From Rhodovulum kholense (GTDB lineage Bacteria; Pseudomonadota; Alphaproteobacteria; Rhodobacterales; Rhodobacteraceae), in NCBI RefSeq assembly GCF_003053725.1, contig NZ_QAYC01000001.1:62001-126000 (forward strand): a stretch of 64,000 nt of DNA, in the 5' to 3' direction. Numbering within the stretch: the stretch's first letter is position 1; every line of letters starts with the position of its first letter. Below the pieces are notes generated by a model. That model searched no databases. It was given only the letters and a program-made list of their open reading frames with translations, and was not told the DNA's origin. Positions 1 to 64,000 of the stretch are shown piece by piece. The translations under genes were made by a program, and so were the position numbers.

Positions 1-243
1 CACATGAAGCCCGTCGGCCCCTGAGGCCAGCACAACCGCCAGCCGGTCGTTGACGATCAGCGGCACGCCGCGCCGGGTCAGATCCGGTTTCAGCTGCCGG
101 GCGAGCGCGACCAGATCGCTGTCGCTGGCCCGCTTGTCGCGCAGCTGCACCATGCTGGCGCCGCCCCGGACCGCCGCCATCACCAGATCCGGCGAGGCGC
201 CGTCGGGGGTCACGAAATAGACGGCGAGGGTGTTTCGGTTCAT
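1..243 (-). CDS. thiE: Thiamine-phosphate synthase ThiE, 3' part beyond the window edge
   Basis: Couples the pyrimidine diphosphate and thiazole phosphate halves into thiamine monophosphate in the cytosol. Only the first 81 residues are in the window. Seen: VQLRDK (residues 32-37), VNDR (64-67) and ADGLHV (76-81), the ordered phosphate/pyrimidine-binding motifs of the ThiE TIM barrel. The ATG overlaps the thiM stop codon (ATGA), so the two are translationally coupled in a thiM-thiE operon behind the TPP riboswitch. The gene runs off the left edge, so nothing can be said about its C-terminus. Confidence 0.93.
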   Translation of the reverse strand, partial: MNRNTLAVYFVTPDGASPDLVMAAVRGGASMVQLRDKRASDSDLVALARQLKPDLTRRGVPLIVNDRLAVVLASGADGLHV

Positions 244-1076
244 GAGGGCTCGACCCGTGCGCCGAGGTCCAGCGCCTCGGGCGTCATGGCGTGCAGCGCG
301 TCGATCAGCGCGACCGCAAAGCTGCCGGGACCGGATGCGCCCCTGGCCGCGATCTCGCCCGCCAGCCCGAAACAGGCCAGCGCCGCGACCGTCGCCTCGG
401 CCCGGTCGGCGGCCTCGACCGCCACGAAGGCCGCGACCAGCGCGGTCAATGAACAGCCCAGCGCGGTGACTTTCGGCATCATCGGATCGCCATTGTGGAC
501 ACGCCAGGCGCGGGTGCCGTCGGTGACGTAATCGACCGGCCCGGTGACCGCGACCACCGCCCAGCTGCGCTGGGCAAGGGCCCGCGCCGCCGCCTCGGCC
601 GCCTCGACCGGGTCGGCGCTGTCCGCGCCCTTGCCGCGCGTGGCGGCCCCGGCCAGCGCCAGGATCTCGGAGGCATTGCCCCGGATCACCGCCGGTTCCA
701 GCGCCAGAAGATCGCCGCAAAGCGCCTGCCGGTACGAGGTCGCGCCGACCGCCACCGGGTCGAGCACCCAGGGCAGGCCCGCCGCCCGCGCCGCCCCGGC
801 CGCGGCCTTCATGCCGGCGGCCCAATGCGGCGAAGGTGTGCCGATATTGATCGAGAGCGCCTGCGCCAGCGGCGTGAATTCAAGGGTTTCCTCGGCCGCA
901 TGCAGCATCGCGGGCGAGGCGCCCGCCGCCAGCAGCACATTCGCGGCCGTGTTCATGGCGACGAAATTGGTGATGCATTGCACGAGCGGCGCGCGCTCGC
1001 GCATCGCGGCAAGATGGACGCCGGGCGTGCGCTCTGTGCTGCGGGCGCCGGTCGGGGTCTCTTTCGCGCTGGGCAT
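240..1076 (-). CDS. thiM: Hydroxyethylthiazole kinase ThiM
   Basis: Phosphorylates 5-(2-hydroxyethyl)-4-methylthiazole, the salvage route to the thiazole half of thiamine. Seen: an N-terminal QCITNFVAMN motif, the nucleotide-site RGNASEI motif, and TALGCSLTA near residue 205, which holds the conserved catalytic Cys of the family. About 278 residues, normal for ThiM. The start at 1076 is chosen because GGGGAGGA sits just upstream. An in-frame ATG at 1151 is possible on paper but lies inside the TPP aptamer and would add an Arg/Ala-rich tail. The stop overlaps the thiE start. Expression should fall when thiamine pyrophosphate is plentiful. Confidence 0.95.
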   Translation of the reverse strand: MPSAKETPTGARSTERTPGVHLAAMRERAPLVQCITNFVAMNTAANVLLAAGASPAMLHAAEETLEFTPLAQALSINIGTPSPHWAAGMKAAAGAARAAGLPWVLDPVAVGATSYRQALCGDLLALEPAVIRGNASEILALAGAATRGKGADSADPVEAAEAAARALAQRSWAVVAVTGPVDYVTDGTRAWRVHNGDPMMPKVTALGCSLTALVAAFVAVEAADRAEATVAALACFGLAGEIAARGASGPGSFAVALIDALHAMTPEALDLGARVEPS

Positions 1077-1108
1077 GGCTGTCCTCCCCTGGCATCGGAC
1101 GGCCGCAT

Positions 1109-1207
1109 CGGCCCGCTTTCGGGCCCGGCACGCGACTTCCTCCGCCAGCATGATCTGGTTCAGGTTCTAAGGGTGCTTCTCAGCCCGGGCAGATCCGGAC
1201 GCCCCTG
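1109..1207 (-). promoter_or_regulatory. TPP (THI-element) riboswitch upstream of thiM
   Basis: Read on the minus strand, the conserved thi-box elements occur in order: a GGGGC 5' arm, CTGAGA (1178-1183), ACCCTTAGAACCTGA, then the CAGATCATGCTGGCGGAGG 3' part. A perfect hairpin GCCCG-AAAG-CGGGC (1111-1124) lies between the aptamer and the thiM ribosome-binding site and is a candidate expression platform. The aptamer itself is roughly 1127-1207. It binds thiamine pyrophosphate and represses thiM-thiE. Whether it acts by terminating transcription or blocking translation is inference; no U-run follows the hairpin, which favours translational control. Confidence 0.93.
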
Positions 1208-1395
1208 TCACAAGGTCACCAAACCACGTCCGCGCGCGGATGAAAAGGCCCCGGCTTCGGGCGGCGCTTGCGCCCGGGTGACACGGCTGCCAGAAGACGG
1301 GCAAACCCCGAAAGGGCGGATCGGATGAAGGGACGGCTTGCGATGACAGGGTATGATGCGACGGCGGTTCCCGCCCTGGCAGGTCGGGGCCGCGC

Positions 1396-2574
1396 GTGAC
1401 ACCTGCGGCGCGGATCGCGGCGGCGGCGGAGCTGCTCGATGCCTGGCGCGCGGGCGCTCCGGCCGAGAAGCTGCTGACCACCTGGGCGCGGCAGAACCGC
1501 TTTGCCGGGTCGAAGGACCGGGCCGCGATCCGCGACCATGTCTTCGACGCAATTCGCTGCGCCCGATCCTTCGCCGCGCTGGGCGGGGCGGCGACGGGGC
1601 GCGGCCTGATGCTGGGCCGCCTGCGCGCCGACGGCATCGACCCCGGGGCGGTCTTCACCGGCGAGGGTCACGCTCCGGCGCCCCTGTCCGAGGCCGAAGC
1701 CGCGCCCCTGCCCAACCTGGCGGATCTGCCCGAGGCGGTCGCCTGCGACTGTCCCGAGGCGCTGGAAGAGGTGCTTCGCGACAGCCTCGGCCCGGCTTTC
1801 CGCCCGGTGATGGACCTGCTGCGGCACCGCGCGCCGGTCTTCCTGCGGGTCAATCTGCGCCGCAGCGGCCGGGACGAGGCGGCGGCTCTGCTGGCGGGGG
1901 AAGGGATCGAGACCCGGCCGCATGCGCTTTCGCCCACCGCGCTGGAGGTGACGGCCGGGGCACGGCGCGTCCAGCAGTCCCGCGCCTTTGCCGAGGGGGT
2001 GGTCGAACTGCAGGATGCGGCTTCGCAGGCGGTGGCCGATCTGATGCCGCTTGGCCCGGGCGCGCGGGTGCTCGATCTTTGCGCGGGCGGTGGCGGCAAG
2101 ACGCTGGCCATGGCCGCGCGCGGAACGGCCCGGCATTATGCCCATGACGCGGCGCCGCAGCGGATGCGCGACCTGCCCGACCGGGCCGCCCGGGCGGGAA
2201 TCGCAGTGACCTGCCTTGCCAGCGCCGAGCTTGACGAGGCCGCGCCCTTCGATCTGGTGCTCTGCGACGTGCCCTGTTCGGGCAGTGGCGCCTGGCGGCG
2301 AAGCCCCGAGGCCAAATGGCGCACGACCCCCGACGACCTGACCCGGCTGACCGCGCTGCAGGCCGGCATTCTCGACCGGGCGGCCGCTCTGGTCGCGCCG
2401 GGCGGGCATCTTGGCTATGCCACCTGCTCGCTCCTGTCGGCCGAGAACGACGCGCAGATCGCGCGGTTTCTTGCCAATACGCCGGGCTGGATGCGGATCG
2501 CCGAGCGACACTTGACCCCGCTTGATGGCGGCGACGGATTCTATGCGGCGGTCCTGCGGCGCGGCGATGGCTGA
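1396..2574 (+). CDS. RsmB/NOP-family RNA (cytosine-C5) methyltransferase
   Basis: An S-adenosylmethionine-dependent RNA m5C methyltransferase, 392 residues. Seen: the SAM-binding loop LDLCAGGGGKT (about residues 218-228), motif IV CDVPCSGSG with its release Cys, and motif VI GYATCSLLSAEN with the catalytic TCS Cys. Both catalytic cysteines of the m5C family are therefore present. The N-terminal region lacks a clear PUA or NusB domain. The start used is GTG at 1396, with a weak AGG upstream. It probably modifies 16S rRNA or a tRNA; the exact target is not visible in the sequence. It lies just before cckA with an 80-120 base gap. Confidence 0.88.
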   Translation: MTPAARIAAAAELLDAWRAGAPAEKLLTTWARQNRFAGSKDRAAIRDHVFDAIRCARSFAALGGAATGRGLMLGRLRADGIDPGAVFTGEGHAPAPLSEAEAAPLPNLADLPEAVACDCPEALEEVLRDSLGPAFRPVMDLLRHRAPVFLRVNLRRSGRDEAAALLAGEGIETRPHALSPTALEVTAGARRVQQSRAFAEGVVELQDAASQAVADLMPLGPGARVLDLCAGGGGKTLAMAARGTARHYAHDAAPQRMRDLPDRAARAGIAVTCLASAELDEAAPFDLVLCDVPCSGSGAWRRSPEAKWRTTPDDLTRLTALQAGILDRAAALVAPGGHLGYATCSLLSAENDAQIARFLANTPGWMRIAERHLTPLDGGDGFYAAVLRRGDG

Positions 2575-2635
2575 CAAGCGTTACGTTACGTTGGTCGGCG
2601 ATCCTGTGCCGTTCGGTCATCCCGATGGGGCCGCA

Positions 2636-2651
2636 TTAACCTTCGGTTAAC
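2636..2651 (+). promoter_or_regulatory. CtrA box (TTAA-N7-TTAAC) before cckA
   Basis: TTAACCTTCGGTTAAC matches the alphaproteobacterial CtrA recognition sequence exactly (two TTAA half-sites seven bases apart) and is also a near-perfect inverted repeat. It lies about 50 bases before the preferred TTG start of cckA. CckA is the kinase that feeds phosphate to CtrA, so a feedback loop is likely (inference). Confidence 0.75.
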
Positions 2652-2700
2652 ACCTGTGGAGAAAGAGTGGGCAAGACGCTCTGCCCGGGAGGCCTCATTG

Positions 2701-5031
2701 TTGCGTTTTGTGCCCGTTCTGGTGACTGTGCGGCGATCCGCGGCGGCCCATGCCGACCGCGCTTGGGTGGCCTTGGCACTTGGCGTTCTGCTGGTTGCCG
2801 CGGCGTTGACATCGCCCTGGCCCGGGCTTTTTGCGCCATTGCTGACGGCGGGCAGCACGCTGGCCTGTCTGGCCCTGCTGCTGCGCCTCTTCGGGCGGCC
2901 GGTGTCGGACATCCCCTCGGACCGGCTGCGGCGGCTCTGCGCCAGCGCGCCGGGCGCGACCCTGGTCACCGATGCCGAAGGCTGCGTGCTGATCGCAAGC
3001 CCCGAGGCGCAACGCCGGGTCGCGGCGGTGCGCGGCCAGCCGGTCGCGGGCGCGCTGCAGGCGATCTTTGCAGATCCCGACCATGCGGTCTCGGACCTGA
3101 TCTCGGCCGCCGCCCGGGGCCTTCCGGCCGCGGCGCAGCGCAGCCTGGCCTCGGGGCCGCTCCGGATCGGGGTCGAACGCGCCGGGTCGGGGCTGTTTCT
3201 CTGGCGGCTCGAATCCTGCGCAGCCGACGGTCCCGAAATCGCGCTGCCGATGGTCCGGCTCGATCCGGCCGGGCGTCTGGCGGTCATCAACGCCGCCGCG
3301 CGCGCGCTGATCGGGCAAAGCCCCGACAGCGTGGCGGCATTGCTGGGCGGGGCTTCGGACGAGACCGAAGAGGTGATGGTCGAAACCCCCGAAGGGCCAA
3401 GCCGCCGCCGCCTGCTGCAGCTTCGCATGGCCGATGGCGGGCGCGAATTCTATATCCTGCCCGAGGCCTCGGGGGCCCGGGGCGCCGAGGCGCCCGAGGG
3501 GTTTCTCGACGCGCTGCCGGTGGCCCTCTTGCAGCTCGACATCGACGGCACGGTGCGGCTGTCGAACGCCCGGGCGAACAAGCTGCTGGGCGCCGATGCC
3601 GGCGAGGCGCTGAACCTCTGCGACCGGCTCGAAGGTCTGGGCCGGTCGGTCGGCGACTGGCTGGCCGATGCCGCCCAGGGCCGCGCCCCCAACACCGCCG
3701 AGGTGTTGCGCGTCGCCCGCGACGACCGCGAGCTGTTCGTTCAGGTCGCGCTGGCGCGGATGGGCGGGGGCGGTCTGGTCGCCGTGCTGCATGACGTGAC
3801 CGAGATGAAGACTTTGGAGGCGCAATTCACCCAAAGCCAGAAGATGCAGGCGATCGGCCAGCTGGCGGGCGGGGTGGCGCATGACTTCAACAACCTGCTG
3901 ACCGCGATCTCGGGCCATTGCGACCTGCTGATGTTGCGCCACGATGCGGGCGATCCCGATTATGGCGATCTGGTGCAGATCCACCAGAACGCCAACCGCG
4001 CGGCGAGCCTCGTGGGCCAGCTTCTGGCGTTCTCGCGCAAGCAGACGCTCAGCCCCGAGGTGATGGATCTGCGCGACACGATGGGCGAACTGGCCCATCT
4101 GCTGGACCGGCTGGTGGGCGAGAAGGTGCGCCTGAGGATGCGCCATGCCGAGGCGCTGCCGCCGATCCGGGCCGACAAGCGTCAGCTGGAACAGGTGGTG
4201 ATGAACCTCGTGGTGAATGCCCGCGACGCGATGCCCGAGGGCGGCGAGATCCGGCTGGAAACCGAGGCGGTGCAGCTGAGCACCGAATTGCAGCGCGACC
4301 GCGCCGTGGTGCCGCCCGGCCCCTATGCGATGATCCGCGTCCGCGACGAGGGGCACGGCATTCCGCCCGACCGCCTGACCAAGATCTTCGAGCCCTTCTA
4401 CACCACCAAGCGCCCCGGCGAGGGCACGGGTCTGGGCCTTTCGACCGTCTATGGCATCGTCAAGCAGACCGGCGGCTTTGTCTTCGTCGACAGCACCGTC
4501 GGGCAGGGCAGCTGCTTTTCGGTCTATCTGCCCGCCTATGCCGGCGAAATCGGCCCGGCCGCGCCCCGGCGCGAGCAGGGCACGGTCGAAGACCAGCCCG
4601 CACAGGCAGTCGTGCTGTTGGTCGAGGACGAGGCTCCGGTGCGCTCGTTCGCGGCGCGGGCGATGCGGATGCGCGGCCATACCGTGCTGGAGGCCGAAAG
4701 CGGCGAGGAGGCCCTTGAGAAGCTCGCCGATCCCGATCTCAAGGTCGATGTCTTCGTCAGCGACGTGGTGATGCCGGGGCTCGACGGGCCTGGCTGGGTC
4801 AGCAAGGCTCTGGCCGACCGTCCGGGCACGCGGGTGATCTTCGTCTCGGGCTATGCAGAGGACAGCTTTGGCGAGATCAAGGCGCGGATCCCGAATTCGG
4901 TCTATCTGCCGAAACCCTTCTCGCTGGCCGATCTGACCGCCACCGTCCAGCGCCAGCTGCGCGCCGCGGCCCGCGCGCGTGAAGGCCACCCCGACGAAGA
5001 AGAGGGACGGCTGCCGGAAGAGGTCTCGTGA
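2701..5031 (+). CDS. cckA: Cell-cycle/GTA hybrid histidine kinase CckA
   Basis: An inner-membrane hybrid kinase that, through ChpT, controls phosphorylation of CtrA. In Rhodobacter-type cells it regulates gene transfer agent and motility genes. Domains in order: two N-terminal membrane segments (about residues 18-60), two degenerate PAS-like regions, a DHp domain with the phospho-acceptor His394 in AHDFNNLL, an ATPase domain with NLVVNARDAMP and GTGLGLSTVYG, and a C-terminal receiver with Asp688 in SDVVMPGLDG and the conserved Lys in YLPKPF. The start is uncertain. TTG 2701 follows GGGAGG by 8 bases; an in-frame GTG at 2656 adds 15 residues but has no ribosome-binding site and sits almost on the CtrA box. 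Length is about 776 residues. Confidence 0.9.
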   Translation: MRFVPVLVTVRRSAAAHADRAWVALALGVLLVAAALTSPWPGLFAPLLTAGSTLACLALLLRLFGRPVSDIPSDRLRRLCASAPGATLVTDAEGCVLIASPEAQRRVAAVRGQPVAGALQAIFADPDHAVSDLISAAARGLPAAAQRSLASGPLRIGVERAGSGLFLWRLESCAADGPEIALPMVRLDPAGRLAVINAAARALIGQSPDSVAALLGGASDETEEVMVETPEGPSRRRLLQLRMADGGREFYILPEASGARGAEAPEGFLDALPVALLQLDIDGTVRLSNARANKLLGADAGEALNLCDRLEGLGRSVGDWLADAAQGRAPNTAEVLRVARDDRELFVQVALARMGGGGLVAVLHDVTEMKTLEAQFTQSQKMQAIGQLAGGVAHDFNNLLTAISGHCDLLMLRHDAGDPDYGDLVQIHQNANRAASLVGQLLAFSRKQTLSPEVMDLRDTMGELAHLLDRLVGEKVRLRMRHAEALPPIRADKRQLEQVVMNLVVNARDAMPEGGEIRLETEAVQLSTELQRDRAVVPPGPYAMIRVRDEGHGIPPDRLTKIFEPFYTTKRPGEGTGLGLSTVYGIVKQTGGFVFVDSTVGQGSCFSVYLPAYAGEIGPAAPRREQGTVEDQPAQAVVLLVEDEAPVRSFAARAMRMRGHTVLEAESGEEALEKLADPDLKVDVFVSDVVMPGLDGPGWVSKALADRPGTRVIFVSGYAEDSFGEIKARIPNSVYLPKPFSLADLTATVQRQLRAAARAREGHPDEEEGRLPEEVS

Positions 5032-5128
5032 CCGCCCGGCGCGCCCGGCTTCATGGCCCGGCTGCGCGATCTCGTCGGGCGTGAACACTTCCTTAACTGT
5101 TTCGGTCAATCCTGAGAATGGGAACAAT

Positions 5129-5182
5129 TTGACTTGAAATGTTCGCCTTTTGATCTCATATGGATGAGAACAAGAGGCGAAC
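5129..5182 (+). promoter_or_regulatory. recA promoter with alphaproteobacterial SOS (LexA) box
   Basis: GAAC-AAGAGGC-GAAC at 5168-5182 is the alphaproteobacterial LexA site GAAC-N7-GAAC. A TTGACT -35-like hexamer is at 5129-5134, with candidate -10 sequences between 5151 and 5161, so LexA would sit over the start of transcription. A further imperfect inverted repeat with GAAC and GTTC arms surrounds the -35 (5122-5144). Confidence 0.85.
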
Positions 5183-5231
5183 AAGAGCGGTCATTGCCGC
5201 CCGCTTCCGGGTGTGGAATAAGGAACCAAAC

Positions 5232-6302
<1,071 letters not shown>

Positions 6303-6325
6303 CGCGCCCGCCGCCTCGACAGTTC

Positions 6326-6360
6326 GAACACCCGCCCTTCGTGGCGGGTGTTCCGCTTTC
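6326..6360 (+). terminator. Intrinsic terminator of recA
   Basis: An 11-bp perfect stem, GAACACCCGCC (6326-6336) with GGCGGGTGTTC (6343-6353), loop CTTCGT, followed by a short pyrimidine-rich CGCTTTCT tail. Confidence 0.8.
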
Positions 6361-6456
6361 TGGACGGGCCTTGCGTGTCTGCCCCATGGACAGGCCCCGT
6401 CCGCGGCGATACATCGGACGACAAACCGGAAAACTCCCCCGAAAGGTCTCAGACCG

Positions 6457-9114
6457 ATGCCCAGCCTGAACGAAATCCGCTCGACCTTCCTGAGCTATTT
6501 CGAACGGAACGGCCACCAGGTGGTCGACAGCTCGCCGCTCGTTCCCCGCAACGATCCTACGCTCATGTTCGCGAATTCCGGCATGGTGCAGTTCAAGAAC
6601 CTCTTCACCGGGGTCGAGAAGCGCGACTATACCCGCGCCACCACCGCGCAGAAATGCGTGCGCGCCGGCGGAAAGCATAACGATCTCGACAATGTCGGCT
6701 ATACCGCGCGCCATCACACCTTCTTCGAGATGCTGGGGAATTTCAGCTTCGGCGACTATTTCAAGTCCGATGCCATCCCCTTTGCCTGGGAACTCCTGAC
6801 CAAGGATTTCGGCATCCCGAAGGACAAGCTGCTGGTCACGGTCTATCATACCGACGACGAGGCGGCCTCGATCTGGAAGAAGGTCGCGGGGCTTTCGGAC
6901 GACAAGATCATCCGCATCCCGACCAATGACAATTTCTGGATGATGGGCCCGACCGGCCCCTGCGGCCCCTGCACCGAGATCTTCTACGATCATGGCGATC
7001 ACATCTGGGGCGGCCCGCCCGGATCGCCCGACGAGGATGGCGACCGGTTCATCGAGATCTGGAACCTCGTCTTCATGCAATACGAACAGTTCGAGGACGG
7101 CACCCGGCGCGAGCTGGCGGCGCAGTCCATCGATACCGGCATGGGGCTGGAACGGATCGGCGCGCTTCTGCAGGGCAAGCACGACAATTACGACACCGAC
7201 CTGATGCGCGATCTGATCGAGGCCTCGGCCCATGCCACCTCGACCGAACCCGACGGGCCGGGCAACGTCCATCACCGGGTGATCGCCGATCACCTGCGCT
7301 CGACCTCCTTCCTCATCGCCGACGGGGTGTCGCCCTCGAATGACGGCCGCGGCTATGTGCTGCGCCGGATCATGCGCCGCGCGATGCGCCACGCGCATCT
7401 TCTGGGCAGCCAGGACCCGGTCATGTACCGGCTGGTGCCCGCGCTCGTCACCCAGATGGGCGCGGCCTATCCGGAACTCCGCCGCGCCCAGTCGCTGATC
7501 GAAGAGACGCTGAAGCTGGAGGAAACCCGCTTCATCCAGACGCTGGACCGCGGCCTGCGGCTGCTGGACGAGGAACTGGCCCGTTTGCCCGAGGACGGCG
7601 ATCTGCCCGGCGAGGCGGCGTTCAAGCTGTACGACACCTACGGCTTCCCGCTCGATCTGACCCAGGACGCGCTGCGCGAAAAGGGCCGCAAGGTCGATGT
7701 GTCGGGCTTCGATGCCGCGATGGCCGAACAGCGTGCCAAGGCCCGCGCCAGCTGGGCGGGATCTGGCGAGACGAAGGAATCGACCATCTGGTTCGAGATC
7801 GCCGAGCGCATCGCCGCGACCGAATTCCTGGGCTACGATACCGAAACCGCCGAGGGCCAGGTGATGGCGCTGGTGGCCGAGGGGGCCGAGGTCAAGGAGC
7901 TGGCCGCGGGCACCACCGGCTGGATGATCGTCAACCAGACCCCGTTCTATGGGGAGTCGGGCGGCCAGGTCGGCGATACCGGCACCTATCTCAAGCCCGA
8001 GGGCCGGGGCGAGATCCTCGATACCCAGAAGATGCCGGGCGGGCTGTTTGCCCATAAGGTGACGCCCGCCAAGGCCGCGCTGGCGGTCGGTGACGCGGTC
8101 GAGCTGCGCGTCGATCACGCCCGCCGCTCGGCGATCCGGGCCAATCACTCGGCCACGCACCTGCTGCACGAGGCGCTGCGCCAGACGCTGGGCGATCATG
8201 TCGCCCAGAAGGGCTCGCTGAATGCGCCCGACCGGCTGCGCTTCGATTTCAGCCATGCCAAGGCGATGGCGGGCGAGGAACTGGCCGCGGTCGAAAGCCA
8301 GGTCAACGGCTTCATCCGCCAGAACTCGGCGGTCGAGACCCGGATCATGACCCCCGACGATGCCCGCGCCATCGGCGCCCAGGCGCTTTTCGGCGAGAAA
8401 TACGGCGACGAGGTGCGGGTCGTCTCGATGGGCCGTGCCGCGACCGGCAAGGGGCAGGACGGCCAGACCTGGTCGATCGAGCTCTGCGGCGGCACCCATG
8501 TCGCCCGCACCGGCGATATCGGGCTGTGCGTCGTGCTCGGCGACAGCGCCTCCTCGGCCGGTGTGCGCCGGATCGAGGCGCTGACCGGGCAGGCCGCGCT
8601 CGACCATCTGATCGCGCAGCAACAACGCCTCGCCGAGGTGGCCGAGGCGGTCAAGGCCCCGGCCTCGGACGTGGTCGCGCGTATCCGCAGCCTGGTCGAC
8701 GAACGCCGCGCGCTGGAACACGAGGTTGCCCAGCTTCGCCGCGAGCTGGCGCTGGCGGGTCCTGCTGGCGCAGCCCCCGAAAGCCGCGAAATCGCGGGCG
8801 TGCCCTTCCTCGCCCAGGTCCTGCACGGCATTTCCGGCAAGGACCTGCCGCCGATCATCGACGAACACAAGGCGCGGCTCGGCTCGGGCGCGATCCTGCT
8901 GATCGCCGAGGCCGACGGCAAGGCCTCGGTTGCGGCAGGCGTCACCCCGGATCTGACCGACAAGGTCTCGGCGGTCGATCTGGTCAAGGCGGCGGTCGCG
9001 GAACTTGGCGGCAAGGGCGGCGGCGGCCGTCCCGACATGGCCCAGGGCGGCGCCAAGGACGCCGCCAATGCCGAGGCCGCGATCAAGGCGGCCGAAGCCG
9101 TTCTGGGGGCCTGA
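6457..9114 (+). CDS. alaS: Alanyl-tRNA synthetase
   Basis: Charges tRNA-Ala and edits mischarged Ser/Gly. 885 residues, normal length. Seen: class II catalytic core with [13 protein letters not shown] and [28 protein letters not shown], the editing-domain zinc motifs [12 protein letters not shown] and [13 protein letters not shown], and a Gly-rich C-terminal C-Ala domain. It starts about 100 bases after the recA terminator, the usual recA-alaS neighbourhood of alphaproteobacteria. Confidence 0.99.
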
Positions 9115-9118
9115 TCCG

Positions 9119-9406
9119 ATGCCCGCGCTCTGGATCGCCCATGTCACCGTGACCGATGCCGAAGCCTATGGCAAATATGCGGAACTGGCCGGTCCCGCCA
9201 TCGCCGCGCATGGCGGCCAGTTCATCGCCCGGGGCGGCCGCTTCGTCCAGCTTGAGGGGCGCGAAAGACCGCGCAACGTGGTCGCCCGCTTCCCCTCGGT
9301 CGAGGCCGCGGTCGCCTGCTACAACAGTCCCGAATACCAGGCCGCGCTCGACCACGCGCGCGGCGCCTCGGAACGCGAGCTGATGGTCGTCGAAACCAGC
9401 GAATAA
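9119..9406 (+). CDS. DUF1330 family protein
   Basis: A 95-residue cytosolic protein of the DUF1330 (dimeric alpha-beta barrel, ferredoxin-like) family. Seen: ALWIAHVTVTDAEAYGKYAE, the family N-terminus, then GGQFIARGG and the C-terminal NSPEYQAAL motif. The ATG lies 2 bases after the alaS stop (TGATCCG-ATG), so the two are probably cotranscribed. The biochemical function of the family is not established; a link to alaS is not implied beyond sharing a transcript. Confidence 0.85.
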   Translation: MPALWIAHVTVTDAEAYGKYAELAGPAIAAHGGQFIARGGRFVQLEGRERPRNVVARFPSVEAAVACYNSPEYQAALDHARGASERELMVVETSE

Positions 9407-9429
9407 CGCCCCTCCGGGCCCCCGAAGAC

Positions 9430-9466
9430 AAAGGCCGCGCTCCGATCCCGGGCGCGGCCTTTTGCA
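9430..9466 (+). terminator. Intrinsic terminator after alaS-DUF1330
   Basis: AAAGGCCGCGC (9430-9440) pairs with GCGCGGCCTTT (9452-9462), giving a stem with A and T flanks so it could act in both directions between the convergent DUF1330 and typA genes. Confidence 0.85.
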
Positions 9467-9488
9467 TGTCTTCTTGGCGCAAATACCC

Positions 9489-9517
9489 AAAAAGAAAACG
9501 GCCCCGTCAGGGGCCGT
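9489..9517 (-). terminator. Intrinsic terminator of typA
   Basis: Read on the minus strand, an 8-bp stem ACGGCCCC/GGGGCCGT with a 4-base loop is followed by TTTTCTTTTT, a classical rho-independent terminator 40 bases beyond the typA stop. The sequence just before it on the plus strand (CTTCTTGGCGCAAATACCC) recurs in similar form near 43455. Confidence 0.88.
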
Positions 9518-9559
9518 CTCTGAAATCGTCGCCCGAAGGGCGTCCGCAGGATCGCGGGC

Positions 9560-11380
9560 TCAGCCCGCGGCGCGCGCCTGGCGCTTGCGCTCATGCGGGT
9601 CGAGATAGCGTTTGCGCAGCCGGATCGACCCCGGCGTCACCTCGACCAGCTCGTCGTCGTCGATATAGGCGATGGCCTCCTCGAGGCTCATCCTGACCGG
9701 CGTCGTCAGCCGCACCGCCTCATCCGTGCCCGAGGCGCGGATGTTGGTCAGCTTCTTGCCCTTCAGCGGGTTCACTTCCAGATCGTTGTCGCGCGAATGC
9801 TCGCCAATGATCATCCCCTGATAGACCTGCTCCTGCGCGCCGATGAACAGCTTGCCGCGGTCCTCGAGGTTGAACAGCGCATAGGCCACCGACACCCCGT
9901 CCTCGATCGAGATCAGGACGCCCGCGCGCCGGCCCGGGATCGGCCCCTTGTGAGGGGCCCAGTCGTGGAACACGCGGTTCAGCACGCCGGTGCCGCGCGT
10001 GTCGGTCAGGAACTCGCCCTGATAGCCGATCAGCCCGCGCGAGGGCACATGGGCGATGATCCGGGTCTTGCCGGTGCCGCCCGGGCGCATCTCGACCAGA
10101 TCGCCGCGCCGCACACCGGTCAGCTTCTCGATCACCACGCCCGAGAATTCATCGTCGACGTCGATGGTGACTTCCTCGATGGGCTCCAGCCGCTGGCCGT
10201 TCTCCTCGCGCATCAGCACCTGCGGGCGCGAGATCGACAGCTCGAAACCCTCGCGGCGCATGTTCTCGATCAACACGCCCATCTGCAGCTCGCCTCGGCC
10301 CGCGACCTCGAAGGCCTCGCCGCCGGGCGTGTCGGTCACCTGGATCGCGACGTTCATTTCCGCCTCGCGCATCAGGCGTTCGCGGATCACCCGCGACTGC
10401 ACCTTCTTGCCCTCGCGGCCCGCCAGCGGGCTGTCGTTGATGCCGAAGCTGACGCTGATCGTCGGCGGGTCGATGGGCTGGGCGGGCAGCGCCTCGGTCA
10501 CCTGCGGCGCGCAGAGCGTATCCGCCACGGTCGCCTTCGACATGCCCGCAAGCGTCACGATATCGCCCGCCTCGCCGGCCTCGATCGGCTGCTGCGACAG
10601 GCCGCGGAAGGCCAGCACCTTCGACACCCGGAAGCTTTCCAGCATCTCGCCGGTGCGCGACAGCGCCTTCACGGTATCGCCCGGCTTGACCCGGCCGCTT
10701 TCGACCCGTCCGGTCAGGATGCGCCCGATGAAGGGATCGGCCGAAAGCGTGGTCGCCAGCATGCTGAAGGGCGCGTCGGTCCGCGCCAGTTGCTTGGGCG
10801 CCGGGACATGCTCGAGGATCAGATCGAAGAGCGCATGCAGATCCTTGCGCGGCCCGTCCAGCTCCATATCCGCCCAGCCCGACCGGCCCGAGGCATACAT
10901 ATGCGGGAAATCGAGCTGCTGGTCATTCGCACCGAGGCTCGCGAACAGATCGAAGACCTCGTTCAGCGCGCGGTCGGGTTCGGCCTCGGGCTTGTCGACC
11001 TTGTTCAGGACGACGATGGGCCGGAGCCCCAGCGCCAGCGCCTTCGCGGTCACGAATTTGGTCTGGGGCATCGGCCCTTCGGCGGCGTCGACCAGCAGAA
11101 CGACGCCGTCGACCATGCTGAGGATCCGTTCCACCTCGCCGCCGAAATCGGCGTGGCCGGGGGTGTCGACGATGTTCACCCGGTGGCCGTCCCATTCGAC
11201 CGAGGTGCATTTGGCCAGGATGGTGATCCCGCGCTCGCGTTCCAGGTCGTTCGAGTCCATGGCGCGCTCGGCCACGGACTGGTTCTCGCGGAAGGCGCCG
11301 GATTGTTTCAGGAGCTGGTCCACCAGCGTCGTCTTGCCATGGTCCACGTGTGCGATGATCGCGATATTGCGAAGGTCCAT
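9560..11380 (-). CDS. typA: Ribosome-associated GTPase TypA/BipA
   Basis: A translational GTPase of the EF-G/LepA group that acts on the ribosome under stress or cold. 606 residues, typical. Seen: G1 HVDHGKTT at residues 11-18, switch I with RERGITI, G3 DTPGHADF, G4 NKVDKP, then domains II, III and V and the BipA-specific C-terminus with [12 protein letters not shown]. It starts at an ATG at 11380. No partner genes are linked; it is convergent with alaS-DUF1330. Confidence 0.98.
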
Positions 11381-11574
11381 CGAAAATGCCTCGAAATGGG
11401 GGTTGCGGCGGACATACCCTGTGTGGGGGCCAAAGACCAGCCTCCATTGCCACGGCGCGTTTTCACGGGCCGGGTCCGGTGTTGGCGATGACGTGATGGC
11501 AGATCAGCGGGCTCAATGCAGCATTCTTGCGGCCAAGGCAGGGCTGCTCCGGGTCGAACTCTGTCTGGGGCCGG

Positions 11575-11910
11575 TCAGTGCGCGGCGGTTTTCGAAAAGA
11601 GGTGAATGACCAGAATGCCCGCGATGATCAGCCCAAGCCCCAAGGCGCCGGGCCAGTCGATGCGCTGGCCGAAGACCGCCCAGCCGATCCCCGAGATCAG
11701 TACGATCCCAAGCCCGGACCAGATCGCATAGACGATGCCGACCGGCATCACCTTCAGCGTCAGGGCCATGAAATAGAAGGACAGCGCATAGCCCAGCACC
11801 ACCAGCACCGAGGGCCAGAGCCGGGTGAATTGCTGGCTCGCCTGCAGCGAACTGGTGGCCATGGTCTCGGTGACGACGGCGAGCAGCAGATAGAGGTAAT
11901 GCTTGGGCAT
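11575..11910 (-). CDS. Small multidrug resistance (SMR) efflux pump, EmrE-like
   Basis: A proton-coupled export pump for quaternary ammonium or cationic compounds, 111 residues with four membrane helices. Seen: Glu14 in [11 protein letters not shown], the proton/drug-binding carboxylate of the family; TRLWPSV; and [13 protein letters not shown], a near-identical match to the EmrE signature. The start at 11910 is just after an AGCGTTCC stretch and 14 bases beyond the YitT-like stop, so the two may share a transcript. Confidence 0.93.
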
Positions 11911-11924
11911 GGAACGCTCCGGAC

Positions 11925-12545
11925 CTAGCGCGCGATATAGCGGTCGCGCCGGTGGTTGGTGGCGATGATCACGTTCAGGACCGCGGCGCCCGCCAGCGAG
12001 CACAGCACCGTCAGCGGCGGGATGGCCGCGAAGGCCAGGGCGAAGACCACGGCGTCGAAACCAAGCTGGACCCAGCCCGCGCGGATGCCGCGGCTGTCCT
12101 GCAGCCAAAGGGCCATGATGCCGACCCCACCGAGGCTTGCGCCATGGCGGAACAGCGCCAGCAGCCCTGCGCCCGCCGCGACCCCGGCCAGCATCGATCC
12201 GGCCAGCGGCTGTACCCGGCCCAGCGTCAGCACATGCGGCAGGAGTTCGGTGAACAGCGACAGCAGCGCCACCGCGCTGAAGGTCTTGACGGTGAAGGCC
12301 AGCCCCATCCGGCGCAGCGCCAGCCAGTAGAAGGGCAGGTTCAGCGCGAAGAAGATCGGTCCGAAGCCGAAGCCGCTGACATAGCTTGCGACCAGCGACA
12401 GCCCGGCGATCTGGCCGGTCACAAGGCCCGCGCTTTTCAGGATCTGCACCGACAACGCGACCAGCAGCGTGCCCACGACCAGTCCCTGGGCATCCTCCAG
12501 AATCGAATGGCGGGGAACGGTCGGGGGGGGCATGTCGGTCGGCAT
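11925..12545 (-). CDS. YitT family (DUF161) integral membrane protein
   Basis: 206 residues with five or six hydrophobic helices. Seen: the family pattern GLVTGQIAGLSL in the first third and GASLGGVGIMALWLQ in the middle, both Gly-rich turns conserved in YitT-like proteins. It lacks the soluble C-terminal DUF2179 domain of longer members. Function unknown; some relatives are annotated as transporters without proof. It precedes the EmrE-like pump by 14 bases on the same strand. Confidence 0.8.
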   Translation of the reverse strand: MPTDMPPPTVPRHSILEDAQGLVVGTLLVALSVQILKSAGLVTGQIAGLSLVASYVSGFGFGPIFFALNLPFYWLALRRMGLAFTVKTFSAVALLSLFTELLPHVLTLGRVQPLAGSMLAGVAAGAGLLALFRHGASLGGVGIMALWLQDSRGIRAGWVQLGFDAVVFALAFAAIPPLTVLCSLAGAAVLNVIIATNHRRDRYIAR

Positions 12546-12593
12546 GGGCTAGGGGATGGCGCGCCGCGTGCCACTTGTCCAGTGCCTTGCGAG

Positions 12594-12625
12594 GCAAAAG
12601 GGGCCGGCGCGGCGGCCGGCCCCTT
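12594..12625 (-). terminator. Intrinsic terminator of icd
   Basis: An 11-bp stem, AAGGGGCCGGC (12598-12608) with GCCGGCCCCTT (12615-12625), loop GCGGCG, followed on the minus strand by TTTTGCC, 25 bases beyond the icd stop. Confidence 0.85.
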
Positions 12626-12649
12626 CGGGATGCTCAGGGCGTGGGCGGT

Positions 12650-13864
12650 TCAGCCGGCCAGCGCCTTGTTCAGGTTCTCGTCGATCTTTTCCAGGAAGCC
12701 CATGGTGGTCAGCCATTTCTGGTTGGGGCCGACCAGCAGCGCCAGGTCCTTGGTCATCGAGCCCGATTCCACGGTCTCGACCACCACGCGTTCCAGCGTC
12801 TGGGCGAAATGCATCAAGGGCTCGTTGCCGTCGAGCTTGGCGCGGTGCTTCAGACCGCCGGTCCAGGCGTAGATCGAGGCGACCGAGTTGGTCGAGGTCT
12901 GTTCGCCCTTCTGGTGCTGGCGGTAGTGGCGGGTGACGGTACCGTGTGCGGCTTCGGCCTCAACGATCTTGCCGTCGGGGGTCATCAGCACCGAGGTCAT
13001 CAGCCCGAGCGAGCCGAAGCCCTGGGCCACGGTATCGGATTGCACATCGCCGTCGTAGTTCTTGCAGGCCCAGACGAAGCCGCCGTTCCACTTCATGGCG
13101 CAGGCGACCATGTCGTCGATCAGGCGGTGTTCATAGGTGATGCCCGCCTTCTTGAACTGCTCTTCGAACTCTTCCTCAAAGACCTTCTGGAACAGGTCCT
13201 TGAAGCGGCCGTCATAGGCCTTGAGGATGGTGTTCTTGGTCGAGAGATAGACCGGCCAGCCGAGCGAGAGGCCGTAATTCATCGAGGCCCGGGCGAAGTC
13301 GATGATCGACTGGTCGAGGTTGTACATGCCCATGGCGACCCCGGCGGCGGGGGCGTCGTAGACGACCTTCTCGATCACCTGGCCGTCCTCGCCGACGAAT
13401 TTCATCGTCAGCTGGCCCTTGCCGGGGAAGCGGAAATCGGTCGCGCGGTACTGGTCGCCGAAGGCGTGACGGCCGATCACGATGGGACGGGTCCAGCCCG
13501 GCACCAGGCGCGGCACGTTCTTGCAGATGATCGGCGCGCGGAAGACCACGCCGCCGAGGATGTTGCGGATCGTGCCGTTGGGCGATTTCCACATCTGCTT
13601 GAGGCCGAATTCCTCGACCCGCGCCTCGTCGGGGGTGATGGTGGCGCATTTCACGCCAACGCCGATTTCCTTGATCTTGTTGGCCGCGTCGACGGTGATC
13701 TGGTCGTTGGTCCGGTCGCGCTCTTCGACGCCAAGGTCGTAGTAAAGCAGATCGAGGTCGAGATAGGGCAGGATCAGCTTCTTCTTGATGAAGTCCCAGA
13801 TGATCCGGGTCATCTCGTCGCCGTCGAGCTCGACGACCGGGTTTTCGACTTTGATCTTTGTCAT
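12650..13864 (-). CDS. icd: NADP-dependent isocitrate dehydrogenase
   Basis: TCA-cycle oxidative decarboxylation of isocitrate to 2-oxoglutarate, making NADPH. 404 residues, the homodimeric eukaryote-like type II enzyme common in alphaproteobacteria. Seen: [16 protein letters not shown] at the N-terminus, [13 protein letters not shown] (the substrate-binding Ser/Asn/Arg loop), [13 protein letters not shown], and [12 protein letters not shown] (NADP site). The start at 13864 is preceded by AAAGAGGCG; a longer reading from 13975 lacks a ribosome-binding site. Single-gene transcript with its own terminator. Confidence 0.98.
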
Positions 13865-14060
13865 GGGCGCCTCTTTTCGGTGCGGGATTCGCGCTTTCGG
13901 ATTGCGTGATACCGCAAAGAGGCACGGCGGGGAAGATAGTATGCGGTTGTATACGAAATGGCGCGCAAGCGGCATTCCCTTGCGTCAAGCCGGTCCCGAT
14001 CCCCGACCCGGCGCAGCGGTCGGCAGGGGCCGCGGGGCGCGCCGACCGGCAGGAGGCCAA

Positions 14061-14098
14061 TGAAAAACGCTCCGCCCACGGGGACGAAGCGTTTTTCA
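14061..14098 (-). terminator. Hairpin terminator after the alpha/beta hydrolase
   Basis: TGAAAAACGCT (14061-14071) and AGCGTTTTTCA (14088-14098) form an 11-bp perfect stem with a GC-rich 16-base loop. The A and T runs on the arms make it usable from either strand. It lies 28 bases beyond the hydrolase stop. Confidence 0.8.
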
Positions 14099-14126
14099 GA
14101 GGGCCGCGACGGGGCGTCGCAGCGGA

Positions 14127-14780
14127 TCAGCGGGTGCCTTCGGTCAGGCGCCGGCGGACATAGGTGGTGACGTTCTCGATCATCGGGTCCATGTGCGGCT
14201 CCTGGAAGAAGTGATCCGCCCCCTCGATCTCCTGATGGGTGATGGTGATGCCCTTCTGCTCGTGCAGCTTGTCGACGAGCGCGCGGGTATCGGCCGGCGG
14301 TGCCACCCGGTCGGCGGAGCCGTTGATGATCAGGCCCGAGGACGGGCAGGGGGCCAGGAACGAGAAATCGTACATGTTGGCGGGCGGGCTGACCGAGACG
14401 AAACCGGTGATCTCGGGCCGCCGCATCAGCAACTGCATGCCGATCCAGGCCCCGAAGGAGAAGCCCGCGACCCAGCAATGCTTGGCGTTCTGGTTCATCG
14501 ACTGCAGGTAGTCGAGCGCCGAGGCGGCGTCGGACAGCTCGCCCACGCCCTGGTCGTATTCGCCCTGGCTGCGGCCGACTCCCCGGAAATTGAACCGGAG
14601 CACGGTGAAGCCCATGTTATAGAATGCGTAGTGCAGGCTGTAGACCACGCGATTGTTCATCGTGCCCCCGAATTGCGGGTGGGGATGCAGGACGATGGCA
14701 ATCGGGGCGTCGCGGTCTTTCTGCGGGTGGTAACGGCCTTCCAGACGACCTTCGGGTCCGGGAAAGATGACCTCGGGCAT
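14127..14780 (-). CDS. Alpha/beta hydrolase (COG2945-like)
   Basis: A 217-residue soluble serine hydrolase. Seen: HPHPQFGGTMNN (oxyanion region), nucleophile elbow GFSFG (about residues 111-115), the acid residue in GSADRVAPP, and the catalytic His in ADHFFQE near the C-terminus. The start at 14780 (MPEVIFPGPEG) follows GAGAAGAC. The substrate is unknown; relatives are described only as general hydrolases. It is divergent from the Fe-S operon, with about 150 bases between. Confidence 0.87.
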   Translation of the reverse strand: MPEVIFPGPEGRLEGRYHPQKDRDAPIAIVLHPHPQFGGTMNNRVVYSLHYAFYNMGFTVLRFNFRGVGRSQGEYDQGVGELSDAASALDYLQSMNQNAKHCWVAGFSFGAWIGMQLLMRRPEITGFVSVSPPANMYDFSFLAPCPSSGLIINGSADRVAPPADTRALVDKLHEQKGITITHQEIEGADHFFQEPHMDPMIENVTTYVRRRLTEGTR

Positions 14781-14929
14781 GCGTGTCTTCTCATTCGCGG
14801 TGCCCGCGATTTCTTGACGAAATCGGACAGGCTCCATAGGACAGGACGAACCCGGCGGGCGCGGGTCGGGGTGCATCCGGAGGTAATGGTCCGCCGGGGC
14901 TGCGTCAACTGTTTGCCGGGGGAGCGTCG

Positions 14930-15391
14930 ATGAAACTCAGCACCAAGGGGCGCTATGCGATGGTCGCCCTCGCCGATCTGGCCTTGCAGCCGGAAGAGTG
15001 TCTGGTCTCGCTGTCGGAAATTTCCAAGCGCCAGAACATTTCCCTGCCCTATCTCGAACAGCTTTTCGTCAAGCTGCGCCGGGCGGGGCTGGTGGAATCG
15101 GTGCGCGGCCCCGGCGGCGGCTACAAGCTGGCACGCCCGGCCGCGGATATCCGGGTCTCGGACGTGCTGGGCGCGGTCGACGAGACGGTCAGCGCGATGC
15201 ATACCGGTGCGGGCGTCTCGGGCGGCACTTCGGGCACACGGGCGCAATCGCTGACCAACCGGCTTTGGGAAGGGCTCAGCGCGCATGTCTATGTGTTCCT
15301 GCACCAGGCCCGCCTGTCGGATGTGATCGGCAACGGCCTTGCGCCCTGTCCGGCGGTGCCCGCGCTCTTTCACGTCGTGGACGAGGACTGA
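14930..15391 (+). CDS. iscR: Rrf2-family regulator IscR of the isc-suf operon
   Basis: Winged-helix Fe-S sensing regulator, 153 residues. Seen: the Rrf2 N-terminus MKLSTKGRYAMVALADLA, recognition helix region ISLPYLEQLFVKLRRAGLV and wing RGPGGGYKLAR, all close to E. coli IscR. The cluster-binding loop differs: the positions of the three E. coli cysteines and His107 carry Thr, Gly/Ser, Ser and Asn, leaving only two cysteines elsewhere (Cys24 and one near residue 141). This matches the unusual IscR type known from Rhodobacter sphaeroides, which represses Fe-S genes with non-canonical ligation. First gene of the operon. Confidence 0.93.
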   Translation: MKLSTKGRYAMVALADLALQPEECLVSLSEISKRQNISLPYLEQLFVKLRRAGLVESVRGPGGGYKLARPAADIRVSDVLGAVDETVSAMHTGAGVSGGTSGTRAQSLTNRLWEGLSAHVYVFLHQARLSDVIGNGLAPCPAVPALFHVVDED

Positions 15392-15511
15392 CGCCGCCAT
15401 CTGTCGCGGTGCCGCCCGCGCGCCTTGCGGCCGTCGACCGCCCGGCGGCGGTGCGGCCGGAAAAGGGCCCGGAACAAGGGGCAGAACAAGAGCCGGAACA
15501 AGGGGAAGACC

Positions 15512-16558
15512 ATGCCCGGGCGGGTATATCTCGACTGGAACGCCACGGCGCCGCTGCGGCCCGAGGCGAAGGCCGCGATGATCGCGGCGATGGATGTGGT
15601 GGGCAACCCGTCCTCGGTTCATGCCGAGGGCCGGGCCGCGCGCGGGCTGGTCGAGAAGGCCCGTGCCCAGGTGGCCGCGGCGCTGGGGGCCGAGGGGGCC
15701 GAGATCGTCTTCACCTCGGGCGCGAGCGAGGCGGCGGCGCTGGCCTGCGCCGGGCGCTGGTTGCAGGGCGCCGAGATCGAGCATGACGCGGTGGCGGCCT
15801 GGATCGACCCCTGCCTGCCGGTCGATGCCGAGGGGCGGGTGACGGTGCGCGATCCGGCCGGGACCGCGCTTCAGCTGGCCAATTCCGAAACCGGCGTCAT
15901 CCAGCAGATCCCCGAGGGTCTGGCCGTCTGCGATCTGACGCAGGGATTCGGCAAACTGCCGATCGCCTTCAACTGGCTGGGCTGCCAGATGGGTTTGGTC
16001 TCTGCCCATAAAATTGGCGGACCGAAGGGGATCGGGGCATTGGTGATGCGCCCCGGTTGCGACATGGAGCCGCAGATTCGCGGCGGCGGTCAAGAGCTTG
16101 GCCGCCGGGCGGGCACCGAGAACGTGATCGGCATTGCGGGCTTCGGGGCCGCCGCAGAAGCCGCCGCCGCCGAGCTTGCCGCAGGAAACTGGGCGGAAAT
16201 CGAACATTTTAGAAGCATTCTAGAATTAGCGATTGCAGAGCGCGCAAATAAGACTATTTTTGTCGGGAAAGGGGCGCCGCGTCTGCCCAACACCTTGTGC
16301 CTCGCCACGCCCGGCTGGAAGGGCGAGACTCAGGTGATGCAGATGGATCTGGCCGGCTTCGCGGTTTCCGCAGGGTCGGCCTGTTCGTCGGGCAAGCTGC
16401 GCCCCAGCCGGGTTCTGACCGCCATGGGGCTGGGCGAGGACGTGGCGGCATCGGCGATCCGGGTCTCGATGGGGCCGGGCACGACCGAAGAGGATGTAAG
16501 GCGCTTTGCCGAGGCCTGGCTTGCGGCGGAAGCGAAATTCAGGGCCCGCGCGGGCTGA
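15512..16558 (+). CDS. Class V cysteine desulfurase (IscS/NifS-like)
   Basis: PLP enzyme that takes sulfur from cysteine as a persulfide for Fe-S assembly. 348 residues. Seen: [15 protein letters not shown] at the N-terminus, [10 protein letters not shown], the PLP lysine in [10 protein letters not shown], and the catalytic Cys in GSACSSGK. The start at 15512 follows AAGGGGAAG. It lies 120 bases after iscR. Odd: codons around 16200-16265 switch to AT-rich, locally rare choices (AGA, CTA, TTA, ATT), and this segment contains an ICE-like box. It is a second, separate desulfurase from SufS at the far end of the operon. Confidence 0.92.
16208..16224. promoter_or_regulatory. Irr-type ICE box inside the desulfurase gene
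   Basis: TTTAGAA-GCA-TTCTAGA matches the iron control element TTTAGAA-N3-TTCTAAA at 13 of 14 arm positions. It sits in a short AT-rich island within the coding sequence, about 400 bases before sufB. An overlapping TAGAAT hexamer reads on both strands; on the minus strand it has TTGCGC 19 bases upstream. It could control an internal sense or antisense promoter (inference). Confidence 0.6.
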
Positions 16559-16629
16559 GGACGCGCCGGCCGACGGATCGGACAGGCTCCGCGGATCGGC
16601 GGGCCAAGACAGAGAGGCGGAAGACCAGG

Positions 16630-18162
16630 ATGGCTGCTTTGGACAAGGCCGACATGAAGAACGTCAAGGAGGGGGTCGACCAGGAGACGGTCGAGGCCGT
16701 CCAGTCGATGGCCGGCAAGTACAAGTACGGCTGGGATACCGAGATCGAGATGGACTATGCCCCGATGGGGCTGACCGAAGAGATCGTCCGCCTGATCTCG
16801 GCCAAGAACGACGAGCCCGAATGGATGACCGAGTGGCGTCTGCAGGCCTTCCGCCGCTGGCAGCAGATGGAAGAGCCCGACTGGGCGATGGTCGACTATC
16901 CCGAGATCGACTTTCAGGCGCAGTATTACTACGCGCGGCCCAAGAGCATGGCGGAGAAGCCGAAATCGCTCGACGAGGTCGATCCCAAGCTGCTTGAGAC
17001 CTACCAGAAGCTGGGCATTCCGCTGAAGGAACAGATGATCCTCGCGGGCGTCGAGGGCGCCGAGGCCGCGCCCGCCGAGGGCCGCAAGGTCGCGGTCGAC
17101 GCTGTGTTCGATTCGGTCTCGGTCGGCACCACCTTCCAGAAAGAGTTGCAGGCGGCGGGCGTCATCTTCTGCTCGATCTCGGAAGCGATCCGCAACCACC
17201 CCGATCTGGTGAAGAAATATCTGGGCTCGGTCGTGCCGCAGTCCGACAACTTCTATGCGACGCTCAATTCGGCGGTCTTTTCGGACGGGTCCTTCGTGTA
17301 TGTGCCGCCGGGCGTGCGCTGCCCGATGGAGCTGTCGACCTATTTCCGCATCAATGCCGAGAATACCGGCCAGTTCGAACGGACGCTGATCATCGCCGAC
17401 AAAGAGGCCTATGTCTCCTATCTGGAAGGCTGCACCGCGCCCCAGCGCGACACCGCCCAGCTGCATGCGGCGGTGGTGGAAATCGTGATCCTCGACGATG
17501 CCGAGGTGAAATATTCGACCGTGCAGAACTGGTTCCCGGGCGACGAGGACGGCAAGGGCGGGATCTACAATTTCGTCACCAAGCGTGCCGATTGCCGGGG
17601 CCCGCGGTCCAAGGTGATGTGGACCCAGGTCGAGACCGGCTCTGCCGTGACCTGGAAATACCCCTCCTGCATCCTCAGGGGCGATGACAGCCAGGGCGAA
17701 TTCTACTCGATCGCCATCACCAACAACTGGCAGCAGGCCGATACCGGCACCAAGATGGTGCATCTGGGCAAGAACACCCGGTCCCGGATCGTGTCCAAGG
17801 GGATCTCGGCGGGCCACGCCCAGAACACCTATCGCGGCCTCGTCAGCATGCATCCGAAGGCGAAGAACAGCCGAAACTACACCCAGTGCGACAGTTTGCT
17901 TATCGGCGACAAGTGCGGGGCGCACACCGTCCCCTATATCGAGGTGAGAAACAGCAGCTCGCGGGTGGAACACGAGGCCACCACCTCGAAGGTGGACGAG
18001 GACCAGCTTTTCTACTGCCGCTCGCGGGGCATGGACGAGGAGGAAGCCGTGGCCCTGGTGATCAACGGGTTCTGCAAGGACGTGCTGCAGGCGCTGCCGA
18101 TGGAATTCGCCATGGAGGCGCAGCAGCTGGTGGCGATCAGCCTGGAAGGGTCGGTCGGGTGA
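16630..18162 (+). CDS. sufB: Fe-S scaffold protein SufB
   Basis: Subunit of the SufBCD scaffold on which Fe-S clusters are built. 510 residues, typical of alphaproteobacteria. Seen: an N-terminal helical region, the beta-helix core with [49 protein letters not shown] (scaffold cysteine) and C-terminal [21 protein letters not shown]. The start at 16630 (MAALDKADM) follows GGCGGAAG. Its stop overlaps the next small gene by GTGA. A longer in-frame reading upstream is part of the previous gene's DNA and is not used. Confidence 0.98.
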
Positions 18163-18539
18163 ACAGGCCGAAGACGATGGCCGCCTCCGGCGCGGGCCGC
18201 GGCGCCGGCGCCGAGACCGGGCGCGCGGCGGCCGACCGGGCGCGCGGCCCGCGCCGGAGGCGGCTGCCGCTTCCGTCGATCCCCGGCCATGGCGGGCGGC
18301 TGTTCCTGACCACGCGGATGCGGCTTCTGATCATCGCTCAGGGGCTGATCTTCTACGCCTCGCTGCAGGACGAAGAGACCATCGACTGGCTGGGAACCCT
18401 GGTGCCGCTGTCGAAGGGGCAGGCGGCCCTGGCCGAAGGACTGCTCGGGCTCATGCTGTTCCTGCTCTGGGGGCTTTGCATGATTGCCTGGATGCGGGTC
18501 TTCGCGGCCCAGCGTCGCGACACGGAGGACCGGACATGA
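18159..18539 (+). CDS. Small two-helix membrane protein of the suf operon, unknown function
   Basis: About 126 residues. I do not recognise a family. Seen: a basic, Arg/Gly-rich N-terminal 50 residues, then a membrane helix at [14 protein letters not shown], a short acidic loop ([10 protein letters not shown]) and a second helix [18 protein letters not shown]. The GTG start overlaps the sufB stop (GTGA); ATG 18177 is an alternative. Its own stop overlaps the next ATG (ATGA). Tight coupling on both sides says it is made with SufBC, but no Fe-S role can be read from the sequence. Confidence 0.75.
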
Positions 18540-18847
18540 TCGTCACCACCACGCCCTCGGTCGAGGGCCGGAGCATCATAGCCTATCACGGCGTCGTCGT
18601 CGGCGAGGCGATCCTGGGGGCCAATGTCTTCCGAGACATCTTCGCGGGCATCACCGACATCATCGGCGGCCGGTCCTCGGCCTACGAGGCCTCGCTGGGC
18701 GAAGCGCGCGAGACCGCGCTGGCCGAACTGGAACAACGGGCGCGGGCCATGGGCGGCAATGCCGTGGTCGGCGTCGATCTGGATTACGAAGTCATCAACA
18801 ACATGCTGATGGTGTCGGCCTCGGGCACCGCCGTCACGTTGAGCTAG
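18536..18847 (+). CDS. YbjQ/UPF0145 family protein
   Basis: 103-residue soluble protein of the YbjQ (UPF0145) family, a small fold sometimes described as heavy-metal binding, without firm function. Seen: the family patterns [39 protein letters not shown] and [12 protein letters not shown]. The ATG overlaps the preceding stop. Placed between sufB and sufC; it contains no cysteines, so direct cluster binding through thiolates is unlikely. Confidence 0.88.
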
Positions 18848-18858
18848 GGGATATCGAC

Positions 18859-19613
<755 letters not shown>

Positions 19614-19614
<1 letters not shown>

Positions 19615-20900
19615 TGGGGCTGCCGCAGGCGAAACTGACCGCGACCGAGGCGCGGCTGGCCTCGCTCGCGATGCCGGTTCAGGCGGGCTGGACGCGGCCC
19701 CTGCGCGAGGCGGCGCTGACCCGGGTGCAGGACCTGGGCCTGCCCGGGCGGCGCGACGAATACTGGCGCTTCACCCGTCCCGACGAGCTGATCTCGGCCG
19801 CGCCGGTGCCGGCGGCGGTGCTGCCGCCCGCCGAGAACGCCACTTTCGAAGACATCGACCGGCTGCGTCTCGTCTTCGTCGACGGGGTGTTCGACCCCGA
19901 GGCGTCCGACGATCCGGCGCTGGCCGGGCTTGAAATCACCCGTCTGGCCGAGGCCGAGGCACAGGACATCCCCTGGGCGGCCGATCTTTACGGCGTGCTC
20001 GAGTCCCGCGGGCAGAGCCCGGTGCCGCGTCCGCTGGCCGCGCTGAACACCGCCTTTGCCACCGATGGCGTGCTGATCCGCGCCACCGGCAAGGTCGAGA
20101 AGCCGGTGAACCTGGTCTATCGCCATTGCGACGAGACCTCGGATGCGATCCTGCATCACCTGATCCGGGTCGAGCCCGGCGCCGATCTGACCGTGCTGGA
20201 AACCGGCCCGGCGGCGGCGCGGTTCAACAAGGTGATGGAGGTCGACGTGGCCGATGGCGGCGCCTTCCACCATGTGCGCAGCCAGGGCCGCGACCACGAC
20301 CGCCGCGCCGCGACCCATATCTTCGCGCGGCTGGGCGAGGAAAGCATCTTCAAGTCCTTCACCCTGACCATGAACGGCGCGATGACCCGCAACGAGGTGG
20401 TGATCGAGCTGACCGGCGACGAGGGCGTGGCCCATGTCGCGGGCGCCTGCATGGGCGATGGCAGCTTTCATCATGACGACACCGTCTTCATCACCCATGA
20501 CGCGGTGAACTGCGAAAGCCGTCAGGTGTTCAAGAAGGTGCTGAGGAAGGGCGCGACCGGCGTCTTCCAGGGCAAGATCCTCGTCAAGGAGGGGGCGCAG
20601 AAGACCGACGGCTACCAGATCTCGCAATCGCTGCTGCTGGACGAAGAGGCTAACTTCCTCGCCAAGCCCGAGCTCGAGATCTATGCCGACGACGTGGCCT
20701 GTTCGCACGGCTCGACCTCGGGCGCGATCGACGAGGATGCGCTGTTCTACCTGCGCTCGCGCGGGGTGCCGAAGGCCGAGGCGCAGGACATGATGGTCCT
20801 GTCCTTCCTGGCCGAGGCCATCGAAGAGATCGAGTCCCAGGCGGTGCGCGACGAGGTCGTCGCGAGCCTTGCGGCCTGGCTCGAACGGCACCGGAGGTAG
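19614..20900 (+). CDS. sufD: Fe-S assembly protein SufD
   Basis: SufB paralogue in the SufBCD complex, needed for iron acquisition. 428 residues. Seen: RRDEYWRFTRPDEL near the N-terminus, the beta-helix core, and the C-terminal block ACSHGSTSGAIDEDALFYLRSRG, the conserved SufD signature including its His. The start at ATG 19614 shares a base with the sufC stop; GTG 19611 is also in frame and would add one residue. Confidence 0.97.
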
Positions 20901-20901
20901 G

Positions 20902-21381
20902 ATGGCCGTCACCACCGAAATCGTCGCGACGTGGCGCGGACCGCGCGCCGCGCTGCGGCGGCAGTTGCGGATGGGGCCGCGCGAGGATCGCGCGCTGATC
21001 TATCTGATGATCGCCTGTTTCCTGATCTTCATCGGGCAATGGCCGCGCCTTGCGCGCGAGGCCTACATGACGCCCGAGGTGCCGCTGGAGGCGCTTCTGG
21101 GCGCGGCGCTGTTTGGCTGGATGGCGCTGGCGCCGCTGTTCTTCTACGGGCTTGCGGCGCTCAGCCATCTGGTGGCGCGCGCGGTCGGGGGCAAGGGCAG
21201 CTGGTTCACCGCCCGGCTGGCGCTGTTCTGGACGCTGCTCTGCGTCTCGCCGCTCTGGCTTTTGCAGGGGCTGGTGGCGGGCTTCATCGGCGCAGGCCCC
21301 GCGCTGACGCTGGTCTCGACCGTTCTGGCGGTTGCCTTTCTCGCGATTTGGCTCTTGTCTCTGGTCGAGGCCGAGGCGTAG
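20902..21381 (+). CDS. Yip1-like membrane protein A of the suf operon
   Basis: 159 residues with about four membrane helices (for example LIYLMIACFLIFIGQW and LLGAALFGWMALAPLFFYGL). Similar in layout to YIP1-domain proteins. The start at 20902 follows GGAGG, 1 base after the sufD stop. With the next gene it forms a pair of small hydrophobic proteins between sufD and sufS that recurs in Rhodobacteraceae suf operons (known context). No catalytic motif is visible; a role at the membrane in cluster assembly or iron supply is only a guess. Confidence 0.8.
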   Translation: MAVTTEIVATWRGPRAALRRQLRMGPREDRALIYLMIACFLIFIGQWPRLAREAYMTPEVPLEALLGAALFGWMALAPLFFYGLAALSHLVARAVGGKGSWFTARLALFWTLLCVSPLWLLQGLVAGFIGAGPALTLVSTVLAVAFLAIWLLSLVEAEA

Positions 21382-21415
21382 GCCCGTGCCTGACGAGACG
21401 CAGGATAGCCCGATC

Positions 21416-22010
21416 ATGACCGAACCCAGACCCTCCTTGCTGTCGCTGGCCCGCGACACCGTCACCGATCCGCGCGGCAGCGCGGTGCGCATCCTGTCGC
21501 TGGCCCCGCCGCGTGCCGTGCTGTGGGAGGCGCTGGTTCTGGTCGTGATCCTCAGCGTCCTGCTGACCGAACTGGGCGAGCTGATCAGCCCGGCGCCGAT
21601 CGACCCGATGATGCCGGTCTTCATGCATTACCCGCTGGCGGCGGCGGCGGTGCAGGGGCTGCTTTTGGTTGTCACGGTGCATGCCATCGCCGGGATCGGC
21701 CGGGTCTTCGGAGGCACCGGCGATCTTGCCGGGGCGCTGGCGCTGACCGTCTGGCTGCAATTCATCATGGCCTGCCTGCAGGTGGTGCAGCTTGTCTTCC
21801 TGATCGTCCTGCCCCCCGCCGCGGGCCTTGTGGGCATTTTCGGCATCGGCCTTTTCTTCTGGCTTCTCAGTCACTTTGTTGCCGTTCTTCACGGCTTTCC
21901 CTCGGTCCTGAAGACCTTTGCGATGATCGTCTTCTCGATGATCGGGATCGTCTTCGGGATGAGCCTGATCCTGTCGATCCTCGGTATCACCCTGACCGGA
22001 GCCATGCCCG

Positions 22011-22018
<8 letters not shown>
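21416..22018 (+). CDS. Yip1-like membrane protein B of the suf operon
   Basis: About 200 residues with five hydrophobic helices, YIP1-domain type. Seen: an N-terminal segment SLARDTVTDPRGSAVRILSL typical of bacterial Yip1-domain proteins, then helices at LWEALVLVVILSVLL, AVQGLLLVVTVHAIAGI and FIMACLQVVQLVFLIVL. GTG 21386 is an alternative start giving ten more residues. The end overlaps sufS by 8 bases, so it is translated with the operon. Function unknown. Confidence 0.8.
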
Positions 22019-23231
<1,213 letters not shown>

Positions 23232-23234
23232 CCG

Positions 23235-23265
23235 GGCGCAATCCGCGCCCTTGGTCTTCTCCTCC
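23235..23265 (+). terminator. Weak hairpin terminator after sufS
   Basis: GGGCGC-AATCC-GCGCCC directly after the sufS stop, followed by TTGGTCTTCTCC. Stem of only 6 bp and a poor U-run, so termination may be partial. Confidence 0.5.
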
Positions 23266-23312
23266 CCGTCCCGGCGCCGCGCGCGTGTTTGACGCAGTGC
23301 CAAGGGCGGGAC

Positions 23313-23335
23313 TGCGCGAGAAACTTTCTTGCGCA
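23313..23335. promoter_or_regulatory. 23-bp palindrome upstream of the lyase gene
   Basis: A nearly perfect dyad about the base 23324: outer arms TGCGC and GCGCA, inner arms AGAAA and TTTCT. It lies 40 bases before the lyase start, where an operator would be expected. It has no U-run, so it is not a terminator. The binding protein is unknown. Confidence 0.5.
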
Positions 23336-23374
23336 ATCACGAGGCCGTGACATCGGTCCGAGGAGGAGACCCCC

Positions 23375-24823
23375 ATGCCCAGCGTCCGTTTTTTCAGCGG
23401 CGAGACCGTCCCGCTAGAAATGCACAAGGTCCGCGTCGTCCAGAAGCTGACCCTGCCCGATATCGACACGCGTCTCGCGGCGATCACCGCGGCGGGCAAC
23501 AACACGTTCCTTCTGCAGAACAGGGACGTGTTCATGGACATGCTGACCGACAGCGGCGTCAACGCCATGAGCGACCGGCAGGTTGCCGCGATGATGGTGG
23601 CCGATGACAGCTATGCCGGGTCCGCGACCTATACCCGGCTGGAAACCCGGCTGCGCGAGATCTTCGGCATGGACTGGATCCTGCCGACCCACCAGGGCCG
23701 CGCCTGCGAGAACATCCTGGCGCAGGTGCTGGTGACGCCGGGCTCGATCGTGCCGATGAACTATCACTTCACCACCACCAAGGCGCATATCGTGCTGAAT
23801 GGCGGCCGCGTCGAGGAGATCATCCATGCCCGGGGCCTCGAGGTCACCTCGGACGAGCCGTTCAAGGGCGACATGGATGTGGCCGCGCTGGAACGCCTTG
23901 TGGCCGAGCATGGCGCAGAGCGCATCGCCTTTGTCCGGGTCGAGGCGGGCACCAACCTGATCGGCGGCCAGCCGGTCTCGCTGGCCAACCTTCGCGAGGT
24001 GCGCGCGGTCTGCGACCGGCACGGGCTGACGCTGGTCTATGACGCGAGCCTGATGGCCGACAACCTCTACTTCCTCAAGACCCGCGAGGCCGCCTGCCGC
24101 GATCTGTCGATCCGCGAGATCACCCGCCAGATCGCCGATCTCTGCGACGTGATCTATTTCTCGGCCCGCAAGCTCGGTTGTGCGCGCGGCGGCGCGATCT
24201 GCGTCCGCGACGAGGCGCTTTACAACCGGATGCGGGGGCTGGTGCCGCTTTACGAGGGCTTCCTGACCTATGGCGGCATGTCGGTGCGCGAGATCGAGGC
24301 GCTGACCGTCGGGCTTGACGAGACCATGGACGAGGACATGATTTCGCAGGGGCCGCAATTCATCGCCTACATGGTGGGCGAACTCGACCGCCGCGGCATT
24401 CCGGTGATCACGCCGGCGGGTGGGCTTGGCTGTCATATCGACGTGATGCGTTTCCTCGATCACGTGCCGCAGGCGCAGTATTCGGCGGGGGCGCTGGCCT
24501 CGGCGCTGTACATCGCCTCGGGCGTGCGCGGGATGGAGCGCGGCACCCTGTCCGAACAGCGCGCCCCCGACGGCACCGAGCCGCTGGCCAATATGGAGCT
24601 GGTGCGGCTCGCCATGCCGCGCCGGGTCTTCACCCTGTCGCAGGTCAAATACGCCATCGACCGGATCGACTGGCTTTGGCAGAACCGTCGGCTGGTGGGC
24701 GGGCTGACCTTCGTCGAGGAACCCGAGATCCTGCGTTTCTTCTATGGCCGCCTCGCGCCGGTCTCGGACTGGCAGCAAAGGCTTGTGGCGCAGTTCAAGG
24801 CCGATTTCGGCGACAGCCTCTGA
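23375..24823 (+). CDS. Beta-eliminating lyase, tyrosine phenol-lyase/tryptophanase family
   Basis: PLP enzyme that splits an aromatic amino acid into pyruvate, ammonia and phenol or indole. 482 residues. Seen: FLLQNRDVFMDMLTDSG, PTHQGRACENIL, the PLP lysine at 266 in SARKLGCARGG, LYEGFLTYGG, and the substrate-carboxylate Arg region LAMPRRVF. At 386-390 it reads GMERG, carrying the Arg (389) that in tyrosine phenol-lyases contacts the phenol ring (MERG) and that tryptophanases lack. Automated labels will probably say tryptophanase; the Arg favours phenol-lyase-like specificity, but divergence around the lysine makes both uncertain. Start after GAGGAGGAGA. Confidence 0.82.
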   Translation: MPSVRFFSGETVPLEMHKVRVVQKLTLPDIDTRLAAITAAGNNTFLLQNRDVFMDMLTDSGVNAMSDRQVAAMMVADDSYAGSATYTRLETRLREIFGMDWILPTHQGRACENILAQVLVTPGSIVPMNYHFTTTKAHIVLNGGRVEEIIHARGLEVTSDEPFKGDMDVAALERLVAEHGAERIAFVRVEAGTNLIGGQPVSLANLREVRAVCDRHGLTLVYDASLMADNLYFLKTREAACRDLSIREITRQIADLCDVIYFSARKLGCARGGAICVRDEALYNRMRGLVPLYEGFLTYGGMSVREIEALTVGLDETMDEDMISQGPQFIAYMVGELDRRGIPVITPAGGLGCHIDVMRFLDHVPQAQYSAGALASALYIASGVRGMERGTLSEQRAPDGTEPLANMELVRLAMPRRVFTLSQVKYAIDRIDWLWQNRRLVGGLTFVEEPEILRFFYGRLAPVSDWQQRLVAQFKADFGDSL

Positions 24824-24835
24824 GGGCTGTCCCGG

Positions 24836-25447
24836 TCAGGCCGGGCAAAGCCGCCCGTCCGTCAGCACCGTGTCGCGCGCGGCCAGCGCGCGGCGCAGCC
24901 CGGCATCGTGGCTGATCACGATCAGCGCCAAGCCGCGCGCCCGTGCCAGCGGCATCAGCGCCTGCCACAGATCGCGCGCCGCCAGCGCGTCAAGCTGGGC
25001 GGTGATCTCGTCGCAGATCAGCACCCGGGTCTCGGGCCGGATCATCCGCGCCAGCGACACCCGCGCCAGCTCGCCCCCCGACAGCTCGCCCGGAAGGCGC
25101 CGGTGCCAGTCGGGCCGGATGCCCAAAGCTGCCAGCGCCCCGGCATCGGGCGGGCCACCATTGGCCAGGATCTTCGCCACCGTCCAGCGCGGGTCGGTCG
25201 CGGCATCGGGCGACTGGGGCGCGTGCTGGACCGGGCAGGGCCCCCTGTCGGGAAGACCCGAGCCTTGCCAGCGGACGCGGCCGCCCTCGGGTCGTGTCCG
25301 CCCCGCAAGGATGCGGCCCAGCGTCGACTTGCCCGCGCCCGAGGCACCGCCGATCCCCAGCACCTCGCCGGGCGCAAGGCGCAGCGACACGCCGCGCAGC
25401 ACGTCGCGGCCGCCGAAGCCGTGGCGGATGTCTTCGGCGCTCAGCAT
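24836..25447 (-). CDS. ABC importer ATPase 2 (NikE/OppF-type)
   Basis: Second ATPase of the nickel/peptide-class importer. About 203 residues, shorter than typical NikE. Seen: Walker A GGASGAGKST, signature LSGGELARV, Walker B VLICDEITAQLD and His switch ISHD. It lacks the usual C-terminal OppF extension. The start at 25447 lies inside the end of the preceding ATPase gene (ATGCTGA). Last gene of the five-gene minus-strand operon. The nickel assignment comes from the NikR-type operator at the operon front. Confidence 0.85.
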   Translation of the reverse strand: MLSAEDIRHGFGGRDVLRGVSLRLAPGEVLGIGGASGAGKSTLGRILAGRTRPEGGRVRWQGSGLPDRGPCPVQHAPQSPDAATDPRWTVAKILANGGPPDAGALAALGIRPDWHRRLPGELSGGELARVSLARMIRPETRVLICDEITAQLDALAARDLWQALMPLARARGLALIVISHDAGLRRALAARDTVLTDGRLCPA

Positions 25448-26160
25448 GCCTCGGCCCACTCGGTTGCGGTCCAGGTCTGGGCGTCCCAAAGCGCGCGCGT
25501 GAAGGGGTGGGTCAGCCCCTCGGGGAAGGCGGCGGCCGGAACGGTCTCGACCGGGCGGCCCTCGCGCAGCACCGTCACGCGGGTCGTCGTCGCCACCAGC
25601 CGCGGCAGGTCGTGGCTGATGATCAGAACGCCGGTGCCCTCGGCGGCGAGCCCCGCCAGCAGCGCCATGATCCGGTCGGCCGCCCCGGGGTCGAGCCCCA
25701 GCGTCGGTTCGTCGGCGATCAGGGTTCCGGCCCCGGTCGCCAGCGCCGTTGCGATCAGCACCCGCTTGGCCATGCCGCCCGACAGCTCGTGCGGATAGGC
25801 GCGCAGGGCGGCCTCGGGCAGGCCGAGCCGCGCCATCAGCGCGGCCGGATCGGCGCGCCGCCCTGCAAGCCGGGCCATCCGTGCGATCTGCGTGCCCGCC
25901 CGGGCCAGCGGGTCGAGCGCCGTCACCGCCTGCGGGGCCAGGGCGATGCGGCCCGAGACCCCGATCCGGCCCGAAAGCTCGGCATTGCGGGGCAGGGTGC
26001 CGGTCAGCGCCTCGGCGATCAGGCTTTTCCCGGCCCCCGAGCCGCCGATCAGCCCCGCGCAGTCGCCGGACGCGACGGTCAGGCTGACGCCCGCAAGCGG
26101 GCGGGTCAGGCGCCCGTCATGCTGGCGGAAGGCGACCGACAGATCCTCGACGCGCAGCAT
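25441..26160 (-). CDS. ABC importer ATPase 1 (NikD/OppD-type)
   Basis: First ATPase of the importer, 239 residues. Seen: Walker A IGGSGAGKS, signature LSGGMAKRV, Walker B TLIADEPTLGLD and the His switch IISHD. Start at 26160 overlaps the stop of the permease gene (ATGA). Intact catalytic residues. Substrate is set by the binding protein, not by this subunit. Confidence 0.87.
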   Translation of the reverse strand: MLRVEDLSVAFRQHDGRLTRPLAGVSLTVASGDCAGLIGGSGAGKSLIAEALTGTLPRNAELSGRIGVSGRIALAPQAVTALDPLARAGTQIARMARLAGRRADPAALMARLGLPEAALRAYPHELSGGMAKRVLIATALATGAGTLIADEPTLGLDPGAADRIMALLAGLAAEGTGVLIISHDLPRLVATTTRVTVLREGRPVETVPAAAFPEGLTHPFTRALWDAQTWTATEWAEAC

Positions 26161-26996
26161 CAGGCGACGCCCTCCGTTGGATCGGCCGCGCGCCGCAGCG
26201 CCTCGCCGAAGCGTTCCACCGTCAGCGCGACCAGCATCAGGCCGGTGCCCGGGAAGACCGCGACCCACCAATGCCCGGCCATCAGTGCCCGCAGCGAGTC
26301 CGCCAGGATCACCCCGATCGAGGGCAGATGCGGCGGAATGCCGAGCCCGACGAAGGACAGCCCCGCCTCGTGCAGCACGGCATGGGGAAAGATCAGCACG
26401 AAGCCCGCCACGATCTGCGGAAGAAGATGCGGCGCCAGATGATGGCGGGCGATCCAGACGGGTCCGCGCCCGAGCCCGCGCGAGACCGCGACATAGTCGG
26501 ACGCCGCGACCGTCTGCGCCTCGAGCCGCAGGACGCGGGTCAGCCGGGGCCAGTGAGTCAGCCCGACGCCCAGGATCACGCCCGCCATGCCGCCGCCCGC
26601 GGCATAGGCGATCAGCAGGATCAGCACGAAATGCGGCAGCCCCAGCGCCAGCTCGGTCGCGACCCCCACAAGCCGGTCGGCCAGCCGGTGCGAGGCGGCG
26701 GCAAGCCCGAAGACGACCGCGACCGCCGTCGACAGCACCGCCGCGAACAGCCCGACCTTGATCGAGGTGGCCAGCGCCAGCGCGGTGCGCAACGCCATGT
26801 CGCGCCCCAGACTGTCGGTACCGAAGGGATGCGCCAGCGAGGGACCGAGATTGCGCGACAACGCGCTGACGGGCGGGCCTTCGGGTGGCAGGGCAAGCGC
26901 CGCCAACAGCAGCACCGCGACAAGCCCCAGCGCCAGCCCGCCCCGGATCAGCAGATCGCGGCGCACCGGCGAGGCGAGGGTGAGGGCGGCGATCAT
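26160..26996 (-). CDS. ABC importer permease 2 (NikC/DppC-type)
   Basis: 278-residue permease with about six helices. Seen: an N-terminal helix, HPFGTDSLGRDM (the conserved GTDxxGRD motif of DppC/NikC permeases), and the EAA-loop region AASDYVAVSRGLGRGPVWIARHH that docks to the ATPases. Start and stop both overlap neighbours by 4 bases. Confidence 0.9.
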   Translation of the reverse strand: MIAALTLASPVRRDLLIRGGLALGLVAVLLLAALALPPEGPPVSALSRNLGPSLAHPFGTDSLGRDMALRTALALATSIKVGLFAAVLSTAVAVVFGLAAASHRLADRLVGVATELALGLPHFVLILLIAYAAGGGMAGVILGVGLTHWPRLTRVLRLEAQTVAASDYVAVSRGLGRGPVWIARHHLAPHLLPQIVAGFVLIFPHAVLHEAGLSFVGLGIPPHLPSIGVILADSLRALMAGHWWVAVFPGTGLMLVALTVERFGEALRRAADPTEGVA

Positions 26997-27973
26997 GCCT
27001 GCCTCAGTCTTGGGTCGAGCAGCCGCGCCGCGATATCGGCGGCGAGATTGCCCAGAAAGACCACCACCAGCGTGGCCAGCGCGATCCCCAGCAAAAGCGG
27101 CGCATCGGCGCCCAGCGCCGCGCGCACCGTGGCCTGCCCAAGCCCCGGCCAGGCAAAGACCGTCTCGGCCAGCACCGACCCGCCGATCAGCTCGCCCGTG
27201 CCCGCCAGATGCACGGCCAGCGCCGGGCCCAGCGCGTGGCGCAGACCCGGCCGCCAGACCAGCCAGCCCGGGCGCGCGCCGTGGGCGGCCAGATGGCGCG
27301 CGGCGGGGCTTTCGAGAAAGGCCGCGGCGCGGGCGCGGCTGTGCAGGATCAGCGGCCCGGTCCCCACCACCGACAGGGTCGCGGCGGGCAGGATCAGGTG
27401 GTTGAGCCGCGCAGCCAGATCGGCCTCGTCGGCGGTCAGACCGGGCGGGGCCGCGCAACAGGAGGGCAGCCAGCCCAGCCCGACGGCGAAAAGCGCGATC
27501 AAGAGCAGCGCGACCCAGAACCCGGGGCTTGCCGTCAGCACCACGGCAAAGCCCCGGATCGCGCGGTCGGGCCAGCGCCCGCGCGTCGCGGCGGCGGTCA
27601 GCCCGAGGCCCAGCCCCACCGCGAAGGATATCACGAAGGCCAGCGCGATCAGCGTCAGCGAGGCCCCGGCCCGATCCGCCAGCACCTCGGCGACGGGCGC
27701 GTTGAAGGTGATCGAGCTGCCCAGATCGCCGCGCGCGATGTGGCCGAGCCACAGCGCGAACCGTTCGGGCGCGGGCGCATCGAGCCCCCAGGCCTGGGCA
27801 ATGGCCGCGCGCTGGTCGGGGCCGACATCCGCGACCCGGGCGCCGACATAGGCCGTGATCGGGTCGACCGGCGCCAGCGAGACCAGCGTGAAGAGCCCCG
27901 CCATGGCCAGCGGCAACAACCAGGCCAGCCGGATCAGCCGCTCGACCAGAAGCCGCCCGAGCCAGCCCGTCAT
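26993..27973 (-). CDS. ABC importer permease 1 (NikB/DppB-type)
   Basis: 326-residue permease. Seen: N-terminal membrane helix LIRLAWLLPLAMAGLFTLV, GDLGSSITFNAPV (the DppB motif), TASPGFWVALLLIALFA, and the EAA loop RHLAAHGARPGWLVWRPGLR. The start at 27973 overlaps the stop of the binding-protein gene. A CC pair in GWLPSCCAAPPG, where relatives have a substrate-channel loop, is unusual and could contact metal (inference). Confidence 0.9.
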   Translation of the reverse strand: MTGWLGRLLVERLIRLAWLLPLAMAGLFTLVSLAPVDPITAYVGARVADVGPDQRAAIAQAWGLDAPAPERFALWLGHIARGDLGSSITFNAPVAEVLADRAGASLTLIALAFVISFAVGLGLGLTAAATRGRWPDRAIRGFAVVLTASPGFWVALLLIALFAVGLGWLPSCCAAPPGLTADEADLAARLNHLILPAATLSVVGTGPLILHSRARAAAFLESPAARHLAAHGARPGWLVWRPGLRHALGPALAVHLAGTGELIGGSVLAETVFAWPGLGQATVRAALGADAPLLLGIALATLVVVFLGNLAADIAARLLDPRLRQA

Positions 27974-29532
27974 TCGCAGGTCCAGCGCCAGCCGGGCAGT
28001 CCCTGGGTGATCGGCCAGCCATGGCCATGCGGCTCGGTCTGGATCGGGCCGAGATCGAGACAATCGCTGACCCAGTAGGAATGGTCGATATTGATCAGCC
28101 AGGCCCAGGCCGCGTCGCCCTTCGCGCCAAAGCCCGTGGTCCCGTCCCATTGCGCGGCGCGCCATTCGGGCAGCGAGGCCTCGAAGGTCTCGGCGGCTTC
28201 GGCGGCGGCGAGATGGGCGTCGACCGCCGGGTTTTCGTAAAAGCCCGGATTGTACCAGCCGCGACCGGCAAAGCCGCTGTCATAGAGGTTGAAGACCTCC
28301 GACGGGTCGTGCGAGCCCCAGCCGAAGACCACCGGCTCGGAATGCATGAGCCGCCCGATCTCGTCCCAGCTCCGGCCGTCGGGGATCGCCCGGATGCCGA
28401 CCGGTTTCAGCGCCTCGGCGACCCCCAGCGCCAGCGCCTGCCGCACCGAGTCGGAGGCCGGGTAGACCAGCCGGAATTCGGCCTCGAGCCCGTCCTTTTC
28501 GCGCAGCCCGTCGCCATCGGCATCGGTCCAGCCCGCAGCCGCCAGCGTGGCGCGCGCGGCGTCGGGGCCGGTCTCGGTCAGGCGGTCCTCTGGGTTATCC
28601 CAGGGCAAACCGTCGGCCGGGCCATGGGCGGGCGCGCCATGGCCGTTGACCGCCAGCGCCAGCAGCGCGGTCCGGTCCACCGCCTGATCGACCGCCACCC
28701 GGATGGCGCGGTCGGCGGTGACATCGTTGCCGATGGGCGCGCCCTCGGCGGTCCGGCCGCCCGCGGGCCGCATCGGGAACATCACCCCGCGATTGTCGAC
28801 GCTTGGCACATGCAGCACCTGCATCCCCTCTGGCGCTGCATCGGCCTCGGCCGGGGGTACGGCGACGATCTGCGCCGCGCCGGTGCGCGCCAGCGCCAGC
28901 CCCGCCGCCTCGGCCCCGAAGACGAAGGTCACGCGCGGAAACGGGATGTCGGGGCCGTACCAGTAGGGGTTCGGCGCGACGATCAGCTGTTCGCCCTCGC
29001 GCCATTCGACCAGGCGGAACGGCCCGGCGCCGACCGGGTGGCGGGCGTAATCCGGCCCGTAGGATGCCTTTGGCACGATCCCCAGTGTCGCCAGATCTCC
29101 GGTGAAGGTGATCTGCGGGTGGCGGAGTTCGAGCTCGACCGTCAGCGGGCCGGTGGCGCGGGCCTCCTTCAGCACCTTGAGATCCGTCAGCCCGTCGCCG
29201 TCGCGCGCGGCGTTGAAGGTGAAGGCCACGTCCTCGGCGGTCAGGGGCGTTCCGTCCGAAAACCGCGCATCGTCGCGGAGCGTGACGGTCCAGGTCAGAC
29301 GGTCGTCCGACAGCGACCAGCCGGTCGCCAGATCGCCCGCCAGCGACAGGTCGGCCGCGCGCCTGAGCAGCGTCGCCTGAAACAGCGGATTTCCGTAGCG
29401 GCCCCAGCCCATGATCGGGTCAAAACCGGTCTCGGGTTCGCCGCCCACCGCCAGCACCAGCGGCGGGGCGGCCTCGACAGCCAGCGGCAGACTCAGCGAA
29501 ACGGCAAGGGCCAGGAAGGACAGAGGGCGCAT
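27970..29532 (-). CDS. Periplasmic substrate-binding protein (NikA/DppA family)
   Basis: 520 residues, SBP family 5, exported by an N-terminal signal peptide (MRPLSFLALAVSLSLPLAVEA, cleavage near VEAAP). Seen: WTVTLRDDARFSDGTPLTAEDVAF, the family signature; VGAGPFRLVEW; and the central NPYWYGPDIPF. Operon front, divergent from nikR, with a NikR-type operator between. Binding a nickel complex is inferred from that operator; by sequence alone peptide or another metal chelate is possible. Confidence 0.88.
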   Translation of the reverse strand: MRPLSFLALAVSLSLPLAVEAAPPLVLAVGGEPETGFDPIMGWGRYGNPLFQATLLRRAADLSLAGDLATGWSLSDDRLTWTVTLRDDARFSDGTPLTAEDVAFTFNAARDGDGLTDLKVLKEARATGPLTVELELRHPQITFTGDLATLGIVPKASYGPDYARHPVGAGPFRLVEWREGEQLIVAPNPYWYGPDIPFPRVTFVFGAEAAGLALARTGAAQIVAVPPAEADAAPEGMQVLHVPSVDNRGVMFPMRPAGGRTAEGAPIGNDVTADRAIRVAVDQAVDRTALLALAVNGHGAPAHGPADGLPWDNPEDRLTETGPDAARATLAAAGWTDADGDGLREKDGLEAEFRLVYPASDSVRQALALGVAEALKPVGIRAIPDGRSWDEIGRLMHSEPVVFGWGSHDPSEVFNLYDSGFAGRGWYNPGFYENPAVDAHLAAAEAAETFEASLPEWRAAQWDGTTGFGAKGDAAWAWLINIDHSYWVSDCLDLGPIQTEPHGHGWPITQGLPGWRWTCE

Positions 29533-29541
29533 GAGGACTCG

Positions 29542-29569
29542 GTATGATTTATGCCTTTCATCTTCATAC
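29542..29569. promoter_or_regulatory. NikR operator GTATGA-N16-TCATAC
   Basis: GTATGA at 29542-29547 and TCATAC at 29564-29569 with exactly 16 bases between, identical to the E. coli NikR operator half-sites and spacing. It begins 9 bases beyond the nikA-like start codon and lies about 90 bases before nikR, so it can regulate the transporter operon and perhaps nikR itself. Confidence 0.9.
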
Positions 29570-29658
29570 GCCCGGCGTGGCGGGAATGCCAAGCGCGGTT
29601 CTGTGCCTTGTTTGCCCCGCGCTCCGGAGGCAAAGTCGCCGCAAAGCGGGAGGGGCCC

Positions 29659-30123
29659 ATGCAGCGCATCACGATCACCATCGAAGACGACCTGCTGGAG
29701 GCGCTCGACGCCTTCATGGACCGGTCTGGCGCGTCGAACCGGTCCGAGGCGCTGCGCGACCTGATCCGCCGGGGGCTCGACCAGGACGCGCCCGAGACCG
29801 CCGAATGCGTGGGCGTCGTGACCTATGCCATGGACCCCGCGCAGCGCGATCTGGGTCGGCTCGTGCCCGAAAGCCGCCAGCAGCATCACGACGCGGCCAT
29901 CGCGGCGCTGTCGGTGCCGCTTGACCATCACGCGGCGGTCGAGGTGGCGGTGATGCGGGGTACGGTGGGCTCGGTCCAGGCCTATGCCAACAGCCTGTTC
30001 CTGCAGCGCGGCGTGCGGCACGGCCAGACCGTTCTGATCCCGGTCCGGACCGAGGTCGAGTTCCACCTGCATGGCGAACGGGCGCATACCCACGATCACC
30101 TGCGGGTGCTGGACCGATTCTGA
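29659..30123 (+). CDS. nikR: NikR-like ribbon-helix-helix regulator with altered metal site
   Basis: 154 residues. The DNA-binding ribbon-helix-helix MQRITITIEDDLLEALD...NRSEALRDLIRRGL is very close to E. coli NikR, and the ACT-like C-terminal domain keeps EVAVMRG and LQRGVRHG. But the four square-planar nickel ligands are all replaced: by ungapped alignment, E. coli His76, His87, His89 and Cys95 read Gln, Ser, Pro and Ala here. A C-terminal extension absent from E. coli NikR carries FHLHGERAHTHDH, a possible new metal site. Start after GGAGGGGCCC. It is divergent from the ABC operon and shares the operator. Confidence 0.9.
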   Translation: MQRITITIEDDLLEALDAFMDRSGASNRSEALRDLIRRGLDQDAPETAECVGVVTYAMDPAQRDLGRLVPESRQQHHDAAIAALSVPLDHHAAVEVAVMRGTVGSVQAYANSLFLQRGVRHGQTVLIPVRTEVEFHLHGERAHTHDHLRVLDRF

Positions 30124-30145
30124 CCCTGTCCGCGAAGGGTCCGGG

Positions 30146-30514
30146 CTAAAGCCTGAGCCGCCGCGCCCGGGCGCCGCCCCGGCGGCATGGGCGGGGCAGG
30201 GCCAGATCCAGCGGCCGGGGCGGCATCGCGCGGATCTGCACCAGCAGGCGGCGGAACTCGTCCAGCGCGGCTGTGGCCGGACCCGGTGCCGCCTGCGCCT
30301 CGGCGGCGCGGGCGGCGGCGGGCAGATCGGCCCGGCCGGGCAGGCTGCCCAGCCATTGCATGAAGCCAAGCTGGCCCAGCTCGCGCGCCCGCGGCCCCGT
30401 CTGGGGGCAGGCGGCAAGCCGCATCAGCACCATCTCCAGCATCGCCGGCAGACCGGCCCCGCCCGGAACCTCGTCACGAAAAACCGGGCCGCGCCGGCCC
30501 CTGATGTCATCCAT
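30146..30514 (-). CDS. Unknown 122-residue protein under a cobalamin riboswitch
   Basis: I do not recognise a family. Seen: a strong ribosome-binding site (AAGGAGAT, 5 bases before ATG), a central helical, Ala/Leu-rich region ([30 protein letters not shown]), and an Arg-rich C-terminal tail (RRGGARARR). No membrane helix and no obvious signal peptide; two or three cysteines. It is the only gene between the riboswitch and the convergent nikR, so it is the riboswitch's sole local target. It might be a cobalt/cobalamin-related accessory protein, but this is guilt by position only. Confidence 0.65.
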
Positions 30515-30559
30515 CGCGGATCTCCTTGCCGGGGCACCCCGCCCGGGTTCACACGCTTG

Positions 30560-30745
30560 GATGGCAGGTCTCCTGGCTTGCGGGTCATCGCCGCCCCGAC
30601 CCTTCCCGGACCGTTCGGTCCAGTGGCCGTCTCGGGGGGCTCTCCGCCTACAGTTGCGGGGGCAGCCGCGGATTTGCCGGAGGTTCCGGCGGACCGCGTT
30701 CCCTTTTCACCCGCGCGGCCGGCAAGGCCTGCGGGAACCATCGCC
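30560..30745 (-). promoter_or_regulatory. Cobalamin (AdoCbl) riboswitch
   Basis: On the minus strand the conserved elements occur in order: GGTGAAAAGGGAACGCGGT, GCAAATCCGCGGCTGCCCCC with CGCAACTGTA, CCACTG, GGGAAGG, and the B12 box AAGCCAGGAGACCTGCC (30563-30579). It points away from metH and towards the small gene that starts at 30514, whose ribosome-binding site begins about 40 bases after the B12 box, so translational control is likely. Confidence 0.93.
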
Positions 30746-30875
30746 ACAAGCGCTACCCGGCCGGGCGGGCGGCTGTCAATGGCGCAGAATATCGGCCGTG
30801 AATGTGAGCCGGCCTCATAAAGATCCTGACAAACATGAATTGGACAGGCGCGGCCGAAGGCCATATCTGCCGTCC

Positions 30876-34631
<3,756 letters not shown>

Positions 34632-34658
34632 AAACCCGCGCGGAGTGGCGCCTTGCCG

Positions 34659-35108
34659 TCAGGCCCGGTTCAGCACCCGGGCCGTCAGGCTCGACAATGC
34701 CAGCGAGGCCAGCACGCAGAAGGTGAAGAGGTAAAGCCCCCAGGCGGTCTCGACCCGGCCGAGGCCCACCCCTTTCGCGACCACGACATAGATCGCGATC
34801 AGGAACACATCGGCCATCGCGAGCTTGCCCATGACATGGATCGCGGGCAGCAGCCGGGGCGAGGCCAGTCCGTACTGGATCAGCGCCAGCCCCACGGTCT
34901 TGGCGAAGGGGGCGACCAGCGCCAGCAGCGTGACCAGCAGCGCGAGGAAGATGTCGGCCTGCCAAAGCGAGGCAAGCCCCGACAGCACCGAGATTTCCGA
35001 CATCCCGAACAGCGGCAGAAGCCCCGCGCGCAGCAAGGGCGCGGCCCAGGCGATGGGGAAGAGGATCAGCAGGGCCAGATTGGCGAGGCGCAGCAGCCGA
35101 AGGGTCAC
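34659..35108 (-). CDS. Paraquat-inducible protein A (PqiA-like) membrane protein
   Basis: About 149 residues with four membrane helices: LANLALLILFPIAWAAPLL, FLALLVTLLALVAPFAKT, LAMADVFLIAIYVVVAKG and GLYLFTFCVLASLALSSL. This is the single PqiA domain form; no cytosolic zinc-finger Cys motif is present. GTG 35108 avoids overlapping the ATPase gene; ATG 35156 would add 16 residues and overlap it by 38 bases. It follows mlaF and mlaE, so a role in envelope lipid transport is plausible (PqiA family is linked to MCE-type systems), not proven. Confidence 0.85.
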   Translation of the reverse strand: MTLRLLRLANLALLILFPIAWAAPLLRAGLLPLFGMSEISVLSGLASLWQADIFLALLVTLLALVAPFAKTVGLALIQYGLASPRLLPAIHVMGKLAMADVFLIAIYVVVAKGVGLGRVETAWGLYLFTFCVLASLALSSLTARVLNRA

Positions 35109-35118
35109 GGCCGGACCG

Positions 35119-35865
35119 TCACCGCACCGCCTCGATGGGGCCTTCGGCGCGGCCATGGATGAACTGGTCGAGATAGGGATCGCCCGAGTGGTCCATGTCG
35201 GCGACCGGCCCGGTCCACTGGATCACGCCCCCATGCAGCATCGCCACATCGTCGGCAATGGCCCGGACCGAGCTCATGTCATGGGTGATGGTCATGGCGG
35301 TCGCGCCCATCTCGACCACGATCTCGCGGATCAGCTCGTTGATGACGCCCGCCATGATCGGGTCGAGCCCGGTGGTGGGTTCGTCGAAGAAGATGATCTC
35401 GGGGTCGGCGGCGATGGCGCGGGCCAGACCCACGCGTTTCTGCATGCCGCCCGACAGCTCGGCCGGGAAAAGATCGGCGACCTCGGGTTTCAGCCCGACC
35501 CGGCGCAGCTTTTCGATGGCGATCTCGCGGGCCTCGGCCTTGGGCCGCTTGGTGGCGCCGCGCATCAGCCGGAAGGCGACATTCTGCCAGACGGGCAGGG
35601 AATCGAACAGCGCGCCGCCCTGAAAGAGCATCCCGAAGCGGGCCAGGAACGCTTCGCGTTCGGCGCGCGACGCATCCTCGCCCTCGATGAGGATCTGGCC
35701 CGCATCGGGCCGCACCAGCCCGAGGATGCATTTCAGCAGCACCGACTTGCCGGTGCCCGACCCGCCGATGATGACCATGCTCTCGCCCTTCGGGACGGTC
35801 AGGGTCACGCCCCTCAGGACATGGTTCCGGCCGAAGGCCTTGTGGATGTCGCGAAGCTCGATCAT
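35119..35865 (-). CDS. mlaF: Lipid-transport ABC ATPase MlaF-like
   Basis: Cytosolic ATPase of an MCE/Mla-type lipid transporter. 248 residues. Seen: Walker A GGSGTGKS, QGGALFDSLPVWQNVAF (the MlaF/Ttg2A-type Q-loop), signature LSGGMQKRV, Walker B IIFFDEPTTGLDP and His switch ITHDM. Overlaps the end of mlaE by 4 bases. The MlaD and MlaC partners are not in this window. Confidence 0.92.
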   Translation of the reverse strand: MIELRDIHKAFGRNHVLRGVTLTVPKGESMVIIGGSGTGKSVLLKCILGLVRPDAGQILIEGEDASRAEREAFLARFGMLFQGGALFDSLPVWQNVAFRLMRGATKRPKAEAREIAIEKLRRVGLKPEVADLFPAELSGGMQKRVGLARAIAADPEIIFFDEPTTGLDPIMAGVINELIREIVVEMGATAMTITHDMSSVRAIADDVAMLHGGVIQWTGPVADMDHSGDPYLDQFIHGRAEGPIEAVR

Positions 35866-36644
35866 GCGGCGAAGAACAGGGTTGTGAGAATGTAGTTGGC
35901 GGCCAGCACCAGCACCGAGGCTGCGACCACGGCCGATTTCGTGGCGGCCCCCACGCCCTGGGCGCCGCGGCCCGAATTCATGCCGAAATAGCAGCCGACC
36001 AGCGCGATCAGGAAGCCGAAGGCCGCGCCCTTCACCAGACCCGAGGTCACGTCCCAGATTTCCAGGTAATCGGCGGTGTTCCGCAAATAGGCGGCGGCGT
36101 TCAGCCCGAGGCTTTGGGTGCCCACCAGATAGCCGCCGAAGATGCCGATGGAATCGCCGACCGCGACCAGCACCGGCACGGTGACCGTCGCCGCCAGCAC
36201 GCGCGGCACGGTCAGATAGCGCATCGGGTCGGTCGAGAGCGTGACCAGCGCGTCGATCTGTTCGGTGACCTTCATCGTGCCGATCTCGGCCGCGATCGAG
36301 GACGAGACCCGCGCGGCCACCATCAGGCCCGCCATCACCGGACCCAGCTCGCGCGCCATGCCGATGGCGACGATCGAGGGCACGACCTGGCCCGCATTGA
36401 AGCGCGAGCCGCCCTCGTAGATCTGCAGCGCCAGCGCCGCGCCGGTGAAGATGGCGGTCAGCCCGACGACGGGCAGGCTGTTATAGCCGATCACCCAGAC
36501 CGCATGGCCGAATTCTCGGAAATAGAAGGGCGGGCGCACCATCGCGTAAAGCGTCGCCCCGAGGTAGAGCGCGAGGCGCCCGACGGCCGCGAGCCCGCCC
36601 AGCACGGCACGCCCGAGCGCGCCGACGGGGTTCAGCAGGATCAT
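35862..36644 (-). CDS. mlaE: Lipid-transport permease MlaE-like
   Basis: Inner-membrane permease of the Mla/MCE class, 260 residues with five or six helices. Seen: an N-terminal amphipathic helix, VGLTAIFTGAALALQIYEGG, and AAEIGTMKVTEQIDALVTLS with PRVLAA, the conserved MlaE (DUF140) block. Start at 36644 overlaps the alr stop, so alr-mlaE-mlaF-pqiA form one transcriptional unit. Confidence 0.92.
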   Translation of the reverse strand: MILLNPVGALGRAVLGGLAAVGRLALYLGATLYAMVRPPFYFREFGHAVWVIGYNSLPVVGLTAIFTGAALALQIYEGGSRFNAGQVVPSIVAIGMARELGPVMAGLMVAARVSSSIAAEIGTMKVTEQIDALVTLSTDPMRYLTVPRVLAATVTVPVLVAVGDSIGIFGGYLVGTQSLGLNAAAYLRNTADYLEIWDVTSGLVKGAAFGFLIALVGCYFGMNSGRGAQGVGAATKSAVVAASVLVLAANYILTTLFFAA

Positions 36645-37693
36645 GTGCCCGCACCGCCGACATAGCGGCGGGCATAGCGGCGGCCGAGCGCGGTCATGAT
36701 CTCGTAGCCGATGGTCCCGGCGGTATCGGCGACCGCGTCCACCCCCTGTTCGGGGCAAAGCAGGTCAAGCGCGGGCGGGACCGTTCCCAGATGGGTGATG
36801 TCGGCCGTGATGAGGTCCATCGACACCCGTCCCAGGATCGGGCAGGGCGTGCCCTCGAACCAGAGCTGGCCACGATTGGACAGCGCGCGGTGCATGCCGT
36901 CGGCATAGCCCGCGGTGACGGTCGCGACGACGCGCCGTTCGGCGGCCGTGTAGGTGTAGCCGTAGCCGATGCTTTCGCCGGGCTGGACCTCGCGGGTCTG
37001 GATCACCGGGAAGGACAGGCCCACGACCGGCTCGGCCTCGGCGAAGGGCAGCCCGCCATAGACGCCCATGCCCGGGCGGGTGACGTCGAAATGATAGTTG
37101 GGCCCCAGCAGAACGCCGCCCGTCGCCGAAAGCGACCGCGGCACGCCGCAGCCGTCGGTCATCTCGCGGAAGGCGGTCAGCTGCTGCAGGTTCGCGGGGT
37201 GCCCGGGTTCGTCGGCGCAGGCGAGGTGGCTCATGATCAGGACCGGCCCCGCGGCCAGGACGATGTCGCGCACCGCCGCCCATTCGGCCGGTTCAAGACC
37301 CAGCCGGTTCATCCCCGAATCGAGCTGGATGCCGAAGGGACGGCCCGGCAGGCCCTCCATGTGGCGGGTGAGCTGGTCGACCGAGTTCAGCATCGGCACC
37401 AGGTCGAGATCGCCGATCATGTCGGTATCGCCCGGCATATGGCCCGAGAACACGCAGATCTGCGGCCCCGGTCCCAGCGCGTTGCGGATCTGGGCGCCTT
37501 CCTCGGCGGCGGCGACGAAGAAGCGCCGGGCGCCGGCCTGGGCCAGCACGCGGGCGACGCGCTCGCCGCCCAGCCCGTAGCCGTCGGCCTTGACGACCGC
37601 CCCCGTTTCCACGCCCGCCCCGCTTGCGCGGTCGAGCGCCTTCCAGTTGCGCGCGAGCGCGTCGAGATCGATCGTGAGTGTTCCGGTAGCCAT
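36641..37693 (-). CDS. alr: Alanine racemase
   Basis: PLP enzyme making D-alanine for peptidoglycan. 350 residues. Seen: the PLP lysine (residue 35) in VVKADGYGLG, SGMNRLGL, and the catalytic Tyr in SIGYGYTYTA, followed by RVSMDLITAD in the C-terminal beta domain. Start at 37693, about 75 bases after the dnaB stop. Overlaps mlaE by ATGA. Confidence 0.97.
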   Translation of the reverse strand: MATGTLTIDLDALARNWKALDRASGAGVETGAVVKADGYGLGGERVARVLAQAGARRFFVAAAEEGAQIRNALGPGPQICVFSGHMPGDTDMIGDLDLVPMLNSVDQLTRHMEGLPGRPFGIQLDSGMNRLGLEPAEWAAVRDIVLAAGPVLIMSHLACADEPGHPANLQQLTAFREMTDGCGVPRSLSATGGVLLGPNYHFDVTRPGMGVYGGLPFAEAEPVVGLSFPVIQTREVQPGESIGYGYTYTAAERRVVATVTAGYADGMHRALSNRGQLWFEGTPCPILGRVSMDLITADITHLGTVPPALDLLCPEQGVDAVADTAGTIGYEIMTALGRRYARRYVGGAGT

Positions 37694-37770
37694 GGCCGCT
37701 GTTGTGCCACGCGCGCGGGCCGCGTCAAGAGCCGAATGGCCCCGGTTCGGCCCGCCCGCGTCCGGGGCGA

Positions 37771-39267
37771 TCAAAAGCCCTCGACCGCCTGTCCCTGTTG
37801 CCAGGGTTTGACGAGGTTGCCAAAGCGGGTGAAGCGGCCCTCGAAGCTCAGCTCGACCGAGCCGATGGGCCCGTGACGCTGCTTGCCGATGATGACCTCG
37901 GCCTTGCCGTGCAGGCTTTCCATCGCCTCCTGCCAGCGCGCCATGCCTTCGAGGTCATGATCGCTGGGTTTCTCGCGTTCCTTGTAATATTCCTCGCGGA
38001 ACACGAACATCACGACGTCGGCATCCTGCTCGATCGAGCCCGATTCCCGCAGGTCGGACAGCTGCGGCCGCTTGTCCTCGCGGCTTTCGACCTGCCGCGA
38101 CAGCTGCGACAGCGCGACGACGGGAATGTCCAATTCCTTGGCGATGGCCTTCAGGCCCTGGGTGATCTCCGAGACCTCGTTCACCCGGCTGTCCTTGGCG
38201 GTGGCGGGGCGCACGAGCTGGAGATAGTCGACGAACAACGCATCGAGCCCGTGGGTCCGTTTCAGCCGCCGGGCGCGGGCCGCGAGCTGGCTGATCGGCA
38301 GGGCCGGGGTGTCGTCGATGTAAAGCGGGCAGGCCTCGAGCTCCTTGGCGGCATTGACGAAGCGGCGGAACTCGGCCTCGGTCATGTCGCCGCGGCGGAT
38401 CTGTTCGCTGGGCACTTCCGAAGCTTCGGACAGGACCCGGGCGGCGAGCTGCTCGGCGCTCATCTCGAGGCTGTAGAAGCCCACGACGCCGCCATTGACC
38501 GCGCCGACCGACCCGTCGGGCAGGGTGCCGCGCTTGTAGGCGCGGGCGATGTTGAAGGCGATGTTGGTCGCAAGCGAGGTCTTGCCCATCGAGGGCCGCC
38601 CGGCGAGGATCAGAAGGTCCGAGCGGTGCAGCCCGCCGAGCTTCTTGTCGAGATCGGTCAGCCCGGTCGAGACGCCCGCAAGCCCGCCATCCCGCTGATA
38701 GGCAGCGTTGGCGACCTTCACGGCATCGGTGACGGCGCGCAGGAAGGACTGGAAGCCGGTTTCCGACTGGCCCTTCTCGGCCAGCTTGTAGAGCCCCTGT
38801 TCGGCCTCGACGATCTGGGCGGCGGGCTCAGAGGCGATGTCGACCTTGGCCGCCTTGTCCGAAATCTCGGCGCCAAGCTTCATCAGCTCGCGGCGCAGCC
38901 AGAAATCATAGATCATCTGGGCATAGTCGCGCGCCGCGAAGGACGAGATCGCAGCCCCCGCAAGCCGCGCCAGATAGGCCGGCCCCCCCAGTTCGGCCAG
39001 CCCCTCGTCATCCTCGAGGAAGGCTTTCAGCGTGACCGGCGAGGCCAGCTGGTTCTTCTGGATGCGGTTGGCGGCGATCTCGAAGATCCGGGAATGGACC
39101 GGATCGTAGAAATGCTGCGGCTGGACGATGGACGCGATCCGGTCGAAGATATCGTTCGTGGTCAGGATCGCGCCAAGCAATTGCTGCTCGGCCTCGATAT
39201 TGTGAGGCAGGCCGGTCGTGTCGTCGTCTTTTTCGCCTTCGGGGCGAATTGTTCTGACCTGATTCAT
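37771..39267 (-). CDS. dnaB: Replicative DNA helicase DnaB
   Basis: Hexameric helicase at the replication fork. 498 residues. Seen: an N-terminal DnaB domain (PHNIEAEQQLLGAIL), Walker A GRPSMGKT, the catalytic Glu in FYSLEMS, Walker B LFVDYLQL and the Arg finger region ALSQLSRQVE with LSDLRESGSIEQDAD. No intein. Starts at ATG 39267; the upstream region holds DnaA boxes. Confidence 0.98.
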   Translation of the reverse strand: MNQVRTIRPEGEKDDDTTGLPHNIEAEQQLLGAILTTNDIFDRIASIVQPQHFYDPVHSRIFEIAANRIQKNQLASPVTLKAFLEDDEGLAELGGPAYLARLAGAAISSFAARDYAQMIYDFWLRRELMKLGAEISDKAAKVDIASEPAAQIVEAEQGLYKLAEKGQSETGFQSFLRAVTDAVKVANAAYQRDGGLAGVSTGLTDLDKKLGGLHRSDLLILAGRPSMGKTSLATNIAFNIARAYKRGTLPDGSVGAVNGGVVGFYSLEMSAEQLAARVLSEASEVPSEQIRRGDMTEAEFRRFVNAAKELEACPLYIDDTPALPISQLAARARRLKRTHGLDALFVDYLQLVRPATAKDSRVNEVSEITQGLKAIAKELDIPVVALSQLSRQVESREDKRPQLSDLRESGSIEQDADVVMFVFREEYYKEREKPSDHDLEGMARWQEAMESLHGKAEVIIGKQRHGPIGSVELSFEGRFTRFGNLVKPWQQGQAVEGF

Positions 39268-39331
39268 CTTTGCTTCTCTCCCTGCGGCCGGGTTTTAGAC
39301 CCTCGTCCGCGGCCACGGCAATCTTGGTAAA

Positions 39332-39353
39332 CCTGTGGATTGCCTGTGGATAA
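39332..39353 (-). promoter_or_regulatory. DnaA boxes before dnaB
   Basis: On the minus strand TTATCCACA (39353-39345) is a perfect DnaA box, followed 11 bases on by a weaker ATCCACAGG copy, giving an 11-base direct repeat of CCTGTGGAT on the plus strand. They lie about 70-85 bases before the dnaB start, which fits DnaA control of dnaB transcription. Confidence 0.7.
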
Positions 39354-39468
39354 CTTCCCGACCCGAATCTTGCGGGTCAAGGTCGGGTTGCGTCAAGATA
39401 TGGTTTCCAGTCGGGGTCTTTCGCCGGATGGCTGAAGGATTTCCGGCGTCAGACAAGCGGGTTTGCGC

Positions 39469-40149
39469 CTAAACCTCGCGTCGCGCCTCCTGCCAGGCGC
39501 GGGGCGCGGTCAGGAACGACTCGACATCGGCAAGCGTCGCGGCGTCGAAGGCGCCCTGGGCGCGGGCCTCGGCCAGCACGTCCCACCAGGTGCAGAGATG
39601 ATGCAGCTGGATGCCGTGATCGCCCAGCGTCTTTTCGGTCTCGGGGAAGATCCCGTAATAGAAGATCACCGCCGTATGGCCGCAGACCGCGCCGGTGTCG
39701 CGGATCGCGTCGACGAAGCTGATCTTCGAGCCGCCATCGGTCGTCAGGTCCTCGATCAGAAGCACCCGGTCGCCTTCGGACATCACGCCCTCGATCCGGG
39801 CGTTGCGGCCGTAGCCCTTGGGTTTCTTGCGGACATAGGTCATCGGCAGGGCCATCCGCTCGGCCACGAGGGCCGCGAAGGGGATGCCCGCGGTCTCGCC
39901 GCCCGCGATGCAGTCGAAGGCCTCGAAGCCCGCGTCGCGCAGGACGGTGACGGTCAGGAAGTCCATCAGCGTGGCGCGGATCCGCGGGAACGAAATCAGC
40001 TTGCGGCAGTCGATATAGGTGGGCGAGGGCAGGCCGGAGGCAAGCGTGAAGGGCGTTTCGGCGTTGAAATGCACCGCCCCGATCTCCAGCAGCATGCGGG
40101 CGGAGAGGCGGGCGATTTCGGACTTGTCGGGGAAGGCGGTGGGGATCAT
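39469..40149 (-). CDS. pyrE: Orotate phosphoribosyltransferase
   Basis: Pyrimidine synthesis: orotate plus PRPP to OMP. 226 residues. Seen: [18 protein letters not shown], the PRPP-binding motif [13 protein letters not shown], and [14 protein letters not shown] of the flexible catalytic loop. It follows pyrC by about 70 bases, a pyrC-pyrE unit. An A/G-rich C-terminal tail is longer than in E. coli PyrE, normal for alphaproteobacteria. Confidence 0.96.
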
Positions 40150-40222
40150 GGCGCAAGCGTCTCCGTGTCCTGCCGGAGCGGCGCGACCCGCCCCGGCGAT
40201 TTTTCTGCGAAAAATGCGCGGC

Positions 40223-41266
40223 TCACCGCGCGACCCGCCAGTGCAGATCGAAACCCGGATCGAACAGCGTTACCGGCCCGGCCCCGGTCTCGATCCGCGC
40301 GGGATAGGCGACGGGCGCGGCGCCCCGGATCAGGGTGATGCGGTCGTCATTGGGCGGCAGGCCGTAGAAGGCGGGGCCGTTCAGCGAGGTGAAAGCCTCG
40401 AGCCGGTCGAGCGCGCCCGCCCGCTCGAAGACCTCGGCGAGGCAGGACAGCGTGTTGGTGGCCGAAAAGACGCCCGCGCAGCCGCAGGCGCATTCCTTGG
40501 CCGGGTCGGCATGGGGCGCGCTGTCGGTCCCGAGAAAGAAGCGGGCATCGCCTGAAGTCGCGGCCGCGACAAGCGCGTCGCGATGGCGCGCGCGTTTGGC
40601 CACCGGCAGGCAGTAGTAATGCGGCTTGATCCCGCCCACCAGGATATGGTTGCGGGTGATGATCAGGTGATGGGTGGTGATCGTCGCACCAAGCCCCGCC
40701 TCGGCCGAACGCACGTAATCGACCCCGTCCGCGGTCGTGATATGCTCCATCACCACCTTCAGACCCGGGACCGCGCGGCGGATCGGGTCGAGCACCCGGT
40801 CGATGAACACCGCCTCGCGGTCGAAGATGTCGATTTCGGGGTCGACCACCTCGCCATGGACGCAGAGCGGGCAGCCGATCTCGGCCATCCTGTCCAGGAC
40901 CCCGCGCACCTTGTCGAAATCGGTCACGCCCGAGGCCGAATTGGTGGTCGCCCCGGCGGGGTAGAGCTTGACCGCCGTCACCAGCCCTGCCGCATGGGCG
41001 CGGGCCACATCCTCGGGATCGGTCCTTTCGGTGAGGTACAGCGTCATCAGCGGGGCAAAGCGCGCGCCCTCGGGCAGGGCCGCAAGGATCCGGTCGCGAT
41101 AGGCGGCGGCCTCGGCCCCGGTCACCACCGGCGGCACCAGATTGGGCATGACGATGGCGCGGGCGAAGTCGCGGGCGGATTCGGGCAGCACGCCCGCCAG
41201 CATGGCACCGTCGCGCAGATGCAGGTGCCAGTCGTCGGGGCGGCGGATCGTGAGGCTCTGGGTCAT
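40223..41266 (-). CDS. pyrC: Dihydroorotase
   Basis: Zinc amidohydrolase closing carbamoyl-aspartate to dihydroorotate. 347 residues, class II (E. coli-like). Seen: the HxH zinc pair in [10 protein letters not shown], the carboxylated lysine in [13 protein letters not shown], His in CVHGE and MEHITT, and the catalytic Asp in GTDSAPH. Start at 41266; upstream in-frame codons have no ribosome-binding site. Confidence 0.97.
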
Positions 41267-41467
41267 GGGGCAGGGCGATACACAATCGCCCGGGCGCTTT
41301 CCAGTACCGATCGCGGTCGGCTTGCGGCCTCGGGGCGCCGCGCGCCGCACCTGAGCCAAGCGCCTGACGCAAGGCGGGGCTTCCCATCCGTCAATGGAAA
41401 AGTCACGGATGCTGTCCTATCTTGGCGGCATGGGAGGGAACGTCTGTACGCGAACAGGAGTTTCCAA

Positions 41468-41674
41468 ATGGCACTCGCGAATACTCATGTGGCGGGCCCG
41501 CGCGGCTCGCTCGTTTCCTCGATCATCGCGGCCATGGTCCGCATCGTCGAGAACCACCCGCGCACCCGTGCGCTGGAAAAGCTTAACGCCATCTCGGACG
41601 AGGATCTGGCGGCCCGGGGGCTGACCCGGCAGGACGTGATCCGCCGGATTTTCAGCGACCGCTTCTACCTCTGA
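41468..41674 (+). CDS. DUF1127 small protein
   Basis: 68 residues with the C-terminal DUF1127 block (LEKLNAISDEDLAARGLTRQ, then DVIRRIFSDRF), an Arg-rich amphipathic helix. In alphaproteobacteria such small proteins are often stress-induced and linked to small RNAs (known from Rhodobacter). No small RNA is visible directly downstream here. The start follows AGGAG by 5 bases. Single-gene unit between divergent pyrC and a convergent gene. Confidence 0.88.
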   Translation: MALANTHVAGPRGSLVSSIIAAMVRIVENHPRTRALEKLNAISDEDLAARGLTRQDVIRRIFSDRFYL

Positions 41675-41693
41675 TCTGCGGCCGGTCGGTCGC

Positions 41694-42623
41694 TCAGACC
41701 GGCACATCCGGCCGGTGGCGCCGCAGCCGCCGGTCCAGATCGGTGCGTGCGCCGGTCAGGTGCTCGTGCTCGGCAACATGGCTTGCATGGCGCAGAACGC
41801 CACGCGCCAGATCGGTGCGGCCGGACTTGTCAAGCCGGTCCAGAAGGGCCGCAAGATAGGGGGCATGCTGGCGCCGCGCCCTGAAAAGCCGGAAAAAGAC
41901 CTCGGCCGTCAGCTGACCCTCGCCGGCCGCGTCGATCAGTTCCGGCAGGACCGCCATGGCCGACAGATGCGCCTCGAGCGCGTCGCCGCAATAGGGCGCG
42001 GCCAGCCGCATCACGTTCGGCCCGTCGAACAAAGCGGCATGCATCGCGTCGAGCGTCTGCGCCGGGTCGTAGAGGATCGCCGCACAGCAGGCGGCCTCGA
42101 TCATGTCGGGGGCATAGCCATAGCGCGAGGCAAAGTCGCGCCGCCGGGCCATCAGAAAACGCCGGTCCCAGTCCAGCCGCGCGGGGTCCAGCGTGGCCTG
42201 CGGGGCCAGCGCGACGACCGCCGCTCCCGGTGCCACCACGGAATAGGCGCAGGCCGCATAGCCGCACATCCCCGCCCCGTAAAATACCACCCGGTCGAAC
42301 GCGTCGAAGAACTCGGAATCGACGCGCTCGTCGAAGAAGTCGTAAACCGCCGCGTCGCGGAACCAGGTCGCGCCATGGGCCACCAGGGTCAGGCGCGACC
42401 AGCCCGCGGGCTCGGCCAGCTGGGCGGCCAGTGTGTGGCCGGCGGTCGCTCCGGTCAGGATCTCGCGGGCCTGCTCGAAGGTGACCAGAAGCGTGCCACC
42501 CCCTGCCGCCCAGACGGCAGCATGGTCGGGGCCAAGCGCCTTGACCCACGCCCCCGTGCCGGACCGGTCCAGCAACGTGTGCCAGCGGCCTGTCTCGCTC
42601 TCGCTCGCGAACCGGTCCTTCAT
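41694..42623 (-). CDS. Conserved hypothetical protein, possible alpha/beta fold
   Basis: 309 residues. I do not recognise a verified function. Seen: strand-turn-helix segments WSRLTLVAHGATWFRD and RVVFYGAGMCGYAACAYS, the second resembling a nucleophile elbow with Cys, and DWDRRFLMARRRDF near the middle. Relatives in Rhodobacteraceae are sometimes labelled phosphoadenosine phosphosulfate reductase, but no PAPS-reductase motif (no C-terminal ECGxH) is present, so that name is not used. Start at 42623 follows GAGGTGGGC. Confidence 0.7.
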   Translation of the reverse strand: MKDRFASESETGRWHTLLDRSGTGAWVKALGPDHAAVWAAGGGTLLVTFEQAREILTGATAGHTLAAQLAEPAGWSRLTLVAHGATWFRDAAVYDFFDERVDSEFFDAFDRVVFYGAGMCGYAACAYSVVAPGAAVVALAPQATLDPARLDWDRRFLMARRRDFASRYGYAPDMIEAACCAAILYDPAQTLDAMHAALFDGPNVMRLAAPYCGDALEAHLSAMAVLPELIDAAGEGQLTAEVFFRLFRARRQHAPYLAALLDRLDKSGRTDLARGVLRHASHVAEHEHLTGARTDLDRRLRRHRPDVPV

Positions 42624-42739
42624 GCCCACCTCTACAACCGTGGGGAAGCCTAAAGCCAAGTTGCGGCGTCCGAAAGGCGCGTTTTTCGCGGACCTGCGCG
42701 GCACGGCGTCCGGTCAGCGGAAAATCGCCCCGGGGCCGG

Positions 42740-43369
42740 TCAGTTGCGCGCCGCCGTCGCGGTCAGGGCCCCCATGCCGATCAGCGCGCCCCCCCCGGCC
42801 CGGGTCATCCAGCGCAGCACCGAAGGCCGCCGGATCTGCGCCCTGAGCCGGTCGGCCAGCAGCGCATAGCTCAGCGCGTTCAGCGCGGCGAGCCCGACGA
42901 ATGTGGCGATCAGCGTTGCGAATTGCGGCGCCAGCGGCGCCTCGGGCCGCAGGAATTGCGGAACGAACGCGATGAAGAACGCGATCGATTTCGGGTTCAA
43001 CGCCGTGACCAGCGCGGCATGGGCGAAAATCGCCCGGGCCGGGCGCTGCTCTGGCACGCCGCCGCTCTCCTCTTCCAGTGCCGCCGGACGGCTCCGCAAA
43101 AGCTTGACCCCGAGCCAGACCAGATAGGCCGCCCCCACCCATTTCAGCACCGAGAACAGCGTGGCCGAGGCCAGCACCAGCGCGCCCAGGCCTGCCAGTG
43201 AGGCGGTCATCGCGATCAGATCGCCCAGCGCGACACCCAGGGCCATCGCCACGGCCACCCGCCGGCCCTGGCTCAGGGCATAGCTCAGCACAAGCAGGAC
43301 CGTCGGCCCCGGGCTCATCAAAAGAAGAGCCGAAGCCACGGCAAAGGCAAACCACAGATCCAAGGGCAT
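42740..43369 (-). CDS. LysE/RhtB family amino-acid exporter
   Basis: 209 residues with six helices. Seen: the family signature SPGPTVLLVLSYALSQGRR followed by ALGVALGDL, and ALNPKSIAFFIAFVPQFL in the middle. Exports amino acids or related metabolites across the inner membrane; substrate not predictable. Start at 43369. It is downstream of gcdH on the same strand but separated by 168 bases with a GC hairpin. Confidence 0.92.
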   Translation of the reverse strand: MPLDLWFAFAVASALLLMSPGPTVLLVLSYALSQGRRVAVAMALGVALGDLIAMTASLAGLGALVLASATLFSVLKWVGAAYLVWLGVKLLRSRPAALEEESGGVPEQRPARAIFAHAALVTALNPKSIAFFIAFVPQFLRPEAPLAPQFATLIATFVGLAALNALSYALLADRLRAQIRRPSVLRWMTRAGGGALIGMGALTATAARN

Positions 43370-43452
43370 TGCGGGCACTCCTGCACGAAAAGGCACGGCT
43401 TCCACATACGCCGGTTTCAGCCCGAAACCCAGCGCGGCGAAGGGCCTGTCCC

Positions 43453-43499
43453 TTCTTCTTGGCTGAAATACCCCGGGGGTCCGGGGGCAGAGCCCCCGG
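43453..43499. repeat. Rhodobacteraceae intergenic repeat with hairpin
   Basis: TTCTTCTTGGCTGAAATACCCC followed by CCGGGGGC-AGA-GCCCCCGG (43481-43499), a perfect 8-bp hairpin. The first part resembles the sequence at 9472-9489 next to the typA terminator. Similar TTCTTGGC..AAATA..CCGGGGG elements are common between genes in this bacterial family. Confidence 0.55.
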
Positions 43500-43537
43500 C
43501 GTGCAAGATCCCGGCCGTCAGACGGGGCCTCGGGGCC

Positions 43538-44752
43538 TCAGAAAAAGGCCTGCAGCCCGGTCTGCGCCCGGCCGAGGATCAGCGCATGCACGTCATGCGT
43601 GCCCTCGTAGGTGTTCACCGTCTCGAGGTTCACCATGTGGCGGATCACCGGATAGCTGTCGGAAATCCCGTTTCCGCCATGCATGTCGCGGGCCGCGCGG
43701 GCGATCTCCAGCGCCTTGCCGCAATTGTTGCGCTTGATCAGGCTGATCGCCTCGGGCGCGGCGCGGGCCTCGTCCATCAGCCGCCCGACCTGCAGGCAGG
43801 CCGACAGCCCCAGCGCGATCTCGGTCTGCATGTCGGCAAGCTTCTTCTGGAACAGCTGCGTCGCGGCCAGCGGGCGGCCGAACTGACGGCGGTCGAGCCC
43901 ATAGGCGCGCGCTGCATGCCAGCAGGCCTCGGCCGCGCCCATCACCCCCCAGGCGATGCCGTAGCGCGCCCGGTTCAGACAGCCGAACGGCCCCTTCAGC
44001 CCCTCGACCCCGGGCAAAAGCGCCTCTTCGCCGACCTCGACCCCGTCCATGACGATCTCGCCCGTGGGCGAGGCCCGCAGCGACAGCTTGCCCTCGATCT
44101 TCGGGGCCAAAAGCCCCGCCATGCCCTTTTCCAGAACGAATCCGCGGATCTTGCCGCCATGGGCCTCGGATTTCGCCCAGACCACGAAGACATCGGCCAT
44201 CGGCGCGTTCGAGATCCAGGTCTTGGTGCCGGTCAGCCGATAGCCGGTGGCGGTCTTCTCGGCCCGGGTCTTCATGCTGCCCGGGTCCGACCCGGCCTCG
44301 GGCTCGGTCAACCCGAAACAGCCGATCAGCGTACCCTGCGCCAGCCCCGGCAGATAGCGCTGGCGCTGCGCCTCCGAGCCGTAGGCGTAGATCGGATAGA
44401 TCACCAGCGAGGACTGCACCGACATCATCGAGCGATAGCCCGAATCGACCCGCTCGATCTCGCGCGCGACAAGGCCATAGGTCACGTAAGAGGCCCCGAG
44501 CCCGCCATAGGCCTCGGGCAGCGTCACCCCCAACAGCCCGGCCTCGCCCATCTCGCGGAACAGCCCCGGTTCGACCGTCTCGTTCCGGAAGGCTTCGGTC
44601 ACGCGCGGCTGCAGCCGGTCCCGGGCAAAGGCCCGCGCCGCGTCCCGCAGCATCCGTTCGTCCTCGTCCAGCCGGTTCTCCAGCCGCAGCGGGTCCTCCC
44701 AGTCGAACCGCGCAAGCTCTGGCGCATCCTTCGGTTTCAGCGGGCTCTCCAA
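43538..44752 (-). CDS. gcdH: Glutaryl-CoA dehydrogenase
   Basis: FAD enzyme of lysine/tryptophan and aromatic degradation: glutaryl-CoA to crotonyl-CoA plus CO2. 404 residues. Seen: [29 protein letters not shown], and the C-terminal block [19 protein letters not shown] with the catalytic Glu in NTYEGTHD, the GcdH-type arrangement. The start is TTG 44752, chosen because AAAGGAGGAGG lies 7 bases before it and no ATG/GTG fits. Single gene, divergent from the moxR-coxE pair. Confidence 0.93.
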
Positions 44753-44879
44753 GGCCGTTCCTCCTCCTTTAGGCTTATGGACGAGGCATAGCCTGCGGGG
44801 CAGGGTGGGGCAATCGCCGGTCCCGGCGCAGGGGGCGGACGGGCGCGAAAACGGAACGGCACAGAGGAGGACAGGGCGG

Positions 44880-45791
44880 GTGGCAGAAGCGATCGGGTCC
44901 ATCGACGCGGTGCAGGCGATGCTGGCGGGCCAGAACTATGTCTGCGGCCGCGCGCTGGGGACAGTGGCCTTTCTGGCGCTGAGGCTGGGGCGGCCGCTGT
45001 TTCTCGAGGGCGAGCCCGGCACCGGCAAGACCGAGATCGCCCGTGCCATCGCCGCCGCGCTTGGCCGCAAGCTGATCCGGCTGCAATGCTACGAAGGGCT
45101 CGATGCGGCAAGTGCTGTCTGCGAATGGAATTTCGCGGCCCAGATGATCGCGATCCGCACGGCCGAGGCCGCGGGCGGTGCCGACCGCGCCGGGCTCGAG
45201 GCCGAACTCTTCGATCAACGCTTCCTGATCGAACGGCCGCTCCTGCAGGCGATGCGGCCGCAGCCCGGTGGCGCACCCGTGCTGCTGATCGATGAAATCG
45301 ACCGCACCGACGAGCCATTCGAGGCTTTCCTTCTGGAGGCGCTGGGCGATTTCCAGGTGACGATCCCCGAACTCGGCACGATCCGCGCGGCCGAGCCGCC
45401 GATCGTCATCCTGACCTCGAACCGCACCCGCGAGGTCCATGACGCGCTGAAGCGCCGCTGCCTCTACCATTGGGTCGACTACCCCGATTTCTCCCGCGAG
45501 CTCGAGATCCTGCAGGCCCGCGCGCCCGAGGCGGCCGAAACCCTCAGCCGCGAGATCGTGGCCTTCGTGCAGCGGCTTCGCAACGAGGATCTGTTCAAGA
45601 AACCGGGCGTGGCCGAGACCATCGACTGGGCCAAATGCCTGCTCGCCCTCGACGTGATCGGCCTTTCGCCCGAGGTGATCGCCGACACCATCGGCGCGCT
45701 TCTGAAATACCAGGACGACATTCAGCGGCTCGAAGGCTCCGAGGCGCGGCGCCTTCTGGATGCGGTGAGGGCCGAACTTGCGACCGCCTGA
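44880..45791 (+). CDS. MoxR-family AAA+ ATPase (CoxD-like)
   Basis: 303-residue AAA+ chaperone ATPase. Seen: Walker [11 protein letters not shown], Walker [13 protein letters not shown], sensor 1 ILTSNRTRE and the Arg finger region [16 protein letters not shown] start after AGGAGG. Paired with the CoxE-like VWA gene 21 bases downstream; such MoxR-VWA pairs mature molybdo-hydroxylases such as CO dehydrogenase by inserting or modifying the metal centre (known). No coxMSL genes are nearby. Confidence 0.9.
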
Positions 45792-45812
45792 CCCCGCCGC
45801 GCCCCGGAGTGG

Positions 45813-47087
45813 ATGAAGATGGCCGACTATCCCGCCCTCGGCATCCCCGACGAGGGGAAGCTCTCGCACAACATCCTTCATTTCGCGCGTGCCCTGCGCA
45901 GGGCAGGGCTGCCGGTCGGCCCGGGCCGGGCCATCGATGCCATTCGCGCGGTCGAGGCGGCTGGCTTCACCGACCGGGCCGATTTTCACCACACGCTCGC
46001 CGCCTGTTTCGTGTCGCGCCCCGAGCATCGCGCGGTCTTCGACCAGGTGTTCCGGCTGTACTGGCGCGACCCGCGCTTTCTCGAACACATGATGAGCCTG
46101 ATGCTGCCCGCGCTGCGGGGCGCCGCGGAAGAGCGCCGGGCGCGGCCGGCCGAAAAGCGCGCGGCCGAAGCGCTGCTGGACGGCGTGCCGCGCGACCTGC
46201 CTGATCCGTCCGGCCCGGCGCCGGAAGAGGAAATCAAGATCGACGCGACCGGCACCCAGTCGGCACGCGAACGGCTGAAGAGCCTGGATTTCGAGCAGAT
46301 GAGCACCGCCGAGACCGCCGAGGCGAAGCGGATGCTGGCCCGGCTGCGCCTGCCGGTGGCGCCCCTTGTATCGCGCCGCAGCCAGGCCGCGCGGCGCGGG
46401 CGGCTGCCGGACTGGCGCGGCACGATGCGCGCCTCCCTGCGCGCGGGCGGGGAGGTCCGCGATTTTTCGCAGAAAAATCGGCGCCCGCGCTGGCCCAATC
46501 TGGTGGTGCTCTGCGACATCTCGGGGTCGATGTCGCAATATTCGCGCATGGTGCTGCACTTCCTGCACGCCGTCTCGAACGCCAGGGGTGCGGGCTGGGC
46601 GCGGGTGCATGCCTTCACGTTCGGCACCCGCCTGACCAACATAACCCGCCATCTCGCGACCCGCGACGTCGACGCGGCGCTTGGCGCGGCCGGGGCCGAG
46701 GCCCCCGACTGGGACGGCGGCACCCGAATCGGCAGCGCGCTGCATGCCTTCAACCGCGACTGGTCGCGCCGGGTTCTCGGGACCGGTGCGGTGGTGCTGC
46801 TGATCACGGACGGGCTCGACCGCGACGAGGCGGACATCCTGTCGCGAGAGATCGAGCGGCTGCATCTCTCGGCGCGCCGTCTCATCTGGATCAACCCGCT
46901 TCTGCGCTGGGACGGATTCGCGCCCAGGGCCCGGGGAATACAGGCGATGTTGCCCCATGTGGATTGCTTTCGCGCGGGCCATTCGGTCCGCTCGCTGGAA
47001 GAGCTTGCCGACGCCGTCTCCGAGGCCCGCGACACCGGCGAACGCGACCGCCTGCTGGCCGCCATGCGACATTCCGGACCGGTTTGA
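45813..47087 (+). CDS. VWA-domain protein, CoxE-like
   Basis: 424 residues. Seen: an N-terminal helical region, a central Arg-rich linker and a C-terminal von Willebrand A domain with an intact MIDAS, CDISGSMSQ (about residue 235), then TFGTRLTNITR and ITDGLDRDE. Works with the MoxR ATPase. ATG 45819 is an alternative start. The stop codon lies inside the FnrL box that drives the next transcript. Confidence 0.9.
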   Translation: MKMADYPALGIPDEGKLSHNILHFARALRRAGLPVGPGRAIDAIRAVEAAGFTDRADFHHTLAACFVSRPEHRAVFDQVFRLYWRDPRFLEHMMSLMLPALRGAAEERRARPAEKRAAEALLDGVPRDLPDPSGPAPEEEIKIDATGTQSARERLKSLDFEQMSTAETAEAKRMLARLRLPVAPLVSRRSQAARRGRLPDWRGTMRASLRAGGEVRDFSQKNRRPRWPNLVVLCDISGSMSQYSRMVLHFLHAVSNARGAGWARVHAFTFGTRLTNITRHLATRDVDAALGAAGAEAPDWDGGTRIGSALHAFNRDWSRRVLGTGAVVLLITDGLDRDEADILSREIERLHLSARRLIWINPLLRWDGFAPRARGIQAMLPHVDCFRAGHSVRSLEELADAVSEARDTGERDRLLAAMRHSGPV

Positions 47088-47097
47088 TCCAGATCAA
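47084..47097 (+). promoter_or_regulatory. FnrL box TTGAT-N4-ATCAA
   Basis: TTGATCCAGATCAA is a perfect FNR/FnrL palindrome centred at 47090.5, overlapping the coxE stop. A GATACAT -10-like sequence at 47116-47122 places a transcription start near 47128-47132, so FnrL would sit near -40, as in class II activation under low oxygen. Confidence 0.8.
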
Positions 47098-47127
47098 AGT
47101 GACGGCCCGGCGAAAGATACATCTGAC

Positions 47128-47295
47128 AGTCACTGTTTGCGGGCGGCGTCGGAACGTTCCCAGCCGACGCCAGCAAGCCTGCAGCGAGTCCCTGTGTCTT
47201 TCCCAACACAGGATTTCGGCATCAAAGGGGTCCTCCCTCCCCGGATGCCGGTCAGTGAAACGCCGTGGGCCCTCCCTCCCACGGCGTTTTTCGCG
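47128..47295 (+). ncRNA. Candidate FnrL-dependent small RNA with C-rich loops
   Basis: About 165 bases with no open reading frame, starting after the FnrL promoter and ending at a classical terminator. Four hairpins: GGCGTCGG/CCGACGCC (47145-47171); CCTGTGT/ACACAGG (47191-47212, loop CTTTCCCA); GGCATC-AAA-GGGG/CCCC-G-GATGCC (47218-47249, loop TCCTCCCT); and AAACGCCGTGGG/CCCACGGCGTTT (47258-47289, loop CCCTCCCT) followed by TTTTT. The last two loops differ by one base and could pair with Shine-Dalgarno sequences. They resemble the CCUCCUCCC loops of Rhodobacter CcsR RNAs. It does not read into the YeeE/YedE genes, which have their own promoter. Confidence 0.72.
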
Positions 47296-47354
47296 TTTTC
47301 CGTTCCCGTTTTTGTCACAGGCGATCCGTCTTGATCCGACTCGTCGGGCGCTGT

Positions 47355-47382
47355 CATTATATTCCAAACAGAGAATATAATG
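47355..47382. promoter_or_regulatory. SqrR/BigR-type operator before the YeeE/YedE genes
   Basis: CATTATATTC (47355-47364) and GAATATAATG (47373-47382) form a perfect 10-bp inverted repeat around 8 bases, containing ATTC-N8-GAAT, the site of the sulfide/persulfide-responsive ArsR-type repressors SqrR and BigR. A TTGATC -35-like hexamer at 47331 and CATTAT at 47355 put the operator on the -10 of the promoter. Confidence 0.75.
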
Positions 47383-47398
47383 AGGGGAGTGAAATCCG

Positions 47399-47965
47399 GT
47401 GAAACCCATGCCACTCAACTGGAAGATTGGCGGTCCGCTCCTTGGGATCGTGTTCTTCCTGGCCGTGCTTCTGGCCAAGCCGATCGGCGTCTCGACCCAG
47501 TTCGTGGTGCTCGACGCCATCCTGTGGAACCTCCAGCAGCCCGACGCGGGCATCGTCACGCAAACCGCCGAGGGCTTCACCTCGACCAACGCCTATCTGG
47601 CGAAATCGGGCGGGGCGCTGGCGGACGAGGCGGGCAACCCGCTGACCTATCCGGTGGTCTTCGTGCTGGCGATGATGGTGGGAGCGTTCCTGTCCTCGCT
47701 GATCCGCTCGACCGTGCCGAAGGGCGAGCGCAACGTACCCGCCATGTACCGCGCCAATACCGGCGGCTTCTGGCCGCTGCGCTGGGTCCTGGCCTTCGCG
47801 GGCGGCGTTCTGGTGCTTTACGGCGCGCGGCTCGCGGGCGGCTGCACCTCGGGGCACATGATGTCGGGGATGATGCAGACCTCGGTCTCGGGCTATGTCT
47901 TTGCCTTCGGGGCGTTCCTGACCGCCTTCCCGACGGCGATGATGCTTCTGAAGAAGGAGGGCTGA
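47399..47965 (+). CDS. YeeE/YedE-type sulfur transporter, half 1
   Basis: 188 residues with four or five helices of the YeeE/YedE (DUF395) family, which carries thiosulfate or other sulfur species. Seen: the signature GGCTSGHMMSGM near residue 150, whose Cys is thought to relay sulfane sulfur (known from thiosulfate transporters). GTG start after AGGGGAG; ATG 47408 is in frame. Translationally close to half 2 (3 bases apart). The operator upstream points to induction by sulfide or polysulfide. Confidence 0.9.
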   Translation: MKPMPLNWKIGGPLLGIVFFLAVLLAKPIGVSTQFVVLDAILWNLQQPDAGIVTQTAEGFTSTNAYLAKSGGALADEAGNPLTYPVVFVLAMMVGAFLSSLIRSTVPKGERNVPAMYRANTGGFWPLRWVLAFAGGVLVLYGARLAGGCTSGHMMSGMMQTSVSGYVFAFGAFLTAFPTAMMLLKKEG

Positions 47966-47968
47966 GCT

Positions 47969-48583
47969 ATGACCATGACCCTTGTCATCGCCGGGCTTCT
48001 GGGCGCGGCCTTCGGCGCGATGCTCGACCGGATCGGGGCCACGAACCCGAACTGGATCGCGAAGATGCTGACGCTGACCGATACCAACCTGATGAAGACG
48101 ATCCTCGTGGCCATCGGCACCGCCTCGATCCTGATCTTCGCGGGGCAGATCTACGGGCTTGTCGATGTGGGCCACATGTCGGTGAAGGCGGTCCATGTGG
48201 GGGTGTTGCTTGGTGGCGCGATCCTCGGCTTCGGCTGGGCCATCGCGGGCTATTGCCCGGGCACCGGGCTCTGCGGGCTTGCCGTCGGCCGGATCGACGC
48301 GCTGTTCTTCGTGGCGGGTGGGCTCGTCGGCGCCGCGGGCTTCATGATCACCTATCCCTTCTGGGACTCGATCGGATTTCTGAACGGCGAGAAATGGACG
48401 CTGGGCGCCATCCCGGGGGCCGATTACCCGGCCGCGATTCCGGCGCTGCAAGGCGATCTTGCGGGCATCGTGATGGGGGCTGCCTTCATCCTGATCGCGA
48501 TCCTGCTGCCGCGCCGGATCGTCGGACGCAAGGCCGCCCGCGCCGCGGCGGCCGAAGCCGCGAAGGCCGCGCCCGCCGAATGA
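47969..48583 (+). CDS. YeeE/YedE-type sulfur transporter, half 2
   Basis: 204 residues with five helices. Seen: the partner motif GYCPGTGLCGLAVGR with two cysteines (about residue 90), the second half of the YeeE/YedE pore, and an Ala/Lys-rich C-terminal tail. Starts after GGAGGG at the end of half 1. Together the two genes look like the split (PmpA/PmpB-like) form of the transporter. Confidence 0.9.
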   Translation: MTMTLVIAGLLGAAFGAMLDRIGATNPNWIAKMLTLTDTNLMKTILVAIGTASILIFAGQIYGLVDVGHMSVKAVHVGVLLGGAILGFGWAIAGYCPGTGLCGLAVGRIDALFFVAGGLVGAAGFMITYPFWDSIGFLNGEKWTLGAIPGADYPAAIPALQGDLAGIVMGAAFILIAILLPRRIVGRKAARAAAAEAAKAAPAE

Positions 48584-48594
48584 TCGGCCTCGGC

Positions 48595-48624
48595 CCCCGC
48601 CCGCCGGACCTCTGGCGGGCGGGG
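48595..48624 (+). terminator. Hairpin after the YeeE/YedE pair
   Basis: CCCCGCCCGCC (48595-48605) with GGCGGGCGGGG (48614-48624), an 11-bp perfect stem; only a short CCTTTTGCC follows, so termination may be incomplete and xdhC may be cotranscribed in part. Confidence 0.7.
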
Positions 48625-48694
48625 TCGCCACCTTTTGCCTATTCCCCCCGGCGGCCTGGCCCCCCAATATCCGGGCCGAGGGAGGGCACCATCC

Positions 48695-49681
48695 ATGCAG
48701 ATCGCAGACCATGACGCGATCCCCGAGACCGCGCTGGAATGGCACCGGACGGGGCAGGGTGCGGCGCTGGCCACCGTGGTCGAGACCTGGGGCAGCGCGC
48801 CGCGCCCGGTCGGCAGCCAGCTTGCGGTTTCGGGCGCGGGCGGCATGGCGGGGTCGGTTTCGGGCGGCTGCGTCGAGGGCGCGGTGATCGCCGAGGCGCT
48901 CGAGGCGCTGGGCGACGGCCGCCCGCGCCTGCTTGACTTCGGGGTCAGCGACGAGGATGCCTTTGCCGTGGGGCTCGCCTGCGGCGGCCGCATTCGTGTG
49001 CTTGTCGAGCCGGTGGGGGCGGCGCTGCCCGAGGCGCTTCTGGCCGATCTGGTCGCGGCCCGGGCCGCGCGCCGGGCGGTGGCCTATGTGGTCGAAACCG
49101 ACAGCTGGGCGCGGCGCCTTGCGGAGCCCGGCGATCCGGGGCTCGGGCCGGTTCTGGCCGACCGGATGCGCGCCGACCGCTCGGGCTTCGAGGGGGCGGC
49201 CTTCATCGGGATTCACAATCCGCCGTTGCGGCTTGCCGTTGTCGGGGCCGTCCATATCGCCCAGCCGCTGGTGCGGATGGCGCGGCTGGCGGGCTTTGCC
49301 CCGGTGGTGATCGACCCGCGCCCGGCCTTCGGGTCCGAGGCGCGGTTTCCCGGCGAGACCCTGATCGACGCCTGGCCGGACGAGGCGCTGGCGGGCCTCG
49401 GCCTCGACGCCCGCACCGCGGTCGTGACCCTGACCCATGATCCCAAGCTCGACGATCCGGCGATTCTGGCCGCGCTTCAGTCCGAGGCGTTCTATCTGGG
49501 CTGCCTCGGCTCGCCCCGCACCCATGCCAGGCGGGTCGAGCGGTTGCAGGCGGCCGGGCTGACGCCCGACCGGATCGCGGCGATCCACGCGCCGGTGGGG
49601 CTCGATATCGGAGCCCGATCGCCAGCCGAGATCGCTGTCGCGATCCTGGCCGAGATCGTCCAGCGGCTGAGGCGGGGCTGA
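48695..49681 (+). CDS. XdhC/CoxF-family molybdenum hydroxylase maturation protein
   Basis: 328 residues, two domains: N-terminal XdhC_CoxI with ATVVETWGSAPRPVGSQLAV and VSGGCVEGAV, and a C-terminal Rossmann-type domain with VVTLTHDPKLDDPA and YLGCLGSPRTHARR. Family members bind molybdenum cofactor and protect or insert it into xanthine-dehydrogenase-type enzymes. Start at 48695 after GAGGGAGG. Its stop shares a base with the next ATG. Confidence 0.92.
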   Translation: MQIADHDAIPETALEWHRTGQGAALATVVETWGSAPRPVGSQLAVSGAGGMAGSVSGGCVEGAVIAEALEALGDGRPRLLDFGVSDEDAFAVGLACGGRIRVLVEPVGAALPEALLADLVAARAARRAVAYVVETDSWARRLAEPGDPGLGPVLADRMRADRSGFEGAAFIGIHNPPLRLAVVGAVHIAQPLVRMARLAGFAPVVIDPRPAFGSEARFPGETLIDAWPDEALAGLGLDARTAVVTLTHDPKLDDPAILAALQSEAFYLGCLGSPRTHARRVERLQAAGLTPDRIAAIHAPVGLDIGARSPAEIAVAILAEIVQRLRRG

Positions 49682-50679
49682 TGCGTTTCGGTCCGGTGCC
49701 GCCCTCCGAGGCCGAGGGCGCGATCCTGGCGCATTCGCTGACGCTGGCGGGGCGGCGGCTGCAGAAAGGCCGCGTGCTGACGGCCGAGGATGGCGCGGCG
49801 CTGGCCGCGGCGGGGATCGCCTCGGTCACGGTCGCGCGCCCCGATCCGGACGACGTGACCGAGGACGTTGCGGCGGCGCGGCTGGCGGCGGCGCTGGTTC
49901 CGGACCCCTTGGCCGCGGCGCTCCGGATCGGGGCGGCGGCGCGGGGGCGGGTGAACCTGCACGCGGTCGGCCCCGGGGTCGTCGGGCTCGACGCCGCGGC
50001 GGTCAAGGCGATCAATCGGGTCCACTCCGGCATCACGCTGGCGACCCTTGCGCCGCTGGTCCGGGTCGCGCCCGGCATGCTGGTCGGCACCGTCAAGATC
50101 CTGCCCTATGCCGTTCCCGGCGCGGCGCTTGCCCGGGCCTGCGAGGCCGGGCGTTCGGCGCTGCGGGTGCATCCGGTGCGGCGGCGGTCGGCGGGACTGA
50201 TCCTGTCCGAGGTGGTGGGGCAAAAGCCGGGCCTGACCGCCAAGGGCGAGGCTGCGGTCGAAACCCGGCTGAAGGCACTGGGGATTTCTCTCGGTGCGGT
50301 GCGGGTCGTGCCGCACGAGGCCGGGGCGATGGCGGCGGCGCTGGCCGATCTGCCGGGCGAGATCGGGTTGATCCTGACCGGCTCTGCCACCTCGGACCCG
50401 CGCGACGTGGGGCCCGAGGCGGTGCGGCTTGCGGGCGGGACGGTCGAACGGTTCGGCATGCCGGTCGATCCGGGCAACCTCTTGTTTCTGGGCGCGCAGG
50501 GCGGGCGGCCGGTGATCGGGCTGCCGGGCTGTGCCCGCTCGCCCGCGCTGAACGGGGCCGACTGGGTGCTGGAGCGGGTGGCTTGCGGCATCGAGGTCGA
50601 TGCTGCCGCCATTGCCGACATGGCGGTGGGCGGGCTTCTGAAAGAGATCCCGTCGCGTCCGCAGCCGCGCGAGGCCTGA
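49681..50679 (+). CDS. Molybdopterin-binding (MoaB/MogA-domain) protein
   Basis: 332 residues. Seen: an N-terminal region with GRRLQKGRVLT, then a C-terminal molybdopterin-binding fold with LILTGSATSDPRDVGPEAV, GMPVDPGNLLFLG and GLPGCARSP. This class accompanies XdhC and MobA-like genes in molybdo-hydroxylase loci. Here the expected cytidylyltransferase gene does not follow; the DNA downstream is degraded. Translationally coupled to xdhC. Confidence 0.88.
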   Translation: MRFGPVPPSEAEGAILAHSLTLAGRRLQKGRVLTAEDGAALAAAGIASVTVARPDPDDVTEDVAAARLAAALVPDPLAAALRIGAAARGRVNLHAVGPGVVGLDAAAVKAINRVHSGITLATLAPLVRVAPGMLVGTVKILPYAVPGAALARACEAGRSALRVHPVRRRSAGLILSEVVGQKPGLTAKGEAAVETRLKALGISLGAVRVVPHEAGAMAAALADLPGEIGLILTGSATSDPRDVGPEAVRLAGGTVERFGMPVDPGNLLFLGAQGGRPVIGLPGCARSPALNGADWVLERVACGIEVDAAAIADMAVGGLLKEIPSRPQPREA

Positions 50680-51066
50680 GCCCGGGGGGGGCGGGCCTGC
50701 AGTCCGGCCCGCGGCGGGCTGCGCGCTGGCCCGCACGTCCTCGGACCGCCGGCATTGGCCCATGGACCGCTTTGGTTGCGAAGGCTCTCGGCCTCCTGTG
50801 CCATCGGTCTGTCCGGGGCAGCACTTCGGCCGCCCCGCGCCGGAAAGTCGCTCTGTCTTTGGTGTCCGGAGGCGCTGGTTTGGCCCTGACGCGGGGATCG
50901 GCCGCGTCGCACCAGCTGTTGGATCCCCTGGTTCGATGGCGCGGTCCATTCCGCAGAAAGCGAGCGATTCCCCCCCCCTTGGCGTTGCGGTTTCCTGAGC
51001 GATCCGAGGCCGTGCCGTCTTCCCTCGTGCCCGGCGTTCAGGTCGGAATGGCGGACGGCCTGTTCT

Positions 51067-51375
51067 ATGGTCTGGAGGAGCCGGCCGGAGGAGGTCACGG
51101 CGCGGAGTGTCCTGGAGAGCTTCGGGCCCGGGGCTCGTGTGGGCGACGTCGCTCGGCGGCATCGGCTCTTGCCGTCGCAACTGACGACGCGGTGCCGGCA
51201 GGCCCGTGATGGGTGGCTTGCGCTTCCGTTGGATGCGGCAGGCTCGCTGAGCCTCCCTGAGTTCACGCCGTCGGTGGTCGACGCGCCGGACCTTGCGCAG
51301 GAATTCTATCGGGATCGGATCGAGACAGGTGACATGGTGATCCGAGTGCCTGCCACGATCCTGACGGGGGCATGA
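51067..51375 (+). pseudogene. IS66-family tnpA (OrfA) remnant
   Basis: The frame reads RSRPEEVTARSVLESFGPG, then ARVGDVARRH and QLTTRCRQARDGWLALP, the helix-turn-helix protein of IS66 elements. The C-terminal part is degraded and the flanking inverted repeats were not found. It is a relic, not a functional transposase gene. Confidence 0.65.
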
Positions 51376-51390
51376 CGGGCTGGCGGCGAC

Positions 51391-51640
51391 GGCGCGAGAC
51401 ACGAACTGGGCCTCGACCCGTATTCCGGGCTGACGGTCGTGGTCCGGTCGACGCGGGGCGACCGGCTGCAGATCCTCGTCTGGAACGGAAGCGGCCCGGT
51501 GCCGATCTGCAAACGCCTCGGGAGCGGGTCCATCATCTGGCCGAAGGTGCGGGACGGGTTGGCTGCCCCGCGCCCGATCCGGGGCGCTGTTCGAGAGCCT
51601 CGACTGGCGGCGGGTGATGGCGCCACGCGTGCTGGCACCG
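51391..51640 (+). pseudogene. IS66-family tnpB (OrfB) remnant
   Basis: ELGLDPYSGLTVVVRS, GDRLQILVWNGSG and ICKRLGSGSIIWPKVRDG are the core of the IS66 OrfB protein. The N-terminal third is missing, and after WPKVRDGLAAP the frame shifts. The large transposase (TnpC) is absent. Confidence 0.68.
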
Positions 51641-52189
51641 GGTGCGGCGAGGTGAATGGGCCCCGTTGTCTTGTTGGGGCTCGGCGCGTCACCGGGAAAA
51701 TCATGTCCCTGTCGTCCATGATCGGGCCCGATCTCATGGCCCTGTTGCCGGTTCCGCACCCGCCCCGCGCACGTGATGGCGGCCTGCAACTTCGCCCGCA
51801 GGCCCAAGATCCTCATTGGGCTCGCGCCATATGGATAGGTCTGCAAAGCTTGGATGCCAGGGCCGGACAGGGTCATCGTCAATCCGATCCACCAGATGCC
51901 TGGACCGACCGCCCGGCGCCATCGGGCGCCGCTTTTTCGAAAAGAGGGCGATCGGGTACCGGATCTCTGCTTTCAGATGTTTGACAGGCGGCCTTTGTCC
52001 TCGGGGCTGATGCGGACCGCGGCAGCCCTGAAGCCGGGACGCCCGGTATCTGCGCGTGCGCACCGGGCATCTGGCTCTGAGACCGGGCGCGATTGCGGCA
52101 GGCCTGATCGGGGCAAGGCGGCTGTGCCCCGGGGGGGGGCAGCGCATCGGCGATTGGCGCGCTCCTGCGCGTGACGGGTCCGGCTTCGC

Positions 52190-53533
52190 TCAGGCGGCGC
52201 GCAATGCGACGAGGAAATTCCGGACCTTGTCCGACAATGTGCCCGCCTCGCCCGATACGGTGCCGACCGCGTCCTTGAGCGCCATGGACGTGTCGCCAGA
52301 TCGTTCCACCCGATGCGAGACGTCGTGGATCATCTGGGCCATGTCGGTGGTGCTTGAGGCCGTCGACTCGGCATGCTGGGAGATATGCTGGGCGGCCTGG
52401 GTCTGTTCGGCCACCGCAACGCGGATGCTGTCCGAGAAGGATCGCACCCGGCTGACGCAGTCGCTGATGCCGGTCATCCGCGTGCCCATCAGCTGGGTTT
52501 CGGACTGGATCCGCTTGATCCGGTCGTTGATCGAACTGGTCGCCTGGCTGATCCGTTCGGCCAGGGCCTTGACCTCGAAAGCGACCACGGCAAAGCCCTT
52601 GCCCGCATCGCCCGCGCGCGAGGCCTCGACCGTGGCGTTCACCGCCAGAAGATTGGTCTGCTTGGCAATCTCGGCGATCAGGTTGACCACCTCGCCGATT
52701 TCCTCGGCCGCGGATTGCAGGCTTTCCACCTGTTCCGAAGACGCCTCGGCCTCTGCCATCGCATTGGCCGAAGCCGAAGCGGCATTGTTCACGTCCTGGG
52801 TGATCGAGGTGATCGAGGCAGACAGTTCGTCGATCGCCGAGGCGACCGATTGCGCGCTGGTGGCGATCCTCGAGGCGTTGTCCGACAGCGAGTCGGCGCC
52901 TTGCCGGGCGCGGGAGATTTCGGTTGTCATGGTGCCCGCCGCATCGTCGAGACGGCGCATCGAGGCCGACAGCACATCGGTGATGCGGCCGATGTCATCC
53001 TCGAAATTGCGGCCCAGCGTCGAAAGCCGGGTCTCGTATTCCTCGGCCTGCGCGGCGAAGAAGCCGGAGTTCGCGACCTCGGTATCCAGCATCAGCACGC
53101 GCGACAGGGCGTCCATGTAAGGGGTCGGGTCGCCGCGCCCGAGGAAGGATTTCTTGCGCACCTCGGCCATGATGAGGCCCTGAAGCGCCAGACCGACCCG
53201 GGCATAGGCCGCGGTGTAATGGCTGATCGGCAGGCCGATCCGGTGGTGGACCCGGCCGATCTTTTCCGCACTTTCGAAATAGGTCTGCGAGAAGTTCGAG
53301 CTGAACATGAGAATCCAGTGCTCTTTCTGCTTCTTGCGGGCGTGTGCGCGCAGCGCTTCGGTCGTGAAATACGCGTCCCAGTCGGGGGTATTGGCGATGT
53401 CTTCATAGAAACTCGCCAGCACCGCATCGAGATGCGGCAGCAGGATCTTGCCAACCTCGGCGACGCGTTCGCGTGTCTGGCCCTGAAGCCCATAGGCCCA
53501 AAGACGTGCCGGCTGACGTTTCTTTTCGGCCAT
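52190..53533 (-). CDS. Globin-coupled methyl-accepting chemotaxis protein (HemAT-like)
   Basis: 447-residue cytosolic receptor. Seen: an N-terminal protoglobin domain with the likely haem-binding His96 in [11 protein letters not shown], a coiled-coil linker, and a C-terminal signalling hairpin [25 protein letters not shown] with its tip. No membrane helix. It senses oxygen or another haem ligand and signals through CheA/CheW. Lacks the C-terminal CheR-binding pentapeptide that the second receptor has. Start 53533 after AGGGAGACC. Confidence 0.93.
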
Positions 53534-53632
53534 GACGCTGACGGTCTCCCTGTTGCGCAAGCGGATGCGATGGGACTATCCGCCGCGACGGTTGACCTCG
53601 CGTTACCTTTGTCGAGATAAGAACAATTATAA

Positions 53633-53657
53633 CGAAAAAGCCGCCCCGAAGGGCGGC
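53633..53657 (-). terminator. Intrinsic terminator of infC
   Basis: On the minus strand GCCGCCC-TTCG-GGGCGGC (7-bp stem, UUCG tetraloop) followed by TTTTTCG, about 25 bases beyond the infC stop. Confidence 0.88.
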
Positions 53658-53681
53658 CGATCGCTGGACGGGCGGATTTTT

Positions 53682-54224
53682 TTACTTGGCCGGCCCGATC
53701 ATCATCACCATCTGGCGGCCTTCGAGCTTAGGCATGTTCTCGACCTTGCCGATTTCCTTGACGTCCTCGGCCACCCGTTCCAGCAATTCGCGCCCGAGAT
53801 TCTGGTGCGCCATCTCGCGGCCGCGGAACCGGAGCGTCACCTTCACCTTGTCGCCGTTCTCGAGGAACTTGATGACCGAACGCATCTTGACCTCGTAGTC
53901 GTGGCTGTCGGTGTTGGGGCGGAACTTGATTTCCTTGACCTCGATCACCTTCTGCTTCTTGCGGGCCTCGGATTCGCGCTTTTGTTGTTCATACTTGAAC
54001 TTGCCGAAATCCATGATCTTGCAGACCGGCGGCGTGGCATTGGGAGAGATCTCGACCAGATCGAGCCCGGCCTGTTCGGCCAGTTCCATGCCGCGGGCGG
54101 GGGCCACGACTCCGAGATTTTCGCCCTCGGCGCCGATCAGGCGGATTTCCGGGCAGCGGATGCGTCCGTTGATGCGAGGGCCGGTATCGCGCGTTGGCGG
54201 CGCGTTGTGAGGTCGGCGGGCTAT
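53682..54224 (-). CDS. infC: Translation initiation factor IF-3, AUA start
   Basis: Binds the 30S subunit and checks start codons. 180 residues. Seen: N-terminal domain with [17 protein letters not shown], the linker helix, and C-terminal domain [17 protein letters not shown] and [13 protein letters not shown]. The full N-terminus is only reached if translation begins at ATA (54224), 7 bases after AAGGAG. The first in-frame ATG/GTG codons would cut off the N-terminal domain. Rare start codons on infC allow IF-3 to repress its own translation (known from E. coli, which uses AUU). Confidence 0.93.
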
Positions 54225-54419
54225 GGTGTCGCTCCTTGGATCGTTGCAATTGAGTAGACCCCAAGTTACCGCCGGGGCGGGCGCGCTTCAAGGCGGTTTT
54301 CCGTCTGCGGGCAAGGCTCTGGGCCTGCGGCGACGGGCCGGTTTGCCGCAGGTGGGGGCATGCGACAAGCTCTGGGGCGAGAGCCGGGGCAGGACGCTCC
54401 GGCGGCAGAGGAGGATAGG

Positions 54420-55298
54420 ATGAAAAAGGCTCTTGCAGCGATCGTCATTCTCGCCGCTTTCGGGCTGGGCGGGTTCCTTTGGTATCTGGGCAACATGGCC
54501 GGTCCCGGGGCGCGAAGCGCGGATGTCCCCGCATCCGGAGAGGCCGCGCCCGAAGCGACGCCTGAACCCGCAGAGGCGGCTCCCGACGCGGCCGACGCCC
54601 CCGCGGCCGAGGCGGCTCCCGGGCCTGCCGAGGGCCAGGCTCCCGAGGCGCCGGTCGGAGCGCCGGAGGATAACGGAGTGCCGGAGGATCAGGCCGCGAC
54701 CGGGCCTCAGGCCGACTCGGGCATGGCCTCGGCCGATGACGACATGAGCGTCGGCGAGCAGACGCCGACCGAGTCGGCCGAGGCCCCCGCGGCGGGCGGG
54801 ACCCCGGAGGAGACCGAAGCGGTCGGTTCGGGCGATGGCAGCGTCAAGGCCGTGGTTCCCGAAGAGGGGCGTGCCCCGGATACCGCCATGCCGCAGGACG
54901 ACCCGGCCCTGGACGGGGCGGGCGCAGAGGACCCGGCAGCGGCGGGCCAGGACGCAGACGATCAGGGCACGGACGAAGAGGGCGCAGACGGAGAGAGCGC
55001 GGAGGCAACGGAGACGGCAGACCCGGGAGGGGCGGAACCGGCCTCGGAAGGGAAAGGCCCTGAAGCGGAAGCGCCCGAGGCCGGGTCGCAGGCCGACGCA
55101 TCCGCGGCCGGGACGGCCTTGCCCTTTGCGCTGACCGAGGACGGGTTCGATGCCGGAGCGGTGGCCGAACTCATTGCGGCCTCGGATCTTCCAGAGGACG
55201 AGAAGGCACTGCTGACCGCCGCAGCCGAGGGCGCGGCCGACGCGCCGGTTCTGGTGCCGCCGGTTGTGGCGCAGATCCGCGCGGCCCTGGGCTACTGA
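54420..55298 (+). CDS. Acidic, low-complexity membrane-anchored protein
   Basis: 292 residues. Seen: one N-terminal helix (MKKALAAIVILAAFGLGGFL), then about 200 residues rich in Ala, Glu, Pro, Asp and Gly without repeats of fixed length, and a short C-terminal globular segment (LPFALTEDGFDAGAVAELI, then AAALGY). Strong ribosome-binding site GAGGAGGA. I do not recognise a family. Likely periplasm-facing with a flexible acidic arm; function unknown. Confidence 0.75.
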   Translation: MKKALAAIVILAAFGLGGFLWYLGNMAGPGARSADVPASGEAAPEATPEPAEAAPDAADAPAAEAAPGPAEGQAPEAPVGAPEDNGVPEDQAATGPQADSGMASADDDMSVGEQTPTESAEAPAAGGTPEETEAVGSGDGSVKAVVPEEGRAPDTAMPQDDPALDGAGAEDPAAAGQDADDQGTDEEGADGESAEATETADPGGAEPASEGKGPEAEAPEAGSQADASAAGTALPFALTEDGFDAGAVAELIAASDLPEDEKALLTAAAEGAADAPVLVPPVVAQIRAALGY

Positions 55299-55319
55299 GC
55301 GGGCTCAGGCTCCGCCGCT

Positions 55320-55344
55320 GCGGGCCGCGTCACTCGCGGCCCGC
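55320..55344. terminator. GC hairpin between convergent genes
   Basis: GCGGGCCGCG-TCACT-CGCGGCCCGC, a 10-bp perfect stem just after the acidic-protein stop; no U-run, so its role as a terminator is uncertain. Confidence 0.5.
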
Positions 55345-55482
55345 GCTCGTCGCGGCAATGGCCGCGCCAGGGTTTCAGCGACTGTTTCGCATAGGCCGCG
55401 CGCGCACGTCTCGGAACGCCACGGGTCTTCGATTTCGGGACTTTCCGTCGCTTTTGCCGCTCCGGCTTTGCCGGGGGCGGCC

Positions 55483-56241
55483 TCAGGCCGCCGGGGCGGC
55501 CTCAAGCGCTGCGATGATCGCCGAGAAATCCGAAGCCTTCAGCGAGGCGCCGCCGACCAGCGCGCCGTCGACATTCGAGGTCGCGAAGATCTCGGCCGCG
55601 TTGCCGGGCTTTACCGACCCGCCATAGAGCAGCCGGATGCCGTCGGCCGCGGCGCCGAAGCGGTCTTTCAGCGCGGCGCGCAGGCTGTCATGCACCTCGG
55701 CGATCTGCTCGAGCGTCGGCACCCGGCCGGTGCCGATGGCCCAGACCGGCTCGTAAGCCACGACGACGGTCTCGGCGGTGACGCCCGCATCGGGCAGCGA
55801 CCCGGAGAGCTGCGCGCCGACCACCGCCAGCGTCTCGCCCGCGTCGCGCTGGGCCTCGGTCTCGCCGACGCAGACCACCGCCGCAAGGCCCGCGGCCAGC
55901 GCGGCTTCGGTCTTGGCGCGGATCAGCGCGTCGGTCTCGCCGTGATCGGCGCGGCGCTCGGAATGGCCGAGGATCACGTAGCTCGCGCCCGCATCGGCCA
56001 GCATCTCGGCCGAGATGTCGCCGGTATGGGCGCCCGACACCAGCGGGTGACAATCCTGTCCGCCGACCGCGACCTTCGAGCCATGGACCGAATCCGCCAT
56101 CCGGTCGAGCAGCGTGGCAGGCGGGCAGAGCAGGATGTCGATGCCGGGGGCGGGATGGGCCGCGGCCAGCGCGACCGCCTCGCCAAGCGCGCCGCTCAGC
56201 CCGTTCATCTTCCAGTTTCCGGCCGCCAGCTTCCTGCGCAT
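55483..56241 (-). CDS. tpiA: Triosephosphate isomerase
   Basis: Interconverts glyceraldehyde 3-phosphate and dihydroxyacetone phosphate. 252 residues. Seen: AAGNWKMNG with the catalytic Asn and Lys, the electrophile His in VILGHSERR, the catalytic Glu in [11 protein letters not shown] and the phosphate loop YGGSVKPGN. Start 56241. Single-gene unit. Confidence 0.98.
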
Positions 56242-56373
56242 GCGCTCACTCCCTTGTCGCTGATGATGATTCCGGCCTTCCTAGGCGATTTCCCGGCCGG
56301 GCGGAACGGTCCTTTTCCGCGCAAGCGAGGCGCGCCGGACAGTGCGGGGCCGGAGCATGCGGAGGAGAGGCGA

Positions 56374-56739
56374 TCAGCCCTCGGCGGCGTCGGTCTCGCG
56401 GAACTTGATCGATTCGCCGCAGCCGCAGGCATCGACCACATTGGGGTTGCGGAACTTGAACCCCGATTCCAGCAGCGAGGTCTCGTAGTCGATCTCGGTG
56501 CCGAAGAGGAACATCTGCGCCATCGGCGCGATCGCGACCCGGGCGCCGCCCTGTTCGACGATCTCGTCCATCGGATCGAGTTCGGCGACATAGTCCATGG
56601 TGTATTCCATGCCCGCACAGCCGCCCTTCTTGACGCCGATGCGCAGCCCTTGGGCGTTTTGCTGGTCCATCAGGCGCGCGACCTCCGCCGCCGCGGCGGG
56701 GGTGAGGCTGACAGCCTGTTTTCCGGGAATGCCGAACAT
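56374..56739 (-). CDS. A-type Fe-S carrier protein (IscA/SufA/ErpA-like)
   Basis: 121 residues. Seen: the three cluster cysteines, one in KKGGCAGMEY and two in VDACGCGESI, so it can carry and deliver Fe-S clusters. The name within the A-type group cannot be fixed by sequence alone. Start at 56739. It lies 95 bases from sufT, both on the minus strand, as a distant Fe-S satellite of the main operon. Confidence 0.92.
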   Translation of the reverse strand: MFGIPGKQAVSLTPAAAAEVARLMDQQNAQGLRIGVKKGGCAGMEYTMDYVAELDPMDEIVEQGGARVAIAPMAQMFLFGTEIDYETSLLESGFKFRNPNVVDACGCGESIKFRETDAAEG

Positions 56740-56834
56740 TGCGTACCTCGTTTCCTTCGGGGCCAAGCTAGGGCGCGGTGGGCCTCCTGCAAGAGCCCGG
56801 ACCCTGACCGGCAAGGGCAGGCGGCGCGGCCGGG

Positions 56835-57197
56835 CTACATGAAGCCCAGTTCCAGCCGCGCCTCGTCGGACATCATGTCCATCCCCCAGGGCGGGTCCCA
56901 AGTGATCTCGACCTCGACCCGGTTCACGCCCGGCAGCGGCTCGACCGCCTCCTGCAGCCAGCCGGGCATGTCGCCCGCCACCGGACAGCCGGGCGCGGTC
57001 AGCGTCATGGTGATCCGCACCACGTTCTCGGGATCGATGATGATCGTGTAGATCAGGCCCAGATCGTAGATATTGACCGGGATCTCGGGATCGTACACGG
57101 TACGGCAGGCTTGGACGACCTGGTCGTACATCGGATGGTCGGTGCTTGAGGGCTCGATGAGCGGCGTGCCTTCAAGCTTTCCCTGCGGCTCGGTCAT
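56835..57197 (-). CDS. sufT: SUF system protein SufT (DUF59/MIP18)
   Basis: 120 residues of the DUF59 family, which helps Fe-S maturation. Seen: YDPEIPVNIYDLGLIY, TLTAPGCPVAGDMP with the conserved Cys, and ITWDPPWGMDMMSDEA. The start at 57197 follows GGAG. A TATAAT -10-like sequence lies 30 bases upstream on the minus strand (57221-57226 region). In many bacteria sufT is inside the suf operon; here it is about 34 kb away. Confidence 0.9.
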   Translation of the reverse strand: MTEPQGKLEGTPLIEPSSTDHPMYDQVVQACRTVYDPEIPVNIYDLGLIYTIIIDPENVVRITMTLTAPGCPVAGDMPGWLQEAVEPLPGVNRVEVEITWDPPWGMDMMSDEARLELGFM

Positions 57198-57292
57198 GGC
57201 GGCTCCTGTAATTCCTACCAATTATATAAGGAATGGGGAAACCGCCGTCCAGAGGCGGAATGCGGGGGCTGGTGCCGCGAAGGAGAGTGGCG

Positions 57293-57625
57293 ATGTCGTG
57301 GATGTCCAGACTGGTCGAGCGCCGGATCCTGCAGGCCCAGGCGCGCGGCCAGCTGCAGGGGCTCGCGGGCGAGGGGGAGCCGCTGCCCGACCGGACGGGC
57401 GATGCCTTCGTCGGCGCGGCCGAGGCGGCGGGGTTCCGGATCATGGCCGAGGCGGGCGCGCTGCCGGAAGAAATCTCGTTGAAAAAGCAGGTTCTTGCCT
57501 GCAAGGCCCGACTGGCTTCGCTGACCGATCCGGCGGAACGCAAGACCGCGATGGCCGAACTGGCCGATCTGCAGATGCGCCAGGCCATCGCCGAAGAGGC
57601 GCGGCGCCGGTTTCTGTCTTTCTGA
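57293..57625 (+). CDS. DUF1992 (DnaJ homologue C28-like) protein
   Basis: 110 residues. Seen: the family start MSWMSRLVERRILQAQARGQL, and the conserved GAGEPLPD-type segment (here GEGEPLPDRTGDAF). Despite the DnaJC28 name there is no J domain in this family's bacterial members. Function unknown. Start after GGAGAG. Ends 10 bases before the convergent helicase stop. Confidence 0.85.
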   Translation: MSWMSRLVERRILQAQARGQLQGLAGEGEPLPDRTGDAFVGAAEAAGFRIMAEAGALPEEISLKKQVLACKARLASLTDPAERKTAMAELADLQMRQAIAEEARRRFLSF

Positions 57626-57635
57626 GCGGGCCGGG

Positions 57636-59687
57636 TCAGGCCCACATGTCGCGCATCCGGCGGCGCAGGTCGAGCCGGGGCGCCTCGGTCCCATCTGCCG
57701 GTCCGTCGGGGCCGGGCGGGTCCTGCCAATAGACCTGCTCGAACTGGCTCAGGATCGAGTCGGGGATGAAGCGTGTCCGCCGGGCATAAAGGTGGCGGTC
57801 GCCGAACCGGGCCTGCTGGGTCACATGGAATTTCAGCGGCACCCCCAGCGCCAGGCTGTCCTTGGCGCGGGTCATCGCCACGTACAACAGCCGCCGTTCC
57901 TCCTCGATCTCGGCCTCCGATCCGGTGCCCAGATCGGACGGGATGCAGCCATCGACCGCATTCAGCACGAAGACCGACCGCCATTCCTGGCCCTTGGCGG
58001 AATGGATCGTCGACAGGATCAGATAGTCGTCGTCGCGCAGCGGCACACCCGCCTCGGCGCTGGTGGCCTCGGGCGGATCGAGCGTCAGGTCGGTCAGGAA
58101 CCGGGCGCAATCCGGATAGCCCGCCGCGATCCGTTCAAGCTGTTCCAGATCGGCGCGGCGGCTTTCGGCATCCTCGTGAAGCCGGTCCAGATGCGGGGCA
58201 TACCAGGCGCGGGCGGCGCCGATCAGGTCCGGCCATCCGGCGGGCGCGGTCAACAGCTCGACCAGCGCGGGCCAGTCGGCGGCGGCGCGGGGCGGCGGCG
58301 CCAGGCGGCGCAGCGCCTCGGCCGGGGAAGGGGCGGCCTCGAGCGCGTCAAGCACCCGCGCGGCCGTGCCCGGGCCGATCCCGGGCACAAGCTGCAGCAT
58401 CCGAAAGCCCGAGACCCGGTCGCGCGGGTTCTGCCGAAGCCGCAGCACCGAAAGCAGGTCCTTGACATGGGCGGCCGACAGGAACTTGAGCCCGCCGAAC
58501 TTGACGAAGGGCACATGGCGCCGGGTCAGCTCGATTTCCAGCTCGGCCGAATGGCTCGAGGTGCGGAACAGAACCGCCTGATCCTTCAGCCTCAGCCCCG
58601 CCTCGCGCGCGGCAAGGATGCGCCCGGCGACATGGCGGGCCTGGTCGCGGCCGTCGGGAAGGGTGACCAGTTGCGGCCTGGTGCCGCCCGCGCGGTCGGT
58701 CCAGAGCTCCTTGGCAAAGCGCTCGCGCGCCTGCCCGATCACTGCATTGGCGGCCGCGAGGATCGGCCCGGTCGAGCGGTAGTTGCGGTCGAGCGCGATC
58801 ACCGTGGCGGGCGGTTCGAAGGCCTTGGGAAAGTCGAGGATGTTGCGCACCGTCGCGGCGCGGAAGCCGTAGATCGCCTGGGCGTCGTCGCCGACCACGG
58901 TCAGCCCGCGCCCGTCGGGTTTCAGCGCCATCAGGATCTGCGCCTGCAGCCGGTTGGTGTCCTGATATTCGTCGATCAGCACATGGTCCCATTGCGCCCC
59001 GGCCCAGCGCGCGAAGCTTTCGTCCTCCATCGCCTGCGCCCAGGCCAGCAGCAGGTCGTCGTAATCCAGCACATTCTGCGCCTGCTTGGCCGCGACATAG
59101 GCCCCGAAAAGCCGTTTCAGCTCGTCCTCCCAGGGCAGGCACCAGGCAAAGCGGTCGGCCAGGACGTCGGGCAGCGGGCTGCCCGCATTCACGCAGCGCG
59201 AATAGATCGCAAGGCAGGTGCCCTTGGCCGGAAAGCGTTTCTCGGTCGAAGAGAGGCCCAGCCCATGCCGGGCGAGGTTCATCAGATCGGCACTGTCCTC
59301 GCGGTCGTGAATGACGAAATCGGGGTCGATCCCCAGTCGGCCCGCATTCTCGCGCAAGAGCCGGGCGCCAGTGGCATGGAAGGTCCCCGACCAGCATAGC
59401 GCGCCCGCGGGCCAGGCGCGGTCGGATCCGGCCAGCAGCCGTTCGACCCGGCGGGTCAGCTCTTGCGCGGCCATGCGCGAAAAGCTCATCAGCAGGATCC
59501 GGCCCGGATCGGCGCCGCCGGCCAGAAGATGCGCCACTCGGTGCGCCAGGGTGCGCGTCTTGCCAGACCCCGCCCCGGCAATGACCAGAAGCGGCCCCGC
59601 ACCCTCCGTCCCGTGACTCGCAGCCGCGCGCTGCCGGTCGTTCAGACCGGCGAGATGCCCGCCATGATCCAGCATGCCCCTGCCCAT
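57636..59687 (-). CDS. UvrD/Rep-type superfamily I DNA helicase
   Basis: 683 residues. Seen: Q motif LNDRQRAAASHG, Walker A GAGSGKTRTL, Walker B VLIDEYQDTNRLQ, motif III GDDAQAIYGFRAA, motif IV with NYRST, motif V STIHSAKGQEW and motif VI YVAMTRAKDSL. All helicase motifs are intact. Shorter than classic UvrD (about 720), lacking the C-terminal Tudor-like tail. A repair or fork-rescue helicase by family; the exact role is not shown. MGRG start at 59687 after AAGAGACG. Confidence 0.92.
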   Translation of the reverse strand: MGRGMLDHGGHLAGLNDRQRAAASHGTEGAGPLLVIAGAGSGKTRTLAHRVAHLLAGGADPGRILLMSFSRMAAQELTRRVERLLAGSDRAWPAGALCWSGTFHATGARLLRENAGRLGIDPDFVIHDREDSADLMNLARHGLGLSSTEKRFPAKGTCLAIYSRCVNAGSPLPDVLADRFAWCLPWEDELKRLFGAYVAAKQAQNVLDYDDLLLAWAQAMEDESFARWAGAQWDHVLIDEYQDTNRLQAQILMALKPDGRGLTVVGDDAQAIYGFRAATVRNILDFPKAFEPPATVIALDRNYRSTGPILAAANAVIGQARERFAKELWTDRAGGTRPQLVTLPDGRDQARHVAGRILAAREAGLRLKDQAVLFRTSSHSAELEIELTRRHVPFVKFGGLKFLSAAHVKDLLSVLRLRQNPRDRVSGFRMLQLVPGIGPGTAARVLDALEAAPSPAEALRRLAPPPRAAADWPALVELLTAPAGWPDLIGAARAWYAPHLDRLHEDAESRRADLEQLERIAAGYPDCARFLTDLTLDPPEATSAEAGVPLRDDDYLILSTIHSAKGQEWRSVFVLNAVDGCIPSDLGTGSEAEIEEERRLLYVAMTRAKDSLALGVPLKFHVTQQARFGDRHLYARRTRFIPDSILSQFEQVYWQDPPGPDGPADGTEAPRLDLRRRMRDMWA

Positions 59688-60030
59688 CGTCTCTTGCCGG
59701 ACCAGTCTAGCGCGATTGGAACAATCATGGAACACCGAAAGACGCCGCAGTCCTGTCCGGGCCGGGGTTCCTCTCGGAACCGCCCGAAGTGAGGGCAAGA
59801 TTCGCTTTTTCATTTACTCTGCGTCAATTTTGACCGGCGAAACAGGACGGGATCGACTTGTGCCTGGATTTGCGGCTGGTCCGGGGACGGGCGCTGAACG
59901 ATCGGATTGGCGGCCGGTCCGGTGCGGCCGCGGTGGTTGCGTGGCGGCATGGGGCGCGACGGGCGCCACGACAGATATTCGGGCCGGTGCGGGCAGGGCC
60001 GCGGCGCCGGCCCCTTCGGGAGACGGCACG
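59688..60030. other. Intergenic region between helicase and chemoreceptor
   Basis: About 340 bases holding the divergent promoters. No gene, hairpin terminator or recognised operator was seen; a run TTTTTCATTTACTCTGCG near 59807-59824 is the only AT-richer stretch. Confidence 0.5.
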
Positions 60031-61926
60031 ATGCGCCTCAGCAAGCTATCCTTGAAGGTCGTCCTGACGCTGGGTACGGGCCTGCTCGTGCTCGTGCTGT
60101 GCATCGTTCAGGGGGTGGTGCTTCAGCGCCAGACCGCCGAGGCGATGCGCGAGGCCGCGCAACAGCGCCAGACCACGTCCTTGCGCATTCTGATCGACCA
60201 GTTCGACAACCGTTTTGGCGGCATCGGGTTTGAAACCGCGCCCGACGGCACGGTCAGCCGGGTGACCTGGGACCGCTTGCCCGACCTGACGGACAACGCG
60301 CTGATCGACCATGTGGGCGGGTTGTCGGGCGAAACCGCGACCCTTTTCGCCTGGGACGCCGCCAGCGACGACTTCGTCCGTGTGTCGACCAACATCCAGA
60401 AACCCGACGGCACGCGCGCGGTCGGCACGCCGCTTGGCCGGGACAATCCGGTCAGGGCGGCGATGTTGCAGGGCCAGACCTACAGCGGAGAGGCGATCAT
60501 CCTCGGTCGGCCGTTCATGACCGTCTATCAGCCGATCATGGGGCCCGAGGGCCAGCCGATCGGGATCTTCTATGTCGGCATCGACCGCAGCCGGATCGAC
60601 CATGCGATCGCGGTGCAGCGCCAGACCGGGCTGGTCGTGACCGCGGTGCTGATCGCACTCGCCATGGCGGTGTTGCTTGTGATGCTGCGGGTGCTGCTGC
60701 GCCCGCTCAGCGATCTTGGCGGCGCGTTCGAACGGATGGCGGGCGGCGATCTCGAGACCGAGGTGCCGCATGCGCATCGGCAGGACGAGATCGGTGGGAT
60801 TGCCGACCGGGCCGATGCCTTCCGCATCAAGCTGAAGGCGGCGCGCCGGCTCGACGAGGAAGCGCGCCAGCGCCAGAAGGAAGAGGCGCATGTGGTCCAG
60901 ACCCTGCGGGCGGGGCTCGAGCGGATGGCCTCGGGCGATCTGTCCCGGTCGCTGGAAGAGCCGTTCCCGGAGAATTACGAAGGGCTGCGGACGGATTTCA
61001 ACGCCACCATCGATACGCTGAACGACCTGATCGGCATCGTCGCCGAGAACGCGGCCGAGATCCGGACCCGCACCGACGAGATCAGCACCGCCGCGGACGA
61101 GCTTTCGCACCGGACAGAAAACCAGGCCGCGACGCTCGAAGAGACCGCCGCGGCGCTGGACCAGATGACCTCGAGCGTGCGGGCCGCGGCCGAAGGCGCG
61201 GCAGAGGTCGCCGAGGTGGTTAAGCGGGCCTGCAACCATGCCGAGGAAAGCGGCTTGGTGGTGAAGGACGCGGTCGGGGCCATGTCGCGCATCAAGCGAT
61301 CTTCGGACGGCATCGGTCAGATCATCGGCGTGATCGACGACATCGCTTTCCAGACGAACCTTCTGGCTCTGAACGCGGGCGTCGAGGCAGCCCGCGCGGG
61401 CGAGGCCGGCCGCGGCTTTGCCGTCGTGGCGTCCGAAGTGCGGGCGCTGGCTCAGCGTTCGTCCGAGGCGGCGCGCGAGATCAAGACCCTGATCTCGACC
61501 AGCTCCGACGAGGTCGAATCCGGCGTGGCCCTCGTCAACCGCACCGGCGAGGCGCTGACCGACATCGTCGAACGCGTGGGCAACATCGCGGGTCTTGTCG
61601 CCGACATCGCGAAAGGGGCCGAGGAACAGTCGGTCGGATTGGGCGAGATCAACGTCGGGGTTTCCGAACTGGACAAGGTCACCCAGCAGAACGCGGCCAT
61701 GGTCGAGGAGGCGACGGCCGCGTCCACCACGCTGAACTCCGATGCCGCAACCTTGGAACGGCTTGTGGCGCGGTTCGATCTCAAGCGGCGGCCGTCGGCA
61801 CATGGGACTGCGCCCGCACCGGCGCGTGCCCGTCTCGCTGCGTCCGCCCCGGATCCGGTGCCGGCAGCTGTCCCGAGCGCCCCTTTGCGCCAGGCGGTCA
61901 ACGACGGCGGCTGGCAGGATTTCTAG
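60031..61926 (+). CDS. Transmembrane chemoreceptor with a Cache-type sensor
   Basis: 631 residues. Seen: an N-terminal membrane helix (VVLTLGTGLLVLVLCIVQG), a periplasmic Cache-like sensor ending in IFYVGIDRSRID, a second helix, a HAMP domain (LRPLSDLGGAFERMAGGDLE), and the signalling hairpin FQTNLLALNAGVEAARAGEAG. The C-terminus ends in GWQDF, matching the xWxxF pentapeptide that tethers CheR and CheB for adaptation. Ligand unknown. Start after GGGAGA. Confidence 0.93.
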   Translation: MRLSKLSLKVVLTLGTGLLVLVLCIVQGVVLQRQTAEAMREAAQQRQTTSLRILIDQFDNRFGGIGFETAPDGTVSRVTWDRLPDLTDNALIDHVGGLSGETATLFAWDAASDDFVRVSTNIQKPDGTRAVGTPLGRDNPVRAAMLQGQTYSGEAIILGRPFMTVYQPIMGPEGQPIGIFYVGIDRSRIDHAIAVQRQTGLVVTAVLIALAMAVLLVMLRVLLRPLSDLGGAFERMAGGDLETEVPHAHRQDEIGGIADRADAFRIKLKAARRLDEEARQRQKEEAHVVQTLRAGLERMASGDLSRSLEEPFPENYEGLRTDFNATIDTLNDLIGIVAENAAEIRTRTDEISTAADELSHRTENQAATLEETAAALDQMTSSVRAAAEGAAEVAEVVKRACNHAEESGLVVKDAVGAMSRIKRSSDGIGQIIGVIDDIAFQTNLLALNAGVEAARAGEAGRGFAVVASEVRALAQRSSEAAREIKTLISTSSDEVESGVALVNRTGEALTDIVERVGNIAGLVADIAKGAEEQSVGLGEINVGVSELDKVTQQNAAMVEEATAASTTLNSDAATLERLVARFDLKRRPSAHGTAPAPARARLAASAPDPVPAAVPSAPLRQAVNDGGWQDF

Positions 61927-62689
61927 GCGCGCGTTCTGCCCCAAACCGCTTCGGCAAGGCCCCTCGAAGGACGGCCCGAAACGCCTTGACCGGCGCGGGC
62001 GACGTTCGACGCATCAGGCTGCCTGACCTTCGCGCCCTGCGTTTCGGGCTGCCGGGACAAGGTGTCGGGGACACTGTCCCGGTTCCGGGAGTCAATGCAT
62101 CCGTCTTCGGTCAGGGCGGGCACCGGAACCAGCCAGTTCGCGCGATACAGCAGATCGACCAGCAGGGCTTGGGTCCAGTCCCGCTCGCCCGGAATCGGGC
62201 TCTTGCCCTCGGTCAGATGGATCGACGCCCAGGGATCGGCGGTATTTCCGCGGGCCTCCTTCGCGGCGACCCTTGGTCCCTTCGAGGTGCTGCGCTCTGT
62301 CGCCATTTGTCGGTCGTGAAGGGGTAGCCGGATTCGGCGGCAGATCTCGATGACCAGGGGGGGGCGAGCGCCTGGAAATCCAGCGAGCGGCCATCGGGCC
62401 GGCGGGCGAGCCAAGGCAGCGCCTTGCCGGAAAGCCCCGCGCGCCCCGACAACAGGCGGCGCACATCCCGAGCCCGCCAGGCAGACGGATCGATCTCGGC
62501 CGACCTCGCCCTTGCCGGGGCCAGGGTCAGCATGGCACGCGAGGACGACCCACCGTTCATCCGGGCAAAGCCGCATTCCCGGCCACGCCAAACCCCTCCA
62601 TCGTCTGCGGGCTGACCAGCGCGAACAGCCAGTCCTGTGACGCCGCCTCAAATGCGATTTCGCGCTTCAGGTCGTGGTTGCGCGAGGTG
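61923..62689 (-). pseudogene. casA/cse1 remnant of a type I-E CRISPR-Cas locus
   Basis: Fragments of the Cascade large subunit Cse1, in order on the minus strand: NHDLKREIAFEA and SPQTMEGFGVAGN, then a frame change to MNGGSSSR and WLARRPDGRSLDFQALAP, then at an 8-G run (62357-62364) a second frame change to VIEICRRIRL, AAKEARGNTADPW and LLVDLLYRANW. The N-terminal part is missing and the C-terminal part is cut short. It is joined directly to cas3 DNA at about 62690. Confidence 0.72.
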
Positions 62690-64000
62690 ATCGGCAGATC
62701 GGCACAAAGGTCGAGCGACTGTTCCAGCGTCTGCGTCGCGCGATCCTCGGCTGCGAAGCGGTTGTGATGGAGGGTCAGTTGCCCGTCGACGGCCGGCAGC
62801 AGGTCAGGGCGAGCGGCATCGCAAGCTGCAAAGGTCTTCTGGGCGCGCCGCACCGTATTGCGGATCACCAGAACCCGCGCCCCCGGTTCGCGGCTTGAAG
62901 AGCCGGGACCGCAGCGGCATCGCGCGACCGGCCAGGATGCATCTCGATCCGCACCGCCTTGCCGGCGTCGCTGTCCGGCGCGACTGGCTGCGCATCGCGG
63001 GTGGTCCCGATCGCCGGGAAGGGCCGCGCGATATCGGTGGCAAGATCGGCCGCCGCCTCGGTCAACCACTTGCGCCGCGCTGCCACCCAAGCGTTGCGGA
63101 CATCAGCATTGCGTGACCGCCCAGCGCAAGATGACTGCGCACCATCGCAAGCTGCACCTCGGTCATGCAGGCATCCGACGCATGTACTTCGTCGATCACC
63201 ACAAGCGCCCGGGACCGCGCGCTGCCGCGCAGATGTCCATATTTCACCCGCAAGCCCCCGAGGGCCAGCCGATCGACCGTCCCCACGGCCACTTGCGCTG
63301 TGAGGCATCGCGCAACATGTTCGGCCGCCCAACGCGCGGGCCGGGTTGTGGTGTCGTCCCAAAGCCCTGCGAAGCCCGGCAGGGGCCTGCCTGCGGCCTC
63401 TCCCGACAGAAGCTGCCCCGGAACCGCAAGAATGGCCTCGGGGGCGGGGTCGAACATGCGTAAGAGCGCGGCATGGACCCTTCGCAGCAGGTGCTGCGCC
63501 GCTGCCCGCGTCGGCACGGCGAAGTAAAGGGCATCGACCTCTCCGGCGGCCAGCAGAGTGGCAAAGCGCCAAGGCGCGGCCTCGGTCTCGCCCGATCCTG
63601 TCTCGGCCTTCAGCAAGACGAGGCGCTCGTTGGCGGGCAGGGCTCCGACGGCCTGCTGCGCGGGGCGTGCGACGGGTGGCCGGAAATCAAGGCCCCGCCG
63701 GGCGCACTGCGCAGGTGCAAGCTGCCCTCGGCAAGCCCGATATCGGCCCCCCGCCTGTTCGCGCGACCGCGCGCGGTCTTCCAATAGTCCGGACGGAAGT
63801 TGCCTTCGAATGGGAACGCCTTTCGGTCGGATCCGATCCAGTCCGCCAGCGTGAGAAGGCCGCAGAAGAAATGCTTGAGCGCCGGTCTGGGCCCCGGTGC
63901 CGACGAACACCCGATCTCGGGGAATCCGGTCCGGAAGCGCGCGGCCCATGACGGCGTCCTGAGCCCGCCAATCGTAGCCCGAAACCTTCCCCGCAGGGAA
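62690..64000 (-). pseudogene. cas3 remnant of a type I-E CRISPR-Cas locus, continues past the edge
   Basis: Cas3 pieces in at least three frames: the end of the HD nuclease domain (LKHFFCGLLTLADWIGSD), the helicase with Walker A AETGSGETEAA, DEVHASD and LMSATLG, then after a frameshift ARRKWLTEAAADL, then after another RVLVIRNTVRRAQ, LHHNRFAAEDR and QTLEQSLD. Walker A has Glu where the catalytic Lys should be. The stretch after AAEDR is deleted and the C-terminal domain is gone, the DNA running straight into casA. Confidence 0.8.

Follow-up and report, generated by a model that had tools for sequence, protein, structure and literature searches.

A putative FnrL-activated small RNA with repeated C-rich loops in Rhodovulum and its relatives among Rhodobacteraceae

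The locus between coxE and the sulfur transporter gene yeeE of Rhodovulum kholense raises the question of whether it encodes a small RNA of its own, how such an RNA would be controlled, and on what it would act. The whole stretch of DNA that was analysed, 64,000 nucleotides, is referred to here as the window, and all positions are those of the window. Our preferred reading, which we consider likely, is that positions 47084-47294 constitute a stand-alone, FnrL-activated small RNA that would act in trans by blocking Shine-Dalgarno sites, with xdhC as the best local candidate target. The parts of this reading, which was derived from DNA sequence, differ in strength: the locus is very probably a real small-RNA gene under FNR-type control, and the loop-to-Shine-Dalgarno mode of action is a reasonably confident prediction.

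FNR-type box, predicted promoter and hairpins

The pattern TTGAT-N4-ATCAA has a single match in the 64 kb, TTGATCCAGATCAA at 47084-47097 on the plus strand, where 0.04 matches are expected by shuffling. As the first-pass annotation had described, this FNR/FnrL box overlaps the stop codon (TGA, 47085-47087) of coxE (45813-47087, plus strand; VWA_CoxE, Pfam PF05762, 214.5 bits). The same annotation had placed a -10-like sequence 20 bases on, and ATACAT is indeed found at 47117-47122 on the plus strand, 19 bases past the box, where it may serve as a -10 element. The box is a predicted FNR-type site at a plausible activating distance, and the genome has an FnrL gene, identified by NCBIfam NF045989 (462.8 bits, cutoff 300). 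The usual place of a class II activator box is -41.5, and a box at that position would put the RNA start approximately at 47132, with the -10-like element then lying 2-3 bases beyond the textbook spacing. No sigma-70-type promoter was listed on the plus strand by a consensus scan, as is expected of a box-activated promoter without a -35 element. In the 16 Rhodovulum loci described below, T(A/G)CAT is found at exactly identical spacing from the box in all 16, and the box itself is found by pattern in 15, the 16th having one changed base. Two of these genomes have a second FNR box after the small-RNA terminator and before yeeE (L005 and L015, reverse-complement positions 1719 and 1550, 0-based).

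The region that follows the box folds far more stably than its shuffled versions, with -87.3 kcal/mol for 47120-47300 against a shuffled mean of -59.9 (z -6.56, 0/200 shuffles as stable). Within the proposed small RNA (47132-47294, plus strand, the start being approximate), the fold reproduces the four ordered hairpins and the loops that had been read from the letters, all on the plus strand. H1 (47137-47184) carries the loop AACGTTCCCAG at 47153-47163, H2 (47191-47212) the loop CTTTCCCA at 47198-47205, H3 (47217-47250) the loop TCCTCCCT at 47231-47238, and H4 with its T run (47257-47291) the loop CCCTCCCT at 47270-47277. The loops fall into two classes, UUCCC in H1 and H2 and CUCCCUCCC in H3 and H4; the UUCCC of H1 was absent from the earlier description. 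That description had the unit end in a terminator, and H4 does have the form of an intrinsic terminator (stem 47257-47290, T run 47287-47291). The consensus scan did not list it, seemingly because the T run pairs with the A's preceding the stem. The claim that the hairpins lie without an open frame did not hold literally, as two plus-strand frames, 46957-47334 and 46964-47380, cross the region; relatives show gaps of lengths not divisible by three, an argument against coding.

The hairpins sit on the same strand between coxE and yeeE/xdhC, with the box over the coxE stop codon, and this arrangement would also suit a cis element that serves yeeE or xdhC as leader or attenuator, or that forms the 3' end of a coxDE transcript. 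However, the unit has its own box and a terminator-like end, and yeeE starts 107 nt past the T run with an inverted repeat (47356-47381) in between. In relatives from other genera, the next called gene after the unit is convergent in four genomes (G264, G027, G293 and G261), and the upstream gene is OmpA-like, by eye, in two (G400 and G244). A unit with a convergent next gene in four genomes, and with 107 nt and an inverted repeat before yeeE here, cannot be a general leader, and we regard the cis reading as very improbable. The small RNA would instead probably act in trans, and not as a leader to the gene that follows. One point against our reading comes from G264, where mechanical gene calling gave a frame on the minus strand that overlaps the RNA.

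The inverted repeat before yeeE, ATTATATTC-N8-GAATATAAT, is operator-like, and we take it to resemble the ATTC-N8-GAAT operator of sulfide-responsive repressors of the BigR/SqrR type. If it is an operator, the sulfur transporter would be controlled by sulfide, independently of the small RNA.

Conservation in Rhodovulum and in other Rhodobacteraceae

A DNA search of 61 genomes matched 16, namely the source genome and 15 others of the genus, and none of the 45 genomes outside Rhodovulum. A covariance model without box or promoter (R1), built from 14 of the 16 Rhodovulum genomes, found one strong copy in each of the 16, with further matches only at E 3e-4 or worse. The RNAalifold structure in R1 mispaired H3, and the model is therefore weaker than it could be. 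A search of named genomes with 19 bases of the terminator hairpin returned 12 stretches, nine from Rhodovulum and three from metagenome assemblies (one labelled Rhodobacteraceae); the metagenome contigs L049 and L054, labelled as other phyla, have only the 19 search bases in common with the RNA. Plasmid records gave no match to the small RNA, and viral contigs held no relative of coxE.

The first-pass annotation had tied its case to conserved stems and loops with compensatory changes in relatives, and this prediction survived, with covarying stems and invariant loop cores. In a sequence-only MAFFT alignment of 14 Rhodovulum sequences (G010 and G011, which have extra hairpins, were excluded), the helices of H1, H2 and H4 were paired in 93.9% of 444 cells, compared with 39-56% in slid controls. 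Two-sided changes were found in 33 cells versus 12.4 in shuffles (0/500 as high) and in 11 pairs versus 7.0 (4/500), three of the seven pairs of H2 among them, while further pair types were not clearly above shuffles (55/500). H4, whose stem and loop are nearly invariant, had no two-sided change among the 14 aligned sequences. H3 was misaligned by MAFFT, and its arms were therefore chosen by hand for each sequence; in the outer helix 82/83 cells were then standard pairs, with two-sided changes at 5/6 positions, a result that the picking favours. The loops are invariant inside the genus, and the cores TTCCC (H1), TCCC (H2) and CTCCCTCCC (H3 and H4) are invariant in the 14 sequences.

When R1 was run on 394 genomes of the family, 56 had matches at E 0.1. 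Of the 28 genomes outside Rhodovulum with the best scores, 15 carry the box TTGAY-N4-RTCAA, placed 148-243 nt upstream of the 3' end of the match, compared with a background of 0.017 boxes per 330 nt in the rest of those loci. The other 13 best matches lack a strict box within 330 nt; judged by eye, they include CcsR-like RNAs, a tRNA and plain terminators, together with G221, whose box is one base off, and G389, whose box lies farther upstream, ahead of a longer array. Twenty of the 28 weaker R1 places were examined, and one (G400) has a box; the rest resemble, by eye, ordinary terminators, apart from a CcsR-like RNA in G409. A search of 240 genomes across the class gave 10 with a match at E 0.01, the source genome included. 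Conservation outside the genus is patchy.

A box with C-loop hairpins was found in 18 genera, these being the 15 above plus G389, G298 (found via coxE) and G400 (the weaker match). In 15 of the 18, the unit lies near coxE, yeeE, xdhC or infC: after coxE in eight (G063, G364, G270, G360, G255, G338, G389 and G298), before xdhC with the OmpA-like gene upstream in G400 and G244, and beside infC or yeeE in five (G264, G031, G027, G293 and G258). The exceptions are G346, G261 and G217, the last with the unit before ccoG. Some of the neighbour assignments (infC outside G264, ispG and the OmpA-like gene) were made by eye, others with Pfam. The window also holds infC (minus strand, called from 54089 down to 53682) and lysE (42740-43405), so that this looks like one neighbourhood common to the relatives. 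A general linkage to coxE was considered and rejected. The gene is found in 281/394 family genomes, and of 110 downstream regions examined, mostly the best-scoring, seven have a strict box within 420 nt, two of them in Rhodovulum; two of the seven (L072 and L145) lack CTCCC.

In G217 (L046/L237), the box and a C-loop terminator unit precede ccoG (FixG_C by Pfam) in a cbb3 oxidase cluster, so that such an FNR site, if credited to ccoG, might serve a small RNA as well.

Relation to CcsR, ar14 and other small RNAs

The proposed RNA is, as judged by its predicted loops, a variant of the alphaproteobacterial RNAs with anti-Shine-Dalgarno loops. It was compared with members of that group. A permissive Rfam scan of 601 bases (46900-47500) gave ar14 at 30.8 bits (E 0.00064, gathering score 58.8), ar7 at 29.4 bits (E 0.00065, gathering score 60) and anti-hemB at 21.1 bits, all below gathering, and no match to CcsR1 (RF02791) up to E 10. 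Three further Rhodovulum copies scored 31.5, 31.5 and 41.5 with ar14, the last being L011. Among control loci without a box, ar14 was above gathering in L033, and CcsR1 was found below gathering in L031, L188 and L033.

An alternative is that the locus is a CcsR or ar14/ar7 ("cuckoo"-type) RNA that was brought under FNR control. The weak Rfam similarity to ar14 and ar7, which is highest in L011, points that way, as does a shared design with C-rich loops and stems that vary (PMC10746234). Against it, both gathering scores were missed, and the CCUCCUCCC motif of CcsR and ar14/NfeR1 is absent, the loops here being CUCCCUCCC and UUCCC. Moreover, the lack of a CcsR1 match contrasts with CcsR-like RNAs at other loci in all 16 Rhodovulum genomes, usually as two adjacent copies; their best scores are 45.8-59.5 against a cut-off of 65.3, and 2/14 control genomes also matched, likewise below it. 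The two classes are not told apart by their neighbouring genes. The CcsR-like locus of G081 has a DUF1127 gene, and the neighbours of the small RNA here are CoxE and the sulfur transporter, but the 3.3 kb surrounding the source genome's own CcsR-like pair showed no evident DUF1127 frame, so that a missing DUF1127 neighbour does not count against the alternative. No FNR box was found in the same 3.3 kb. We hold the alternative to be unlikely. The locus had been described as related to or parallel with the CcsR group, and the parallel relation is the one favoured by the absent CcsR1 match, the other loop word and the separate CcsR-like copies. The small RNA is probably not CcsR, though it may share a remote ancestor with the ar14/ar7 class, given the similarity scores.

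The likeness to individual known RNAs is partial in each case. The scan of 46900-47500 gave no match to FnrS, which we take to be included in Rfam and the structure of which presumably differs from that of the small RNA here. FnrS of Escherichia coli is similar in that it is a small RNA reported to be under FNR control in anoxia (PMC8139620). CcsR of Rhodobacter sphaeroides is alphaproteobacterial, occurs in the same family and has C-rich, anti-Shine-Dalgarno-like loops; its four copies are reported to be co-transcribed with ccaF1, a DUF1127 gene (PMC10253847). It differs in its CCUCCUCCC motif (Rfam description), whereas the RNA here has CUCCCUCCC and UUCCC, one strong copy per genome and an FNR-type box. 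NfeR1/ar14 of rhizobia (RF02344) likewise consists of several hairpins whose loops are C-rich and whose stems vary, and it reportedly uses redundant loops to silence ntrB at the translation start (PMC10746234), but it has three identical CCUCCUCCC motifs and is activated by LsrB and repressed by NtrC. PcrZ, RSs0019 and RSs2461 of R. sphaeroides, compared by description and not by sequence, share a link to low oxygen or FnrL: PcrZ is reported to be induced at low oxygen, directly by PrrA and perhaps indirectly by FnrL (PMC8139620), and RSs0019 and RSs2461 to have FnrL ChIP-seq sites (PMC4263372). Small RNAs of P. denitrificans that are reported to be conserved in Rhodovulum sulfidophilum (PMC5107571) are known here by description.

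Proposed action and candidate targets

We propose that, at low oxygen, FnrL would activate the small RNA from a start near 47132. The single-stranded C-rich loops (UUCCC and CUCCCUCCC) would base-pair with target mRNAs at their G-rich Shine-Dalgarno region and thereby keep ribosomes from binding. Several loops per molecule may provide redundancy or multivalency, as reported for NfeR1.

The number of predicted loops varies between genera, from two in G270 to six in G364, with about seven C-loop words in G389, and in some relatives the C-rich loops are only a part of those predicted (2/4 in G346, 4/6 in G364). A varying number of hairpins with repeated words suits valency more than one fixed seed. 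The same features would fit a sponge, whose chief role would be to titrate a protein or a second RNA by way of the repeated C-rich loops, in place of a direct block of mRNAs. No partner was identified here, however, and the same loops fit Shine-Dalgarno sites well, and we consider a sponge improbable as the main role. In the longest relative (G389, L095), the UUCCC and CUCCCUCCC words nearly alternate, about seven in number by eye, which suggests that the array grew by duplication of a two-hairpin unit.

With direct pairing to Shine-Dalgarno sites as the preferred mode of action, the best local candidate target is xdhC (48695-49681, plus strand; Pfam PF13478 and PF02625, with the NCBIfam XdhC models below their cut-offs), the product of which would act in the maturation of molybdo-hydroxylases. 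Before its ATG at 48695, AGGGAGGGC (48679-48687, plus strand) is a 9-nt complement of GCCCTCCCT in H4 and a candidate target site. The predicted loop duplex at xdhC, -27.1 kcal/mol, ranked first of 44 starts in the window by our own gene calls, the next being -22.9. The site is also the only AGGGAGG of the window that precedes a start on the plus strand, with one further minus-strand match inside coxE. In the source genome, AGGGAGG stands before ATG 94 times, compared with 9 for the reversed pattern and 92 starts for AAGGAGG. AGGGAGG is thus a common Shine-Dalgarno form, and complementarity alone selects little.

When repeats of one genome were dropped, AGGGAGG preceded xdhC in 12/22 cases near the RNA (9/13 in Rhodovulum, 3/9 in others) versus 2/34 away from it. 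Fisher's test gave p 6.5e-5 overall and a one-sided p of 0.054 outside Rhodovulum, with kinship uncontrolled, and the association between the xdhC site and the RNA is confounded by kinship. The xdhC of G013 is not near the RNA yet has the site, and so do the two genes that follow it, one coxS-like according to Pfam and the other coxL-like by eye. We regard xdhC as a tentative target, somewhat less likely than not.

The sox genes were considered as targets and rejected. In Rhodovulum, AGGGAGG is found at soxV in 15/16, soxW in 15/16 and soxA in 16/16 genomes, with 5/16 at soxX, 1/16 at soxY, 1/16 at soxZ and 0/16 at soxB. In other genera, the values with the RNA versus without a detected copy (no model match at E 0.1, so that short copies may have been missed) are 13/15 vs 16/17 for soxA, 8/14 vs 9/20 for soxX, 3/14 vs 4/20 for soxW and 2/14 vs 3/20 for soxV. 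The sites are as frequent without the RNA and so do not depend on it, and no claim is made for sox. As an observation in its own right, AGGGAGG stands at soxA in 16/16 Rhodovulum and 29/32 other genomes, with 1/50 at soxY and 1/50 at soxZ (L270-L301, L332-L366).

Among the open-licence papers listed by literature searches, no title or abstract opening describes this small RNA. A ChIP-seq study of FnrL in R. sphaeroides reports 13 sites without an annotated gene or upstream region, two of them at known small RNAs (PMC4263372); small-RNA genes such as this one could explain some of these orphan sites. A comparative study from 2010 lists a "xanthine and cobalt dehydrogenase maturation factor" group (RSP1934) among predicted targets of the FixK group (PMC2908626, Table 1), and RSP1934 is of the xdhC type by annotation. 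The box ahead of xdhC in G400 and in G244 is followed by a hairpin unit with a terminator, an arrangement that makes a re-assignment of the xdhC FNR site testable; RSP1934 is not equated with the gene of G400. We lean towards the view that these loci represent an undescribed, modular family of oxygen-controlled small RNAs across Rhodobacteraceae, in which an FNR-type promoter precedes UUCCC/CUCCC hairpins that differ in number, and that FNR-type sites assigned to xdhC in regulons may in part belong to the RNA. If so, an oxygen-controlled RNA layer would be added to the FnrL network of purple bacteria, and the family would offer a tractable small RNA in which the number of hairpins changes between genera while the loop words persist.

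Two riboswitches were also found on the minus strand of the window, a cobalamin riboswitch at 30546-30757 (118.6 bits) and a TPP riboswitch at 1120-1216 (63 bits).
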